Below, one piece after another: positions 1 through 64,000 of a stretch of 64,000 nt of DNA; position 1 is the stretch's first letter, and every line of letters begins with the position of its first letter. This stretch comes from Mycobacteroides abscessus ATCC 19977. Its GTDB lineage: Bacteria > Actinomycetota > Actinomycetes > Mycobacteriales > Mycobacteriaceae. The notes beneath the pieces are model-generated. The model saw nothing but the letters and a program-made list of their open reading frames with translations, ran no database searches and was not told the DNA's origin. A program made the position numbers and the translations under genes. Location of the stretch: contig NC_010397.1 of the NCBI RefSeq assembly GCF_000069185.1, positions 2,418,001-2,482,000 of the forward strand, read 5' to 3'.

Positions 1-1056
1 ATCCTCGATCTGGACCGCATCACCGCGGACGCCCTGGTCGATGCGCGTGTCAGCGCGGTGGTGAATGCCTCACCCTCGATCTCGGGCCGCTACCCGAATC
101 TGGGGCCGGAGGTGCTGGTCGCCAACGGCATCACCCTGATCGACAGCATCGGCCCCGAGGTCTTCAAAAAGGTCAAGGACGGCTCCACGGTCCGGGTGCA
201 CAACGGCGGCATCTACAACGGTGACCGCCGGCTCATCGCCGGCACTCCGCGCACCGACGCCGACGTGCACGATCTGATGACCGAAGCCAAAACCGGCCTG
301 GTGGCCCACCTGGAAGCCTTCTCCGGGAACACCATCGAGTTCATCCGCAGTGAGAGTCCGCTGCTCATCGACGGCATCGGCATTCCGGACGTGGACATCG
401 ATCTGCGCAATCGCCACGTAGTCGTCGTATCCGATGGTGTGGGTGCCGCGCACGATCTGAAAAACCTCAAGCCGTTCATCAAGGAGTACCAGCCGGTTCT
501 CATCGGTGTAGGCACAGGTGCGGACACCCTTCGCAAGGCCGGGTACCGGCCGCTCATCGTGGTGGGTGACCCATTGCTGATGAGTAACGACGTCCTGAAA
601 TCCGGTGCGCAGGTTGTCCTGCCCGCCGACGCCGACGGACACGCCGCCGGTCTGGAGCGTATCCAGGATCTGGGCGTCGGGGCGGTGACCTTCCCGGCCG
701 CCGGTTCCGCCGCGGATCTGGCGCTGCTGCTGGCGGACCACCACGGGGCATCGCTGATCGTCACGGTGGGGCACACGGCCTCCATCGAGGAGTTCTTCGA
801 CCGTGAACGTCAGCAGTCCAACCCCTCCACCTTCCTGACCCGGCTCAAGGTCGGCGCCAAGTTGGTCGATGCCAAAGCCGTTGCGACCCTGTACCGCAAC
901 CGATTCTCCGGTGGGGCAATCGCGCTACTGATCCTGGCGGTGCTGGTGGCAGTGATCACAATGCTGTGGGTCACCAGCGCGGGCGACAGCGCAGCCGAAT
1001 GGCTGCTCGCCTACTGGAACAGGATGACGGTGTGGGTGCAGAACCTGGTCAGCTGA
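1..1056 (+). CDS. steA: SteA-like cytokinetic ring protein, 5' truncated by window edge
   Basis: The reading frame is open from base 1, so the start lies upstream of the window; the GTG at 58 is internal. The visible part carries the conserved stretch ASPSISGRYPNLGPEVLVAN, a central Rossmann-like region (VVVVSDGVGAAHDLKN, then VVGDPLLMS) and one C-terminal membrane segment (about GGAIALLILAVLVAVITMLW) with a short tail. This matches SteA of actinobacteria (Rv1697 in M. tuberculosis), a membrane-anchored protein linked to cell separation and division-ring assembly. The copper-efflux gene mctB follows after 7 nt, the usual mycobacterial pairing, so they are probably co-transcribed. The N-terminal fifth or so is missing here, judging from the roughly 390-residue family length. 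Confidence 0.9.
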   Translation: MLDLDRITADALVDARVSAVVNASPSISGRYPNLGPEVLVANGITLIDSIGPEVFKKVKDGSTVRVHNGGIYNGDRRLIAGTPRTDADVHDLMTEAKTGLVAHLEAFSGNTIEFIRSESPLLIDGIGIPDVDIDLRNRHVVVVSDGVGAAHDLKNLKPFIKEYQPVLIGVGTGADTLRKAGYRPLIVVGDPLLMSNDVLKSGAQVVLPADADGHAAGLERIQDLGVGAVTFPAAGSAADLALLLADHHGASLIVTVGHTASIEEFFDRERQQSNPSTFLTRLKVGAKLVDAKAVATLYRNRFSGGAIALLILAVLVAVITMLWVTSAGDSAAEWLLAYWNRMTVWVQNLVS

Positions 1057-1063
1057 GGCACTC

Positions 1064-1996
1064 GTGATCACCCTGCGCCAGCACGCCATATCCCTTGCCG
1101 CGGTGTTTCTTGCCCTCGCGGTGGGCGTCATACTCGGTTCCGGACTGCTCAACGACACGCTGCTGTCAGGCCTGCGTGAGGACAAACGCAGCCAGCAGCG
1201 GCAGATCGAGGATCTGAATCAAGACAAGAACGCGTTGAATGAAAAACTCAACGCGGCAAGCAATTTCGATGCCACTATGGCTCCGCGCATGGTTAAGGAC
1301 GCACTCGCCGATCGCAAGGTCGTGCTGATCACCACCCCAGAGGCCGATCGCTCCGACGTGGACGGCATCGCTCAGTTGATCTCCACTGCGGGCGGCTCGG
1401 TATCGGGCCGGATCGGATTGACCGATCAGTTCACCGACGCCAATCAGGGCGAGCGGTTGCGCACCATCGTCAACTCGTCGATCCTGCCCGCGGGCACGCA
1501 ACTGCGCACCGATGCCGTGGACCAGGGATCGCAGGCGGGCGACTTGGTTGGCATCGTCCTGCAAATCCCGAGGGATCCCGCACCGCCGGTCACCGACGAA
1601 CAACGCAACACGGCGCTATCGGCGTTGCGTCAAAGCGGATTCATCACCTACACCGACGGACAGGTGGCGCCGGGGAACCTCGCCGTCGTCGTCACCGGCG
1701 GTGGTCTGCCCGACGATGCCGGGAACAAGGGCTCTACCGTGGCGCGATTCGCCGCCGCGCTCGATCGTCGCGGATCCGGCACCGTACTGACCGGACGCAG
1801 CGGTTCGGCCAACGGCATCGCGGCGATCTCGGTCACGCGGGCCGACAGCTCCCTGGCCTCGGCGGCCAGCACGGTTGACGACATCGAAATGGCCTCCGGC
1901 CGCATCACCACCGTGTTGGCGCTGCGCGAACAGTCCGACGGGCACTCGGGACGCTACGGGCTTGGCCCCGGAGCTACCTCCATCACCGTCCCCTAG
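1064..1996 (+). CDS. mctB: Copper transporter MctB
   Basis: A 310-residue protein with a short cytoplasmic start, one membrane segment (residues about 8-27, SLAAVFLALAVGVILGSGLL) and then a coiled-coil stretch (about 38-62, rich in K, Q, E, N and L). A periplasmic-side DUF3186 domain fills the rest. It corresponds to Rv1698/MctB, which keeps intracellular copper low and was earlier discussed as an outer-membrane channel. The GTG start at 1064 lies 7 nt after the steA stop, so the two are probably one operon. I see no obvious copper-binding cysteine cluster, which fits the family. The assignment rests on sequence resemblance and on its place between steA and pyrG. Confidence 0.92.
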   Translation: MITLRQHAISLAAVFLALAVGVILGSGLLNDTLLSGLREDKRSQQRQIEDLNQDKNALNEKLNAASNFDATMAPRMVKDALADRKVVLITTPEADRSDVDGIAQLISTAGGSVSGRIGLTDQFTDANQGERLRTIVNSSILPAGTQLRTDAVDQGSQAGDLVGIVLQIPRDPAPPVTDEQRNTALSALRQSGFITYTDGQVAPGNLAVVVTGGGLPDDAGNKGSTVARFAAALDRRGSGTVLTGRSGSANGIAAISVTRADSSLASAASTVDDIEMASGRITTVLALREQSDGHSGRYGLGPGATSITVP

Positions 1997-2057
1997 CGAG
2001 GGGATCTAGCCCACATCCCGCGGCGTGTTCGGCGCCGGTTGTCGGCGTATTTGTTAG

Positions 2058-4457
<2,400 letters not shown>

Positions 4458-4461
<4 letters not shown>

Positions 4462-5405
4462 CGGCCGCGGTCGGGCTCCTTGACGGCGAGATCCAGTCCT
4501 ACCTGGATCATCTCGACGTGGAACGCGGCGTCGCCGCCAATACGCTGAGCTCCTACCGTCGGGACCTGCGCCGCTACCAGCAGCATCTCGCCGACCGCAA
4601 GATCGACCGGTTGGCCGAGGTCTGCGAAACCGATGTCAGCGATTTCGTGGTCACGCTGCGCCGGGGCGATCCGGCGAACGGAGTGCCCGAGCTGTCCGCG
4701 TCCTCGGCGGCCCGCGCATTGATCGCCGTGCGAGGGCTGCACCGGTTTGCCGCCATCGAGGGGCTGGCGCCCACGGATGTCGCCCGTGCGGTGAAACCGC
4801 CGACCCCCAACCGCCGGCTGCCGAAGAGCCTGACGGTCGAACAGGTGGAAGCACTGCTGAATGCCGCGGGTGGCGGCGGCTCGGACGGACCACTGGATCT
4901 GCGCAACCGTGCACTGCTGGAGCTGCTGTACTCGACCGGAGCACGCATCTCCGAGGCCGTGGGGCTGGACGTCGACGATGTGGATGTGCAGGCTCGTTCG
5001 GTGCTGCTGTGGGGCAAGGGCGGCAAGCAGCGCCTGGTGCCGGTGGGTCGGCCTGCCGTAGAGGCGCTGCAGGCATACCTGGTGCGTGGCCGTCCCGATC
5101 TGGCACGCCGGGGACGCGGCGGCGTCCCCGCCCTGTTTCTGAACTCCCGGGGCGGACGGCTTTCCCGCCAGAGCGCATGGCAGGTGCTGGCCGACGCCGC
5201 CGAACGGGCCAAGATCAGCGCGGCGGTTTCCCCGCACACCCTGCGACATTCCTTTGCGACACATCTGCTGGAGGGCGGCGCCGACGTTCGTGTTGTCCAG
5301 GAGTTACTCGGCCATGCGTCGGTGACAACGACCCAGATCTACACGTTGGTCACGGTCAGTGCGCTGCGCGAAGTATGGGCAGGTGCGCATCCCCGTGCCC
5401 GTTAG
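4458..5405 (+). CDS. xerD: Tyrosine recombinase XerD
   Basis: A 315-residue site-specific recombinase that resolves chromosome dimers at dif together with XerC. The N-terminal SAM-like core-binding domain covers about residues 8-95. The C-terminal catalytic domain shows the full catalytic set: Arg in [11 protein letters not shown], Lys in [16 protein letters not shown] (His and Arg), LLGH (His) and the nucleophile Tyr295 in TTQIYTLV. The GTG start at 4458 overlaps the Nudix stop by 4 nt. Its chromosomal place (Rv1701 position, next to parA-scpAB) and lack of mobile-element neighbours argue for the housekeeping XerD, not an island integrase. This matters because the tRNA-Pro island at 13.3-20.2 kb has no integrase of its own. 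Confidence 0.93.
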
Positions 5406-5482
5406 CAGTCGCCACATGCGCGGGTTGCCGCTACCGAAGGCCGCAACCCCACTAGACTTGCCCGAATGCCTTCGATGAGGCC

Positions 5483-5494
5483 CCCGCATGCGGG
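5483..5494. repeat. 12-bp perfect palindrome in the xerD-parA gap
   Basis: CCCGCATGCGGG lies about 50 nt upstream of the ParA start, in the 140-nt gap after xerD. It could be an operator half-site or a chance GC-rich palindrome. No second copy was noticed nearby, so no function is assigned. Confidence 0.3.
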
Positions 5495-5545
5495 AGCTAC
5501 CACCAGCGTGCGTGAAGAGGGCCGAATAGATGACCGGGAGGTGAC

Positions 5546-6427
5546 GTGACGGACGGCAGTCTCGACTCTGACTTCCCCGCCGACGACGGCGACCTTGATC
5601 TCACCGGCCGCCCCCCGAAAGACATCCCCGAGCCCAAGCCGCTGACCAGTCACGGGCCGGCCAAGGTGATCGCGATGTGCAACCAGAAGGGCGGCGTGGG
5701 GAAGACCACGTCGACCATCAATCTGGGCGCCGCGCTGGCCGGATACGGCCGCCGGGTGCTGCTCGTCGACCTCGATCCACAAGGTGCGCTATCGGCCGGT
5801 CTGGGCATCGCCCACCACGAGCTGGAAACCACTGTGCACAACCTGCTGGTGGAGCCCAGGGTGTCGGTGGACGACGTGCTGATGCGCACGCGCGTCGAGG
5901 GACTGGACCTGATCCCGAGCAATATCGACCTCTCCGCCGCCGAGATTCAGCTGGTCAACGAGGTGGGGCGCGAGCATTCACTGGCGCGGGCGCTGCACCC
6001 TGTGCTCGATCGCTACGACTACGTGCTCATCGACTGCCAGCCGTCGCTGGGACTGTTGACGGTGAACGCGCTGGCCTGCTCCGAGGGCGTCGTCATCCCG
6101 ATGGAATGTGCGTTCTTCTCGCTGCGCGGGCTGGCCCTGCTCACCGACACCGTGGCCAAGGTGCGCGACCGGCTCAACCCGAAACTGGCGGTGTCCGGAA
6201 TCGTCATCACCATGTTCGATGCCCGGACCCTGCACGCGCGTGAGGTGATGGCCCGGGTCATCGAGGTGTTCGGCGACCAGGTCTTCCACACCGTCATCAC
6301 TCGCACCGTCCGCTTCCCGGAGACCAGCGTGGCGGGGGAGCCGATCACCACGTGGGCACCGAAGTCTTCGGGTGCCCAGGCGTACATCTCGTTGGCTCGC
6401 GAGGTAATCGACCGGTTCGAAACGTGA
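5546..6427 (+). CDS. ParA/Soj-family chromosome-partitioning ATPase
   Basis: A 293-residue deviant-Walker ATPase. The Walker A loop KGGVGKTTSTINLG is at about residues 47-60, the LVDLDPQG switch follows, and DYVLIDCQPSLGLLTVNAL supplies the Walker B region. The first 35 residues are acidic and look disordered. It corresponds to Rv1708, next to scpAB, and is not the oriC-proximal ParA of mycobacteria. A strong ribosome site (GGGAGG) sits 5 nt before the GTG start. The stop overlaps the scpA start by 4 nt. The link to condensin genes suggests a role in chromosome organisation, but its own parS sites or partner are not evident here. Confidence 0.88.
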   Translation: MTDGSLDSDFPADDGDLDLTGRPPKDIPEPKPLTSHGPAKVIAMCNQKGGVGKTTSTINLGAALAGYGRRVLLVDLDPQGALSAGLGIAHHELETTVHNLLVEPRVSVDDVLMRTRVEGLDLIPSNIDLSAAEIQLVNEVGREHSLARALHPVLDRYDYVLIDCQPSLGLLTVNALACSEGVVIPMECAFFSLRGLALLTDTVAKVRDRLNPKLAVSGIVITMFDARTLHAREVMARVIEVFGDQVFHTVITRTVRFPETSVAGEPITTWAPKSSGAQAYISLAREVIDRFET

Positions 6428-7305
6428 CGGTCGGTTTGGACCAGGAACCGGACGTCGTCGAGACCGCCGCGGAACCCGCGGCGCCCGATGCCGCCACCGC
6501 GGCACCGGAGACCACGGACGCACATGGCTTCCGGATTCGGCTCACGAACTTCGAGGGGCCGTTCGACCTACTGCTACAACTCATTTCGCAGCATCGGCTT
6601 GATGTCACCGAAGTGGCGTTGCACCAGGTGACCGACGAATTCATCGCGTACACCAAGTCGCTGGGCGATACCTACAGCCTCGACGAGGTGACGGCCTTCC
6701 TGGTGGTGGCGGCCACATTGCTGGACCTGAAGGCGGCGCGGTTGCTGCCTTCCGGTCAGGTGGATAACGACGATGACCTGGCACTGCTGGAAATCCGCGA
6801 CCTGTTGTTCGCGCGGCTGTTGCAGTACCGGGCCTTCAAGCATGTGGCAGAGATGTTCGCCGAACTAGAGGCTGCCGCGCTGCGCTCATACCCGCGTGCG
6901 GTCTCGCTGGAGGAGCGCTTCAGCGACCTGCTCCCGCCGGTTCACCTGGGGCTCGACGGGGACCAGTTCGCCCAGCTCGCCGCCGGTGCCTTCACGCCGC
7001 GGCCGGTTCCCACGGTGGGGCTGAGCCACCTGCACATTCCGCGCGTATCGGTGCCAGAGCACGCCAAACGGATGGTCGAGCTGCTGGCCGAGCGCGGCGC
7101 CGGGCAATGGATGACCTTCACCGAGCTGGTGGCCGAATGCACGGCGCCGATCGAGATCGTGGCCCGCTTCCTGGGCGTGCTCGAGCTGTACCGCTCCAAG
7201 GCGGTATTATTCGAGCAATCCGAACCGCTTGGACCGCTCCAAGTTTCATGGACCGGTGAGCGCCCGGCGCAGGATGATCTAGAAAAGGCAGTGGACTACA
7301 CATGA
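6424..7305 (+). CDS. scpA: Segregation and condensation protein A
   Basis: The kleisin subunit of the bacterial SMC condensin, 293 residues. The conserved N-terminal FRIRLTNFEGPFDLLLQLIS region contacts the SMC head-neck, and the C-terminal winged helix (about residues 215-270) contacts the other head; ScpB binds the middle. I use the GTG at 6424, which overlaps the ParA stop, because residues read from the upstream in-frame codon at 6352 would be encoded inside parA and are not conserved. About 30 acidic, Ala-rich residues precede the conserved part. It forms an operon with scpB, whose start overlaps the scpA stop by 4 nt. Confidence 0.93.
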   Translation: MTVGLDQEPDVVETAAEPAAPDAATAAPETTDAHGFRIRLTNFEGPFDLLLQLISQHRLDVTEVALHQVTDEFIAYTKSLGDTYSLDEVTAFLVVAATLLDLKAARLLPSGQVDNDDDLALLEIRDLLFARLLQYRAFKHVAEMFAELEAAALRSYPRAVSLEERFSDLLPPVHLGLDGDQFAQLAAGAFTPRPVPTVGLSHLHIPRVSVPEHAKRMVELLAERGAGQWMTFTELVAECTAPIEIVARFLGVLELYRSKAVLFEQSEPLGPLQVSWTGERPAQDDLEKAVDYT

Positions 7306-8063
7306 GCGAGCAGACGACCGCTGTCGAGGGCACGGAGGAGTCCGCCGAGCCCGACGCCTCAGCGGAAGCCGCCCCCGCGGAGTCCCTGGAGGACGAAACG
7401 GGCGACGGTGAATTCGTTCCGATGGCCGAGGATGAACTCATCAGCACCCTCGAGGCGTTGCTGCTGGTCGTGGACACCCCGATCAGCGCGGCGGCCGTCG
7501 CTTCCGTCGTCGCTCAGCCATTGGACCGTGTAGCCGAAGCACTGCAACGGATTTCGGAAATCTTGACCGATCGCAGCAGTGGCATCGATCTGCGTGAGAC
7601 CGCCGACGGCTGGCGCATGTACACCCGCGCCCAGTACGCCCCCTACGTGGAGAAGCTGCTGCTCGATGGCGCACGCTCCAAGCTGACCCGGGCCGCGCTG
7701 GAGACCCTCGCGGTGGTGGCCTACCGGCAGCCGGTGACGAGATCGCGTGTCAGCGCTGTGCGCGGTGTGAACGTCGATGCCGTCATGCGGACCCTGCTGA
7801 TGCGGGGCCTGATCGCCGAGGCGGGCACCGACGACGAATCCGGTGCGGTGATGTTCCGCACCACCGAGCTGTTCCTCGAGCGGCTTGGGCTGACGTCGCT
7901 GTCCGACCTTCCCGATATCGCACCGCTGCTTCCCGATATCGATGTGATCGACGACCTATCCGAAAACCTCGGCGACGAGCCGCGGTTCGCGCGGCTCAAC
8001 CGGACAGCCGATAGCGGTGCTGGTTCTGGTGATGCTCCCGCTTTTACCGTTGATCAGGACTGA
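7302..8063 (+). CDS. scpB: Segregation and condensation protein B
   Basis: The 253-residue winged-helix partner that dimerises and binds ScpA in the SMC condensin. A disordered acidic leader (about residues 1-45) is followed by ELISTLEALLLVVDTPIS and then the two winged-helix domains. The hallmark ALETLAVVAYRQPVTRSRVS and RGVNVDAVMRTLLMRGLIAE stretches are present. The C-terminal tail after residue 200 is again acidic. ATG 7302 overlaps the scpA TGA, so translation is coupled. rluB starts 4 nt after its stop. The order scpA-scpB-rluB-cmk-der is widely conserved in actinobacteria, which supports the call. Confidence 0.94.
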   Translation: MSEQTTAVEGTEESAEPDASAEAAPAESLEDETGDGEFVPMAEDELISTLEALLLVVDTPISAAAVASVVAQPLDRVAEALQRISEILTDRSSGIDLRETADGWRMYTRAQYAPYVEKLLLDGARSKLTRAALETLAVVAYRQPVTRSRVSAVRGVNVDAVMRTLLMRGLIAEAGTDDESGAVMFRTTELFLERLGLTSLSDLPDIAPLLPDIDVIDDLSENLGDEPRFARLNRTADSGAGSGDAPAFTVDQD

Positions 8064-8067
8064 GACC

Positions 8068-8808
8068 ATGAGCGAAGAAGGCATTCGGCTCCAGAAGGTG
8101 TTGTCGCAAGCGGGTATTGCGTCACGCCGGGTTGCCGAAAGGATGATTTACGACGGTCGCGTCGAGGTGGACGGCGAGATTGTCACCGAGCAGGGCAGAC
8201 GAATCGACCCGGCTGTCAACGTGGTTCGCGTTGACGGTGCGCGTGTGATCATGAACACCGATCTGGTGTATCTGGCTCTCAACAAGCCCTTCGGCATGCT
8301 GTCGACCATGTCGGACGACCGTGGCCGCCCCTGCGTCGGCAAGCTGATCGAGGAACGGGTTCGGGGCAACCAGGGGGTGCGCAATGTCGGCCGTCTGGAT
8401 GCCGACACCGTCGGGCTGATCCTGCTCACCAACGACGGAGAGCTGACCCACCGGCTCATGCACCCGTCTTACGAGGTGCCTAAGACGTACATCGCGACCG
8501 TCGCCGGCACGATCCCGCGTGGCTTGGGGCGGCAGTTACGAGACGGCGTCGAGCTCGCCGACGGCCCGGCCAAGGTGGACGAGTTCAAGTTCCTGGGCAC
8601 CACGGACGGCCAGAGCATGGTGCAGCTGACGCTGCATGAGGGCCGCAATCGCATTGTGCGACGCATGATGGACGCTGCCGGGCACCCGGTAGTGGAATTG
8701 GTGCGCACCAAGATCGGCGATGTGACGCTGGGCAATCAGCGCCCCGGGAGCCTACGTGCCCTGGGCCGCGATGAGATCGGCTCGCTGTACAAGGCGGTAG
8801 GACTGTGA
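8068..8808 (+). CDS. rluB: Ribosomal large-subunit pseudouridine synthase B
   Basis: A 246-residue RsuA/RluB-type enzyme that modifies uridine in 23S rRNA. An N-terminal S4 RNA-binding domain ([20 protein letters not shown]) precedes the catalytic domain. That domain has the motif [20 protein letters not shown], whose first Asp is the catalytic nucleophile, and a late [15 protein letters not shown] motif. ATG 8068 is preferred over the upstream in-frame codon at 8017: it begins immediately before the S4 domain, and the earlier part lies inside scpB. Its stop overlaps the cmk start. The exact target uridine cannot be told from sequence, but genome position matches Rv1711. Confidence 0.92.
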
Positions 8809-9488
8809 CGCGCCTAGTGGTTGCCGTAGATGGCCCATCCGGTACCGGAAAGTCCTCCGTCGCAAAAGAATTGGCTCGTCAGCTAGGGGCCTCATATCTC
8901 GATACCGGTGCGATGTACCGGATCGTGACGCTCTGGGTGCTGCGTGCCGGTGTAGACCTCACCGACCCCGCGGCCATCGCCGCGGCAACCGATCAGGTGC
9001 CCATGTCCGTGAGTTCGGATCCCGATGCGCAGACGGCTCTGCTTGCGGGTGAAGATGTTTCGGTCCCAATCCGGGGTAATGAGGTGACCGGCGCGGTCTC
9101 CGCCGTGTCCGCGGTACCGGCCGTCCGTGAACGACTGGTGCGGCAGCAGCGCGAGCTGGCCGAGTCCAGTGGCGCCGTGGTGGTGGAGGGCCGTGATATC
9201 GGCACCGTGGTGCTGCCGGACGCCGACGTGAAGATCTATCTGACCGCATCGGCACAGGCGCGGGCGCAGCGCCGCAACGCGCAGAACGTCTCCGGTGGTG
9301 GCGACGACGAATATGAAAAGGTGCTTGCCGATGTGCAGCGCCGTGACCATCTGGATTCCACCCGGGCCGTCTCGCCGCTGCGCCCGGCCGAGGATGCTTT
9401 AGAGGTCGATACCAGCGATATGACACAGGAACAGGTCGTGGCCCACCTGCTGGACCTGGTGCGCACTAGGGCAGGGGCATCACGATGA
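8805..9488 (+). CDS. cmk: Cytidylate kinase
   Basis: Phosphorylates CMP and dCMP to the diphosphates with ATP in the cytoplasm. The 227-residue protein starts with [19 protein letters not shown], the P-loop. YLDTGAMYR follows and contacts the base, then [21 protein letters not shown], and a basic lid region ([12 protein letters not shown]). Length is standard for the bacterial family. GTG 8805 overlaps the rluB stop, and the cmk stop overlaps the ATG of der, so the three genes are probably translated as a coupled group. Together with pyrG nearby it supplies the CTP/dCTP branch. Confidence 0.95.
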
Positions 9489-10885
9489 CCGATGGCACGT
9501 GGGAAGACGAGAGTGAGTGGGAGCTCACCGAATTCGATGGAGATGAGGGACTCGACGAGCCGAGTGTTCCGCCGGCGGTGGTTGCGGTGGTGGGCCGGCC
9601 CAATGTCGGCAAGTCGACATTGGTGAACCGGATCATCGGCCGGCGTGAGGCCGTCGTCCAAGACATTCCCGGGGTGACCCGTGACCGCGTCTCCTATCCC
9701 GCCGAGTGGCTCGACAGACGTTTCACGGTCCAGGACACCGGCGGTTGGGAGGCCGACGCGACCGGCCTGCAACAGCTCGTCGCGGAACAGGCGCGCCACG
9801 CCATGGCCACCGCCGACCTGATCATCCTTGTCGTGGATGCCACGGTGGGTGCCACGTCTACCGACGAAGAGGCGGCCAAGCTGCTGCGTAGATCCGGGAA
9901 GCCGGTCTTCCTGGCGGCCAACAAGGTTGACAGTGACCGCGCGGAGGCCGACGCCGCGGTGCTGTGGTCGCTGGGATTGGGCGAGCCGATGCCGATCAGT
10001 GCCATGCACGGCCGCGGCGTGGCGGATCTGCTCGACCGCGTGGTCGCCGACCTGCCCGAGATCTCCGCGCGCGGGTCGGGGGAGGGCGGCCCGCGACGGG
10101 TGGCGCTGGTGGGAAAACCGAACGTGGGCAAGAGTTCCCTGTTGAACCGGCTCTCGGGTGATCAGCGGGCGGTGGTTCATGACACCGCGGGCACCACCGT
10201 CGACCCGGTGGATACGCTGATCGAACTCGGCGGCAAGACTTGGCGTTTCGTCGATACTGCCGGATTGCGCCGGAAGGTGGGGCAGGCCTCGGGACACGAG
10301 TACTACGCGTCGCTGCGCACCCACGGCGCCATCGAGGCGGCCGAGGTTGCCATCGTCCTGCTGGACGCGTCGCAGCCCATCACCGAACAGGACCAGCGAG
10401 TGCTGTCGATGGTGATCGAATCCGGACGTGCCTTGGTGCTCGCGTTCAACAAGTGGGATCTGGTCGATGAGGACCGTCGCGACCTCCTTGAACGTGAAGT
10501 AGACCTTCAGCTTGCGCAGCTCAATTGGGCACAACGCGTGAACATCTCAGCTAAAAGCGGACGAGCTGTCCAGAAGCTGGTGCCGGCGCTGGAGTCTGCG
10601 CTGGATTCCTGGGACAAGCGAATCTCCACCGGTCAGCTGAATACTTGGGTCAAGGAAGTAGTTGCCGCTACGCCGCCTCCGGTGCGTGGCGGGAAACAGC
10701 CGCGGGTGTTGTTCGCCACTCAGGCCACCTCGCGGCCGCCCACTTTTGTGTTGTTTACCACCGGTTTCCTTGAGGCCGGGTACCGACGATTCCTGGAACG
10801 CAGGTTGCGCGAGAGCTTCGGCTTTGACGGAACCCCCATCCGGATAAACGTTCGGGTTCGTGAAAAGCGAAGCGCCAAGCGCTAA
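9485..10885 (+). CDS. der: Ribosome-assembly GTPase Der (EngA)
   Basis: A 466-residue double GTPase needed for 50S ribosomal-subunit maturation. It contains two G domains in tandem: the first with [22 protein letters not shown] and NKVD, the second with [26 protein letters not shown] and NKWD. A C-terminal KH-like domain (about residues 380-460) packs between them and ends in a basic tail, VREKRSAKR. About 30 acidic residues precede the first P-loop, as in mycobacterial orthologues (Rv1713). It is the last gene of the left co-directional block. A gap of about 200 nt follows, and synteny with M. tuberculosis breaks here. Confidence 0.95.
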
Positions 10886-11086
10886 CTCATCGTGAGATGG
10901 CAACGGGCACAAGCTAAAAGACTGTATGCACATTGCCTTCTCAGGTTCCGTTTACCGAATATTCGCGCTCGCGTTGGGATCTACCCGATCCGAATCGCCC
11001 ACTTTTTCCGTTTGCCGACCTAGGCTGGTTTCACCGTCTACCATCCTGCGGCGGTATCAAAACCACCTACTGAAAGGCGCAACACA

Positions 11087-11653
11087 GTGGCGGACACACT
11101 CACCCAGGGCCAGAAGCTGGACTCGGGACAGAGCCTCACCTCGAACAACGGCGCGTACACCCTGACTTTGCAGGATGACGGCAACCTCGTGCTGACCGAG
11201 GGCGGCAGCCCGGTATGGGCCTCGGACACCAGCGGGCACTCCGCCGGCCGTGCAGAGGTGCAGAGCGACGGCAACTTCGTCGTGTACGACAACGGCGGCG
11301 GCGCACTGTGGAGCAGCAACACCGAGGGCCGTACCGACGTGAAGCTGGTTCTGCAGGACGACCGCAACCTGGTGCTGTACTCGGGCGCGGACTCCGTGTG
11401 GTCCTCGGGTACCCAGACCGACACCCCGGTTGCTCCGGCAGCTGAGTCCGTCGAGGTCGCTCCCGCGGCCGTGGAGGAGCCGGCTCCCGCGCCGGAGCCC
11501 CGCACCTACACCGTCGAGTCCGGTGACACCCTCTGGGCCATCGCTGAGCGCTTCTACGGCGACGGCAACCAGTACCAGAAGATCGCTGACGCCAGCGGCA
11601 TCGCCAACCCCGATCTGATTCAGCCGGGTCAGGTACTGACCATCCCGGAGTAG
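11087..11653 (+). CDS. Beta-prism II (bulb-type) lectin with C-terminal LysM domain
   Basis: A 188-residue protein with no visible signal peptide. Residues 1-110 hold three beta-prism repeats with mannose-site motifs: QDDGNLVLT (29-37), QSDGNFVVY (59-67) and QDDRNLVLY (90-98). The QxDxNxVxY consensus is complete in the second and third; the first has Thr for Tyr and may not bind. A Pro/Ala/Glu linker (113-137) leads to one LysM module (139-187, YTVESGDTLWAIAERFYGDG). A related mannose-binding lectin with this fold is known from M. smegmatis. LysM suggests peptidoglycan contact, but how an unsignalled protein would reach the wall is unclear. AAAGG about 9 nt upstream supports the GTG start. 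Confidence 0.88.
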   Translation: MADTLTQGQKLDSGQSLTSNNGAYTLTLQDDGNLVLTEGGSPVWASDTSGHSAGRAEVQSDGNFVVYDNGGGALWSSNTEGRTDVKLVLQDDRNLVLYSGADSVWSSGTQTDTPVAPAAESVEVAPAAVEEPAPAPEPRTYTVESGDTLWAIAERFYGDGNQYQKIADASGIANPDLIQPGQVLTIPE

Positions 11654-11724
11654 TCACACCGGCATAAGCAAGCAGTACTGCCTCATCGGCCCCGTCGGGT
11701 GACCCCCGCCGGGGCCGATGTCGC

Positions 11725-13089
11725 TTACTCCCGCAGGTAGCCGTCCGGGTGGTGGAACCAATTGCTACGTGGGGTGCGATATGGGTCGACATGCGCGGGC
11801 GGGATCCACCAGGTACGCCCGTCCGGGCCGCGGATGGTCTGCCAACACTGGTGGTCGGTTCCGAGGAGTTTGTGATGCCGCTCGCAGCCCAGCGTGAGGG
11901 ACGCTATGTCGGTGTTGCCGCCGGCCGCCCATTCATCCATGTGATGTGCCTGGCAGTGATATGCCGGTCGATCGCAGCCGGGGTAGGTGCAGCCACGCTC
12001 CTTGGCGGTCAACACAATTCGCTGATCTGCGGTGGCGATCCGCTTCGCACGACCAAGGTAGAGCGCGCGGCCGTCATCGTCGAAGACCGCCAGATAGTGG
12101 TGGGCGTGACTGGCCATCCGAATCGGGTCCGGCATGGGTAAGAGCGAGCCCCCACCCGTCGCCGCGTGACCCGCGCCGGACTCCAATTCCCGCAATGTGG
12201 TGGTGACAATGGTGGTTACCGGCAGCCCACGGTGATGGCCAAGTTCACCGGAGCACAAGATCGACCGGCAGACGGCCTTGAGTGCGTCGTGCTGGCGCTG
12301 CGCGACCGATCGAACATCGTGCCGGGCCGCGTCTGAATCTGGATCACCGTCCACACAGGGGTTTTCATCGTCGGGATGGCATACGCCGGGTGCGGCGTAT
12401 TTGGCGAAGATCGCGTCGAGGTAGGAACGTAACTCTGGATCGAGATCGAACGCACCAGCTGTCATGAGGTCCGCGCCTTGGCGACCCATCCGGAACCCGC
12501 GCCGGCGAGCCCGGTCGGTATCGCTGGTGAGACTGCCATCGGGATCGAGATGGGCCAGTAGGCGCTGGGCTGCCTTGCCGAGCTCATCGGGCCGCAGTGT
12601 CTGCGTAAGTCTGGCAAGCTGCCTTTCCGCGGTCATCCGGGTCTGAACATCGACGGTGCGGGGGACACGGTCCCAGAACCGGCGAATGACGGCGATGTGG
12701 TCGCCTCCGGCGGTGCCCGCACGCTGCGCGGCGGACGTGGCCGCCAGTACCGGTTCGATGGAGGTACCAGTCAGTGCGACGGTCGGCGCGAGCTCGGCGG
12801 CGTCCCGGATACGCCGACGTGCGTCGGCCCGGGTGATACGCAAGGTATCGGCGAGTACATCGCCCAGGCTCGCGCCCCCGAACTGTCCCGGAACATGTCC
12901 GGCGACAAGCTCATTGACAATCCCGTGGGTTGCCGTCGGGATGCGCCGCAGCAGCGTCTCCACGTCACGCAGAATCGTGAGTCGGTCATGACGCGTCAGC
13001 GCGCTCGTGTCGAGTTCCGACAGTGCGTCGACAGCCCCACAGAGCCCGGCGAGGACCTCTGCCGCATCGCTATCCGCTATCGAACTCAT
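11725..13089 (-). CDS. DUF222 / HNH-nuclease domain protein (13E12-repeat type)
   Basis: A 454-residue protein with an N-terminal helical DUF222 domain and a C-terminal HNH-like zinc-binding module: CTYPGCDRPAYHCQAHH, then W-x-GG-NT and CERHHKLLG, so the Cys and His ligands are intact. Such proteins are abundant in mycobacteria and often sit beside mobile or variable DNA; their function is not established. I use the ATG at 13089 (MSSIADSDAAEVL). An in-frame GTG at 13110 would add seven residues and cannot be excluded. It lies head-to-head with the tRNA-Pro gene and just outside the island bounded by the tRNA repeats. It is not obviously the island's recombinase. Confidence 0.82.
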   Translation of the reverse strand: MSSIADSDAAEVLAGLCGAVDALSELDTSALTRHDRLTILRDVETLLRRIPTATHGIVNELVAGHVPGQFGGASLGDVLADTLRITRADARRRIRDAAELAPTVALTGTSIEPVLAATSAAQRAGTAGGDHIAVIRRFWDRVPRTVDVQTRMTAERQLARLTQTLRPDELGKAAQRLLAHLDPDGSLTSDTDRARRRGFRMGRQGADLMTAGAFDLDPELRSYLDAIFAKYAAPGVCHPDDENPCVDGDPDSDAARHDVRSVAQRQHDALKAVCRSILCSGELGHHRGLPVTTIVTTTLRELESGAGHAATGGGSLLPMPDPIRMASHAHHYLAVFDDDGRALYLGRAKRIATADQRIVLTAKERGCTYPGCDRPAYHCQAHHMDEWAAGGNTDIASLTLGCERHHKLLGTDHQCWQTIRGPDGRTWWIPPAHVDPYRTPRSNWFHHPDGYLRE

Positions 13090-13251
13090 GTTCGAATGAT
13101 ACCGCGCCACTCCGACACGAGGGCGCCAAATGTTTTGAATGATTCACATGTGACACAAGTGTTTTCGGGGATTAGGGGCGGCCAGGGGTAAACCGAATTC
13201 AGAAAATGGCCAGACCTGCGGTAGGCTTCCGTCTGCTGCTCATCGCAGCGG

Positions 13252-13328
<77 letters not shown>

Positions 13329-13584
13329 GGTAGGAGGCGGTTTTGGTGCCCTCGCCGGGTTTCCGGTGGGGACCAGTTTGTTCGTTGCCGGCTGTTGGAC
13401 CGCACTTGTCCGATAGTCAGGGGTTCCCCTCTCTGGACGGCACCATCTTCGATCGACAGGGTCGGAGATGGGATGGCCGAGTGTCGGCGATGGCGGCAGA
13501 AGGGGGTCCATTGCTTCAAATAGGGGGTCTGTGGGAACGGTGCGGTAATGGTTCGCGATCTGCAGTGCAGATATCCTCGGGCGG

Positions 13585-15033
13585 ATGTTTCCTCGTTCAT
13601 TTCTGCGTGGCGGTCTGGCCGGCGTTCTGCTCGGGGCTGGAATCGGAATCGCAGCTTTCAGCACCCTGGCCTGGCTGCTGATCGCGATCCCCTTGGTCGT
13701 GGCCGGTATTGCCGTAGCGATCCGCCCACCAGAGCGGGGAGGGGGCACAGGCATCGCTGACGTCCCGTTCCGGGCTATGGCGATCGATCGCAGTGCCGAT
13801 CCGCTCGGTGGTGACGACGAAGCTCTGCTCACGGGGACCGTCACGGTGCCTGGGGATGTGGCACGGGATGTGATGCTGCGCCTACCGATGTCCGATGAGC
13901 AGGTGCGTCGCGCGGCCTCGGGGCAAGAGGTCCGCATACCTGCCCGAGACGTACCTGCGCCCGGCGATACGGTCTCACCTAGTTTTTCCGGTCGGCCGCC
14001 GACGCAGGCAGCGCTCTCGGGGGCCGTTGCCCTGGCTGTTGCGCTCACGGTGTTGACCACTGTCCCGGAGCATGTGTTCGCACTGTCGCTGCCCCGATCC
14101 GTCACCACCGCAGTGCCGTTGGTCGATGAGAGTAAAGACGGTGCTACGGTCGTCGATCTGTTCGAAACGGCGTTGGCCCACGTCCGGGCCGTCGATCCCG
14201 GCGCGCTGTCGACGCTGCTGCTCGTGTCCTCGGACACAGAAGGCTGGACCGTTGACGCGCATCGCGGGGGTGATCGTTATGTCCATCATCGCTACACCAA
14301 GACGTTCGGACAGAGCGAGCCGGAGGTCGACACCCGCGACGACGCGCGCACCAGAAACATCTTCACCGACCAGGATTTCGCGACGCTCAACATCCGCGAT
14401 GTCGTCGCGCGGACCTCGGCGATGTTTCCGAAGGGCGCCGATGAGGTGCGATCAATCGAGTTGCGGCGCCTCGATGCTGACGCGGGACGTGCGCTGCGCC
14501 TGCGGTTGAATATGGAGAGCGGTGTCGTCGTTGAGGTGCTTCCCGACGGCACCGTCGCGCCGTGGTGGGATGTCATTGATGTCGGCGAGACGATGCGTCA
14601 AGTCGTGAAAGTGGTTGCCACTCAGTGGCCGCCAGGGGCAGAAGCGATGCTCAGTCACTTCCGCTTCTATACCTCCTCGACGCAATACGGGACATTCGAC
14701 GTCGAAGCCAACATCGGCGAGGAGAAACGCAAGATCGATGTGTATGCGGGCAAATTCCCCGTCGAGGGCGTTATCGGCGCCGCCGACTCCATGCCGACGC
14801 CGTTCGCCGTCCAGGACATCGACCCGATGCGGCTGCGCGCCATACTCGATGACGCCGCCCGCCGTTTGGGTGTCGACGACGTCGATCGGCGGGAGCTGTC
14901 GTTGACGATCTTTACCCGGTCGCGCCCGAACCCGTCATGGCCGGTGGCGCGGGTGGAATACAGCCATGCAGACTCCGAGGACAGCTTGCTTTACGAGCTG
15001 CGCACAGGTCAGTACCTCGGCGCGGAAAGCTGA
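13585..15033 (+). CDS. Unknown membrane-anchored protein, copy A of the island pair (A1)
   Basis: I do not recognise this 482-residue protein. Two close hydrophobic segments occupy residues about 8-46. A soluble part of about 95 residues follows, then a third membrane segment at about 141-161. The C-terminal 320 residues are polar and would lie outside the membrane. The layout (membrane hairpin, IPLVxxGxAVxxR stretch, roughly 100-residue domain, membrane segment, large C-terminal domain) is shared with the gene at 16294-17793, although direct identity is low. It ends 3 nt from the stop of the opposite-strand gene at 15037, tail to tail. ATG 13585 has GGGCGG just upstream. No catalytic motif was seen. 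Confidence 0.75.
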   Translation: MFPRSFLRGGLAGVLLGAGIGIAAFSTLAWLLIAIPLVVAGIAVAIRPPERGGGTGIADVPFRAMAIDRSADPLGGDDEALLTGTVTVPGDVARDVMLRLPMSDEQVRRAASGQEVRIPARDVPAPGDTVSPSFSGRPPTQAALSGAVALAVALTVLTTVPEHVFALSLPRSVTTAVPLVDESKDGATVVDLFETALAHVRAVDPGALSTLLLVSSDTEGWTVDAHRGGDRYVHHRYTKTFGQSEPEVDTRDDARTRNIFTDQDFATLNIRDVVARTSAMFPKGADEVRSIELRRLDADAGRALRLRLNMESGVVVEVLPDGTVAPWWDVIDVGETMRQVVKVVATQWPPGAEAMLSHFRFYTSSTQYGTFDVEANIGEEKRKIDVYAGKFPVEGVIGAADSMPTPFAVQDIDPMRLRAILDDAARRLGVDDVDRRELSLTIFTRSRPNPSWPVARVEYSHADSEDSLLYELRTGQYLGAES

Positions 15034-15036
15034 CGG

Positions 15037-16122
15037 TCAGGGCTCCAGCGCCCGACGGGCGGCGGCCTCGATCGCTGCTAGGACTTGCAGCGGTGGGTGC
15101 AGGACGCCACGGTCGGTCAACCGGGCCACGGTGTCTTGCACACGTCGCAGGTAGGCAGCCTTCTCAGCACCGTGCGTGGTGCCCTCGGCGTGGGCCAGCA
15201 GCTTGCCTGCGGTGGTGAGGTCGGCGCGAGCCGCCGCCGGAAGATCATCGAGTGCAGCTGATTTGCCATCGGCTTCGCAGCGCACCCAGGCCCGACGCAG
15301 GGTGTCGGCCGCGGCACGGTAACGGCCGGCAAGGGCAGGATCGCCAGGATAGGCATCGGTGCGCAGCGCCTGCGCCTCGGCCAGGGCAATCTGGAAGTCC
15401 ATCACCGGTCCGCGGGTCACGTCGGTGACACCCGGGTAGCGCAGGAACAGCGCCGGGTCGAGTTCGTAGCGGCCGTATTCGGTGAGCACCGAATCGTGAA
15501 TCTGGCGGGCGACGCCCCACAGCCGCTCGTCGGCTGCCGGTGAGGCTGCGGCAGGGGACAGCACCGATTCGGTCGCCGGCTTCACGTCGGTGGGCGCGGC
15601 GTCACGCAGCGCTTCGATGATGGTCTCCGCCACTGGATCAGACGCGTTTGCCGCCACCTTAACCGTCTGCACCGAGGTCGATGAGCCGACATCGCGGGAC
15701 TGGAACCCGATCGTGAGGTACTCCGAGCCCATGACTTGATACACCCCGGCGTCGGGATGTATCAGGGTGCGGTCGGCCAGCGCGTCGCTGATCTCGACGG
15801 ATACGACCTCTGCCAGCGGGCGCACGAGATCCTGGTGGCCGATGACCTCGTCGCCGATCACCACATGGTCATCGATGATGCCCAGCCGCACCGACGCCCG
15901 GCGGCTGGCGGCTGGTCCGAAGAACCGCAGTACATAGGCCAGCGTGAGCGCGGCACTACAGGCAGAAATGATCGCCGCAGGCGCAGCGTCGAGCACTTTG
16001 AGGACGACCAGCAGGGTCGGCCCCAGCAAGACGAGACCGCCGACGATCGCCGTACGGGCTCGCATCATTGGATCGGTGTACTCGACACGCGCCGTGAGCG
16101 CGGCCAATCGTGTATCGGACAC
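15037..16122 (-). CDS. Unknown membrane protein, copy A partner (A2)
   Basis: A 361-residue protein with no recognised family. Two membrane segments (about 22-42 and 49-68) precede a beta-rich region (about 75-185) that could be PH-like, though that is only an impression. The C-terminal conserved domain (about 205-361) contains HDSVLTEYGRYELDPALFLR, then YPGVTDVT and AQALRTDAYPGDP. The same motifs occur in the gene at 17803-18897 (YGAYELDPASLLRYPAITDV, AQALRTEAYPGN, LRRAW, RGVLHPP), so the two are clear paralogues. GGAGG lies about 9 nt before the GTG start at 16122. It converges on A1 with a 3-nt gap, an arrangement repeated in copy B. Confidence 0.78.
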   Translation of the reverse strand: MSDTRLAALTARVEYTDPMMRARTAIVGGLVLLGPTLLVVLKVLDAAPAAIISACSAALTLAYVLRFFGPAASRRASVRLGIIDDHVVIGDEVIGHQDLVRPLAEVVSVEISDALADRTLIHPDAGVYQVMGSEYLTIGFQSRDVGSSTSVQTVKVAANASDPVAETIIEALRDAAPTDVKPATESVLSPAAASPAADERLWGVARQIHDSVLTEYGRYELDPALFLRYPGVTDVTRGPVMDFQIALAEAQALRTDAYPGDPALAGRYRAAADTLRRAWVRCEADGKSAALDDLPAAARADLTTAGKLLAHAEGTTHGAEKAAYLRRVQDTVARLTDRGVLHPPLQVLAAIEAAARRALEP

Positions 16123-16293
16123 GGGCAGGCACCTCCGCTGTACGAGTATGGCACTACCGGAAATTCGATCCTCTCATCTTGGCCCGCGTACGCTGCCGCG
16201 CAGTGGAATCACGCACTGCCGACAATTCAAGCCACATGGATCTTCTTGAGGCGCGCTACTAGCATCAGGAGACCGTCGTCGGCAGGGGGTTTG

Positions 16294-17793
16294 ATGAATC
16301 GCGCGACGCGACGTGTTGGCTGGGTCGGTGCGGCTGGTGCCGTCATCGGGATTGGTATTGGACTCGGCTCCTATAACCCTTGGCCGGTGGCGTTGATTGT
16401 GGGGATACCACTTGTGACGGTGGGGCTCGCGGTTGTGCTGCGGGTCTCCCGTGCTTCCGAGTATGAGAGGTTTCGTCTTGCGGCAGCTTCGGATGGAGTG
16501 CCGACCCGAATCGAGGCACTAACCCGCAGCAGTGTTGGTGACGGCGATCTGCAACCGACTTTGATGGTGGCGACGATCAGTCCACCGCATGACACCGAGT
16601 ATCAGGGGCGGTGGATAGCGTCGATGTCAGGCGAGGACTTCAAGTCTCTGGCTGCCAGTCCGGTCACCGCACTGGCACCGGATAGGTTGCCTTCACGGCA
16701 AGTACCGGGCACGCCAAGCTTCAACGATCGCCGCCGGACGTGGGCGTTGATCTCTCCGGCGCTGTCTATCCTGGTGGCAATGGCCGTGCTCTTCGGTGTC
16801 GGCGATGCCTGGCACATTTCATTGACCACGCCTGCAGCGCCGACGCCGAGTGTGAACAATGACTCCAAGTCGAAGAGCATGGAACTCAATGCTCGCCGAG
16901 ACGGCATGATCCGGGCCATCACCGAACAATTCGGTCCTGCCGCCACCAACAATCTGCTCGATCTACGCTTCACCGGCAGCGGCTCGGACTATGGCACGAT
17001 ACTGGACCCCACGAACGGCGCGGTGAGCATTGTCTATATCAATAACAATGGAGATGCGTTCACCACAGCCTCACCGCAGGTTCTACGCAAGGACAGCACC
17101 TTCACTGCCGGCGAGATCGCATCGACCGATTTGAGCGCACTCATCGAGAAGATGGCCCATCAAGCCGATTCGGCTCAACGGTTGAGCGCCCTGGGGACAC
17201 TGGAGATTAAGCGATCAGGCCCGGGCGCGCCGGTGATCCTGACCGGCTCATTCGGCCGCAGAAGCATCAACGCACTTCCGAATGGCACCGTGGGTGAGAT
17301 CTTCGATCCGGCAGATTTCGCTGTCTCGTTCCAGAGGGCTCGGGATGCCCTGAGACTGGCGGGAATCACCGCATCAGATCGAGTGTTGACCGACTTCGAG
17401 ATCCGGGGCAGCCACCGGGCCACCCCCATCGCGCGGCCAAGTGAGGTCCAGAACACTGGTGGTGTGGTGCTGGAGTTTGTAACCGGTGATCGATCCGGCC
17501 AGATTGTCCTGGTGCCAGGAGAAATCCCGAAGGTCACCGATAAATCCTACCGTTCAGCATCGCAACCATTTGCCTTCGACGATGTTTCTGCGGAGGTCTT
17601 CGAATCTGTTCGGGCACAGGCGATGCAGCGCGGGGCCCTTGAGCCCTATGAACGCGAGGCCGTCGACATCTGGGTAGGCGACCAGGTGATCGACCCGTTC
17701 CGGTTGGCGATCCGCGTGGAGCTCGCCGGTGTCGACGCGGCGACGGGGACGTATTCGCTAGATGGCCGATTCCTGGCCCCTGGGTCCCGCTGA
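16294..17793 (+). CDS. Unknown membrane-anchored protein, copy B of the island pair (B1)
   Basis: A 499-residue protein of unknown function with the architecture of A1. A double hydrophobic stretch lies at residues about 8-50 (GAAGAVIGIGIGLGS, then ALIVGIPLVTVGLAVVLR). A polar domain and a membrane segment at about 152-175 follow, then a large C-terminal domain of about 320 residues. I start at ATG 16294, preceded by GGGGG. The frame is open further upstream to 15736, but that part lies opposite A2 and shows no conserved residues. It ends 9 nt short of the stop of the opposite-strand gene B2. No enzyme signature is visible; a sensor or envelope role would be a guess. Confidence 0.75.
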   Translation: MNRATRRVGWVGAAGAVIGIGIGLGSYNPWPVALIVGIPLVTVGLAVVLRVSRASEYERFRLAAASDGVPTRIEALTRSSVGDGDLQPTLMVATISPPHDTEYQGRWIASMSGEDFKSLAASPVTALAPDRLPSRQVPGTPSFNDRRRTWALISPALSILVAMAVLFGVGDAWHISLTTPAAPTPSVNNDSKSKSMELNARRDGMIRAITEQFGPAATNNLLDLRFTGSGSDYGTILDPTNGAVSIVYINNNGDAFTTASPQVLRKDSTFTAGEIASTDLSALIEKMAHQADSAQRLSALGTLEIKRSGPGAPVILTGSFGRRSINALPNGTVGEIFDPADFAVSFQRARDALRLAGITASDRVLTDFEIRGSHRATPIARPSEVQNTGGVVLEFVTGDRSGQIVLVPGEIPKVTDKSYRSASQPFAFDDVSAEVFESVRAQAMQRGALEPYEREAVDIWVGDQVIDPFRLAIRVELAGVDAATGTYSLDGRFLAPGSR

Positions 17794-17802
17794 CTGGTGA
17801 TC

Positions 17803-18897
17803 TTAGGTCGGCTGTGCCGCCTCGATGGCCCGGCGAGTCACAGCTTCTAGTTGCGCCAATTGCACTTTGGGTGGATGCAGAACACCCCGCTCGACGAGTT
17901 TGGTGATGATGTCTCGGACACGGCCGTAATAGGCGGCTTGTTCTGCGGGCGTCGCGCCCGATATAGCGTGGTTGTAAAGCTTTACTGCCGTGCCCATTTC
18001 GGTTCGGTCGGCCGGTTCGAGGTAAGAGGTCCCAACCTTCTTGCCATACGATTCACATGCGATCCAGGCTCGGCGTAATGCCACTACAGCCTGCCCGTAG
18101 GCGTCGGCCAGGCTCCGGTTACCGGGGTAGGCCTCGGTGCGCAATGCCTGTGCCCGATCGAGGGCGACGTGGAACATCTGGGTAGGTTCGGCGGTCACAT
18201 CGGTGATAGCCGGGTAACGCAACAAGCTCGCCGGGTCCAATTCGTAGGCGCCGTACGCGCCGAGAATATCGTCGTGACGCTGACAGGCATACTCCCACAA
18301 CCGTTTAGCCGCCTCATCGGTACCGGCATCAGCAATCCGCGCACCCGAACCGAAATCAGACGGGACGTCTCCAGGCGGCGACTCAGACAGTGCGGCGTGG
18401 ATACGACTGACTATGTGCGTGACCGCGGGATCTGATCCGACAACTGCGACCCGCCACTCATCGTCTCCGCCGTCCGTGGCGAAGGTCAGCGTCAAATACT
18501 TCTGGCCTCGCACCATCAGGCGCCGGATATCCATGTCCACCAACGTTTCGCTGGCTGGACCGTCTTGGCTCATCGCAACCAGCGATGCGAGCTGGTAGCT
18601 GACAACCCCGTGAGTCTCGTCGCCGAAATGAACGGTGTCCCGGTCAACGGTGAGCTGGACCGCCCCCGGTGCACCGAGACGCCCATAGGCCACCGCAGCC
18701 AACCCGACAGTGATAAGGACGGCCACTACCGACCCGGTTAACGCCCCCGACGCGCCGGCATAATTGAGCCCCGTCAGCGCAATCAGCCCGGACGCTAAAA
18801 CCGCCCCCGCAGCAAGAGCCGACCATCGATGACGTCTGGTCACATACTCAGTGCGAGCGGTCACCGGAACCGTCACGGCACCCTCAGCGCAATTCAT
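17803..18897 (-). CDS. Unknown membrane protein, copy B partner (B2)
   Basis: A 364-residue paralogue of A2 (15037-16122). Two membrane segments lie near the N-terminus. A middle domain with the same length and texture (TVHFGDETHGVVSYQLASLV, compare VVIGDEVIGHQDLVRPLAEV in A2) precedes the conserved C-terminal region from HDDILGAYGAYELDPASLLR to RGVLHPPKVQLAQLEAVTRR. I place the start at ATG 18897 so that TARTEYV aligns with TARVEYT of A2; ATG 18909 and the upstream 18939 codon are alternatives, and no clear ribosome site distinguishes them. It converges with B1 across a 9-nt gap, repeating the A1/A2 layout. Confidence 0.78.
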   Translation of the reverse strand: MNCAEGAVTVPVTARTEYVTRRHRWSALAAGAVLASGLIALTGLNYAGASGALTGSVVAVLITVGLAAVAYGRLGAPGAVQLTVDRDTVHFGDETHGVVSYQLASLVAMSQDGPASETLVDMDIRRLMVRGQKYLTLTFATDGGDDEWRVAVVGSDPAVTHIVSRIHAALSESPPGDVPSDFGSGARIADAGTDEAAKRLWEYACQRHDDILGAYGAYELDPASLLRYPAITDVTAEPTQMFHVALDRAQALRTEAYPGNRSLADAYGQAVVALRRAWIACESYGKKVGTSYLEPADRTEMGTAVKLYNHAISGATPAEQAAYYGRVRDIITKLVERGVLHPPKVQLAQLEAVTRRAIEAAQPT

Positions 18898-19287
18898 CGA
18901 ACTGAGCATACGGACACACCGCGGCTCCATCGAGCGCACGCGGCAACGGCGTACCGGTGTTTGGAACCTTGCGCGAAGTCGCGTTCAAAACCGAACACCA
19001 TCCCATCCGGGCCCGACGCAGATTAAGGCCACATAAGTCAATACTAAGAACCATACTTAATATTTGTGTTGCTGAGAATTACTCCACGCGGGATAGCCGG
19101 TCAACAAGCGCAACGGCCCTCGGCACCCGAGCGTAGCGAGAAGCCAATGGCGGTCTAAGAATTCGCCAAGGCTTAGCCATTCCTATCGGGTGATCGGCTA
19201 CGGTGCAGTTTCGAGATTGATTGTGCGCGCCCAGCTTTAACGTGTGACCGTCTGGCTGGGCGCCGAAACATCGTGAAGGAGAACGCA
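18898..19287. other. Intergenic region between B2 and the LpqH-like gene
   Basis: This 390-nt stretch has no convincing gene. Around 19030-19080 it is markedly A/T-rich (for example CATACTTAATATTTGTG). Close to the lipoprotein gene is a perfect 9-bp inverted repeat, GCGCCCAGC at 19227-19235 and GCTGGGCGC at 19255-19263, with a 19-nt loop. The hairpin would fall in the 5' leader of the lipoprotein mRNA. It probably holds divergent promoters for B2 and the lipoprotein, though I could not assign -35/-10 boxes firmly. Confidence 0.4.
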
Positions 19288-19776
19288 ATGCAGCGCACCG
19301 GCAGTGTGGTTGTCATAGGAGCAGGGGCGATCATCGCTTTGGGCTTGGCTGGGTGTTCGGGTGATGGGAATGAATCGGCGCCCTCTTCAGCGGAAAAGAC
19401 CACGGTCAGCGCCGAAGGTGGTGCCGCAGCGATGAATAGCAGCGCCAAAGTGGTCGTGGACGGCAAAGAGAAAAAGGTCGAAGGCGCTATCGCGTGCTCC
19501 ACTGCAGCCGGGCAAGTCAATATCGGAATGGGCGCCGGGATGCAGGCAATCGCCGTGGTGCTATCCGACGGCGATTCGCCCAAGGTGACCTCGGTAGGCC
19601 TGGGCAACATCGACGGTGTGACCCTGGGCTTTGCGGACGGGGCTCCAGGTGGAAAGGCAACCGCAACAAAAGATGGCAAGAAATACACCGTGACCGGCAC
19701 GGCAACCGGCGTGGACACAGCCAACCCCATGCAACCGATTGAGAAGCCCTTCGAAATCGAAGTCACCTGCCCCTAG
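19288..19776 (+). CDS. LpqH-like (19-kDa antigen family) lipoprotein
   Basis: A 162-residue secreted lipoprotein. A signal peptide leads to the lipobox LGLAGC, with the Cys lipidated at about residue 24; a Ser/Ala/Glu-rich tether follows, then a beta-rich domain typical of the mycobacterial lipoprotein antigen family. The domain retains the two Cys of the family, in AIACSTAAGQ and at the very end, EVTCP, which probably form a disulfide. ATG 19288 is preferred because AAGGAGAA precedes it; the in-frame GTG at 19273 lies within that ribosome site region. Mycobacteria often have several LpqH paralogues, so this one within a tRNA island is probably accessory. A strong terminator follows at 19809-19852. 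Confidence 0.88.
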   Translation: MQRTGSVVVIGAGAIIALGLAGCSGDGNESAPSSAEKTTVSAEGGAAAMNSSAKVVVDGKEKKVEGAIACSTAAGQVNIGMGAGMQAIAVVLSDGDSPKVTSVGLGNIDGVTLGFADGAPGGKATATKDGKKYTVTGTATGVDTANPMQPIEKPFEIEVTCP

Positions 19777-19808
19777 TACACGCGACAAGAGCGCCAAAGC
19801 GCATACTT

Positions 19809-19852
19809 CTTGGCCCGGGCGCCTCCCAGCGGGGTGGGGCGCCCGGACCAAG
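19809..19852 (+). terminator. Hairpin terminator after the LpqH-like gene
   Basis: CTTGGCCCGGGCGCC (19809-19823) pairs with GGCGCCCGGACCAAG (19838-19852) with one mismatch around a 14-nt loop. It lies 33 nt after the lipoprotein stop. There is no T tract, which is common for mycobacterial terminators. Confidence 0.7.
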
Positions 19853-20201
19853 ATTACTGCACTCCAATCTATTTGGCGTATGCATCGCGACTGTCGGTAT
19901 CAGCATCCGATTTCACGTCAGCACGTGTGCGCCGACAAGCGGCCAAAGTTGGGGCTTGCCCTAAACGCAACGCCAACGACAGCGGTGCATCCCTCTATGA
20001 ACGCCGCCCGAGGCCGGTGTGGAACAGCCGGTGCGGGGAATCTCTGTCCGTAGTAGATCCCCATCCGGCCTGAATAAACTCGCGTACCTGAAGGCGGTGG
20101 GGACCGCACGGCATGCGCACCCTCACACAATCGCCAGATCGGCGCACACAGGTGAACGTTGTGAAAACCTCCCTGACCAGTGATAGCGCCTTCGTATCTG
20201 T

Positions 20202-20247
20202 ACTGGGGGTCAAGTGGTCGCAGGTTCAAATCCTGTCGGTCCGACCA
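20202..20247 (+). repeat. Right 46-bp direct repeat: detached 3' half of tRNA-Pro
   Basis: It matches 13283-13328 at 44 of 46 positions and ends with the encoded CCA. No acceptor 5' strand or D arm precedes it (the upstream bases are TTCGTATCTGT), so it cannot form a tRNA and is best read as an attachment-site copy. The TetR gene of the flanking DNA ends 15 nt beyond it. Confidence 0.85.
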
Positions 20248-20262
20248 ATGTGACAATGTGGT

Positions 20263-20922
20263 CTATCCAGGCGACGGCACTGCCTCCAGAAGTCGACGCA
20301 TCCCGCCGACGAGCAGGCCAAGACCGAAATCGAATCTTTCCTCGAATTCGAAGAGCCGCTCCACCGGACTGGCGGCAAGATGCGGATACAGCTCAGGATG
20401 CGCGATGCCCCTGACGGCGTCGAGCTCCTCCCCAGTAGCGCCCTGCTGTTCGAGTGCCTCGCCCAACACAAAGCAGAAGACCGAACTGGCGGCCCACAGC
20501 GCAGATTCTGGCGCTAGCCCGGATTTGGACGCATGCGCCACCAGCAGGTCGACAAAGGTCAAATTGTGCCGTTTGGCGGCATAGTTTCCGCCGACGATTC
20601 GCGCTCCGTCGCGCTGGCCGAGCAGGGCGGACCGCAAGGACCGGGCGAGATCTACCAGCTTGTCATCCCAATTGCCCCGCCCGGCTTGGGCATTGGCTGA
20701 CGCCTGGGCCAGGATCGACTCGGCCATCTCATCGATGAGCGCGTCCTTATTGCCGAACAGTCGATAGAGCGTCGGGAGATGCGCGTCGAGGTCGGTAGCG
20801 AGCCGCCTCATCGTCAGGGCCTCCAGCCCGCCCTCGTTGACCAGCGCGAGCGCCTGGGTCACGACTGCTTCCAATTGCAGGGTGGCGCCACGCCTGGTTG
20901 TTTCGTCTGCGCGCATTGACAT
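20263..20922 (-). CDS. TetR-family regulator, divergent from the ferredoxin-reductase gene
   Basis: A 219-residue repressor. The N-terminal helix-turn-helix is in ALTMRRLATDLDAHLPTLYR (about residues 36-55), followed by LFGNKDALIDEMAE; the C-terminal half resembles the TetR ligand-binding domain of the tetracycline-repressor type. Start codons at 20922 and 20916 are both ATG. It is transcribed away from the oxidoreductase, and the 40-nt gap contains repeated TGTTATC elements and a TTAAC-GTT-GTTAA palindrome, so it most likely represses that operon and itself. The inducer is unknown. Its 3' end lies just outside the tRNA-Pro island. Confidence 0.85.
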   Translation of the reverse strand: MSMRADETTRRGATLQLEAVVTQALALVNEGGLEALTMRRLATDLDAHLPTLYRLFGNKDALIDEMAESILAQASANAQAGRGNWDDKLVDLARSLRSALLGQRDGARIVGGNYAAKRHNLTFVDLLVAHASKSGLAPESALWAASSVFCFVLGEALEQQGATGEELDAVRGIAHPELYPHLAASPVERLFEFEERFDFGLGLLVGGMRRLLEAVPSPG

Positions 20923-20968
20923 GTTATCGATGTTATCAGTATGTTTGAAGGAGAATTAACGTTGTTAA
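20923..20968. promoter_or_regulatory. Putative TetR operator and overlapping promoter region
   Basis: Between the divergent starts lie direct repeats TGTTATC at 20922-20928 and 20931-20937, with ATCGAT between them. At 20956-20968 is the inverted repeat TTAAC-GTT-GTTAA, which overlaps the TTG start proposed for the oxidoreductase. Binding there would block both genes. This is inferred from geometry only. Confidence 0.45.
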
Positions 20969-21936
20969 CAGATGGGCTGACAAGCATGAATGATACCGGT
21001 GCCACACTGAAGGTCGCCGTTCGGCAGCTTCGGTGGGAGGCCGATGGTGTGGTGTCCCTGCAGCTCAGCTCCGCGTGCAACGAACCGCTACCGGCCTGGG
21101 AACCAGGCGCACATGTCGACCTAGTTCTGCCGACCGGCATCGAACGTCAATACTCGCTGTGCGGACCAGTCGACGACCGATCCGTCTACCAGGTAGGAGT
21201 TCGGCGCGAACGAACGAGTCGCGGCGGCTCGGAGTACGTGCACGCCTTCCTGCGGCCCGGTCAACAGCTGAGGATCAAAGGACCGCGCAACAACTTCGGT
21301 CTGCACCGGGCGGACGGCTATCTGTTCATCGCAGCCGGAATCGGAATCACCCCCATCCTTCCGATGATCCGTCAAGCCCAGGACTGGGGTGCGGACTGGA
21401 CCCTGTACTACGGGGGCCACACGGCGGCATCGATGGCATTCCTTGAGGAACTCCGACAGTACGGGCCGCGGGTGCATCTCTATCCGGCAGACGAAGTGGG
21501 CAGGATTCCTTTGCGGGAACTCACCACCGACGTCCGTCCCGGATTGCAGATCTATGCCTGCGGACCAACCGAACTGATATCAGATCTCACTGCGGCAGTT
21601 TCGCATTGGCCGGCGGACACACTTCATGTCGAGCGGTTCAAGCCCATACCGTGCGCGCCCGCTGAGGACAAACCGGTCGACGTCACCTGTGCGGCGTCGC
21701 GCCAAACGATCGCGGTGCCGCCGGGACAGAGCATCCTCGCGGCGGTCGAACAGGCCGGCATCCAGGTCTCCGCATCGTGCCGCGCGGGTGTATGTGGCTC
21801 GTGCGAGACGGCCGTGCTTGAGGGGGTGCCCGATCATCGTGATGACATTTTGTCCGAGGAGGACCGGGCGGCGGGGGATCGCATGTACATCTGCGTATCA
21901 CGGGCGCTGACACCGCGACTGGTGCTCGATCTGTAA
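20962..21936 (+). CDS. Ferredoxin-reductase-type oxidoreductase (phthalate dioxygenase reductase-like)
   Basis: A 324-residue flavo-iron-sulfur electron-transfer protein. The FMN/FAD-binding beta barrel carries RQYSLCGP (RxYSL motif) near residue 60. The NAD-binding domain has FIAAGIGITPILPM and YACGPTELI. The C-terminal plant-type [2Fe-2S] domain has CRAGVCGSCE and a distal Cys in MYICVSRA. This order (reductase then ferredoxin) is that of class IA oxygenase reductases such as VanB. No oxygenase component sits next to it. TTG 20962 has AAGGAG at ideal distance; ATG 20941 overlaps the regulator gap and ATG 20986 is a third option. It is probably co-transcribed with the FMN-binding gene 11 nt downstream and repressed by the divergent TetR. 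Confidence 0.86.
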   Translation: MLTDGLTSMNDTGATLKVAVRQLRWEADGVVSLQLSSACNEPLPAWEPGAHVDLVLPTGIERQYSLCGPVDDRSVYQVGVRRERTSRGGSEYVHAFLRPGQQLRIKGPRNNFGLHRADGYLFIAAGIGITPILPMIRQAQDWGADWTLYYGGHTAASMAFLEELRQYGPRVHLYPADEVGRIPLRELTTDVRPGLQIYACGPTELISDLTAAVSHWPADTLHVERFKPIPCAPAEDKPVDVTCAASRQTIAVPPGQSILAAVEQAGIQVSASCRAGVCGSCETAVLEGVPDHRDDILSEEDRAAGDRMYICVSRALTPRLVLDL

Positions 21937-21947
21937 GGAGAATTCAC

Positions 21948-22646
21948 GTGAGTGCGACACCTACTGATACGTCCCCACCGCATCCGCCGGAGACCGCGGC
22001 GGACCGCTACTCACCGATCACCATGGACCGCGTACGGGAGGTGATCGGATTTCCGGCCCGGTTCATCGCCGATAAGAAGGACACCGAGCTGAGGGAGTTC
22101 GCGGCCCGATTTATTGCACACAGCCCGTTTTTCTGTATGGCAACCGTAGGCGCCGATGGCCTGTTGGACACCAGTCCCAAGGGCGACCCACCGGGCTCGG
22201 TGCGCATTCTCGATGCCCGGACTTTGGCGATTCCCGATCGACCGGGGAACAAACTCGCGGACAGCTTCGAGAACATCACCCGCAATCCCGCAGTGGGGTT
22301 GGTGTTCTTCGTTCCCGGCTTGCGCGAGGTGATCAGGGTGAACGGTGATGCCTTCGTCACCGACGATCCCGAATTACTCGCCATGCTCAGCGCGGATGGT
22401 AAACCCGCGGTGCTCGCGACAATTGTGCGCATCCGCGAGGTGTTCGGCCAGTGCGGTAAGGCGGTCATCCGCGCGAAACTCTGGGAGGGTGATCAGCGCG
22501 GGCTCGCCGAGGCCGTGACCCTGGGCGGGGATTTCTACACGCTTACCATTGCCGAAAACGCCGCCAAGATGGCCGACAAATTGGGCCAACTCGCGGGCGG
22601 CATTCACGATCTCGTCGATGACAGCTACGCAAACGAGCTCTTCTGA
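21948..22646 (+). CDS. Pyridoxamine 5'-phosphate oxidase-like FMN-binding protein
   Basis: A 232-residue protein of the split-barrel flavin-binding superfamily (annotated elsewhere as pyridoxamine 5'-phosphate oxidase-related, MSMEG_1024 type). The motif FFCMATVGADGLLDTSPKGD, followed by RNPAVGLVFFVPGLREVIRVNGDA, is typical of this subgroup. AAGGAGAATTCAC precedes the GTG start, nearly the same ribosome-site context as the oxidoreductase gene ahead, and the gap is 11 nt, so they form one operon. The substrate is unknown. Pairing with a flavin/iron-sulfur reductase suggests a redox detoxification or oxidation unit under TetR control. Confidence 0.82.
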   Translation: MSATPTDTSPPHPPETAADRYSPITMDRVREVIGFPARFIADKKDTELREFAARFIAHSPFFCMATVGADGLLDTSPKGDPPGSVRILDARTLAIPDRPGNKLADSFENITRNPAVGLVFFVPGLREVIRVNGDAFVTDDPELLAMLSADGKPAVLATIVRIREVFGQCGKAVIRAKLWEGDQRGLAEAVTLGGDFYTLTIAENAAKMADKLGQLAGGIHDLVDDSYANELF

Positions 22647-22696
22647 CCGTCATCCCTCCGGCACCCTGTAGGCGGGCGCAACGGACGGAGGCTGAG

Positions 22697-23356
22697 ATGA
22701 CGACGGCGACCGATATACTGGCCGAGCTGGCCTCGCTTGAGGATCCGAGAATCCGCGCGATCAACGAACGACACGGAGACGATCACGGGGTCAACCTCAC
22801 CCAGCTGCGTGCGGTCGCCAAACGACTCAAGACCCAGCATGGCCTCGCCTGTGAACTGTGGGCCACCGGAGACACCTCCGCCCGCCTGCTGGCCACGCTG
22901 ATCTGCCGCCCGAAGGCATTCGAACAACACGATCTCGACGCAATGGTGCGTCAGGCGCACTTTCCGAAGATGCACGACTGGCTCGTCAGCTACGTCGTCA
23001 AGAAGAACCCACACGCCGAGAAACTGGGCCTGTCCTGGTTCGACGATCCGGACCCAGTGGTCGCGAGCGCAGGCTGGGCACTGACCACCGACCGCGCCGC
23101 GAAGAAGCCCGACGGTCTAGACCTCGCAGGCCTCCTCGACATCATCGAGAAAGACATGAAGCGGGCCCCGGATCGCTTGCAGTGGGCCATGAACCACACG
23201 TTGGCCCAGACCGGGATCGAGCACCCTGAGCATCGAGCGCGCGCAATCGACGTCGGGCAGCGCCTGGAGGTGCTCAAGGATTACCCGACACCACCGAACT
23301 GCACGTCGCAGTTCGCGCCCATCTGGATCGCCGAGATGGTGAAGCGGCGCGGCTAG
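22697..23356 (+). CDS. DNA alkylation repair protein (AlkD-like HEAT-repeat fold)
   Basis: A 219-residue all-helical protein matching the DNA-alkylation-repair/AlkD-like family, glycosylases that remove N3- and N7-alkylated purines with HEAT-like repeats. Visible family features are INERHGDDHGVNLTQLRAVA near the start, a run of paired helices through WLVSYVVKKNPHAEKLGLSW, and the late QWAMNHTLAQTGIEHPEHR region. The catalytic Asp/Trp pair of AlkD cannot be placed with certainty by eye, so activity is inferred from family. It is preceded by a 50-nt gap with CGGAGG upstream of the ATG and stands as a single gene. Confidence 0.78.
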   Translation: MTTATDILAELASLEDPRIRAINERHGDDHGVNLTQLRAVAKRLKTQHGLACELWATGDTSARLLATLICRPKAFEQHDLDAMVRQAHFPKMHDWLVSYVVKKNPHAEKLGLSWFDDPDPVVASAGWALTTDRAAKKPDGLDLAGLLDIIEKDMKRAPDRLQWAMNHTLAQTGIEHPEHRARAIDVGQRLEVLKDYPTPPNCTSQFAPIWIAEMVKRRG

Positions 23357-23416
23357 ACACGCCACGAGCTGGGGGTTCACACTTGGAGGCGCTTCCGTGA
23401 GACCGTATCTCTCACT

Positions 23417-23992
23417 ATGGACAGCGAGCCGGTTGACCACCAGTACCTCACCTACGAGGAATTCGGCAGGGCGTTCTTCGAGATAGCCGTCAGTGAAGCT
23501 CGGGTGCGGGCGGCCGTCGCATCGATCGCCGGCGAACCATTCGAAGTCGGCCCCATGGCGCAGGGCCCCGGCAAGATCGCGAAGGTGACGGCAAAAGTCC
23601 AGATCCTGGACCCGATCGTCACCCGGAACGATGGCGAGACCATCACGTTCGACATCCAGGTGCCGCTGGCCATCGACCTGTTGATCGATCTCAAGCTCGA
23701 CAAAAGCCGGTTCAAGGTGGCAGGCAACATCGCGCTCAAGGCCACTGCCCGCGCCGCCGCACCGCTGCAGCTGGTCATCGATGTCGCGCCCCCGGGCCCG
23801 TCGGATATCACTGTCGATGTTTCCTCCAACACCATCCGGGGCGAGCTGCTCCGCATTCTGGCTGGTGTCGATCAGCTGATCAGCCGGTTCATCGCCAACT
23901 ATGTGGCCCATGAGGTCGACAACCCGAAGGCCATGGCGGCGCGCACGATCGACGTCGCACATCGGCTCGACGAGGCGTGGACGGGCGTTTGA
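23417..23992 (+). CDS. Conserved hypothetical protein upstream of the phosphotransferase
   Basis: A 191-residue protein of unknown function, apparently of a type common in mycobacteria. There is no signal peptide or membrane segment. The middle (residues about 50-140) alternates short beta strands rich in Ile and Val (ETITFDIQVPLAIDLLIDLK, VAGNIALKATARAAAP), suggesting a lipid-binding or beta-sandwich fold. The C-terminus is helical (LLRILAGVDQLISRFIANYV). Its last 16 nt overlap the start of the aminoglycoside phosphotransferase gene, so the two are translationally coupled. Whether it contributes to resistance is not known. Confidence 0.7.
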   Translation: MDSEPVDHQYLTYEEFGRAFFEIAVSEARVRAAVASIAGEPFEVGPMAQGPGKIAKVTAKVQILDPIVTRNDGETITFDIQVPLAIDLLIDLKLDKSRFKVAGNIALKATARAAAPLQLVIDVAPPGPSDITVDVSSNTIRGELLRILAGVDQLISRFIANYVAHEVDNPKAMAARTIDVAHRLDEAWTGV

Positions 23993-24756
23993 TCGATCTG
24001 TCGGCCTGGGAGCCGATCGTGACGGGGGAGTCCGGTGCCTGCGTGTACCGCTCGCCCGACGGTTCTCGCTATGCGAAAAAAGGCGGTGCCGATCTTGCGG
24101 GCGAGCGGGACCGCATCGAATGGCTTAGTGCTCAACGTATTCCGGGCCCATCGGTGCTCGAATGGGCGACCACGTCGGACGGTCCGCTGCTGATCACCTC
24201 GGCGGTACCGGGCGTACCCGCCGACCAGCTCGACTCCGAGGATTTGGGCAGGGCATGGTCTGGGATCGCCGCAGCGGTGCGGGACCTGCACGCGCTGCCG
24301 ACAGCGGGCTGTCCGTTTTCGCGAGGGCTGGCCGCCATGGCAACGTTGGCCCGCGACGTCGTGGCCCGCGACGCCGTGAACCCGGATTTTCTGACCGACG
24401 AAGACCGGGAGAGGCCGGCGACCGAGCTGCTATGCCGTGTTGTGGCCGAACTGCCTCGGCGCCTGGCTCAGGAGCCCGACGACCTGGTGGTGTGCCATGG
24501 GGACTTGTGCCTGCCGAATATCGTCATCGCGCCCGGAGACTTCTCAGTGGCGGGCTTCATCGATCTCGGCCGGCTCGGGTTGGCCGACCGGCACGCCGAT
24601 CTGGCCTTGCTCTTTGCCAATGCCCGGGAGACCTGGCCCGGGGACGGCTGGGTCACGGCCGCCGCCCACGAGCGGTTCCTGAACCGGTACGGAGCGTCTG
24701 CCGACCCCGAACGGTTGGCGTTCTACCTGCGGTTGGATCCGCTGACCTGGGGATAG
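23977..24756 (+). CDS. Aminoglycoside O-phosphotransferase, APH(3'')-like
   Basis: A 259-residue kinase-fold enzyme of the APH family, which inactivates aminoglycosides with ATP. The catalytic loop VVCHGDLCLPNIVI has the Asp and Asn of the HxDxxxxN motif; the metal-binding IDLGRLGLADRHADLAL follows; YAKKGG near residue 30 supplies the ATP-binding Lys. The overall pattern is nearest to streptomycin 3''-phosphotransferases, and I recall an intrinsic streptomycin phosphotransferase at this kind of locus in M. abscessus. The GTG start at 23977 lies inside the preceding gene. There is no transposon or integron signature around it, so the gene looks chromosomal and intrinsic. Confidence 0.82.
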   Translation: MDGRLIDLSAWEPIVTGESGACVYRSPDGSRYAKKGGADLAGERDRIEWLSAQRIPGPSVLEWATTSDGPLLITSAVPGVPADQLDSEDLGRAWSGIAAAVRDLHALPTAGCPFSRGLAAMATLARDVVARDAVNPDFLTDEDRERPATELLCRVVAELPRRLAQEPDDLVVCHGDLCLPNIVIAPGDFSVAGFIDLGRLGLADRHADLALLFANARETWPGDGWVTAAAHERFLNRYGASADPERLAFYLRLDPLTWG

Positions 24757-24766
24757 TGATTAAGCA

Positions 24767-24796
24767 TTGACTTATATAAGCAGTCCCTTTTAATAT
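24767..24796 (+). promoter_or_regulatory. SigA-like promoter with embedded palindrome, leaderless start
   Basis: TTGACT (24767-24772), an 18-nt spacer and TAATAT (24791-24796) form a good promoter. The spacer begins with the perfect palindrome CTTATATAAG (24771-24780), a plausible ArsR operator. Transcription would begin about 24803-24804, at the GTG of the ArsR gene, so the mRNA should be leaderless; no ribosome site is seen. Confidence 0.65.
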
Positions 24797-24803
24797 CGGT
24801 GAC

Positions 24804-25169
24804 GTGCACGCCTTCGACATACTCGGAGACCCGGTGCGCCGGCGCATCCTGGAGCTGATCCAGGCGGGGGAGATGTCCTCCGGCGCCGTCACCGAAATCA
24901 TCCGATCGGAGTTCGCGATCAGCCAGCCTGCCGTGTCGCAGCATCTGAAGGTATTGCGCGACAACGGTTTTGCGATCGTGCGTAGCGAGGGGACGCGACG
25001 GATGTACCGCGTCGACACCACGCCTATGCGCGAGGTCGACCAATGGCTGGAGACCTTCCGCCGCAACTGGGTGCCGCGCCTGGACGCACTGGCCACCGAG
25101 ATCGCCCGCGGCAAGCGGCAGCGCCGCGCACCCACACCGCACCGAAACACCAAGGAGAGCGCCTCGTGA
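24804..25169 (+). CDS. ArsR-family transcriptional regulator
   Basis: A 121-residue winged-helix regulator. AFDILGDPVRRRILELIQAG opens the fold, and FAISQPAVSQHLKVLRDNGF is the recognition helix with the flanking wing. Metal-binding Cys residues of the classic ArsR/SmtB sites are absent, placing it with the metal-independent members that pair with SRPBCC proteins. Its stop overlaps the GTG of the SRPBCC gene, a very common ArsR-SRPBCC operon. The promoter described at 24767-24796 carries a palindrome between its boxes, so autorepression is likely. The effector is unknown. Confidence 0.88.
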   Translation: MHAFDILGDPVRRRILELIQAGEMSSGAVTEIIRSEFAISQPAVSQHLKVLRDNGFAIVRSEGTRRMYRVDTTPMREVDQWLETFRRNWVPRLDALATEIARGKRQRRAPTPHRNTKESAS

Positions 25170-25813
25170 TCGATGTTCAGCACCAACTCAATTCCGTGCG
25201 CCGCAGCGTGGGCGCCAAGACGTTTCAGGCCCGCCAGGCGCGTGTGGTGACCGTCAGTCAGACCTATGACACCGCGGCCGACGACTTGTGGGAGGCCTGC
25301 ACCAATGCCGAACGTATTGCCCGCTGGTTCTTGCCAATCACCGGAGACCTGCGCGCTGGGGGGCATTATTCATTACAGGGCAATGCGTCTGGAACAGTGC
25401 TGAGCTGCGACCCGCCACGCTCCTTCATGGCGAGCTGGGAAGCGATGGGTGCCGTCAGCTGGATCGAGGTGACAATCACCCCGGAACCGGAAGCCCCAGA
25501 GAGCCGGGCCACTTTCACCCTTGAGCACATCTCCGATATCAGCGACGACGACGAGCACTGGTTGCAGTTCGGTCCGGGTGCCGTCGGGGTCGGTTGGGAT
25601 TCCGGTCTGCTAGGTCTGGCAGGCTATCTCGCCGCGCCCAATGATCGCATCACCCCCGAGGAGGGGGCGGCGTGGGCGGCCGGCGCCGAAGGCCGGGCAT
25701 TCATGGCAGGTTCCAGCGAGCTGTGGTTCGCGGCGGCCGTCGCCTCGGGTATGGATCCCGCGCAGGCCCGCGAGATGGCGGATCGCACCACGGCGGCCTA
25801 TACGGCGGGCTGA
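25166..25813 (+). CDS. SRPBCC / AHSA1-type ligand-binding protein
   Basis: A 215-residue START-like (AHSA1) domain protein. The hallmark TYDTAADDLWEACTNAERIARWFLP opens the domain, followed by GGHYSLQGNASGTVLSCDPP and VTITPEPEA. I start at GTG 25166, which overlaps the ArsR stop and has AAGGAG 8 nt upstream; the longer frame from 25043 would be read out of the ArsR gene and is not plausible. Members of this group bind hydrophobic ligands and are often induced by ligand through the ArsR partner. The C-terminal 70 residues, with EEGAAWAAGAEGRAFM, are an extension seen in actinobacterial members. Confidence 0.84.
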   Translation: MIDVQHQLNSVRRSVGAKTFQARQARVVTVSQTYDTAADDLWEACTNAERIARWFLPITGDLRAGGHYSLQGNASGTVLSCDPPRSFMASWEAMGAVSWIEVTITPEPEAPESRATFTLEHISDISDDDEHWLQFGPGAVGVGWDSGLLGLAGYLAAPNDRITPEEGAAWAAGAEGRAFMAGSSELWFAAAVASGMDPAQAREMADRTTAAYTAG

Positions 25814-25849
25814 AGTGGCCCCCGCCACAGCGGACGCTACTATCGGCCC

Positions 25850-26365
25850 ATGACCACATCGGCAATGCCGCCGGATGTATCTGGATTTGGACGCGTCACC
25901 CAAATTGCTTGGGTTACTGATGATCTCGATGCCACGGAAGCCATGCTCAGCGCCGTGTTCGGGGTCAAGAAATGGACGCGAATTCCAGATGTGCACTTTG
26001 GCCCCGAGACGTGTACGTACCGGGGTGCACCGGCCGATTTCACGGCGACCATCGCGCTGAGCTATCTCGACGACATGCAGCTCGAGCTGATTCTCCCGGT
26101 CAGCGGGACGAGCATCTACACCGAGTTTCTCGAGCGCAATTCCGCGGGTCTGCATCACGTGTGTGTCGAGCCGCCCGATCTCGACGTGGCGCTCGACCAC
26201 GCCACCTCCCAGGGTATGGAGGTGGTGCAGGACGGCGTGATGCCCGGCGGTATGCGATTTGCCTATCTGTCGGCACCGGCGGCCGCCCTTCCGTACATGG
26301 AACTGGTCTTCGTCCCGCCCGAGATCCGGGCGTTCTACGACTACATCAAGAATGAGCAGGCATGA
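25850..26365 (+). CDS. VOC-family (glyoxalase/dioxygenase superfamily) protein
   Basis: A 171-residue protein with two beta-alpha-beta-beta-beta modules of the vicinal-oxygen-chelate fold. The first module starts VTQIAWVTDDLDATEAMLSA and ends LELILPVSGTS. The second starts SAGLHHVCVEPPDLDVALDH and ends PYMELVFVPPEIRAFY, with a terminal Glu in the usual metal-ligand place. His in LHHVCV is another candidate ligand. Its stop overlaps the start of the flavoprotein gene by 4 nt, so they act together, perhaps in degrading a cyclic or steroid-like substrate; that pathway is an inference only. Confidence 0.82.
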   Translation: MTTSAMPPDVSGFGRVTQIAWVTDDLDATEAMLSAVFGVKKWTRIPDVHFGPETCTYRGAPADFTATIALSYLDDMQLELILPVSGTSIYTEFLERNSAGLHHVCVEPPDLDVALDHATSQGMEVVQDGVMPGGMRFAYLSAPAAALPYMELVFVPPEIRAFYDYIKNEQA

Positions 26366-27825
26366 GTGCAGCGATTCCGGAAACCGTAGCGGTCCAAGAC
26401 ATCACCGAATGGTCCGACGAGGTCGACGTACTGGTCATCGGCTTTGGGATGGGCGGCGGATGCGCCGCTGTCTCGGCCGCCGAGGCGGGCGCGCAGGTTT
26501 TGGCGCTCGAACGTGCCGCCTCCGCGGGCGGCACCACCGCGATGGCGGGTGGGCACTTTTACCTCGGCGGCGGCACCGCTGTTCAGCAAGCCACTGGGCA
26601 TGCGGACAGCGCCGACGAGATGTACAAGTACCTGATGGCGGTGTCTCCCGATCCGGACCCAGAGAAGATCCGCCTGTACTGCGACGGTAGCGTCGAACAT
26701 TTCAATTGGCTTGAGGCACTGGGCTTTCAATTCGAACGCAGCTTCTATCCGGAGAAGGCCGTCATTCAGCCCAATACCGAAGGACTGATGTTCACCGGGA
26801 ACGAGCTGGTGTGGCCCTACCGTGACGAAGCCATCCCGGCGCCCCGGGGGCACAAGGTGCCCAAGCCCGGCGACACCGGCGGTGCGGGCATGGTCGTGGA
26901 ACTACTCGCCCAACGTGCCGCCGAGCTCGGTATACCGATCCGATACGAGACCGGCGCGACCGCGCTCATTCTCGACGAGGGGGGAGCGGTGGTGGGTGTG
27001 ACATGGAAACACTTCACCGAAACCGGTGCGATACGCGCCAAATCGGTGATCATCGCGGCCGGAGGATTTGTGATGAACCCCGCCATGGTGGCCGAATACA
27101 CCCCCAAGCTCGCCGAGAAGCCGTTCGTGCTGGGCAGCACCTACGACGACGGGCTGGGCATCAGGCTCGGGGTGTCCGCGGGGGGCGCGACCCGCAACAT
27201 GAATCAAATTTTCGTGACAGCTCCCGTGTATCCGCCGTCGGGACTGCTGACCGGGATCATCGTGAACAAGAACGGGGAGCGGTTCGTCTCCGAGGATTCC
27301 TACCATTCCCGGACCTCTGGATTCGTGATGGATCAGGTGGATAGTGCCGCGTATCTGATTGTCGACTCCGAGCACATGGACCGGCCGACACTGCCACTGA
27401 CTCCCTTCATTGATGGTTGGGAGACCGTCGCGGAAATGGAAGCAGCCCTGGGTATCCCGGCCGGAAACCTGGACAAGACGCTGCAACGCTACAACGAGTA
27501 CGCCGCCAAGGGTGAGGATCCAGACTTCCACAAACACCCGAAATACCTTGCCGCGCAGGGGACTGGTCCCTGGGGCGCATTCGATCTCACCCTCGGCAAA
27601 GCGATGTACGCCGGTTTCACACTCGGTGGCCTGCGGACCGACGCCGACGGTCGGGTGCTCACCGAATCCGGAGAGGCGATTCCGGGCCTGTATGCCGCGG
27701 GTGCCAGCGCGTCGAACATTGCTCAGGACGGTAAGGGCTACAGCAGTGGAACCAGGCTCGGCGAAGCCTCGTTCTTCGGCCGGCGGGCGGGTTCACACGC
27801 GTCAGTGCGGGTATCGGTCGCCTAG
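26362..27825 (+). CDS. FAD-dependent oxidoreductase, KstD / fumarate-reductase flavoprotein type
   Basis: A 487-residue flavoprotein. The N-terminal FAD-binding motif DVLVIGFGMGGGCAAVSAAE (GxGxxG with the Glu further on) and the C-terminal GLYAAGASASNIAQDGKGYS segment define the FAD_binding_2 family, which includes 3-ketosteroid dehydrogenases and fumarate reductase flavoproteins. The length equals that of the M. tuberculosis flavoprotein Rv1817 as I recall it. The conserved catalytic Tyr set of KstD is not certain by eye, so the substrate remains open. It is translationally coupled to the VOC gene upstream. A gap of 122 nt follows. Confidence 0.84.
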   Translation: MSAAIPETVAVQDITEWSDEVDVLVIGFGMGGGCAAVSAAEAGAQVLALERAASAGGTTAMAGGHFYLGGGTAVQQATGHADSADEMYKYLMAVSPDPDPEKIRLYCDGSVEHFNWLEALGFQFERSFYPEKAVIQPNTEGLMFTGNELVWPYRDEAIPAPRGHKVPKPGDTGGAGMVVELLAQRAAELGIPIRYETGATALILDEGGAVVGVTWKHFTETGAIRAKSVIIAAGGFVMNPAMVAEYTPKLAEKPFVLGSTYDDGLGIRLGVSAGGATRNMNQIFVTAPVYPPSGLLTGIIVNKNGERFVSEDSYHSRTSGFVMDQVDSAAYLIVDSEHMDRPTLPLTPFIDGWETVAEMEAALGIPAGNLDKTLQRYNEYAAKGEDPDFHKHPKYLAAQGTGPWGAFDLTLGKAMYAGFTLGGLRTDADGRVLTESGEAIPGLYAAGASASNIAQDGKGYSSGTRLGEASFFGRRAGSHASVRVSVA

Positions 27826-27947
27826 ACGGAGCGCCTGCGCTATGTGAGGCCGGTCACAAAAGTGCATCAAATGCCCGCTCGTATGGGTAGCCGGTGGGCC
27901 CTGGTGTGCCCGTCGCCTAGGCTGGGCGCAACGGAAAGGTGACTCCA

Positions 27948-28343
27948 ATGGCGGAGGTCTATACCAGCAACGGGAATCGGCCCGCGCCGACCCGCAAGAT
28001 CCGCAAGCTGGCCAACGTCGCACTCAATATCGACGGGACCGTCGGGCACATCGAATCGATGGCCGTCGAGGTACACGACCTGACCGACAGGGTCGGTTCG
28101 ATGTTGGATCACCTGGACTCGAGCCTGGAACGGTTGGACGATTCCCTGGACTCGCTGAACCTCACGCTGAACAACCTGGCGGAGACGACATCGACCCTGG
28201 CCAACACGATGACCAGCCTCGAAACCCTCATCGATGTCGTCAATCCACTCATCCGGGTGCTCAGGGTCGCGTTGTATCCGACGAAGATCGTGCTGGATTT
28301 CGCCGATGACCGGATCGCTCAGATTGAACGCGCCCTGCGCTGA
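27948..28343 (+). CDS. Small coiled-coil protein of unknown function
   Basis: A 131-residue protein. After a basic start (NRPAPTRKIRKLANVALNID), residues about 30-95 form heptad repeats with Leu/Met/Val at a and d positions (DLTDRVGSMLDHLDSSLERL, then DDSLDSLNLTLNNLAETTS), predicting a long coiled coil. A C-terminal hydrophobic helix (VVNPLIRVLRVALYPTKIVL) could touch membrane. There is no signal peptide. ATG 27948 has AAAGG 8 nt upstream; an in-frame GTG at 27939 is less likely. It precedes the UbiB kinase gene by 132 nt and has its own transcription unit as far as I can tell. I do not recognise a family. Confidence 0.7.
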   Translation: MAEVYTSNGNRPAPTRKIRKLANVALNIDGTVGHIESMAVEVHDLTDRVGSMLDHLDSSLERLDDSLDSLNLTLNNLAETTSTLANTMTSLETLIDVVNPLIRVLRVALYPTKIVLDFADDRIAQIERALR

Positions 28344-28406
28344 CCCCTTCGCGCACGGCTCGCCGTTACCGCGCTGATCATTCCCGGCCGCTCCCGGGCA
28401 TTCGAT

Positions 28407-28419
28407 TAACATACATACC
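28407..28419. promoter_or_regulatory. Operator-like motif upstream of the first UbiB kinase gene
   Basis: TAACATACATACC is the exact reverse complement of GGTATGTATGTTA found at 32267-32279 in the other divergent promoter region. TACC and GGTA (28428-28431) give a partial dyad. It lies about 57 nt before the kinase-TetR operon and is a likely binding site for that TetR protein. Confidence 0.5.
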
Positions 28420-28475
28420 AGTTTGTCGGTAATGTCTCACCGACGTACGACCGGTGAGGACGGGAGGGAGTGGCG

Positions 28476-29852
28476 GTGAGCGATACGTCCGATGAGTCTC
28501 GACGGCCCCGGAAACTGGATCCGGTCTCCGCCGAGGTTCAGTTCGATCGATTGGCGGCGACGGCCGGTCAGCTCCTCAAGGCGGGATCGCGAATACTGAG
28601 TCAGCGACCGACGGAGCGCGACCTGCGCCAGGTGGTGGCCAAGGAGATGCGCAGGTCATTTGCCGAACTTGGGCCCGCCTACGTCAAATTCGGCCAGCTC
28701 ATCGCCTCGTCACCGGGGATGTTCCCCGAGGACCTCTCGGCGGAGTTCCGATCGCTGCTCGATCAAGTGCCACCCGCCGACCCTCAGACGATTCGCTCCA
28801 TGTTGAGTAACGAGCTCGGCGCGTCGCCGGAGAATGTATTCGGCTCATTCGACGAGGTCCCGTTCGCGTCGGCGTCGATTGCCCAGGTGCACAGGGCGAC
28901 ATTGAAGGACGGCACCGCGGTTGTCGTGAAGATACAACGCCCCGCGATCCGCACCCGCCTCGCGGCCGACCTGCAGATTCTCAAACAGATCGCCCGGGGT
29001 CTCGAACTGACCGAGATGGGCCGGATGTCGAACATCTATGAGGTGATGCGGGACTTTGAGTCGAACCTCGCCGAGGAACTGGATTTCAGCCTGGAAGCTC
29101 GGGCCATGCGAGATTGGACCGCTGGGCTTGCGGGCTCCAGGTATGCGTCGAAGGTGCGTGTCCCCGAAATCTATTCGGATCTCTGCACCGACAAGGTGCT
29201 CACCATGGAGTATGTCGAGGGCATCAGGATTGATGATGCGGACGCGATTCGGGCGGCGGGGTTCGACGGACCCGAAGTGGTGAAGACCCTGATGCTCACA
29301 CTGTTCGATTCCGCGTTCACCGCCGGAACCTTCCATGGTGATCTGCATGCCGGGAACCTCATGGTGGATCCGCACGGACGAATCGTGTTCTTGGACTTCG
29401 GGATTGTTGGCCGCCTTGATCAGCGGACGCGCAAGACACTGCGTGAGCTGATCGGCGCACTCATCCTCGAACCCGATGACGAGGCGGCGGCGCGCACGCT
29501 GATCAAACTCGGGGCGATCGATGCCCATGCGGACCCGGCCAGGGTCGCTGAGTCACTTCGGAAGGTCACCCGCCCCATGGGTACCTCGTTGGGCAAGATC
29601 TCCTACGGGACCATCGGCCGCCAGCTCACCGCCCTGGGGCGCGAACATGACGCCATCCTTCCCAAGGAGTTCATCCTGGTCGGCAAGCAGCTGCTCTATG
29701 TCGAGCGCTACACCAAACTGCTTGCGCCCGACTGGCAGCCGGTGGGCGATCCGGAGATCCTCACCTACTTCGGCACCTTGATAGCGGAGTATCAACAGGC
29801 CCGCGAAGAAATCAAGCACAGCAAGAACGACACGGACGGGCTCGGAGAATGA
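28476..29852 (+). CDS. UbiB/ABC1-family atypical kinase (first copy)
   Basis: A 458-residue ABC1/AarF/UbiB kinase. The KxGQ-like motif appears in GPAYVKFGQLIASSPGMFPE, and the nucleotide-binding VVVKIQRPAI Lys, the catalytic HGDLHAGNLMV and the metal-binding FLDFGIVGRL are all present. Unlike ubiquinone-linked members it lacks a clear C-terminal membrane anchor. Mycobacteria use menaquinone, so a role in quinone synthesis is not assured; lipid or isoprenoid handling is possible. I choose GTG 28476 since GGGAGGGA lies about 8 nt upstream; GTG 28470 is too close. Its stop overlaps the TetR gene. A close paralogue lies at 30569-32089 on the other strand. Confidence 0.87.
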   Translation: MSDTSDESRRPRKLDPVSAEVQFDRLAATAGQLLKAGSRILSQRPTERDLRQVVAKEMRRSFAELGPAYVKFGQLIASSPGMFPEDLSAEFRSLLDQVPPADPQTIRSMLSNELGASPENVFGSFDEVPFASASIAQVHRATLKDGTAVVVKIQRPAIRTRLAADLQILKQIARGLELTEMGRMSNIYEVMRDFESNLAEELDFSLEARAMRDWTAGLAGSRYASKVRVPEIYSDLCTDKVLTMEYVEGIRIDDADAIRAAGFDGPEVVKTLMLTLFDSAFTAGTFHGDLHAGNLMVDPHGRIVFLDFGIVGRLDQRTRKTLRELIGALILEPDDEAAARTLIKLGAIDAHADPARVAESLRKVTRPMGTSLGKISYGTIGRQLTALGREHDAILPKEFILVGKQLLYVERYTKLLAPDWQPVGDPEILTYFGTLIAEYQQAREEIKHSKNDTDGLGE

Positions 29853-30565
29853 CACGTACCGCCGGTAGCCCAGCACGCTCAAGCACGCGTCCCCAGCGTG
29901 CCGAGCGGCGGACCCAGGAGGAACGCAGCGCGGCCATGCGTGGCCGGCTGCTCGATGCCACGGTGGACTGCCTGGTCAAGTATGGATACGCGGGGACCAC
30001 GACTACCCGCGTCGCGCAACGTGCCGGTGTCACGCGGGGCGCGTTGGTGCACCACTTCCAATCGAAATCCGAGCTTCTCGGAGAATCAGTGCGACACTTG
30101 GCGTTCAGGCAGGGGCAGGAGATCCTTTCCGAACTCATCGCGCTGGACCGCGACAGCGATGCCGACTTCATCAGCCGCTGCCTCGATGCGCTCTGGCGCA
30201 TGCACCAGGGGTCGATGTTCATCGCGACCATGGAACTCTGGATCGCTGCCCGCACCGATGCAGAACTATCTGCGCAGATGGATCAGTTCGAATTCATTGT
30301 GATGCAGCAATTTTCCACCCTGGGGCAATCGGTGAGCCAGACCGATGAAGAGCTGCGTGTCATTCGCAACATCACACTGACGGCGATGGATGCCGTGCGG
30401 GGAATCCTGGTCAACAGCATGACGGCGCCGCAGGAGGTTCGCGACCAACGCTGGGCCCGGGCCAAGGCGATGTTGTTGAACATCGTCGAGTCGCCCGCGG
30501 TAGGTGCACCGCTCGACTCGGCTCTGCGCACAATCGACCCCGGAAAGCTGAGCCTTTCCGACTAG
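29849..30565 (+). CDS. TetR-family regulator coupled to the UbiB kinase gene
   Basis: A 238-residue regulator with a basic, probably disordered start of about 25 residues. The helix-turn-helix is in GYAGTTTTRVAQRAGVTRGA, then LVHHFQSKSELL. The ATG overlaps the kinase TGA by 4 nt, so the two are coupled. It faces the second kinase gene tail to tail with a 3-nt gap. Shared TACATAC/GTATGTA sites upstream of this operon and in the 32090-32337 gap make it the natural candidate to control both kinases, the SRPBCC gene and the acyl-CoA dehydrogenase. The ligand is unknown; acyl-CoA or a fatty compound is a guess from the targets. Confidence 0.86.
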   Translation: MTRTAGSPARSSTRPQRAERRTQEERSAAMRGRLLDATVDCLVKYGYAGTTTTRVAQRAGVTRGALVHHFQSKSELLGESVRHLAFRQGQEILSELIALDRDSDADFISRCLDALWRMHQGSMFIATMELWIAARTDAELSAQMDQFEFIVMQQFSTLGQSVSQTDEELRVIRNITLTAMDAVRGILVNSMTAPQEVRDQRWARAKAMLLNIVESPAVGAPLDSALRTIDPGKLSLSD

Positions 30566-30568
30566 AGT

Positions 30569-32089
30569 TCAGCTGCCGCGCACCGGCTGCCGTGCCGCCG
30601 CGTCCTCCAGGCGCGACTGCTCGGCCGCAATGACCATGTTGCCGAAGTACCCGATGAACGACGGATCGGCGAGCAGTGCCCAGTCGGGGGCCAGTAGCTT
30701 CATGTAGCGCTCGACATAGAGCAGCTGTTTGGAGATCAGCACCAGCTCGCGGGGCAGCCGCACGTCGTATTCCTTGGCCAGCACGGCCAACTGCTTGCCC
30801 AACTGGCCGTACTCAATGGCCGAGAGTTTGGACTGCTGCAGCGGGCTCGTGAAGTTGGAAATCGTCTTGGCGGCAGTCGTCGAATCGGCTACCTTGCCCC
30901 GGTCGCCGATCGCGCCCAGCTTGTAGATGCCCCTGGCCACGGCCGCGTGGTCGTTCTTCACGAACAGATCGACCATGATCTCGGTGAAGATCTTGCGGCT
31001 GCGGTCGTCGATGCGCCCGACGATGCCGAAGTCGAGAAACACGATCCGGCCGTCGGAGTCCACCAACAAATTGCCGGCATGCAGATCTCCGTGGAAGAGG
31101 CCCTTGTGAAAGCCCGTTTCGAACAGTGAATAGACGATCGCCTTGACCAACGCGACGCCGTCGAAGCCTGCCGCGGCCAGCTCGGTGATGTTGTCGATGC
31201 GGATGCCTTGGACATACTCCATCGTGAGCACCCGCTCGGTGGTGTACTCCCAAAACACCTTGGGGACGCGCACCTTGTCGCCGTATTCGGTATCGGCAAG
31301 ACTGGCGATCCACTGTTCCATCGCGTGCCCCTCGGCCGCGAAATCCAGCTCTTCGTTGAGGTTCTGCTCAAAGTCCTCGACCACCTCTATGGCGTTGGTG
31401 GCCCGGCCCAGATCGGTTTTGACGATCAAGCGCGCGAGTCGCCCGATGATGCGCACGTCGGCGGCAAGCCGGGTACGGATCTTCGGGCGCTGAATCTTGA
31501 CCACCACCCGTTCACCGGATTTGAGGGTGGCGTGGTGAACCTGGGCAATGGATGCCGAGGCGAACGGATGCTCGTCGAAAGTGGCGAATATCGTTGCCGG
31601 ATCGGCACCCAACTGTTCTCGCACGGTCTGGCGAATCAACTGCGAGGAGGCCGGTGGCACCCTGTCGAGCAGTGTCCGGAACTCGTTGGAGAGTGTTTCG
31701 GGGAAGACTCCGGGGGAGGAGGCGATGAGCTGGCCGAGTTTGACGTAGGTGGGGCCCATGAGGGCGAAGGTGCGCCGCAGCTCATGCGCGGCGCGCACCT
31801 CCAGGGATCTTCCACGCCGCGGTTTGACCAGCAATCGCGCGCCCGATCCGGCCAGCCGGGAGACTGTCAGGCCAAAACGCCCGGCCTCCACGCGCAGTGG
31901 CGGCTGACGCAGTCTGACTCGCGGACGGGTGATCTCGAGATCTATCGTTGCGCCGGCAGGACGCGAATCTGCCCCCGCCGACGGTGGCTCCGAGGTAGAT
32001 TCCGGGATGACGGGCTGTTGTTTCCCGTTCTCGGACAGTTCGGCAGCGAGGGGCGCCGCGTCGTTGCCCGCGCCCTCGGGGGTGCTCAT
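30569..32089 (-). CDS. UbiB/ABC1-family atypical kinase (second copy)
   Basis: A 506-residue paralogue of the kinase at 28476-29852. All motifs are kept: GPTYVKLGQLIASSPGVFPE, VVVKIQRPKI, LFHGDLHAGNLLV and FLDFGIVGRI. It has about 55 additional N-terminal residues rich in Pro, Ser, Glu and Ala. I start at ATG 32089 (MSTPEGAGND); the frame is open to 32179, but that part would cover the operator dyad at 32104-32127 and looks non-coding. The order of the whole locus, kinase-TetR on + and kinase on -, with SRPBCC and acyl-CoA dehydrogenase genes divergent from the second kinase, suggests a regulated lipid-related module. Confidence 0.87.
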   Translation of the reverse strand: MSTPEGAGNDAAPLAAELSENGKQQPVIPESTSEPPSAGADSRPAGATIDLEITRPRVRLRQPPLRVEAGRFGLTVSRLAGSGARLLVKPRRGRSLEVRAAHELRRTFALMGPTYVKLGQLIASSPGVFPETLSNEFRTLLDRVPPASSQLIRQTVREQLGADPATIFATFDEHPFASASIAQVHHATLKSGERVVVKIQRPKIRTRLAADVRIIGRLARLIVKTDLGRATNAIEVVEDFEQNLNEELDFAAEGHAMEQWIASLADTEYGDKVRVPKVFWEYTTERVLTMEYVQGIRIDNITELAAAGFDGVALVKAIVYSLFETGFHKGLFHGDLHAGNLLVDSDGRIVFLDFGIVGRIDDRSRKIFTEIMVDLFVKNDHAAVARGIYKLGAIGDRGKVADSTTAAKTISNFTSPLQQSKLSAIEYGQLGKQLAVLAKEYDVRLPRELVLISKQLLYVERYMKLLAPDWALLADPSFIGYFGNMVIAAEQSRLEDAAARQPVRGS

Positions 32090-32103
32090 GAGCGCCACTG
32101 TAA

Positions 32104-32127
32104 TACATACGAGCACAGTTGTATGTA
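32104..32127. promoter_or_regulatory. Operator-like dyad TACATAC-n10-GTATGTA
   Basis: Perfect 7-bp arms, TACATAC at 32104-32110 and GTATGTA at 32121-32127, 15 nt upstream of the second UbiB kinase start. Together with the site at 32255-32279 it frames the divergent promoter region. It probably binds the TetR protein encoded at 29849-30565. Confidence 0.6.
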
Positions 32128-32254
32128 ACGTGCGCCGGGCTACCGCTGAGTAGCTGTCGAATCCCGCGCCAACACCCACAGGCCTGTCGGTATTTCACCC
32201 ATGTATACCTGCAATTTGTCGGCGCAATAGGCCAGATCTGCGGAAATTGCATCT

Positions 32255-32279
32255 TACATACACGAGGGTATGTATGTTA
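32255..32279. promoter_or_regulatory. Operator-like dyad TACATAC-n6-GTATGTA
   Basis: TACATAC at 32255-32261 and GTATGTA at 32268-32274 are perfect arms with 6-nt spacing; the right arm extends as GGTATGTATGTTA (32267-32279), identical to the reverse complement of 28407-28419. It lies about 60 nt before the SRPBCC gene. Confidence 0.62.
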
Positions 32280-32337
32280 CGTTCGAAACCGTTGGCAACA
32301 ATCCGTATCAGACCACTGACAAAGGAGTCTTTCGCCC

Positions 32338-32814
32338 ATGTCTGAGCTGCACTCCAGCATCGACCTCCCGTACAGCATCGACAAGCTCTGGTCGGTGTTG
32401 CCGGACCTCAACAAGTACGACGAATGGATGACCATTCACACCGGATTCAAGGGCGACGTACCCGCGATCGAGGACATCAAGGTCGGCACCAAGTTCTCCG
32501 AGATCGTGACCCTGATGGGCATGGCGAACACCGTCGAATGGACTGTGCAGGAGTTCACCCCGGCCGACGAGGTGCTGTCCGCCAAGCGGGGTGCCTTCAA
32601 GCTGGGCGGCACCGGTATGGCGGGGGTCGAGGCCGTCATCAAGTCCAGCGTCGAAGAGATCGACGCCGACAACACCCGCGTGAACGTGGACTCGTCCTTC
32701 ACCGGTCAGATGCTGACCGGAGCGATCGGTACCGCCATCGACAAGGCGGTGCAGGAGGAACTCGAAAACTCTGTTGCCCGGCTCAAGGAATTGCTGGCCA
32801 AGGAGCTCGGGTAG
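32338..32814 (+). CDS. SRPBCC / polyketide-cyclase-like protein
   Basis: A 158-residue single START-like domain. ELHSSIDLPYSIDKLWSVLP opens with the usual strand and helix of the family, and the long C-terminal helix (GTAIDKAVQEELENSVARLK) closes the hydrophobic cavity. CAAAGGAG lies 11 nt before ATG 32338. The acyl-CoA dehydrogenase gene begins 47 nt downstream, so they are likely one operon under the dyads at 32104-32279. The ligand is not known; pairing with an acyl-CoA dehydrogenase suggests a hydrophobic acyl substrate. Confidence 0.82.
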   Translation: MSELHSSIDLPYSIDKLWSVLPDLNKYDEWMTIHTGFKGDVPAIEDIKVGTKFSEIVTLMGMANTVEWTVQEFTPADEVLSAKRGAFKLGGTGMAGVEAVIKSSVEEIDADNTRVNVDSSFTGQMLTGAIGTAIDKAVQEELENSVARLKELLAKELG

Positions 32815-32861
32815 TCGCCCGCGTCCGCACGAACCACTTTCACGGAAAGAAAGCAGGACAC

Positions 32862-34148
32862 ATGCTCGACTGGTCACCCATCGACCTAGCGGTGCGCGAC
32901 GCCGTTCGACAGTTCATCGACAAAGAGGTGCGCCCGCACGTGGATGCCCTGGAGTCCGGAGAGATGGAGCCGTACCCCATCATCCGGAAGATGTTCGCCA
33001 CCTTCGGCATTGACGCTCTCGCCAAGGAGGGGCTGCAGAAGCAAATCGAGAAGAAGAAGGCCCGCGAGGCCGCACTCGCAGCGGGAGAGCAGCCCGCGGA
33101 ATCCAAGAAGTCCGACGGCGGCGGGGCCATGGGACTCGCCGGCGGATCGGCCGGCATGGGCTTCGTCCTCACCAGCGAGATCTCGCGAGTCTGCATGGGT
33201 CTGGTCACCGGTATGGGCGTCAGCATGGGACTGACGGTGCCGACGATCGCTTCACGCGGCACCGCAGCGCAGATGGAGTGCTGGCTGCCCGAACTGGTCA
33301 CCTACGAGAAGGTGGGTGCCTGGGCCATCACCGAACCCGATTCGGGCTCGGACGCGTTCGGCGGCATGAAGACCTACGTGACACGCGACGGTGAGGACTA
33401 CATCCTCAACGGCCAGAAGACCTTCATCACCAACGGCCCCGACGCGGATGTGATTGTGGTCTACGCGAAGCTGAACGAAGGCGCCGGAAAGGATTCCGTT
33501 GATCCGCGGGATCGCAAGGTGCTCACCTTCGTGCTGGACAAGGGCATGGAAGGCTTCACGCAGTCGAAACCCTTCCGCAAGATGGGTATTCACAGCTCCC
33601 GCACCGGCCAGCTGTTCTTCGAGAACGTGCGATTGGGCAAGGACCGGCTGCTCGGCGAGACCGAGACCAATGATCAAGGCGACGGTCGCGACAGTGCGCG
33701 TGCCAACTTCTCGATGGAACGCATCGGAGTGGCGGCACTGGCGCTCGGTGTCATCGAGGAGTGCCTGCGCTTGTCGCTGGACTATGCCAAGTCGCGCACC
33801 TTGTGGGGCAAGGAGATCGCTCAGTTCCAGCTCATCCAGCTCAAACTGGCCAAGATGGAGGTGGCCCGGCTCAACGTGCGCAACATGCTGTTCCATGCCA
33901 TCGAGAGCCTGTCGGAGAACAAGACGCCTTCTCTGGCCGAGGCCTCGGCGATCAAGCTCTACTGTTCGGAGGCGGCCACCGACGTCGCGATGGACGCCGT
34001 GCAACTCTTCGGCGGCAACGGCTACATGACCGAGTACCGCGTCGAACAACTCGCGCGTGACGCCAAGTCCCTGATGATTTACGCCGGCAGCAACGAGGTG
34101 CAGATCACCCACATAGCCAAGGGGTTGTTGGCGGACAAAGCGCGGTAA
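32862..34148 (+). CDS. Acyl-CoA dehydrogenase, IVD/LCAD-type active site
   Basis: A 428-residue FAD enzyme that introduces a 2,3-double bond in acyl-CoA. Conserved blocks: WAITEPDSGSDAFGGMKT (FAD contacts), YILNGQKTFITNG, and the end motif IYAGSNEVQITHIAKG. At the usual catalytic Glu position this end motif has Ala (YAG instead of YEG), while SMERIG near residue 286 carries a Glu where isovaleryl- and long-chain dehydrogenases keep their base; the enzyme is therefore probably active with the alternative base. A charged, Ala-rich insertion (about residues 63-95) is unusual. ATG 32862 is used; the open frame upstream overlaps the SRPBCC gene and is not conserved. Confidence 0.87.
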   Translation: MLDWSPIDLAVRDAVRQFIDKEVRPHVDALESGEMEPYPIIRKMFATFGIDALAKEGLQKQIEKKKAREAALAAGEQPAESKKSDGGGAMGLAGGSAGMGFVLTSEISRVCMGLVTGMGVSMGLTVPTIASRGTAAQMECWLPELVTYEKVGAWAITEPDSGSDAFGGMKTYVTRDGEDYILNGQKTFITNGPDADVIVVYAKLNEGAGKDSVDPRDRKVLTFVLDKGMEGFTQSKPFRKMGIHSSRTGQLFFENVRLGKDRLLGETETNDQGDGRDSARANFSMERIGVAALALGVIEECLRLSLDYAKSRTLWGKEIAQFQLIQLKLAKMEVARLNVRNMLFHAIESLSENKTPSLAEASAIKLYCSEAATDVAMDAVQLFGGNGYMTEYRVEQLARDAKSLMIYAGSNEVQITHIAKGLLADKAR

Positions 34149-34189
34149 ATCGACTCGACACGCGCGCACCCCCGTATCAAGCTGGGGCG

Positions 34190-35023
34190 ATGCGGGCGCA
34201 CCTTCACGAGGATGTGGCGGAGTACTGGGCCGCGGTCGGCTCGCTGTACTCCGCCGATCCCGTGTTACACACCCTTGAGCTCCACGTCGCGGCGCGGCTT
34301 CGGCATGTGGACCCCGATGCCGCTCGGGTTCTGGTGACGGTCACCGACCACGAGTGTCTCGTGGGCGCCGCGCTCGGCACCGATCAGGGACTTATCTGCA
34401 ATGCTGTCCCCGCTGCGGGAGTTGGCATGACAGTGAAACTATTGGCAGACAACGCTATTCAGTTGCCCTCGGTGCGTGGATCGCGTGAAGTGACCTTGGC
34501 GGTGGCCGACGCCTGGATATCGGCCACCGGAGCCACGGTCCGCGCCACCACTGATGAGCGGCTCTATCGCCTTGTGGACCTCGTACTGCCCCGTGTGCCG
34601 GGTGACTCCCGGCTGATTGCCGCGGGCTCGTCCGAGGCTCTGGTGCCGTGGAGCATCGAATACGGCACGGAGACGTTCGGCATCCAGAAGCCCGCCGCCG
34701 AGGTGCGCCGTTGGCTCGCGGGGTCCTACCAATTGGGAGATGTCTACCTACAGTGGGAACGAGGCGGGACACCGGTCGCGATGGCGGGTGTGCGGGCGCC
34801 CATCGCCGGGGTGTCCCGAATCGGCCCCGTCTACACCCCGCCGCCGTACCGGGGCCAGGGCTACGGCAGCGCAGTCACCGCGGCCGCCTGCGAATGGGCC
34901 TACCGGGCAGGGGCCGAAGAGGTTGTTCTGACCACTGACCTGGACAACCCGACCTCCAATTCGATATATCGCAAGCTCGGATTCCGGGCAGTCTCCGATT
35001 CGGTGATCGTCGAGTTCACCTGA
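34190..35023 (+). CDS. GNAT-family acetyltransferase
   Basis: A 277-residue protein with a C-terminal GNAT domain. Acetyl-CoA-binding motif A is seen in IGPVYTPPPYRGQGYGSAVT (R/Q-G-x-G-x pattern), and the last part, LTTDLDNPTSNSIYRKLGFR, is the classic B motif. The N-terminal 130 residues are a less conserved extension that may form a second, degenerate GNAT fold. The substrate is unknown. It lies 41 nt after the acyl-CoA dehydrogenase and 39 nt before secA2. This is the last gene of the accessory block; secA2 marks the return to M. tuberculosis gene order. Confidence 0.84.
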   Translation: MRAHLHEDVAEYWAAVGSLYSADPVLHTLELHVAARLRHVDPDAARVLVTVTDHECLVGAALGTDQGLICNAVPAAGVGMTVKLLADNAIQLPSVRGSREVTLAVADAWISATGATVRATTDERLYRLVDLVLPRVPGDSRLIAAGSSEALVPWSIEYGTETFGIQKPAAEVRRWLAGSYQLGDVYLQWERGGTPVAMAGVRAPIAGVSRIGPVYTPPPYRGQGYGSAVTAAACEWAYRAGAEEVVLTTDLDNPTSNSIYRKLGFRAVSDSVIVEFT

Positions 35024-35062
35024 CAGTGCTCATCGGGGGCCTCCTGGCCCCTGACGTACCGT

Positions 35063-37387
35063 GTGCATGTGCGCAAGTCGAACACCGCCTCACGGTTCAC
35101 CGGGAAGTTCTGGAAGCTGCTCGGTGCCGCTACCGACAAGAACCAAAGCCAGTCGCTGGCCCTCGTGGACGCCTCGAAGAAGTATGACGAGAAGGCCAAG
35201 GACCTCACCGACGAGCAGCTCACCAAGGCGGCGAAGAAACTCGATCTCACCGAGGGCCTCGAGTCCAAGGACATCGGCCAGTTCCTCGCGATCGTGCGTG
35301 AGGCCGCCGAACGCACCATCGACGAGCGCCCATTCGACGTTCAGCTGCTGGGTGCGCTGCGCATGCTGGACGGCGACGTCATCGAGATGGCCACGGGTGA
35401 GGGCAAGACCTTGACCGGTGCGATCACCGCCGCCGGATACGCGCTGGGCGGGCGCAGTGTGCACGTCATCTCCGTCAACGACTACCTGGCCCGGCGCGAC
35501 GCCGAATGGATGGGGCCGTTCCTGGAGCGCATGGGCCTGACGGTCGGGTGGATCACCGAGGAATCGACCGCCGAGGAGCGCCGCAAGGCCTACGCCTGCG
35601 ACGTCACCTACGGGTCGGTCAACGAAATCGGTTTCGACGTGCTGCGTGACCAGCTGGCCATTGACGTCGACGACCTGGTGTCGCCGAGCCCCGACGTGGC
35701 CGTGGTCGACGAGGCCGACTCGGTGCTCGTGGACGAGGCACTGGTTCCCCTGGTGCTGGCGGGTACCAGCCATCGGGAAGCGCCGAGCTCTGAGGTCATC
35801 GAAGCGGTACGCGAGCTGATCGCCGGAGAGGACTACGAGGCCGACAACGATCGCCGCAATATCTTCCTCACCGACACCGGTGCCCGGAAGCTGGAGAAGC
35901 AGCTGGGAAATATCGACCTGTATTCCGAACATCATGTCGGAACCACCCTGACCGAGGTCAACGTCGCGCTGCACGCCCATGTGCTCCTGGAGCGCGATGT
36001 CCACTACATCGTGCGCGACGGCGCCGTGCATCTCATCAACTCCTCACGCGGGCGCATCGCGGCCCTGCAGCGCTGGCCCGACGGCCTGCAAGCGGCCGTC
36101 GAAGCCAAAGAAGGAATCGAAACCACCGATACCGGTGAGGTTCTCGACACCATCACCGTGCAGGCGCTCATCAACCGCTACCCGCGGGTCAGCGGCATGA
36201 CCGGTACAGCGCTCGCGGCCGGCGAACAGCTGCGGCAGTTCTACAAACTGGGTGTCTCACCGATCCCGCCCAACACGCCGAACATTCGTGAAGACCAGCC
36301 CGACCGCGTGTACATCACCGAGGCAAGCAAGAACGACGCCATCGTCGCGCATATCGCCGAGATCCACGCCACCGGTCAGCCGGTGCTCGTCGGCACCCAT
36401 GACGTCGCCGAATCCGAGGCGCTGCATCACCGTCTGGTGCGGGCCGGAGTTCCCGCGGTGGTGCTGAACGCCAAGAACGATGCCGAAGAAGCCCGCGTCA
36501 TCGCCGAGGCCGGAGCCCTCAAGGCCGTCACGGTGTCGACGCAGATGGCCGGCCGGGGTACCGATATCCGCCTCGGCGGCTCCGATGAGACCGACTACGA
36601 CGCCGTCGTCGAGGCTGGCGGGCTGCACGTCGTCGGCACCGGGCGGCACCGCACCGAACGACTCGACAACCAGTTGCGTGGACGCGCGGGGCGCCAGGGC
36701 GACCCGGGATCGTCGGTCTTCTTCTCCAGCTGGGAGGACGAGGTGGTTGTGGCACATCTGGATTCGGCCAAGCTGCCCACCGAAACCGATGAGAACGGTC
36801 GGATAGTCAGCCCCAAGGCGGGCGGCCTCATCGACCACGCCCAGCGCGTGGCCGAGGGCGCGATGCTTGACCTGCACGCCAACACCTGGCGATACAACCA
36901 ACTGATCGCTCAGCAGCGTGCGATCATTTCCGATCGCCGGGATACCTTGTTGCGCACCGACACCGCCCGCAAGGAGCTTCAGGAGCGCTCCCCGGAGCGC
37001 TATGACGAGCTGGCCGAGGAACTTTCCGAAGAGTGGCTGGAGCGCATCTCGCGGCAGATCATGCTGTATCACCTGGATCGGGGCTGGGCCGACCATCTGG
37101 CCTACCTCTCGGACGTGCGCGAGAGCATTCACCTGCGCGCACTGGGACGCCAGAACCCGATCGACGAATTCCACCGGCTGGCTGTCGATGCCTTCGCGTC
37201 GCTGGCCGCCGACGCCGTGGAGGCCGCCCAGCAGACCTTCGAGACCGCGAATCTGGTTGACGAGGAACAGGGATTGGATCTGTCGAAGCTCGCCCGGCCG
37301 ACCTCGACGTGGACGTACATGATCCACGACGACCCGCGCAAGAACGACAGCCTCTCGATCCTGAACCTGCCCGGCGTCTTCAGCTGA
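35063..37387 (+). CDS. secA2: Accessory Sec translocase ATPase SecA2
   Basis: A 774-residue ATPase of the mycobacterial accessory secretion pathway, which exports a subset of proteins and works with SecYEG. Motif [10 protein letters not shown], the DEAD-type [21 protein letters not shown]-type [17 protein letters not shown] and [15 protein letters not shown] are intact. Compared with SecA1 it is short and ends at LNLPGVFS with no zinc-binding C-terminus, as typical of SecA2. The GTG at 35063 is used; GTG 35069 is also possible. Downstream genes follow the M. tuberculosis order Rv1822-Rv1830, supporting the SecA2 assignment over SecA1. Confidence 0.95.
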
Positions 37388-37443
37388 CGACAGGCCGCCC
37401 ATTTGCGCGGGGTATCGCTTCGCGAATATGAGAGGCTGGCCGG

Positions 37444-38040
37444 ATGGGAACCGCGGAACCGTCCACCGGAGACGACCGGATAGTGACGGTCCCCAACCTG
37501 CTGAGCGTCATTCGGCTGGCATTCATCCCACTGTTCCTGTACCTGCTGCTGGTCAGGCATGCCGACGGGTGGGCGGTGGCCATCTTGATGCTCAGCGGGT
37601 TCACCGACTGGGCCGACGGCAAGATCGCCCGGCTGATGAATCAGTCGTCGCACCTCGGGACACTGCTGGATCCGGCCGCGGATCGCCTCTACATGGTGAC
37701 CACGCCGATAGCCTTCGCCATCCGGGACATCGTGCCATGGTGGATCGTGATCACCCTGCTGGCACGCGATCTCATTCTCACCCTGGGGCTACCCGTCGTG
37801 CGCCGACGTGGAATCGAGGCACTGCCGGTCATCTACATCGGCAAGGCCGCCACCTTCGCACTGATGTCGGCATTTCCGCTCATCCTGATCGGTGAATGGG
37901 ACTCCTTGTGGGGCAGAGTGATCGGTCCATGCGGGTGGGCGTTCCTCATCTGGGGCTTGGGCATGTACTTGTGGACGTTCGTGCTCTACGTCGCGCAGAT
38001 CGTGATGATCGTGCGACGACTGCCGAAGGTGGACACCTGA
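37444..38040 (+). CDS. pgsA2: CDP-alcohol phosphatidyltransferase (PgsA2 position)
   Basis: A 198-residue membrane enzyme of phospholipid synthesis. The CDP-alcohol phosphotransferase motif runs DWADGKIARLMNQSSHLGTL and then LDPAADR, with the four metal-binding Asp residues. Four or five membrane segments can be seen (LAFIPLFLYLLL, IVITLLARDLILTLGL and others). It corresponds to Rv1822, named PgsA2; whether it makes phosphatidylglycerol phosphate or cardiolipin is debated, so the exact reaction is left open. It is followed after 1 nt by the first DUF881 gene and is probably co-transcribed with it. Confidence 0.9.
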   Translation: MGTAEPSTGDDRIVTVPNLLSVIRLAFIPLFLYLLLVRHADGWAVAILMLSGFTDWADGKIARLMNQSSHLGTLLDPAADRLYMVTTPIAFAIRDIVPWWIVITLLARDLILTLGLPVVRRRGIEALPVIYIGKAATFALMSAFPLILIGEWDSLWGRVIGPCGWAFLIWGLGMYLWTFVLYVAQIVMIVRRLPKVDT

Positions 38041-38041
38041 C

Positions 38042-39010
38042 ATGGACGCACAGGACACCTCGGCGAACGGCAAAGAGCCCCAGATACACGGCACCGGCCC
38101 GCACCTCATGGGTGGTTTCGAGCCGGAGGAGGGGCTGGGCCACCACAGCGCCAACCGGCCCAAGCGCAATCCGGTGCCCTCGCTACTGCGCACATTGCTT
38201 TCCGATCATCTGGACGCCGGATATCTGGAGGCCGCCCAGGCCCGCAAGAACGGGGCCAAGCCGCGCTCGCGGCTGGCCGAATGGGGCTGGCAGGCAATCG
38301 CGGCCATCGCCATCGCGGTGGTCTTTGCCGCGGCAGTCGCTCAGACCACGCGTATCGCCCCCGGCATGAAGCAGGAGAAGCAGGGCCTACTGGCCAGCAT
38401 CCGCAGTGAACAGCGCGATTCCGGCGCGCTGGAGTCCACCCGCGACCGGCTCTCGTCCGAGGTCGCCGGCGCGCGGCGCAGTCAGCTGGAAGGCAATGAA
38501 CAGGGTAAGGAACTCCTGAATCGGTTGGACCAGTTGGGCCTTGCCGCGGCGTCCACGGAGGTGCGCGGGCCCGCGCTCGTCGTCACGCTGGCCGATCCCG
38601 GCAGCGGCGGTGATCTCTCGGATGTCTCCAAGGAGCGCATACCGCGCAGCCAGCAGGTCATCCTGGACAGGGATATGCAGCTCGTCGTGAATTCGCTCTG
38701 GACCAGTGGCGCAGAGGCGATTTCGGTCTCCGATGTGCGAATCGGCCCGAACGTGACGATGCGGCAGGCCGGGGGAGCGATCCTGGTCGACAACCAGCCC
38801 ACGAGCTCCCCCTATCGGATCGTGGCGATCGGCCCGGCTAATACCATCAAGTCCGCGTTCGAGCGCAGTCCGGGGATGGCCCGAATGCGGTTGCTGCAGA
38901 AGTCGTATGGCATTCGACTCACCCTCGCTACCCAGGAGAACGTGCAGATGGCCCCGGCGGCCAGTCGGGATGTCAAATACGCCAAAGAGATTCCGGCGGG
39001 CAACCGGTGA
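38042..39010 (+). CDS. DUF881 membrane-anchored protein (first)
   Basis: A 322-residue protein, counterpart of Rv1823. About 80 cytoplasmic residues precede one membrane segment (AIAAIAIAVVFAAAVAQTT), a coiled-coil linker (QEKQGLLASIRSEQRDSGAL onwards) and a DUF881 domain carrying QLVVNSLWTSGAEAISVSDV and GPNVTMRQAGGAILVDNQPT. This family resembles B. subtilis YlxW/YlxX proteins encoded near division genes. It forms a three-gene unit with a small basic protein and a second DUF881 protein, the same arrangement as in M. tuberculosis. Role unknown; an envelope or division-associated complex is an inference. Confidence 0.86.
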   Translation: MDAQDTSANGKEPQIHGTGPHLMGGFEPEEGLGHHSANRPKRNPVPSLLRTLLSDHLDAGYLEAAQARKNGAKPRSRLAEWGWQAIAAIAIAVVFAAAVAQTTRIAPGMKQEKQGLLASIRSEQRDSGALESTRDRLSSEVAGARRSQLEGNEQGKELLNRLDQLGLAAASTEVRGPALVVTLADPGSGGDLSDVSKERIPRSQQVILDRDMQLVVNSLWTSGAEAISVSDVRIGPNVTMRQAGGAILVDNQPTSSPYRIVAIGPANTIKSAFERSPGMARMRLLQKSYGIRLTLATQENVQMAPAASRDVKYAKEIPAGNR

Positions 39011-39046
39011 GGTGGACCCGACCGTGATGTGGAGAGGAAGTGGACG

Positions 39047-39379
39047 ATGATCGGCATAGTCGCGCTGGCGATCGGCGTGGTACTGGGGTTGGTGTTTCAC
39101 CCGAACGTGCCTGATGCTGTCGCCCCGTACTTGCCGATCGCAGTGGTAGCGGCGCTCGACGCACTCTTCGGCGGCGCGCGGGCCTACCTGGACCAGATAT
39201 TCGATTCGAAGGTCTTTGTGGTCTCCTTCGTATTCAACGTCCTGGTGGCGGCACTGATCGTTTTCGTGGGTGACCAGCTCGGAGTCGGCACCCAGCTATC
39301 GACAGCCATCATCGTCGTTCTCGGCATCCGAATCTTCGGTAATGCTGCCGCCCTGCGGCGCAGGTTGTTTGGGGCGTGA
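39047..39379 (+). CDS. Small basic protein (DUF1290, Sbp-like)
   Basis: A 110-residue, almost wholly hydrophobic membrane protein with three to four segments (MIGIVALAIGVVLGLVF, PIAVVAALDALFGG, VVSFVFNVLVAALIVFVGDQ, STAIIVVLGIRIFGNAAALR) and a basic C-terminus. It corresponds to Rv1824 and to the Sbp family encoded near ftsZ in firmicutes. ATG 39047 is selected because GAGAGGAAG precedes it; an in-frame GTG at 39029 would add six residues. It lies between the two DUF881 genes and is presumably part of their membrane complex. Confidence 0.86.
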   Translation: MIGIVALAIGVVLGLVFHPNVPDAVAPYLPIAVVAALDALFGGARAYLDQIFDSKVFVVSFVFNVLVAALIVFVGDQLGVGTQLSTAIIVVLGIRIFGNAAALRRRLFGA

Positions 39380-39383
39380 GCCA

Positions 39384-40163
39384 GTGAACCAATCCCATCC
39401 TGGACAGCCCGACCCGCGGCTCGAATCGCACCCCGGCAAACACGAGATGCCCAAGACGCGCCGGCCACCGACGCGCAGCCAGATCACTTTCGGAGTACTG
39501 GGTGTGGCCCTGTGCGCGCTCCTCGGCCTGGCGATCACCACCCAGGTGCGTCAAACCGAATCGGGCGACGGCCTGGACACCGCGCGGCCGGCCGACCTGC
39601 TCGTCCTCCTCGACTCGTTGCAGCAACGCGAGGCCAATCTCAACAAAGAGATCGCAGACCTGCAGCAAAGCCTAATCACCATGCGCGCCAGCGGAACCGG
39701 CAATCAGGCCGTGATCAACGATGCCAAGGCGCGGCTGTCGGCGCTGTCGATCATGGTGGGGACCGTGGGCGCGACCGGGCCCGGCGTCATCCTCACCATC
39801 AACGACCCCGGGCAGGGACTCGGTCCCGAGGCGCTGCTCGACATCGTCAACGAGCTGCGGGCGGCGGGAGCCGAGGCCATCGAGATCACGGCCGGCGACA
39901 AGTCGGTACGTATCGGGGTCGATTCGTGGATCATCGGCGCCCCCGGACAGCTGGTCGTGGACGGCACCACCCTGACACCCCCGTATTCGGTTCTGGCGAT
40001 AGGTGATCCGCCGACACTCGCGGCGGCGATGAACATACCGGGCGGTGCCGTCGACACCGTCTCGCGGGTCGGCGGCAGCGTTACGATCGATCAGCCGGCG
40101 CGTGTAGACATCACCACCTTGCGAGAACCGAAACCTCGCCAATACGCTCAGCCCGGCAAGTAG
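39384..40163 (+). CDS. DUF881 membrane-anchored protein (second)
   Basis: A 259-residue protein (Rv1825 position). A polar, basic start of about 30 residues precedes one membrane segment ([19 protein letters not shown]), a coiled coil ([20 protein letters not shown]) and a DUF881 domain with [20 protein letters not shown] and VGVDSW-like [21 protein letters not shown] use GTG 39384, four bases after the small-basic-protein stop; ATG 39456, at [10 protein letters not shown], is an internal alternative. The two DUF881 proteins are related but only this one is short at the N-terminus. Confidence 0.84.
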
Positions 40164-40218
40164 CCCTGTGAGCCCAGCGGCTACACCGACCACTGACCGA
40201 GAGCAAGGACGACTCACC

Positions 40219-40614
40219 GTGACCGAAATTCCCGCCGATCTGCACTACACCGAGGAACACGAATGGGTGCGGCGCACCGGTGACACCACCGTGCGCATCG
40301 GAATCACCGACTACGCACAGTCGCAGCTCGGTGACGTGGTGTTTGTCCAGCTGCCGGATGTCGGCTCCGAGCTGACCGCGGGCTCCACGTTCGGTGAGGT
40401 GGAATCCACCAAATCGGTATCGGACCTGTTCGCGCCCATCACGGCGAAAGTCATTGCCGCGAATGGTGATTTGGATTCCGACCCACAGCTGGTCAATTCC
40501 GATCCCTACGGCGAGGGCTGGTTGGTTGATTTGGAAGCCGCCAGTGCGGCCGACCTGGACGCGGCTCTTAATGACCTCTTAGACGCATCGGGATATGGTG
40601 ACGCCACCGACTAG
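40219..40614 (+). CDS. gcvH: Glycine cleavage system H protein
   Basis: A 131-residue lipoyl carrier that shuttles the aminomethyl group between the P, T and L proteins. The lipoylation site is Lys65 in [16 protein letters not shown], and the surrounding hammerhead fold is well conserved. GTG 40219 has AAGGA about 10 nt upstream; the frame opens at 40168 but the extra 17 residues are not family-like. It lies apart from gcvP (43863), which has its own riboswitch, so the two parts of the system are regulated separately. It is followed by a 259-nt leader before garA. Confidence 0.93.
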
Positions 40615-40733
40615 GAGGACACCGGTTCTCCAACCAGTCCGGCGGCCATAATTTCGGGCAGACCACTGGCGGATACGGCAGAGGTGGCCCGTTACGGGCA
40701 GTCAGACGGTACGGTCGGAAATGAGCGGCAATG

Positions 40734-40770
40734 AGCGCTCGTCGTGAAGAGTACTGAGTTGACGAGCGCT
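40734..40770. repeat. Perfect 10-bp inverted repeat between gcvH and garA
   Basis: AGCGCTCGTC (40734-40743) and GACGAGCGCT (40761-40770) flank 17 nt. The hairpin sits 104 nt before the garA start. It may act as a gcvH terminator or as structure in a long garA leader; there is no T tract. Confidence 0.5.
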
Positions 40771-40873
40771 GGCCGCGAAGGGCATGAGGGCAGATGAGGG
40801 TCGCGACGAGCATCAGGCTCAGCAAGATCCGCACTGACAATCGAATCCTCCCAGGGGCGAGGAAGAAGGAGCG

Positions 40874-41347
40874 ATGGTGACCGATAACGACAAGGACGAC
40901 ACGTCAGGCGAGGTCACCGCGGAGACGACCTCGGTGTTCCGCGCCGATTTCGCTACCGAGCTTGAGGCGCCCGCCCAGGCCGGTGCCGACGTGTCTGGTG
41001 TCGAAGGATTGCCCGCCGGTTCGGCACTGTTGGTGGTCAAGCGCGGTCCCAACGCCGGGTCACGGTTTCTGCTCGATCAGGCCACCACGTCGGCCGGACG
41101 GCACCCCGATAGCGACATCTTCCTCGATGACGTCACGGTGAGCCGTCGTCACGCCGAATTCCGGCTTGACAGTGCCGAATTCCAGGTCGTCGATGTGGGC
41201 AGCTTGAACGGCACCTACGTCAACCGCGAGCCAGTCGATTCGGCCGTCCTCGCCAATGGTGACGAGGTGCAGATCGGAAAGTTTCGTCTGGTCTTCCTGA
41301 CCGGGCCGAAGTCGGCCGGTGACGATTCCGCCTCGGGTGGCCAGTGA
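40874..41347 (+). CDS. garA: FHA-domain metabolic regulator GarA
   Basis: A 157-residue protein that restrains 2-oxoglutarate dehydrogenase and glutamate dehydrogenase and activates glutamate synthase, depending on its phosphorylation. The N-terminal ETTSVF motif has the two kinase-target threonines (Thr18 and Thr19). The FHA domain (about 50-140) contains [20 protein letters not shown], then HAEF and the [12 protein letters not shown] strand. GAAGAAGGAGC precedes the ATG. It sits between gcvH and a MerR gene, as in M. tuberculosis (Rv1827), and its stop overlaps the MerR start. PknB/PknG are known kinases in relatives; none is in this window. Confidence 0.94.
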
Positions 41348-42087
41348 CAGCTCCCGACCGGCCGGCTCTCACCGGAATGTCGATCGGGTCGGTACTCGAC
41401 CTGTTGCGTCCGGAGTTTCCGGACGTCACGATCTCGAAGATTCGATTTCTGGAATCGGAGGGACTGGTTACCCCGTCGCGTAGCGCGTCGGGGTATCGCC
41501 GGTTTTCGGCCTATGACGCCGAACGGCTCCGCTTCATCCTGACCGCCCAGCGCGATCACTACCTGCCGTTGAAGGTGATCAAGGAGCAGCTCGATGCGCA
41601 GCCCGACGGGGCGCTGCCCGACCTGGCGGGTTTCTCGGGTGGACCGCGACTATTTGCCATCACCGATGGAGACGACACCAACGGTGTTGCCCGTCAAGGA
41701 TTTCCGCCCTCCCGGCCCACCCGGCTGAGCCGCGAGGACCTGCTTTCGCGATCCGGTGCCGACGAGGTGCTGCTGACCTCGCTGATCAAGGCCGGGATCA
41801 TCACGTCCGGACCGGGCGGTTTTTTCGACGAATACACGGTGCTGATCGTCCAGTGCGCCGCTGAGCTGGCCGATTACGGAGTCGAGCCACGGCACCTGCG
41901 CACCTTCAGGTCTGCCGTCGACCGCGAGACCGACCTGATCGCCCAGATAGTGGGCCCTACCGTCAAGGCCAACAAGGCGGGAGCCCGCGACCGCGCCGAC
42001 GACCTGATCCGGGAAGTGGCGGCGCTGTCCATCGCCCTGCACGGGGCCATGATCAAGTCCGCGGTGCGCGGCGTCCTCGATCGCTGA
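41344..42087 (+). CDS. MerR-family regulator (Rv1828 type)
   Basis: A 247-residue regulator. The winged helix-turn-helix is in [20 protein letters not shown], with [20 protein letters not shown] then [11 protein letters not shown], which is the MerR signature. The long C-terminal part (residues about 110-247) is helical and carries no metal-binding Cys, unlike metal-sensing MerR proteins. The GTG start overlaps the garA stop, so the gene is co-translated with garA. It corresponds to Rv1828, whose DNA-binding domain has been studied; its target genes are not evident here. Confidence 0.88.
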
Positions 42088-42132
42088 GGACTAGACTCGC
42101 GGTACGACAGAAGTACTGGTGTTGGAGGCACG

Positions 42133-42636
42133 ATGAGCGAAGTTCGAGTCGTGGGAATCCGCGTGGAACAGCCCCAGAACCAGCCGGTGTTGTTGCTGCG
42201 CGAGTCCGCGGGGGATCGTTACCTGCCCATTTGGATCGGCCAGTCGGAGGCGGCAGCCATCGCGCTGGAGCAACAGGGAGTGGAGCCCGCGCGGCCACTC
42301 ACTCATGATCTGATCCGTGATCTGATTGCGGCCCTTGGGCATTCACTCAAGGAAGTCCGGATTGTGGACCTGCAGGAGGGCACCTTCTACGCGGACCTGA
42401 TTTTCGACAGCGATATCCGGGTGTCGGCGCGTCCGTCGGATTCGGTGGCGATCGCGCTGCGTGTTGGGGTGCCGATCTACGTCGAGGAAGCGGTGCTCGC
42501 CGAGGCGGGCTTGATCATTCCCGACGAGGATGACGAGGACTCGGGCGGAGCGCTGCGCGAAGACGAAGTGGAGAAGTTCAAGGAATTCCTGGACAGTGTG
42601 TCGCCCGACGACTTCAAGGCCACGGAAGGCCCGTGA
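42133..42636 (+). CDS. Bifunctional-nuclease (BFN/DUF151) domain protein
   Basis: A 167-residue protein of the BFN family (Rv1829 position). Hallmarks are QPVLLLRESAGDRYLPIWIG, QSEAAAIALEQQGVEPARPL and the late RPSDSVAIALRVGVPIYVEE. The C-terminus is acidic (DEDDEDSGGALREDEVEKF). Plant relatives have RNase and DNase activity, but activity of the actinobacterial protein is not certain. It follows the MerR gene by 45 nt. A 257-nt gap with promoter elements separates it from the resR gene. Confidence 0.88.
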   Translation: MSEVRVVGIRVEQPQNQPVLLLRESAGDRYLPIWIGQSEAAAIALEQQGVEPARPLTHDLIRDLIAALGHSLKEVRIVDLQEGTFYADLIFDSDIRVSARPSDSVAIALRVGVPIYVEEAVLAEAGLIIPDEDDEDSGGALREDEVEKFKEFLDSVSPDDFKATEGP

Positions 42637-42700
42637 CAGGGCCTTAAGTAACGACTAAGTCTCAACCTAACCTTGACAGTCACACCCCGGGCGCGTCGCG

Positions 42701-42728
42701 TTGACCGTGATTTTGCGGCGGTCATAAT
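42701..42728 (+). promoter_or_regulatory. Candidate SigA promoter of resR/mcdR
   Basis: TTGACC (42701-42706), 16-nt spacer and CATAAT (42723-42728). A second TTGACA at 42673-42678 may belong to another promoter, and TATGCT at 42766-42771 may be another -10. The resulting leader would be about 160 nt. Confidence 0.45.
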
Positions 42729-42893
42729 TTGACTCAGCGGCCGGCACGGGGCAGCGCAAGGGGCGTATGCTCGGAGAATTCGTGCTTGGACGAACGCACT
42801 ACCGGCGGACTCGGATCCGTGGAATCTCTGTAGGGGATTTCCCAGGATCCGCGCCACGAGAGCCGGCGAAGCGATCGGCGAGAGGGAGCAGAA

Positions 42894-43517
42894 GTGGTCG
42901 AACAGCCGCAGCAGGGGCAGCTGGAGATGACGTTGGACAACGGGGCAGCGGGCTCTGTTGATTCCGCGACTACCGGACCTGTCCAGCCGGGTCTCTTCCC
43001 GGATGACTCAGTTCCTGATCAGCTCGTCGGCTACCGCGGCCCGAGCGCCTGCCAGGTTGCCGGCATCACCTACCGCCAGCTGGACTACTGGGCTCGCACC
43101 TCGCTCGTCGTTCCCTCGATCCGTAGCGCGGCCGGCTCGGGTAGCCAACGGCTTTACTCGTTCAAGGACATCCTGGTCCTCAAGATCGTGAAGCGGCTGT
43201 TGGACACCGGCATCTCGCTACAGAACATCCGCGTCGCCGTTGAGCACCTGCGCCAGCGTGGAGTCGAGGACCTGGCGAACATCACGCTGTTCTCGGACGG
43301 CACCACCGTCTACGAATGCACCTCCGCCGAAGAGGTCGTCGACCTGCTGCAGGGTGGGCAGGGAGTCTTCGGCATCGCGGTCAGCGGCGCCATGCGCGAG
43401 CTGACCGGCGCCATCGCCGAATTCCCCGGCGAGCGTGCCGACGGCGGCGAGGCCATCGAGGCACCCGAGGACGAGCTGGCCTCCCGCCGCAAGGATCGCG
43501 CCCGCAAGATCGGCTGA
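42894..43517 (+). CDS. resR: MerR-like regulator ResR/McdR
   Basis: A 207-residue regulator with MerR-type DNA-binding domain: CQVAGITYRQLDYWARTSLV then LYSFKDILVLKIVKRLLDTG. The C-terminal half is a small domain with no metal Cys. It corresponds to Rv1830, reported under the names ResR and McdR as a controller of growth and cell division; mutations there are linked to antibiotic recovery in tuberculosis. GAGGGAGC precedes the GTG. The long leader with possible promoters at 42673-42771 and the glycine riboswitch after it show it is a separate transcription unit. Confidence 0.9.
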   Translation: MVEQPQQGQLEMTLDNGAAGSVDSATTGPVQPGLFPDDSVPDQLVGYRGPSACQVAGITYRQLDYWARTSLVVPSIRSAAGSGSQRLYSFKDILVLKIVKRLLDTGISLQNIRVAVEHLRQRGVEDLANITLFSDGTTVYECTSAEEVVDLLQGGQGVFGIAVSGAMRELTGAIAEFPGERADGGEAIEAPEDELASRRKDRARKIG

Positions 43518-43584
43518 TCCGGTGGGCCGTTCCCGCCGGTCCAAACCAAGCCGTCAACTCGCGTAAACTGGTCGCGCATCGCCC

Positions 43585-43815
43585 GTGCGCGGGAGAGTGT
43601 CATGACGGCCAGTCATGACCGCCGAAGGAGCAACACCTCTCCGTCAATCTCTCAGGCCCCCGAACCGCCTGCGGCCCCGATGCCTCTGAAAAGCGGTGAT
43701 CCGGTTACCGAACCGGACCGCCCGCCGACGGGGAAAGGCTTCTACCAGGAGATTCTCCGGGTAGAACGACCGAATCTCTCAGGCGCCCGTGATGGGTTGA
43801 TGACAGAGGGAGGGG
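43585..43815 (+). promoter_or_regulatory. Tandem glycine riboswitch upstream of gcvP
   Basis: Two glycine-aptamer signatures follow each other. The first has GGGAGAGTG (43591), CCGCCGAAGGAGCAA (43619-43633) and AATCTCTCAGGC (43646-43657). The second has CGCCGACGGGGAAAGG (43723-43738), AATCTCTCAGGC (43773-43784) and GACAGAGGGAGG (43803-43814). Tandem aptamers before glycine-cleavage genes normally turn expression on with glycine. The element ends about 48 nt before the gcvP start. Confidence 0.92.
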
Positions 43816-43862
43816 AGACGCTGTCGCGTGCTGTGTCGCGCGACTCGGCCTCCGGGAGCGCC

Positions 43863-46700
<2,838 letters not shown>

Positions 46701-46778
46701 CTCCTCACACGCGAGCAGACGCTCGGTGCACCAAAGCCCAGGAGAGGGCCGTGCACCGAACGTCTGCTCGCGGAGGAG
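46701..46778. terminator. Strong bidirectional hairpin between gcvP and the VWA-like gene
   Basis: Arms 46711-46731 and 46751-46771 pair over 21 bp with a single mismatch (GAGCAGACG with CGTCTGCTC at the core), loop of 19 nt. CTCCTC (46701-46706) and GAGGAG (46773-46778) extend the stem. It separates two convergent genes and would stop transcription from both sides. Confidence 0.85.
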
Positions 46779-46780
46779 GG

Positions 46781-48616
46781 TTATGAAATGAAACGCGCGA
46801 TGGCCGCGGCCAGCTCCGGGCTGTTCGATGCCGACACGTTCTGATAGGCGCCACCGCTCTGCTGGGCGATGGTCTGCCAGGTCTGCTGATCGGAGTCGGC
46901 GCCAAAGTCGAGCACATTGATACGCACCGGTTTCGCCGGATCCTTGAGCCGGTTGATGGTATCGATCAGGCCGGGTCCGTCCAAGGTCTGGTCGGTGTGC
47001 GAACGTCCCGCCACTACCAACACCGAGTTCACCTGATTGGGGCGGAAACCAGCGACGGCGTCCTGGTACAGGGCTCTCAGGGTGGTGTACGCCACGGCGC
47101 CGTTACCGGTGGGCTGCAGCGCCGTCAGTGCGTCGGCGACGCTCTGCGAACGGGGCATCCCCTCCACATCATCGCCGGCACCGCCGAGGCGCACCACGGT
47201 GTTGCCTTCCTTGCCGTCGTAGACCCAGAGGCCGATGCCCGAACCCGGAGCGAGGGCGCGAACGCGGTTGGCCAGGGGCCCGGTGATATCCGACAATTTC
47301 GCATCGGGAGCTGGTGACGAGGCCAACATGATCGTCGTGGTGCCGGACCCCGTCGAAGTGCCGTCGGCCAGGGCGACGCGCACCTTGTCCTCAATGCTCA
47401 GCGGCTTGTCGATCTTGGCGAAGCTCACCACGTCGCTGGTGGGAAGGTCCGTGCCCTCGGCGCGGAAACCGGCCGCGGCCAGGTCCTTGATCTGGTCCTT
47501 GTCGCCCAGGAAACGCGCGAATTGGCTTGCTGCGGTGTGCTGTTCCTCAGAAAGCCATGCACCGTCCAACTGCACGGTGGGGTAGTCGGCGATGGGGGTC
47601 GCCCCGGCCGGTTGCCACTGGGCGATGACTTTCTTGGCGTCTCCGTTGTTGCGGGTGCGCGCATAAAGCTGCTGTTCGGTGGTGACCACCGCATGGACGG
47701 CCGCGCCGGGCTGCTCGCCGCCATCCAGTAGCGCGCCGATGGCGTCGGCCACGTTGTTGGCGGGCAGCTTTGGAGCCGTCGCCGCCAAGGAACCGGCAGC
47801 ACCCGCGCCCAGCTCGGGTGAATCACCCGGGCGGACACTGGCGGCCGCTACCGCTTCGGCGGCGAGCTGCGCCGCGTCGGCGTTGCCGCTCGACGGTAGG
47901 GCCAGTCGCAGCGAGCCCCAGCCGGGAAGGCCGACACCATCGAGCGAGTTCGGAACGTTCTGCAGCGCAGGCACATCCGCCCAGCTCTTGTCGTTCGGAA
48001 TGGCCTGGCGCAATTTCGGCGTCACCGCGATGACGACGGGCGTGCTCACCAGGCTGCGACTGTCGCTGACGATATTGGTCTTGGAGGCCGCCTTCAGGCG
48101 GGCCGAGGAGATCGAGCTCCCGGGTATCCACAATGCCGGCTGCTCACCAAGTTCCGCGGGCCACTGGCCGGTAAGCCCCTTGATCACATTGGCCGAGTCC
48201 GCGGGCCGCACCGACACGGTGAAGCAGTAGTCGCCGATCACTTCGTGCTTCTGGTTGAACCGCTCCGACAGTTCGCCGATTCGGTCCGCGATGGACGGGT
48301 CAGCAACCACGGCGATGGCGTTGTTTCCGTGCACGCAGGTAGCAGCGGCCTCGGCCTGGTTGTCGGAGGTCCGCCGATCGAAGTACCACCACAGCCCGAT
48401 GGACACCGCTACGACCAGGACGGCCGCGACGGCGCCGATCAGCCCCTTGCTCACACCCCAGTTGCTACCGCCACTGCGATGTGATCGCTGCCAGCTGCCG
48501 GTGTCGAACTCCGAACCCGAGCCCGACTCAGAGCCCGGCGCGGAGTCCGCTTCCCAGCCATCGTTGTCTTCCGGATCGTTTGGGCTACCCGACCCAGATG
48601 CGCTGTGCCTGCCCAT
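46781..48616 (-). CDS. Membrane-anchored substrate-binding plus VWA-like protein
   Basis: A 611-residue protein corresponding to Rv1836c. A Ser/Gly/Asp-rich cytoplasmic start leads to one membrane segment (residues about 58-79, LIGAVAAVLVVAVSIGLWWY). Outside, a domain like periplasmic substrate-binding proteins (about 95-390) precedes a VWA-like domain (about 425-611). The usual metal site DxSxS is missing: the strand reads IMLASSPAPDAKLSD, so metal-dependent adhesion is doubtful. Its end faces gcvP across the hairpin. The 188-nt gap to glcB upstream suggests independent transcription. Function unknown; envelope binding of a ligand is a fair guess. Confidence 0.84.
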   Translation of the reverse strand: MGRHSASGSGSPNDPEDNDGWEADSAPGSESGSGSEFDTGSWQRSHRSGGSNWGVSKGLIGAVAAVLVVAVSIGLWWYFDRRTSDNQAEAAATCVHGNNAIAVVADPSIADRIGELSERFNQKHEVIGDYCFTVSVRPADSANVIKGLTGQWPAELGEQPALWIPGSSISSARLKAASKTNIVSDSRSLVSTPVVIAVTPKLRQAIPNDKSWADVPALQNVPNSLDGVGLPGWGSLRLALPSSGNADAAQLAAEAVAAASVRPGDSPELGAGAAGSLAATAPKLPANNVADAIGALLDGGEQPGAAVHAVVTTEQQLYARTRNNGDAKKVIAQWQPAGATPIADYPTVQLDGAWLSEEQHTAASQFARFLGDKDQIKDLAAAGFRAEGTDLPTSDVVSFAKIDKPLSIEDKVRVALADGTSTGSGTTTIMLASSPAPDAKLSDITGPLANRVRALAPGSGIGLWVYDGKEGNTVVRLGGAGDDVEGMPRSQSVADALTALQPTGNGAVAYTTLRALYQDAVAGFRPNQVNSVLVVAGRSHTDQTLDGPGLIDTINRLKDPAKPVRINVLDFGADSDQQTWQTIAQQSGGAYQNVSASNSPELAAAIARFIS

Positions 48617-48804
48617 GTGTTGTCGCGACCCCTCTGATCCTGTCTAGGTACTTGTCCTACGGCCGTGTCCGAGCACCGCCGCGCGTCGGCCCGAGTCTAC
48701 TGTCCCTGACCGCCGAAACCCCGGTACGCGAAACCAAACCGCGTCCAAATAGACGCGGAGGCGTACCCGGCGCCACAGGTAGAGACACGTCGGGTACCCA
48801 TCCG

Positions 48805-51012
48805 CTACTTGGCAGCGGCGGCCTTGTACTCACGGCGCCGCCGGTGCAAGATCGGCTCGGTGTAACCGTTCGGCTGGTCCTTGCCCTCCAGGATGAGTTC
48901 CTTGGCGGCCTGGAAGGCAATGTTGCTGTCGAAGTCCGGAGCCATCGGGCGGTACTCCTTGTCGCCCGCGTTCTGCCGGTCGACAACCGGAGCCATCCGC
49001 TTGAGCCCCTCGACCACCTCGTCCTCGGTGATCACATCGTGGCGCAACCAGTTGGCCAGTAGCTGGCTGGAGATGCGTAGGGTGGCGCGGTCTTCCATGA
49101 GTGCCACGTCATGGATATCCGGCACCTTGGAGCAGCCGACGCCCTGGTCGATCCAGCGGACCACGTAACCCAGGATCGACTGGCAGTTGTTGTCGATTTC
49201 CTCGCGGATGTCTTCGGCGGTCCAGTCATGGCGCGACTCGGCCAGCGGGATGGTGAGCAAAGACTCCAGCTTGGCGCGGTGCTTACCGGCGAGCTCCTGG
49301 TCCACCGCCTTGACGTCGACCTGGTGGTAGTGCAGCGCGTGCAGAGTCGCCGCGGTGGGGGACGGCACCCACGCCGTGGTCGCACCAGCGCGTGGCTGCG
49401 CGATCTTCTGCGCCACCATGTCCGCCATCAGGTCCGGCATGGCCCACATGCCCTTGCCGATCTGTGCCTTGCCGGCCAATCCGGCGCCCAGCCCCGTATC
49501 CACGTTGTGGTCCTCGTACGCCAGGATCCACGGTTGCGACTTCATGACGGCCTTACGACACATCGGGCCGGCTTCCATGGAGGTGTGGATCTCGTCGCCA
49601 GTGCGGTCCAGGAATCCGGTGTTGATGAAGACCACCCGATCCGAAGCGGCCTTGATGGCTGCCTTCAGATTTACGGTGGTGCGGCGCTCCTCGTCCATGA
49701 TGCCGACCTTGAGGGTGGCGTGCGGCAATCCGAGCACCTCTTCCACGCGGCCGAACAGTTCGGCGGTGAAGGCCACTTCCTCGGGCCCGTGCATCTTGGG
49801 CTTCACGATGTAGATCGAGCCGGTGCGGCTGTTCTTGAGCGGGCCGTTCTTCTTGCCCGAGCGCAGGCCGTGGATGGCGATCAGACTGGTGAACAGCGCG
49901 TCCTGGATGCCCTCGGGCATCTCGTTGCCCGCGGCGTCCACGATGGCGTCATTGGTCATCAGATGACCGACGTTGCGGACGAATAGCAGGCTGCGACCGG
50001 GCAGCGTCAGCTCGCCCTTGCCGTCGGGGGTGGTGAAGACACGGTCCTCGTTGAGCACGCGGGTGAACGTCTTGCCGCCCTTGGACACCTCTTCGGACAG
50101 GTCGCCCTTGTTGAGGCCCAACCAGTTTCGGTACCCGAGCACCTTGTCCTCGGCGTCCACGGCCGCGACAGAGTCCTCGAAGTCCATGATCGTGGTGATC
50201 GCCGACTCCAGCACCACATCCTTGATGCCGGCCTTGTCGGTGGAACCGATGGGGGAGTCGGGGTCGATCAGCACCTCGATATGCAGGCCGTGGTTGATCA
50301 GTAGCACCGACCACTGCGGCTTACCGAGCTTGCCGGTGTAGCCCACGAATTGATCGGGGTTCTGCAGGCCCGTCGAGAACTCGTCGCCCAGCTCGACGAG
50401 CAGCTGGCCGTCGTCGATCTTCAGGCCGACGGCGTCCTTCCACGAGCCGGATGCCAGCGGCGCAGCACCGTCGAGCACCTCGCGGGCGTAGGCGATGACC
50501 TTGTCACCGCGGACCTTGTTGTACCCACCAGTGTCAGCGGACGCCTTTTCGGCGCCATCGGCTTCCGGGATGACATCGGTGCCGTATAGCGCGTCGTAGA
50601 GGGAGCCCCAGCGCGCGTTGGCGGCGTTGAGCGCGAAGCGCGCGTTCAGGATCGGCACCACCAGCTGCGGACCGGCCGTGGTGGTGATTTCGTCGTCCAC
50701 ATTGGCGGTGGTGATGGTGAAATCTTCGGGCTCGGGAACCAGGTATCCGATCTCGGTCAGGAAGTCCTGGTACGCCGCGCCATCGAGCGGTTCGATGGCG
50801 CGCTGCCGGTGCCAGCGATCGACCTGAGTTTGCAGGTCGTCCCGGCGCTCGAGCAGCTCGCGGTTCCGCGGAGCCAAATCGGTGACTACTTTGTCGACTC
50901 CAGCCCAGAAAGCGTCGGCATCCACACCGGTGCCCGGAAGGGCCTCGTTGGTGATGAAGTCATACAGCACCCGCGCCACGCGTAGGTTGCCCACATCGAC
51001 GCGATCGCTCAT
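48805..51012 (-). CDS. glcB: Malate synthase G
   Basis: A 735-residue enzyme that condenses glyoxylate with acetyl-CoA to malate in the glyoxylate shunt. Recognisable blocks include [60 protein letters not shown] and [20 protein letters not shown]. Length is that of the G isoform of mycobacteria (GlcB, Rv1837c). ATG 51012 is well placed. It lies in a minus-strand run behind two CBS-domain transporters but is 100 nt from the nearest, so it has probably its own promoter. With gcvP and gcvH it links glycine, glyoxylate and malate metabolism in this region. Confidence 0.95.
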
Positions 51013-51112
51013 CGCAACTCCTCTGTGTTGTCGGGGGTCTGGGACCGGACGTACTTGCGAAATCGGTAAACATTGATCCTACTCATTGGTAGCCACCAAC
51101 CCCGAAACCGCT

Positions 51113-52168
51113 CTATATGCGGTGAGTTCCGTCACGCACGGTGCCGACCAGATCCTCCACCAGGTCCTCCAGTGTGACCAGGCCCACCACGCTGCCGTCG
51201 GTGGTCGACATCAGTGCCAGATGACTGTTGCTGCGGCGGAGGGTCGACAGCGCTTCCGGTAGCGGGACGGAACCGTGCAGGCGGGGCAGCGGCCGAATGA
51301 ATGCGGGGTCGACAATCGCCTCCGGATCGTCGCCCATCGTCAGGACGTCCTTTATGTGCAGATAGCCGAGGTAATCCCCGCGGGGGCCAATAACTGGGAA
51401 ACGAGAGTACCCAGTTTCTGTCACCGCGCGCTCCACCGCAGTGACAGAAGGCGCCTGCGCCGAGCCCGATACGGCAATGGACCGAATCTGGTTAGCGGGC
51501 ACCACCACGTCAGCGACCACGCGGTGCTGAATCTGCAGCGCGCGGCGCAACCGGGTGTGTTCCTCCTCGTCCAAAAGTCCTTCGGACAGCGATTCCGCGA
51601 TCATTTCGGAGAGCTCGACCGTGGATACGGTGACTTCGAGCTCGTCCTTCACCGGTACCTTGACGAGCCGCAGCGCGGTGTTGGCGCACCAGTTGTAGAA
51701 GGCGATCAGCGGCCGGGCCAGCCGGATGTAGACCAGGTAGGGCGGGATGAGGAGCATGGCCGCCGATTCGGGGCCGGCGATGGCGATGTTCTTGGGCACC
51801 ATCTCGCCGAGCAAAACGTGCAGCAACACCACGATGGACAGCGAGATCACGAAGGCGACCGTGTGCGTGACCGCCGCGGGCGCGCCCAATAGTTCGAAAG
51901 GCCGCTCCAGCAGGTGCGCGACTGCCGGCTCTCCGACGCGGCCCAACAAGATTGAGCAGATTGTGATACCAAGCTGAGCGCCGGCCAGCATGAGTGAGAG
52001 GTTTTGGCCGGCCATCATGACCGTCACGGCGCGTTTCTTCCCCGCCTCCGCGAGAGCCTCCAACCGGTCCCGGCGTGCGGAGATCAGGGCGAATTCGGCA
52101 CCGACAAAGAACGCGTTGGCCAAAAGCAATGCGGCGGTGAGTAATACGCCGAGTATGTCGCTACCCAT
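51113..52168 (-). CDS. CNNM/CorC-like CBS-domain transporter (short)
   Basis: A 351-residue protein (Rv1841c position). A DUF21/CNNM membrane domain with about four segments ([20 protein letters not shown] onwards) is followed by a CBS pair (about 205-351, with [20 protein letters not shown] and [14 protein letters not shown]). Such proteins are linked to Mg2+ or Co2+ export or to hemolysin-like annotation; transport has not been shown for this one. It lacks the C-terminal CorC_HlyC domain of its neighbour. Its ATG overlaps the stop of the upstream gene by 8 nt, so the two are coupled and may form a heteromeric transporter. Confidence 0.87.
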
Positions 52169-53522
52169 CGTCGTTGTTCCCCCGGCTGTCGGCGTCGGTC
52201 AGCTCGGTGAGCTCGATCTGATCGATTCGGCGCCCATCCATGCCCGCCACTCTGGCTCGCCAGCGCGGCAGCTCGGCCAGCGGATGGTCCGGCACCACGG
52301 CCGTCAATTCGACGGTCTCGCCGACCGTAGGGATGTGGCCGAGTTCTTGCAGCACCAGGCCGCCGATCGTTTCGTACTCTCCCTCAGGAGCTCGGTAACC
52401 GGTCGCCGCGGCCACCTCATCGATGCGCAGCAGCCCCGAGACCACCCAGCCACCGCCGGACGACACCACGTCCGGAGTCGCGTCGTCGTGCTCGTCCCGT
52501 ACATCACCCACGATCTCCTCGATCATGTCCTCCACGGTGACCAGTCCGGCGGTGCCGCCGTACTCGTCGACCACCAGCGCGGTCTGCATGCCGTTGGCCC
52601 GCACCTGTTCCATGACCGCGTCACCGTCGAGCGTGGACGGCACCACGGCCACCGGCCGGGCCAGGCTGGCCAGTGTGGTGGTGGCGCGCCGATCCCGCGG
52701 CACCTCGAAGACCTGCTTGACGTGGACGATGCCGATCGTGGCGTCCAGGTCGCCCTCGGTGATGGGGAAGCGCGAGAAGCCGGTCTCGACGGCGATGGTG
52801 ACCAGATCGGCCACCGTGTCGGTCGCTTCCAGCGATTCGATCTCGGTGCGTGGGGTCATGAGTTCCTCGGCGGTGCGACTGCCGAACCGCAGCGACCGAT
52901 CCACCAACACCGCGGTGGTTTCATCGAGGGCGCCGCTGCGTGCCGAGGTGCGCACCAGCGACCCCAATTCCTGCGGCGAGCGCGCCGAACGCAGCTCCTC
53001 GGCGGGTTCGATGCCCATGCGGCGTAGCACCCAGTTGGCGGTACCGTTCAGCGCCCGGATCGCGAAGGCGAAAACCGCCGAGAACAGCACCATGGGGCCC
53101 GAGGTGGCACGCGACGTCCAGACCGGACGTGCCAGCGCGAAATTCTTGGGCACCAATTCGCCGAAGATCATCGATATCGACGTGGCGATGATCAACGCCA
53201 GCGCCAGCGATATCGCGCTGCTGACCGCAATCCCGGTGTATCCGAACAGTTGTGACAGCAGGCGCGCGATCACCGGCTCGGCGAGGTACCCGGTGACAAG
53301 TGTGGTGATGGTGATGCCGAGCTGGGCCCCGGACAGCTGGAAAGAAAGTGTGCTGTGCGCTCGTTTGACCAACCGGTCGCGGCTGTCGCCGGTCTTGGCA
53401 CGCGCCTCGATGCCGCTTCGTTCCAGCGCGGTCAAGGAGAATTCGGCCGCCACGAAGAGGGCGGTGCCGGCGGTCAGGGCCACGAAGGCAAGCAAGCTCA
53501 GCCCGGTGAGTAAGACCGTCAC
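52161..53522 (-). CDS. CNNM/CorC-like CBS-domain transporter (long)
   Basis: A 453-residue paralogue of the next gene (Rv1842c position). The DUF21 membrane domain (about 1-190) starts [23 protein letters not shown] repeats lie at about 215-335 ([40 protein letters not shown]); a C-terminal CorC_HlyC domain (about 355-445) closes the protein. The GTG start at 53522 is used. Its 3' end overlaps the start of the short copy. Divalent-cation efflux is suggested by the family only. No Mg2+-sensing leader was noticed. Confidence 0.87.
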
Positions 53523-53628
53523 CGCTTGCTGGCCCCCTTAGGCTTAGGGCGGTCACGCTCGAACAAACACGGTGACCATCGTGAGGCTCAATGGTAACCG
53601 TGCAGATGGTCGGCAGGGTGCCGACCGG

Positions 53629-56545
<2,917 letters not shown>

Positions 56546-56689
56546 CAGCACATCCTTTCGTTGACGTGTTGCGCACCAAAGCCGTTCGCTCATCGCGCAA
56601 GCCGGGGAGCGCTCCCACATAGGGGCGCCTCATCACCGATTCTCGCGCAGTCGCTTTCGGCTCGCGAGCGCGGGGCACCTACTGGCGGG

Positions 56690-57655
56690 TCACTTGCTGA
56701 AGAGGCGCTGAAGTTCGGTGAACCACGGGATGACGACGGCCAACGTGGGCACCACCAGGATTGCGGCGGCCGCGGTGTAGGCGCTGCACGACAGCAGCAG
56801 GCTGTTTCCACTTCCGCCGAGGCGGCGGACCCGGATCAGGGTGGTGGGCCCGCCTGCGGCCATCGCGCCGACCGGCGTCGGGCCGCCGGCACAAGCGACC
56901 AACGCGCGGGCCAGCGGAGTCGGGCCGGCGGTGCGGACGGCGGCGTCGTCGGCGAGCAACTCGACCAGTAGTTTGACCGCGTCGAGCGCGCTCTTGCTGC
57001 GCACGATGACGGGGAACGCGTCGTGGACGGCGGTGAACGCCTCCAGCACCAGATCGTGCCGGGCACGCAGATGGGCCCGCTCGTGTGCCACGATCGCGGT
57101 GACCTCGTTGTGCCCCAAGGTGCTCAGCGTCCCCTCACTGACGACCACCCGGCTGCGTACGCCCGGCAGACAGTAGGCCAGCGGCTCATCGACTTCCAGA
57201 ACGCGTAGATCGTGATCGCGACGGCGGTTGATGTCGTAGCCGCCGCGCCAGTTCTCGCAGTAGCGTTTGTGATCCAGCAGATCAACGATGGCGCGGTGGC
57301 GGGCGCGGCGGCGCCGGGTGCGTACCCCCACCCGTACCACCGAGACCATCAGGCGGACGCCGATGAGGATCGTGATCGCGAATACTGTGACGTAAAGCAG
57401 CCACAAACCCCAACCAAGACGGTCGATTTCGCCGGTGATGGTGGCGGTCGGATGGCCGTCCGGGCCTGGCACGAGCAGCCTGCTCGCAATGGCGAGCCCG
57501 GAACTGAACGCCGACAACACGGCGGCCACGGCGATGGCCTGCCACAGCACCATGGCTGCCCGTGGTGCGCGGTAGGGCCAACGCGCACGCGCGAGCAACG
57601 CCGGTACGGGACCGGTCAGCAGCAGCGCGAGTATCGCGAACGCCAGGGCGGACAC
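56690..57655 (-). CDS. M56-family membrane metallopeptidase (BlaR-like, sensor-less)
   Basis: A 321-residue membrane protein with segments near residues 3-20, 36-58 and 92-115 and at the C-terminus (about 285-310). The zinc site is VAHERAHLRARHDLVLEAF, an HExxH-type motif (HERAH), so the peptidase is probably active. It lacks the penicillin-binding sensor domain of BlaR1. It is encoded 14 nt after blaI, as Rv1845c is in M. tuberculosis, where the pair regulates the beta-lactamase and ATP synthase genes. It likely cleaves BlaI in response to an envelope signal. Confidence 0.88.
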   Translation of the reverse strand: MSALAFAILALLLTGPVPALLARARWPYRAPRAAMVLWQAIAVAAVLSAFSSGLAIASRLLVPGPDGHPTATITGEIDRLGWGLWLLYVTVFAITILIGVRLMVSVVRVGVRTRRRRARHRAIVDLLDHKRYCENWRGGYDINRRRDHDLRVLEVDEPLAYCLPGVRSRVVVSEGTLSTLGHNEVTAIVAHERAHLRARHDLVLEAFTAVHDAFPVIVRSKSALDAVKLLVELLADDAAVRTAGPTPLARALVACAGGPTPVGAMAAGGPTTLIRVRRLGGSGNSLLLSCSAYTAAAAILVVPTLAVVIPWFTELQRLFSK

Positions 57656-57669
57656 ATAACTAGTGTCCC

Positions 57670-58077
57670 TTACTCGGTGGGGCGACCGCCAGCAGATGGA
57701 TCTTTCGCCTCGAGATCGGCCAGTGCCCGGCGCAGCGCGTCGGCCTCGTCCGGGCCCACGCGCTCCACGAAGTGCACCAGTGCGGCCTCGCGGGCGCCCG
57801 AATTGTTGGCTTGCGCCAAGGCGTCCACCATCAGGCCCGCGACCAGCTCATCACGGCCGTGAACCGGCGCATACCGGTGGGCACGGTCATCGCGGTGCTG
57901 CACGACCAAGTCTTTCTTGGCGAGGCGCTGCAGGACCGTCATCACGGTCGTGTAGGCGAGGTCGCGTCGCGCTGACAATGCCTCGTGAACCTGACGCACG
58001 GTCTGAGGCTCGGGGGAGGACCACAGGTGGTCCATCACCGCGCGTTCAAGTTCGCCCAGGCGTGCCATTCCGAACAT
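57670..58077 (-). CDS. blaI: BlaI-type transcriptional repressor
   Basis: A 135-residue winged-helix repressor of the BlaI/MecI family. LGELERAVMDHLWSSPEPQT then VRQVHEALSARRDLAYTTVM, and VLQRLAKKDLV, are almost identical to mycobacterial BlaI (Rv1846c). ATG 58077 has GGAGG 10 nt upstream; an ATG at 58068 is internal. A dyad GTACTAC-ATCCA-GTCGTAC lies 27 nt upstream, so it autoregulates. In relatives it represses the beta-lactamase gene blaC and ATP synthase genes when not cleaved. It is co-transcribed with the M56 peptidase. Confidence 0.93.
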   Translation of the reverse strand: MFGMARLGELERAVMDHLWSSPEPQTVRQVHEALSARRDLAYTTVMTVLQRLAKKDLVVQHRDDRAHRYAPVHGRDELVAGLMVDALAQANNSGAREAALVHFVERVGPDEADALRRALADLEAKDPSAGGRPTE

Positions 58078-58103
58078 TCTACGTTCACCTCCGACGCAAT
58101 GCC

Positions 58104-58122
58104 GTACTACATCCAGTCGTAC
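58104..58122. promoter_or_regulatory. BlaI operator
   Basis: GTACTAC (58104-58110) and GTCGTAC (58116-58122) form an inverted repeat (six of seven positions complementary) around ATCCA, just upstream of blaI. The TAC/GTA dyad agrees with the recalled BlaI site type in mycobacteria. Confidence 0.7.
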
Positions 58123-58274
58123 TGCTTCTCACGGCCAACGAACCGGGACGGGATCTTTGTTCCGGTGCTCGATCCGTTCTCATCATGTGGGCCGAACACG
58201 TCATCGCGGGCCTCATGATCAGGAGCTTCGGTGAGGGCAGTCACAACACCCGCACCTGGCGATGTCATCCTACA

Positions 58275-58293
58275 TGTGGTTAGGCTTACCTAT
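58275..58293 (+). promoter_or_regulatory. IdeR box upstream of the FhuF-like gene
   Basis: GGTTAGGCTTACCTA (58278-58292) differs at one base from the core GGTTAGGCTAACCTA of the IdeR consensus. A -10-like TATCTT overlaps its end (58291-58296). IdeR with iron would repress the gene at 58323. Confidence 0.8.
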
Positions 58294-58322
58294 CTTGTCT
58301 ACGTGAAGGGAGGCTGCCAACT

Positions 58323-59081
58323 GTGACACTGGCCATCGACCGATCCTCTTCGACCAGGAGTCTCATCGCCGACGATCCTCTGATCGCCGGGATGTCCATC
58401 CGCCAATCGCTGCCATTGCACGAGTCGAGCACCAGACTTCGCGAGCTGTATCCGGAGTGTCCGCGCGCCTATGGGGTCGCCGTGATGTCCGATGTGGGCC
58501 GTCGACGATGGTGGCCGCTCGCGCGGGCGCTCAACACCGATCGGCTTGAGCAGATGTATGCCCGCGCCGTCGAGGAGACCGGTAGCGACTCGGTTGCCGT
58601 CCATCAGCTCGCGGATGCACTGGTGCACACCGTGGTCGGTCGGCTGGTCGCCCTGGTCGTCCTGGAGGGCCGCGCCTGGGATCCGGGGCTGGGTAACCTG
58701 TGGGTCTACTTCGACTCGGAGGGCTGCATCGACTGGGCTGGCGTCGTCGACCCGACATTGCGGGTGTTGCCCGACGACCCGGACCGGGACCGTCAGCAGG
58801 TCGTGGTCTTCCCCGGCGAGGACGCCCTCGCCGCGTGGACCGCGCACAGATGCCACCGTGCGCTCACGCCGTTGTTCACTCGCCTGTCGAACGTCAGCTC
58901 GGGCGCGATGGAAATCGGCCAGATGTGGCAGTTGGTCGGCTCGACGGTGGTGGGTGCGGCGACTCATGTGCCGCTGCTCGCGCGGTCCAGTGAGACCGAC
59001 GGAATGCGCCGTGGGCAGGCCATCTTGGACCGGTTCATGACCCTCGGATTGCCGGTCCGACACAAAGCCCTTGCAATTTAG
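58323..59081 (+). CDS. Iron-regulated protein, FhuF / IucA-IucC C-terminal-like
   Basis: A 252-residue protein behind a strong IdeR box. It resembles the FhuF/IucA-IucC C-terminal group in RAYGVAVMSDVGRRRWWPLA and in the C-terminal MEIGQMWQLVGSTVVGAATH. It lacks the terminal cluster of four cysteines that FhuF-type ferric reductases use to hold [2Fe-2S], so ferric reduction by that mechanism is unlikely. GGGAGG lies 9 nt before GTG 58323. Its stop codon lies inside a second IdeR-box promoter that drives the downstream small RNA. Role in siderophore handling is inferred from regulation and family only. Confidence 0.6.
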   Translation: MTLAIDRSSSTRSLIADDPLIAGMSIRQSLPLHESSTRLRELYPECPRAYGVAVMSDVGRRRWWPLARALNTDRLEQMYARAVEETGSDSVAVHQLADALVHTVVGRLVALVVLEGRAWDPGLGNLWVYFDSEGCIDWAGVVDPTLRVLPDDPDRDRQQVVVFPGEDALAAWTAHRCHRALTPLFTRLSNVSSGAMEIGQMWQLVGSTVVGAATHVPLLARSSETDGMRRGQAILDRFMTLGLPVRHKALAI

Positions 59082-59099
59082 GGCAGCCTTGCCTATCCT
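59071..59099 (+). promoter_or_regulatory. Iron-regulated promoter of the small RNA
   Basis: TTGCAA (59071-59076), a 17-nt spacer and TATCCT (59094-59099) form a promoter. An IdeR-box-like dyad (59078-59096, TTAGGGCAGCCTTGCCTAT) covers the spacer and part of the -10. Expected start is about 59106. Confidence 0.7.
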
Positions 59100-59105
59100 A
59101 AATCT

Positions 59106-59230
59106 CGTCGAACGCGCTACCGCGCGACCAGACACCCGGACCGCGCCGGAGTCCTGAGGGCTGCAGAGACCCCCGGTCCACTCGAAGGAAGTGCCCCACC
59201 TGCTCAGGCAGGTGGGGCACTTCTTCGTTG
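59106..59230 (+). ncRNA. Iron-responsive small RNA, MrsI-like
   Basis: An untranslated segment between an IdeR-box promoter and a perfect 16-bp terminator hairpin, lying between blaI and the Rv1847-type thioesterase gene. In M. tuberculosis the iron-sparing small RNA MrsI (ncRv11846) has this position, strand and IdeR control. About 120 nt, with no credible reading frame. The start is inferred from the promoter. The nucleotide sequence was not aligned with MrsI. Confidence 0.72.
59188..59223 (+). terminator. Perfect 16-bp hairpin terminator of the small RNA
   Basis: GAAGTGCCCCACCTGC (59188-59203), loop TCAG, GCAGGTGGGGCACTTC (59208-59223), followed by TTCGTTGG. It ends 35 nt before the thioesterase start. 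Confidence 0.85.
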
Positions 59231-59258
59231 GCAGGTGCCGCACTGATATGAACATCAG

Positions 59259-59669
59259 ATGTCAGACACGCCGGAGCAGTTCAGCAAGATGCCCACCGCG
59301 CCCTTCGACAGGCTCGTGGGACTCGAATACACCTCGCTGACCCCCGATGGAGTGACCGCCAGCCTCGCCATCACCGAAAATCTCCTGCAGCCCCATGGGA
59401 TCGTGCACGGAGGCGTGTACTGCTCGGTGGTCGAGAGCGTGGCGAGTGTGTCCGCGTTCGTCTGGCGGGCCAACGTGCTGGGGGAGGAGAGCGCGGTGGT
59501 CGGGGTCAACAACAACACCGATTTCCTGCGGGCGATCTCGACCGGCACCCTCACCGCGGCGTCCACGCCCATCCATCGGGGCCGCCGGCAGCAGCTGTGG
59601 CTCGTCACCATCACCGACGACCAGAACCGGACGGTCGCACGCGGCCAGGTGCGTCTACAGAACCTGTGA
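59259..59669 (+). CDS. Hotdog-fold thioesterase (PaaI type)
   Basis: A 136-residue PaaI-like acyl-CoA thioesterase at the Rv1847 position. LLQPHGIVHGGVYCSVVESV includes the HGG motif and the active-site region (Glu in VVESVAS), and NNNTDFLRAISTG then LTAASTPIHRGRRQQLW complete the hotdog fold. Members hydrolyse thioesters of medium or aromatic acyl groups. ATG 59259 is used. It is separated from the small RNA terminator by 35 nt, so it may rely on read-through or a short promoter. Gene order afterwards (lipoprotein cluster before urease) differs from M. tuberculosis, where urease follows directly. Confidence 0.88.
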   Translation: MSDTPEQFSKMPTAPFDRLVGLEYTSLTPDGVTASLAITENLLQPHGIVHGGVYCSVVESVASVSAFVWRANVLGEESAVVGVNNNTDFLRAISTGTLTAASTPIHRGRRQQLWLVTITDDQNRTVARGQVRLQNL

Positions 59670-59799
59670 GACCCGGGTGGGCGCGACTCCCCGTGCGCCC
59701 ACCCGAGCTCATTCGAGCGATGTCGGCCAGCCCCCCGATGGTCGGGCCGCCATCCTCGTCCCCCGCCCGGACCCCGTCCCCGCAGGATCCGGAGGCTCA

Positions 59800-60576
59800 T
59801 CAACTCAGCTGCAGTTTGTCGACGATTCTGTCGGCCATTTTCTGCACCAACTGCTTCGAATTACTGCGTGCGCAGACCTGGGTCTGCACAACCACATTGG
59901 CGACTCCGTTGTACGACACGAAGCAGCGGTACTTACTCGGCCCATAGGTCAGGGCCCAATTCACCCGCTTGGTGTTGCGCAACGCCACCGAAACCGTCAC
60001 CGGGACCTTGTTGCCGTCCGGGTCGGTGAAGTTGTAGGTCTTTCCGTCGCAAGCCTTGACCTCGTCGGACGCCGTTGTGAACTGCGTCTGCGCCGCGTTC
60101 TTGTCGCCGTACGCCGCGATGGCTTGATACACCTGTGCGTCCGGGTTCTTGGCGTCGCCCAACAGCATCTCGGTGCCGCGGAAGGTTTCGTAGTCCTTGC
60201 CCACCGACTCGACCGTAAGTCCCTGCGTCACATTGCAGCTCGCGTCGTCGGAGTCGGTGGCGGTGAAGGGCTTGTCGCGCTTGTTGGTCTTGGCGACTTC
60301 CGTGTCCAGCGCCCTGGCGATCTCCTCGTCGGTGAACAGCGCCGACACCATGGCTTCTTCGGTGATCTTGTCCTGTCCTGGCCACCCGGTCAGGCCCGCC
60401 GGGCCACTGTCCGGCAGGGACGGAGCCGGCGGATTCACGCTCCTTGTCGTCGTGGTGGGGGTGGCGGACGTTTCGGTCGTGCCCTGCTGGCTGGTGCATC
60501 CAGACAGTGCCAGCGCGGCGATTGCGGTCACGCACAGCACAGTTCGCGCCCTGCTCTTCGTGGTGGGAATCGTCAT
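59800..60576 (-). CDS. Lipoprotein with PknH-like sensor domain (paralogue 1)
   Basis: A 258-residue lipoprotein. The signal peptide ends in the lipobox LALSGC, and a Thr/Pro-rich tether leads to a domain of the PknH extracellular type (about 70-258) with Cys residues in DDASCNVTQG, VKACDGKT, SKYRCFVSY and TQVCARS, which pair in this family. Start at ATG 60576 follows GGGGG; the open frame to 60774 overlaps the next gene and is unlikely. It is the last of four tandem genes with this fold. The four are similar in layout but clearly divergent. Ligand unknown. Confidence 0.82.
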   Translation of the reverse strand: MTIPTTKSRARTVLCVTAIAALALSGCTSQQGTTETSATPTTTTRSVNPPAPSLPDSGPAGLTGWPGQDKITEEAMVSALFTDEEIARALDTEVAKTNKRDKPFTATDSDDASCNVTQGLTVESVGKDYETFRGTEMLLGDAKNPDAQVYQAIAAYGDKNAAQTQFTTASDEVKACDGKTYNFTDPDGNKVPVTVSVALRNTKRVNWALTYGPSKYRCFVSYNGVANVVVQTQVCARSNSKQLVQKMADRIVDKLQLS

Positions 60577-60605
60577 CAGTCCCCCTGCCGTGTTCGTCAC
60601 CGCGG

Positions 60606-61370
60606 TCATGCCGGAATCCACTCCGCCATGCGATCGACGATCGCGGAAACTATCGGAGCGCCGTTGCCGTTCTGGCACAACAGACTGCCGAAGAGGGCAT
60701 TGTTCTTCACTCGGTAGTCGTAGAAGCATCGCCATCCCGAGGGCTTTCCGTTCGGGGTTTCCTGTCGTGTCCATTTCACGCTCGTGCCGTCATTGACGAT
60801 GTCACCGATCTGCCACTCGTCATCGCCCTCGGTTTGGCGGGAGCCCGCACACGATGACAACGACCGGGGATAGGCCGCCTGTAGTTGGCTTGCCGCGGAC
60901 TTGGGATCCGGGAACAGCACGACCGACTGCCAGACGATGTGGTCGTAGCGTTTTTCCGTCTCCTGTTGGCGAGCACCCCGGTAGGTGGTCCATTCGTCGC
61001 CGAGTGACTCGGTGCGCAGACCTGTCAGTGCCTGACATTTGCCGGACGCCAGTGAATCGCTCGGGCTGGAGGACTTGCGCTCGTATGTCAGCGGGGAGCC
61101 GACCAGTCTGCCGGCATCGTCAGCGGAAATGATGATCGATTCCGCCTTGTCCGGTGTCACGATCACCGGTGCCGGCGGCTCAAGTGAGGTCGTTACCGGT
61201 GGCGCGCTCGACTTGGGGCTCGCGATGGCCGCGTCCGCACCCTTATCGGCAGCGGCCGATGTCTCGGTCGCTCCGACCGGTATCGGCTTGATGCCACCGC
61301 TTTGCGTGCCACAACTGACCGCGAGCATCGTTGCCAGGCCAAGCCATCCGGCGGCCAACACGTGACGCAT
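60606..61370 (-). CDS. Lipoprotein with PknH-like sensor domain (paralogue 2)
   Basis: A 254-residue lipoprotein. The signal peptide MRHVLAAGWLGLATMLAVSC ends in a lipobox with Ser at -1. An Ala/Ser/Pro tether follows. The sensor domain carries SGKCQALTGLRTESLGDEWT, TTYRG, SSCAGSRQ, GWRCFYDYRVKNNALFGSLL and CQNG, the four-Cys pattern of the family. VTPDKAESIIISADDAGRLV, at the start of the domain, is nearly repeated in paralogue 4 (VTPDKIESILGSRADVGKIL), so the genes arose by duplication. It precedes paralogue 1 by 29 nt. Confidence 0.84.
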   Translation of the reverse strand: MRHVLAAGWLGLATMLAVSCGTQSGGIKPIPVGATETSAAADKGADAAIASPKSSAPPVTTSLEPPAPVIVTPDKAESIIISADDAGRLVGSPLTYERKSSSPSDSLASGKCQALTGLRTESLGDEWTTYRGARQQETEKRYDHIVWQSVVLFPDPKSAASQLQAAYPRSLSSCAGSRQTEGDDEWQIGDIVNDGTSVKWTRQETPNGKPSGWRCFYDYRVKNNALFGSLLCQNGNGAPIVSAIVDRMAEWIPA

Positions 61371-61469
61371 CCCATTCCCTCCCTGGTGATATCGGCCTCT
61401 GATCGACCCAAATCATGGCTACATCGGATCGCTCGCGCCCAGTGTTACATGTGTGCCGCGGGCGATTGA

Positions 61470-62210
61470 CTACTTCGATTTCGTGGCGCCCGCCGCCATC
61501 CTGTCCACGATGGCCTTGACGGCGGGGGCGGCATTTCCGCGTTGGCAGATCATGGCCATGAAGAGCACATTGTCGATCGCGCGCGCCTCCGCCATACAGC
61601 GCCATCCCGAGGGGTTACCGTCGACAATTTCGTCGAGCACCCAGCGTGTGTGATCCTCTGACGCATCCCGCACGGACGCCCGCCAGGTCGCCGTATCGAT
61701 TTTCAGGTCCTCACCCGAGCAGGTGCGGCTGTCGGCGGCGAATTCCTTGGCGTAGGTTGCCGTGGCGTCATCGCGCGATGGATAAAGCAGTACACGTTGG
61801 GTGATCAAGTGGGAGAAGGAGTCCTTGGTCTCCTGATACCAAACGTTCCGATAGGTCGTCCATTTGTCACCGATGTCGATGGTCAACGGCACCATCAGGG
61901 CCCGGCACGACTCTTTACCCTCGACCGTCGCGGACGAGGGGTTCGAGGCTTTCCCCTCGTAGTCGAGGGTGGAACCGACCAGTTCGGCGACGTCATTCTT
62001 CGGGACGATGAGCGAGTTGGCGGTGTCGGGACTGATCGGGTCGACCGTGGAGGTCGTCGATGCCGCGGATGGGCCCGATGCTCCCGATGTCGCCGACGGC
62101 CCCGACGACGCCGGACCCTTCTGGCCGCCGCCGAACAGCGAACAGCCCGTCAGGACAACCGCCACACATGCCACGATCGCGGCCTTCCGAAATACCGATG
62201 CGCTCATCAT
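61470..62210 (-). CDS. Lipoprotein with PknH-like sensor domain (paralogue 3)
   Basis: A 246-residue lipoprotein with signal peptide and lipobox VVLTGC, then a Ser/Ala-rich tether (SSGPSATSGASGPSAASTTS). The domain contains ESCRALMVPLTIDIGDKWTT, YRNVWYQETKDSFSHLITQR, RTCSGEDL, GWRCMAEARAIDNVLFMAMI and CQRGN, matching the spacing of Cys in the other three. AAAGGA lies 6 nt before ATG 62210; ATG 62207 is the next codon. It ends 99 nt before the start of paralogue 2, so the cluster may contain internal promoters. Confidence 0.84.
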   Translation of the reverse strand: MMSASVFRKAAIVACVAVVLTGCSLFGGGQKGPASSGPSATSGASGPSAASTTSTVDPISPDTANSLIVPKNDVAELVGSTLDYEGKASNPSSATVEGKESCRALMVPLTIDIGDKWTTYRNVWYQETKDSFSHLITQRVLLYPSRDDATATYAKEFAADSRTCSGEDLKIDTATWRASVRDASEDHTRWVLDEIVDGNPSGWRCMAEARAIDNVLFMAMICQRGNAAPAVKAIVDRMAAGATKSK

Positions 62211-62221
62211 GGCCGGTCCTT

Positions 62222-62977
62222 TCACTGCGGGATCCATGCGGCGATCCGGTCGGTAATAGTCGTCACGCCCGGCACACCATCGCCGTACTGGCACAGGTAC
62301 GCCCCGAAGAGCACGTTGTTCTTGTTGCGGAAGTCAAAGAAGCAGCGCCAGGGTGTGCGCTGGAGCGCCTGGAGTTGGGTCCATTTGGCCGTGTTGTCGG
62401 AGATCTCCGCGATATTGCTGATGGTCCACTTCTGGTCTTGTTTGGTGATCTCAGCGCCCACGCACGTCTTCGCCGCGGACTTGGGGAACGCATGGACGAA
62501 GGCTGTCGCCGCCTCCTCGCGGGTGGGGTAGAGAACCGCTACCTGACTCACGATGTACGCGGTCCGGTCCTTGGTCTCGCGATAGTAATTCCACCGGTAG
62601 GTGGTCCATTCCGATCCCAGTTGACTGGCAGTTGGAATGTCCAGCGCCGCGCAGTCGGGCGCGCCACCGATCTGATCGGTCGGCGGCGATGAATCGTTGT
62701 TGTCGTACTCCAGCGTGGTGCCGAGAATCTTGCCGACATCAGCACGTGAGCCCAAGATCGATTCGATCTTGTCCGGCGTCACCACCAGCGGTGGCGGGGC
62801 GGGCGCCTTGGTGGTGGTGGGGACGGATGGGGGCGCCGAGGTGCCGGCTGTCATCGGCATCTCCGCGGTAGTGGTGGACGGCGCCGCCACCGGCTTGATT
62901 CCTTCGCTGGGTTGAGTGCACCCCGCCATCAGCACCGCGGTCGTGACCGCACACCCCAACGTCATTCCATACCGCAT
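62222..62977 (-). CDS. Lipoprotein with PknH-like sensor domain (paralogue 4)
   Basis: A 251-residue lipoprotein. The signal MRYGMTLGCAVTTAVLMAGC gives the lipidation Cys; a Pro/Thr tether follows; the domain has PDCAALDIPTASQLGSEWTT, YRWNYYRETKDRTAYIVSQV, KTCVGAE, PWRCFFDFRNKNNVLFGAYL and CQYGDG. GGAGGG lies 6 nt before ATG 62977. It is the first gene of the minus-strand cluster and is divergent from ureA across 148 nt. It and paralogue 2 are the most alike pair. The next gene (paralogue 3) begins 11 nt after its stop, so they form one operon. Confidence 0.84.
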   Translation of the reverse strand: MRYGMTLGCAVTTAVLMAGCTQPSEGIKPVAAPSTTTAEMPMTAGTSAPPSVPTTTKAPAPPPLVVTPDKIESILGSRADVGKILGTTLEYDNNDSSPPTDQIGGAPDCAALDIPTASQLGSEWTTYRWNYYRETKDRTAYIVSQVAVLYPTREEAATAFVHAFPKSAAKTCVGAEITKQDQKWTISNIAEISDNTAKWTQLQALQRTPWRCFFDFRNKNNVLFGAYLCQYGDGVPGVTTITDRIAAWIPQ

Positions 62978-63125
62978 GTGCACCCTCCTGATCGACTCCA
63001 TACACACCGCGAGCTCGGGAAGATTCTTGCATCCACGATCTTGGCCGCGTCGCGAAACCTCATCACCGCCTGTGCGGCGTCTGTGAGAGTGCCGGGCCGC
63101 CCGGATCGTGGCAGGATCGCCCCTT

Positions 63126-63428
63126 ATGCGATTGACCCCGCACGAGCAGGAACGGCTGCTCATCTCCTATGCGGCGGAATTGGCGCGGCGGCGCCGATCC
63201 CGAGGCCTACTGCTCAACCACCCCGAAGCCATCGCGATCATCACCGATCATCTGCTGGAGGGTGCGCGCGATGGCCGTACCGTCGCGGAGCTGATGGTCA
63301 GCGGCCGTGAGGTGCTCGGACGTGACGATGTCATGGACGGCGTGCCCGAGATGATCCCGGATGTTCAGGTGGAGGCCACCTTTCCCGACGGCACCAAACT
63401 CGTCACCGTGCATCACCCGATCGGATGA
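63126..63428 (+). CDS. ureA: Urease gamma subunit
   Basis: A 100-residue subunit of nickel urease, exactly the usual length. [60 protein letters not shown] and [20 protein letters not shown] cover the whole family fold. ATG 63126 is used; a frame from 63108 adds six residues. The ureB ATG overlaps its stop by 4 nt, so ureA-ureB-ureC are translated together. In M. tuberculosis the operon starts directly after the thioesterase gene, while here four lipoprotein genes intervene. Confidence 0.96.
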
Positions 63429-63757
63429 GCCAGATGATTCCCGGCGAATACCTGTTCGCATCCGACGATATCGAGCTCAACGCGGGTGCGATCGTCATCG
63501 AACTCGAGGTCGTGAACACCGGCGACCGCCCGGTCCAGGTGGGCAGTCATGTGCACTTCCCGCAATCCAATCCGGCGCTCGACTTTGACCGCGCGGCCGC
63601 CCACGGTCATCGGCTCCACATTCCGGCGGGCACCGCGGTGCGCTTTGAACCCGGTGTCGCACAACGCGTTGAGCTGGTGCCCTTGCGCGGTCGCCGCGAG
63701 GTGCACGGGCTGACCCTGGACGCACCCGGGCAGCTCGATGGCGGTGATCCGACGTGA
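63425..63757 (+). CDS. ureB: Urease beta subunit
   Basis: A 110-residue urease beta subunit. [20 protein letters not shown] starts the conserved part, and [20 protein letters not shown] and [20 protein letters not shown] are family signatures. ATG 63425 overlaps the ureA stop; ATG 63434 would begin exactly at MIPGEY and is the alternative. Its stop overlaps the ureC GTG. The subunit is part of the (alpha-beta-gamma)3 enzyme that splits urea to ammonia and carbamate. Confidence 0.95.
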
Positions 63758-64000
63758 CCAGGCTGACGCGGGAGCATTACGCGAAGCTTTACGGCCCGAC
63801 GACAGGCGATCGCATCCGCCTGGCCGATACCGATCTGATCATCGAGATCACCGAAGACCGTTGCGGCGGACCTGGTTTGGCCGGTGAGGAGGCGGTCTTC
63901 GGTGGAGGCAAGGTGTTACGGGAGTCGATGGGGCAGAGCCGCCTCACCCGTGCCGGCGGCGCTCCGGATACCGTTATCACCGGTGCGATCATCATCGACC
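63754..64000 (+). CDS. ureC: Urease alpha subunit, cut by the window end
   Basis: The first 82 codons of the catalytic subunit. GTG 63754 overlaps the ureB stop, and the frame runs open to the last base: [20 protein letters not shown], then [17 protein letters not shown] and [13 protein letters not shown] are the standard N-terminus of UreC. The nickel ligands and the carbamylated Lys lie further on, outside the window. There is no stop or frameshift in the visible part. Confidence 0.95.

What the first reader, a model, noticed from the sequence alone, without database searches (positions are those of the whole stretch)
13585..18897. Duplicated convergent pair of unknown membrane proteins: a candidate undescribed two-gene system
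The island carries gene A1(+)/A2(-) and then B1(+)/B2(-), each pair meeting tail to tail with 3 and 9 nt between stops. A2 and B2 are clear paralogues (YELDPA-LLRYP--TDVT, AQALRT-AYPG, RGVLHPP). A1 and B1 share architecture: membrane hairpin, about 100-residue domain, membrane segment and about 320-residue outer domain. Duplication of the whole convergent pair implies that the two products work together. Such tight convergence is unusual for partners and could balance their levels through antisense transcription. Defence, toxin/immunity or envelope sensing are all open.
Basis: partly seen in the sequence, partly recalled or inferred. Interest (0 to 1): 0.72.

Follow-up and report, generated by a model that had tools for sequence, protein, structure and literature searches.

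The report
Paired membrane proteins in mycolate-making bacteria
Two unnamed membrane protein families that nearly always sit side by side on opposite strands in mycobacteria and their relatives look like the two halves of one membrane complex linking an outward-facing sensor to a conserved part inside the cell, but what it does has not been shown.

Summary
In detail: A1(+)/A2(-) and B1(+)/B2(-) meet tail to tail with 3 and 9 nt between stops; A2/B2 are 39% identical, A1/B1 24% (E 5e-14). No Pfam, NCBIfam, PADLOC or PHROG family covers them. The partnership is real: 88 distinct neighbouring family 1-family 2 pairs were catalogued. The layout is not what matters: 69 of 88 are convergent, 19 divergent, 0 co-directional. 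The 'duplication' is not local: A and B are old sub-lineages, each nearer to pairs in other genera than to one another, joined in an island at a tRNA-Pro(GGG) hot spot. Predicted anatomy: family 1 = membrane hairpin, small cytosolic beta domain, membrane helix, four PepSY-like units outside; family 2 = PH-like domain with an inserted membrane hairpin, plus a conserved cytosolic helical domain ('YELD', my name). By segment length, 63 of 88 pairs have both inner segments, 25 lack both, none is mixed, which suggests contact; but only 2-3 changes on the trees support this. Best reading: a two-protein inner-membrane envelope-regulating complex, working like PepSY regulators (YpeB, TseB/CopD) with its own cytosolic partner. 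Defence and toxin readings gained no support.

The parts
13283..13328 (+). 3' end of tRNA-Pro(GGG), left copy of the 46-bp direct repeat
20202..20247 (+). right copy of the 46-bp tRNA-Pro 3'-end repeat (96%)
13585..15033 (+). A1, family 1 (A clade): TM hairpin, inner segment, TM3, outer domain
15037..16122 (-). A2, family 2 (A clade): PH-like part with TM hairpin, YELD helical domain
16294..17793 (+). B1, family 1 (B clade), 499 aa
16300..16449 (+). B1 membrane hairpin (residues 3-52)
16498..16674 (+). B1 small beta domain between TM2 and TM3 (residues 69-127), predicted cytosolic
16885..17781 (+). B1 outer array of four helix-plus-strands (PepSY-like) units (residues 198-496)
17803..18939 (-). 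B2, family 2 (B clade), 378 aa
18382..18864 (-). B2 PH-like domain with TM hairpin inserted after strand 1 (residues 26-186)
17815..18318 (-). B2 helical YELD domain (residues 208-375), the most conserved domain of family 2
15043..15540 (-). A2 YELD domain (about residues 195-360, by alignment)

Best explanation
Family 1 and family 2 are the two subunits of one inner-membrane complex that regulates or senses something in the cell envelope. SHOWN by sequence: two homologous pairs; neighbourhood on opposite strands conserved across genera; one segment of each partner is present or absent together. PREDICTED: family 1 spans the membrane three times (N-in), holds a small cytosolic beta domain between TM2 and TM3 and carries about 300 residues of four PepSY-like units outside; family 2 is a cytosolic PH-like domain anchored by a hairpin, followed by the cytosolic YELD helical domain. 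INFERRED: the family 2 PH-like domain docks on the family 1 inner domain (they come and go together); the variable PepSY-like array binds or reads an exported envelope enzyme or wall state; the well-conserved YELD domain passes this to a common cytosolic target. The convergent arrangement is one of two layouts and is not the mechanism. The A and B pairs in the window are two old specificities gathered at a tRNA hot spot.
Against: No Pfam PepSY match: PF03413 finds three other places in the genome, none here. The four units show hardly any profile similarity to each other (best u2-u3, P 0.0007). The passages read say that the PepSY domains of YpeB and of CopD do not seem to bind their enzymes directly, so 'PepSY array binds the enzyme' is not the safe analogy. 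The coupled segments rest on 2-3 changes on the trees, one to three independent contrasts; seven rows were classed by length because the inner-domain profile missed them. Linked genes correlate in distance anyway. No envelope enzyme is a constant neighbour. No complex was modelled. PH-like and PepSY-like rest on AlphaFold models from 46 and 40 sequences (pLDDT 90 and 80, pTM 0.52 and 0.57); only B1 and B2 were modelled.
Confidence: 0.5

Rival explanations
1. Anti-phage or inter-element defence module carried on a tRNA-borne island: family 1 senses infection at the membrane, family 2 is the effector.
For: tRNA-Pro(GGG) is an integration hot spot (partial copies near the tRNA in several relatives); patchy presence (9 of 98 genomes of the genus with A2 as query, two of them C-terminal matches only; family 1 in 73 of 401 genomes of the family); two-gene format.
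Against: No PADLOC match in the four proteins or in 47 neighbours; no relative in viral contigs (family 2) or phage records (B2) and one partial match in plasmids (A2); in 12 of 13 Gordonia loci the pair sits at one position beside secA2; no nuclease or NTPase family match.
Confidence: 0.1
2. Toxin/immunity or toxin-antitoxin pair whose balance is set by overlapping convergent 3' ends.
For: Tight tail-to-tail layout in many loci; no terminator-like site at either junction in the window.
Against: 19 of 88 pairs are divergent, including the sisters of A; 11 loci have 1.25-1.54 kb and a gene between the partners; both proteins are large multi-domain membrane proteins; L025 keeps family 2 with a shortened family 1, and L167 and L170-L172 have family 2-type genes without a detected family 1.
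Confidence: 0.06
3. A membrane scaffold or trafficking pair with no signalling role, for instance an assembly factor for a secretion or lipid-transport machine (Gordonia copies lie next to secA2).
For: Next to secA2 in 12 of 13 Gordonia loci; near dxr and rip1 in seven Mycolicibacterium-type loci; PH-like domains are often scaffolds (recalled).
Against: Neighbours differ between lineages; no constant cargo or machine gene among those scanned.
Confidence: 0.2
4. Recent local duplication of one pair followed by fast divergence.
For: Two homologous pairs side by side in the same orientation.
Against: Separate clades in both trees (98-99 SH-aLRT); WINA groups with Nocardia/Mycolicibacterium A pairs, WINB with mycobacterial B pairs; two genomes carry A and B about 245 kb apart or on separate contigs (L022/L035, L024/L027).
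Confidence: 0.03

Closest known systems
YpeB (C-terminal tandem PepSY domains; structure 5boi)
   Different: No sequence match to PepSY; four units; extra inner domain and hairpin; the genetic partner is a membrane/cytosolic protein, not the lytic enzyme SleB.
TseB / CopD (membrane proteins with two PepSY domains linked to penicillin-binding proteins)
   Same: Membrane anchor with PepSY units outside; CopD meets its enzymes through TM and cytosolic parts, TseB through its PepSY part (PMC10653890, passages).
   Different: CopD has one TM and a 16-residue cytosolic tail; no dedicated PH/helical partner gene is mentioned in the passages seen; other phyla.
4exr, CD1622 putative lipoprotein (its PepSY assignment is recalled, not tested)
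   Different: A solved chain of 152 residues without the membrane and inner parts.
Bacterial PH domains (PF08000 PHb; bPH_10 YqeB-like PF23494)
   Same: Family 2 residues 22-191 align to PH folds, among them two Shewanella PH entries; one distant family 2 protein has a sub-threshold bPH_10 match, E 0.035.
   Different: Sequence below every cut-off; hairpin inserted after strand 1; followed by the YELD domain.
Stand-alone YELD proteins of actinobacteria (unnamed; e.g. 225 aa, M. lacus)
   Same: Share the YELD helical domain.
   Different: One TM helix, no PH-like part, no family 1 neighbour seen in the stretches looked at.

Membership tests
PepSY (PF03413) | match to the Pfam profile | tested here: not met
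   No family for A1 and no PepSY for B1 up to E 1; PF03413 search of the own genome gives 3 places, none in the island
PepSY (PF03413) | one helix plus four antiparallel strands, often in tandem | tested here: met
PepSY regulators (YpeB/TseB type) | PepSY units on the outer side of the membrane | tested here: inconclusive
   Hydropathy and charge favour N-in, units outside; no experiment
PepSY regulators (YpeB/TseB type) | acts on a wall or exported enzyme | not testable with these tools
   Only a lineage-specific GH5-like gene between the partners (11 loci)
Bacterial PH domain | seven strands capped by a C-terminal helix | tested here: met
Bacterial PH domain | Pfam bPH profile above cut-off | tested here: not met
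   None for A2 or B2; best relative 14 bits against a cut-off of 27
Known anti-phage defence system | match to a PADLOC model | tested here: not met
   four proteins and two relatives, E up to 0.1; 0 of 47 neighbours at E 1e-5
Type II toxin-antitoxin pair | two small genes in one co-directional operon (definition recalled) | tested here: not met
   361-499 aa membrane proteins on opposite strands; 0 of 88 pairs co-directional
Integrative genomic island | direct repeats of a tRNA 3' end at both borders | tested here: met
   46 bp, 96%
Integrative genomic island | own integrase | tested here: not met
   The 15 ORFs of 100 aa or more that lie between or reach into the repeats (A1, A2, B1, B2, LpqH-type, and ten others) give no integrase in Pfam

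The most novel reading that the evidence does not exclude
A previously undescribed class of transmembrane envelope signalling module of mycolic-acid bacteria: a swappable external PepSY-like sensor is read through an inner contact with a PH-like partner and relayed by a conserved actinobacterial output domain (YELD) that also exists as thousands of stand-alone membrane-anchored proteins.
Probability: 0.3. Interest if true: 0.75.

Novelty: new variant of a known kind. Interest (0 to 1): 0.52.

Why it matters
If right, it gives an anatomy and a partner contact to two families that carry only 'hypothetical' or 'uncharacterized' names in the hits listed here, found in 73 of 401 genomes of the family examined (a lower bound since few candidates per genome were scored), among them opportunistic mycobacteria, Nocardia and Gordonia. 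It also singles out a well-conserved, unnamed actinobacterial helical domain (3415 relatives of one stand-alone form above threshold) as the likely output. And it shows a pair keeping together while flipping between tail-to-tail and head-to-head, which separates partnership from transcript overlap as explanations.

Tried and rejected

Rows dropped: 4 duplicate pairs (L135, L175, L177, L178) before the count of 88; 7 family 2 rows without a detected family 1 partner (L025, L053, L167 twice, L170, L171, L172); L137 (broken) and L148 (contig end) gave no row. Seven rows (L161-L164, L166, L168, L169) were classed 'long' for family 1 in the script because their segments are long, although the inner-domain profile missed them; five of these (L161, L163, L166, L168, L169) also lack a PH profile match and were classed 'long' by length. 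By profile alone the count is both 56, neither 30, PH only 2 (L162, L164). Rows L019 and L169 were left out of the distance correlation.
Full report
WHERE. The window lies at 2,418,001-2,482,000 of contig 2 of a 5.09-Mb, two-contig genome. The nearest named proteins are from Mycobacteroides (A2 96%, A1 97%). The size would suit M. abscessus ATCC 19977 (recalled, not tested). The four genes lie between tRNA-Pro(GGG) at 13252-13328 and a second copy of its last 46 bp at 20202-20247. G+C is about 0.60-0.62 over 16-21 kb against 0.63-0.66 over 12-17 kb. Between the repeats lie A1, A2, B1, B2 and a gene for an LpqH-type lipoprotein (PF05481, E 1.7e-36); none of the 15 ORFs of 100 aa or more there gives an integrase in Pfam. 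The tRNA is a hot spot: in a search of 41 genomes, extra 40-48-base copies of its 3' end lie within some tens of kilobases of the full gene in several (for instance G011, G020, G021). In Mycobacterium sp. D16Q14 (L014) the A pair lies beside the same tRNA, within a different insert and without the B pair in the 21 kb held.

THE OBSERVATION. All stated features were confirmed (see the check). The genome has no further copy of either family at E 1 apart from a 26-residue match at E 0.24.

THE PARTNERSHIP. Family 2 as the only query gave 40 loci in the genome collection. By tblastn, 39 of 40 have family 1 sequence directly beside it; in L025 it is only the N-terminal part and in L019 it is in pieces. 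The exception is a partial, distant match in Pseudonocardia (L053). Working from family 1, 51 stretches were fetched: 49 have a family 2 frame beside it, in 11 of them with one gene between; L137 has it in pieces and L148 ends at a contig end. Four of the 49 (L124, L125, L129, L135) have a family 2 frame that stops before the last 80 or so profile positions. Among 199 genomes of the order, 11 have family 1 at E 1e-5, 10 with family 2 adjacent and one (G245) with it one gene away; one search scored few candidates per genome and missed at least G112, where one search finds two family 1-type frames beside family 2. The reverse is weaker: 27 of those 199 have a family 2 match, because the C-terminal helical domain alone is widespread. 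Several mycobacteria carry it as a protein of about 217-225 aa with one TM helix and no family 1 neighbour seen, and one such protein has 3415 relatives above threshold, none of the 120 listed with a Pfam domain or a name beyond 'hypothetical', 'uncharacterized' or 'secreted'. In a draw of 296 genomes of the phylum that stand-alone protein matches 13, in four genera. G112 and G124 also hold family 2-type genes without a detected family 1 beside them (L167, L170-L172).

LAYOUT. 88 distinct pairs: 69 convergent, 19 divergent, 0 co-directional. All ten sisters of the Mycobacteroides A pairs in the trees, from Nocardia (5), mycobacteria (4) and one Rhodococcus record, are divergent. In 11 loci of one genus the convergent partners are parted by 1.25-1.54 kb holding a GH5-like gene on the strand of family 2 (Pfam PF00150, E 1e-10, for the one scanned; the others 86-90% identical to it over about 320-328 residues). 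Overlap of 3' ends is therefore not a conserved need. The absence of co-directional pairs is striking, but the trees need only two layout changes, so it is not a strong statistic.

NOT A LOCAL DUPLICATION. In quick trees of the YELD domain and of the outer domain, built from the same 88 pairs, WINA sits with L014 and then with the ten divergent pairs (98 and 99 SH-aLRT), WINB with other mycobacterial pairs (15 rows, 99 in both). One search warns of long branches, among them the one that leads to WINA and L014. Over the aligned cores WINA and WINB are 16% (outer domain) and 51% (YELD) identical, while, L014 aside, WINA reaches 31% and 63%, and WINB 77% and 86%, with pairs of other species. Two genomes carry both types apart: L022/L035 on one contig about 245 kb apart, and L024/L027 on separate contigs of one assembly. 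The island thus joins two old lineages. Pairwise distances of the partners correlate at 0.88 (86 pairs), as expected of linked partners but also of any linked genes.

COUPLED SEGMENTS. Between TM2 and TM3 family 1 has either about 70-160 residues or 9-24; between its hairpin and YELD family 2 has either about 98-183 residues or 15-58. Values out of line (L041, L052, L135, L162, L163, and no value for L161, L164, L169) come, as I read, from a hydrophobic stretch counted as a TM, a mis-called start or a missed TM, and were judged. Long goes with long in 63 and short with short in 25 of 88; no mixed pair. By profile alone it is 56 both, 30 neither, 2 with PH only. On the trees this needs two or three changes, one to three independent contrasts, all concordant: suggestive, not significant. 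The plain reading is that the two inner domains contact each other.

CONSERVATION. Within family 2 the mean column conservation is 0.76 for YELD (and for the ten residues of strand 1), 0.60 for the rest of the PH-like domain; in family 1 it is 0.54-0.59 for the outer units and 0.61-0.66 for the inner domain, hairpin and TM3 (the two alignments hold different sets, so the comparison across families is rough). The inner helical domain is the best-kept domain and the outer array, linkers aside, the most variable part of family 1, as one expects of a sensor or adaptor outside and a common target inside. This is inference.

NEIGHBOURS. In Gordonia secA2 is near the pair in 12 of 13 loci, PPK2 in 12, an ldh-type gene in 11 (BLAST clusters, representatives named). 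In seven Mycolicibacterium-type loci dxr and rip1 are near. In four Nocardia loci scanned, the next gene beyond family 1 is a DUF2804 gene (3) or a CAP-domain gene (1). None is constant. No PADLOC family matches 47 neighbours that I chose from 11 of the 40 loci, none of them Gordonia.

MECHANISM AND LIMITS. I commit to an inner-membrane envelope-regulating complex (about 0.5), with the partnership itself near 0.9. The outer ligand, the inner target and any phenotype are unknown. It works like PepSY regulators such as YpeB and TseB/CopD, with the caution that the passages seen report no direct enzyme contact for the PepSY parts of YpeB and CopD; it is not filed as a PepSY family member because the profile test failed. 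The contact of the inner domains and the YELD fold can be tested at once with tools that I could not run here.

Noticed in passing
window 13252-13328 and 20202-20247: tRNA-Pro(GGG) integration hot spot with a 46-bp repeat; several relatives also carry partial copies near the tRNA.
   Followed up: partly
window 19273-19776: LpqH/19-kDa-type lipoprotein gene inside the island (PF05481).
   Followed up: no
window 11725-13110: DUF222 gene with a sub-threshold HNH match directly before the tRNA.
   Followed up: no
window 11087-11653: Small protein that by eye looks like a mannose-lectin-type domain with a C-terminal LysM motif (not scanned).
   Followed up: no
L145, L146, L150, L151, L154-L160 (and L148): A GH5-like gene lies between family 2 and family 1 in one genus; it also follows family 1 in L148, where the contig ends.
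   Followed up: partly
L076-L084: Widespread unnamed stand-alone membrane-anchored YELD-domain proteins in mycobacteria.
   Followed up: partly
L136, L139, L173: Two family 1 genes in a row beside a single family 2 gene.
   Followed up: no
L166, L168-L172 (genome G124): Six family 2-type genes in one genome, three with a detected family 1 neighbour.
   Followed up: partly
L025, L137, L019: Family 1 appears shortened (L025) or in pieces (L137, L019), with family 2 kept or in pieces.
   Followed up: no
L052/L135, L124, L125, L129: Family 2 frames that stop about 80 profile positions before the end of the YELD domain, in Gordonia rhizosphera and in three genomes of one other genus.
   Followed up: no
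L019: Record titled Rhodococcus sp. JCM 9791 is placed in Cyanobacteriota by the lineage table; probably a labelling or contamination problem.
   Followed up: no
L070, L165: Sub-threshold DUF2786 (PF10979) match within the YELD domain.
   Followed up: no
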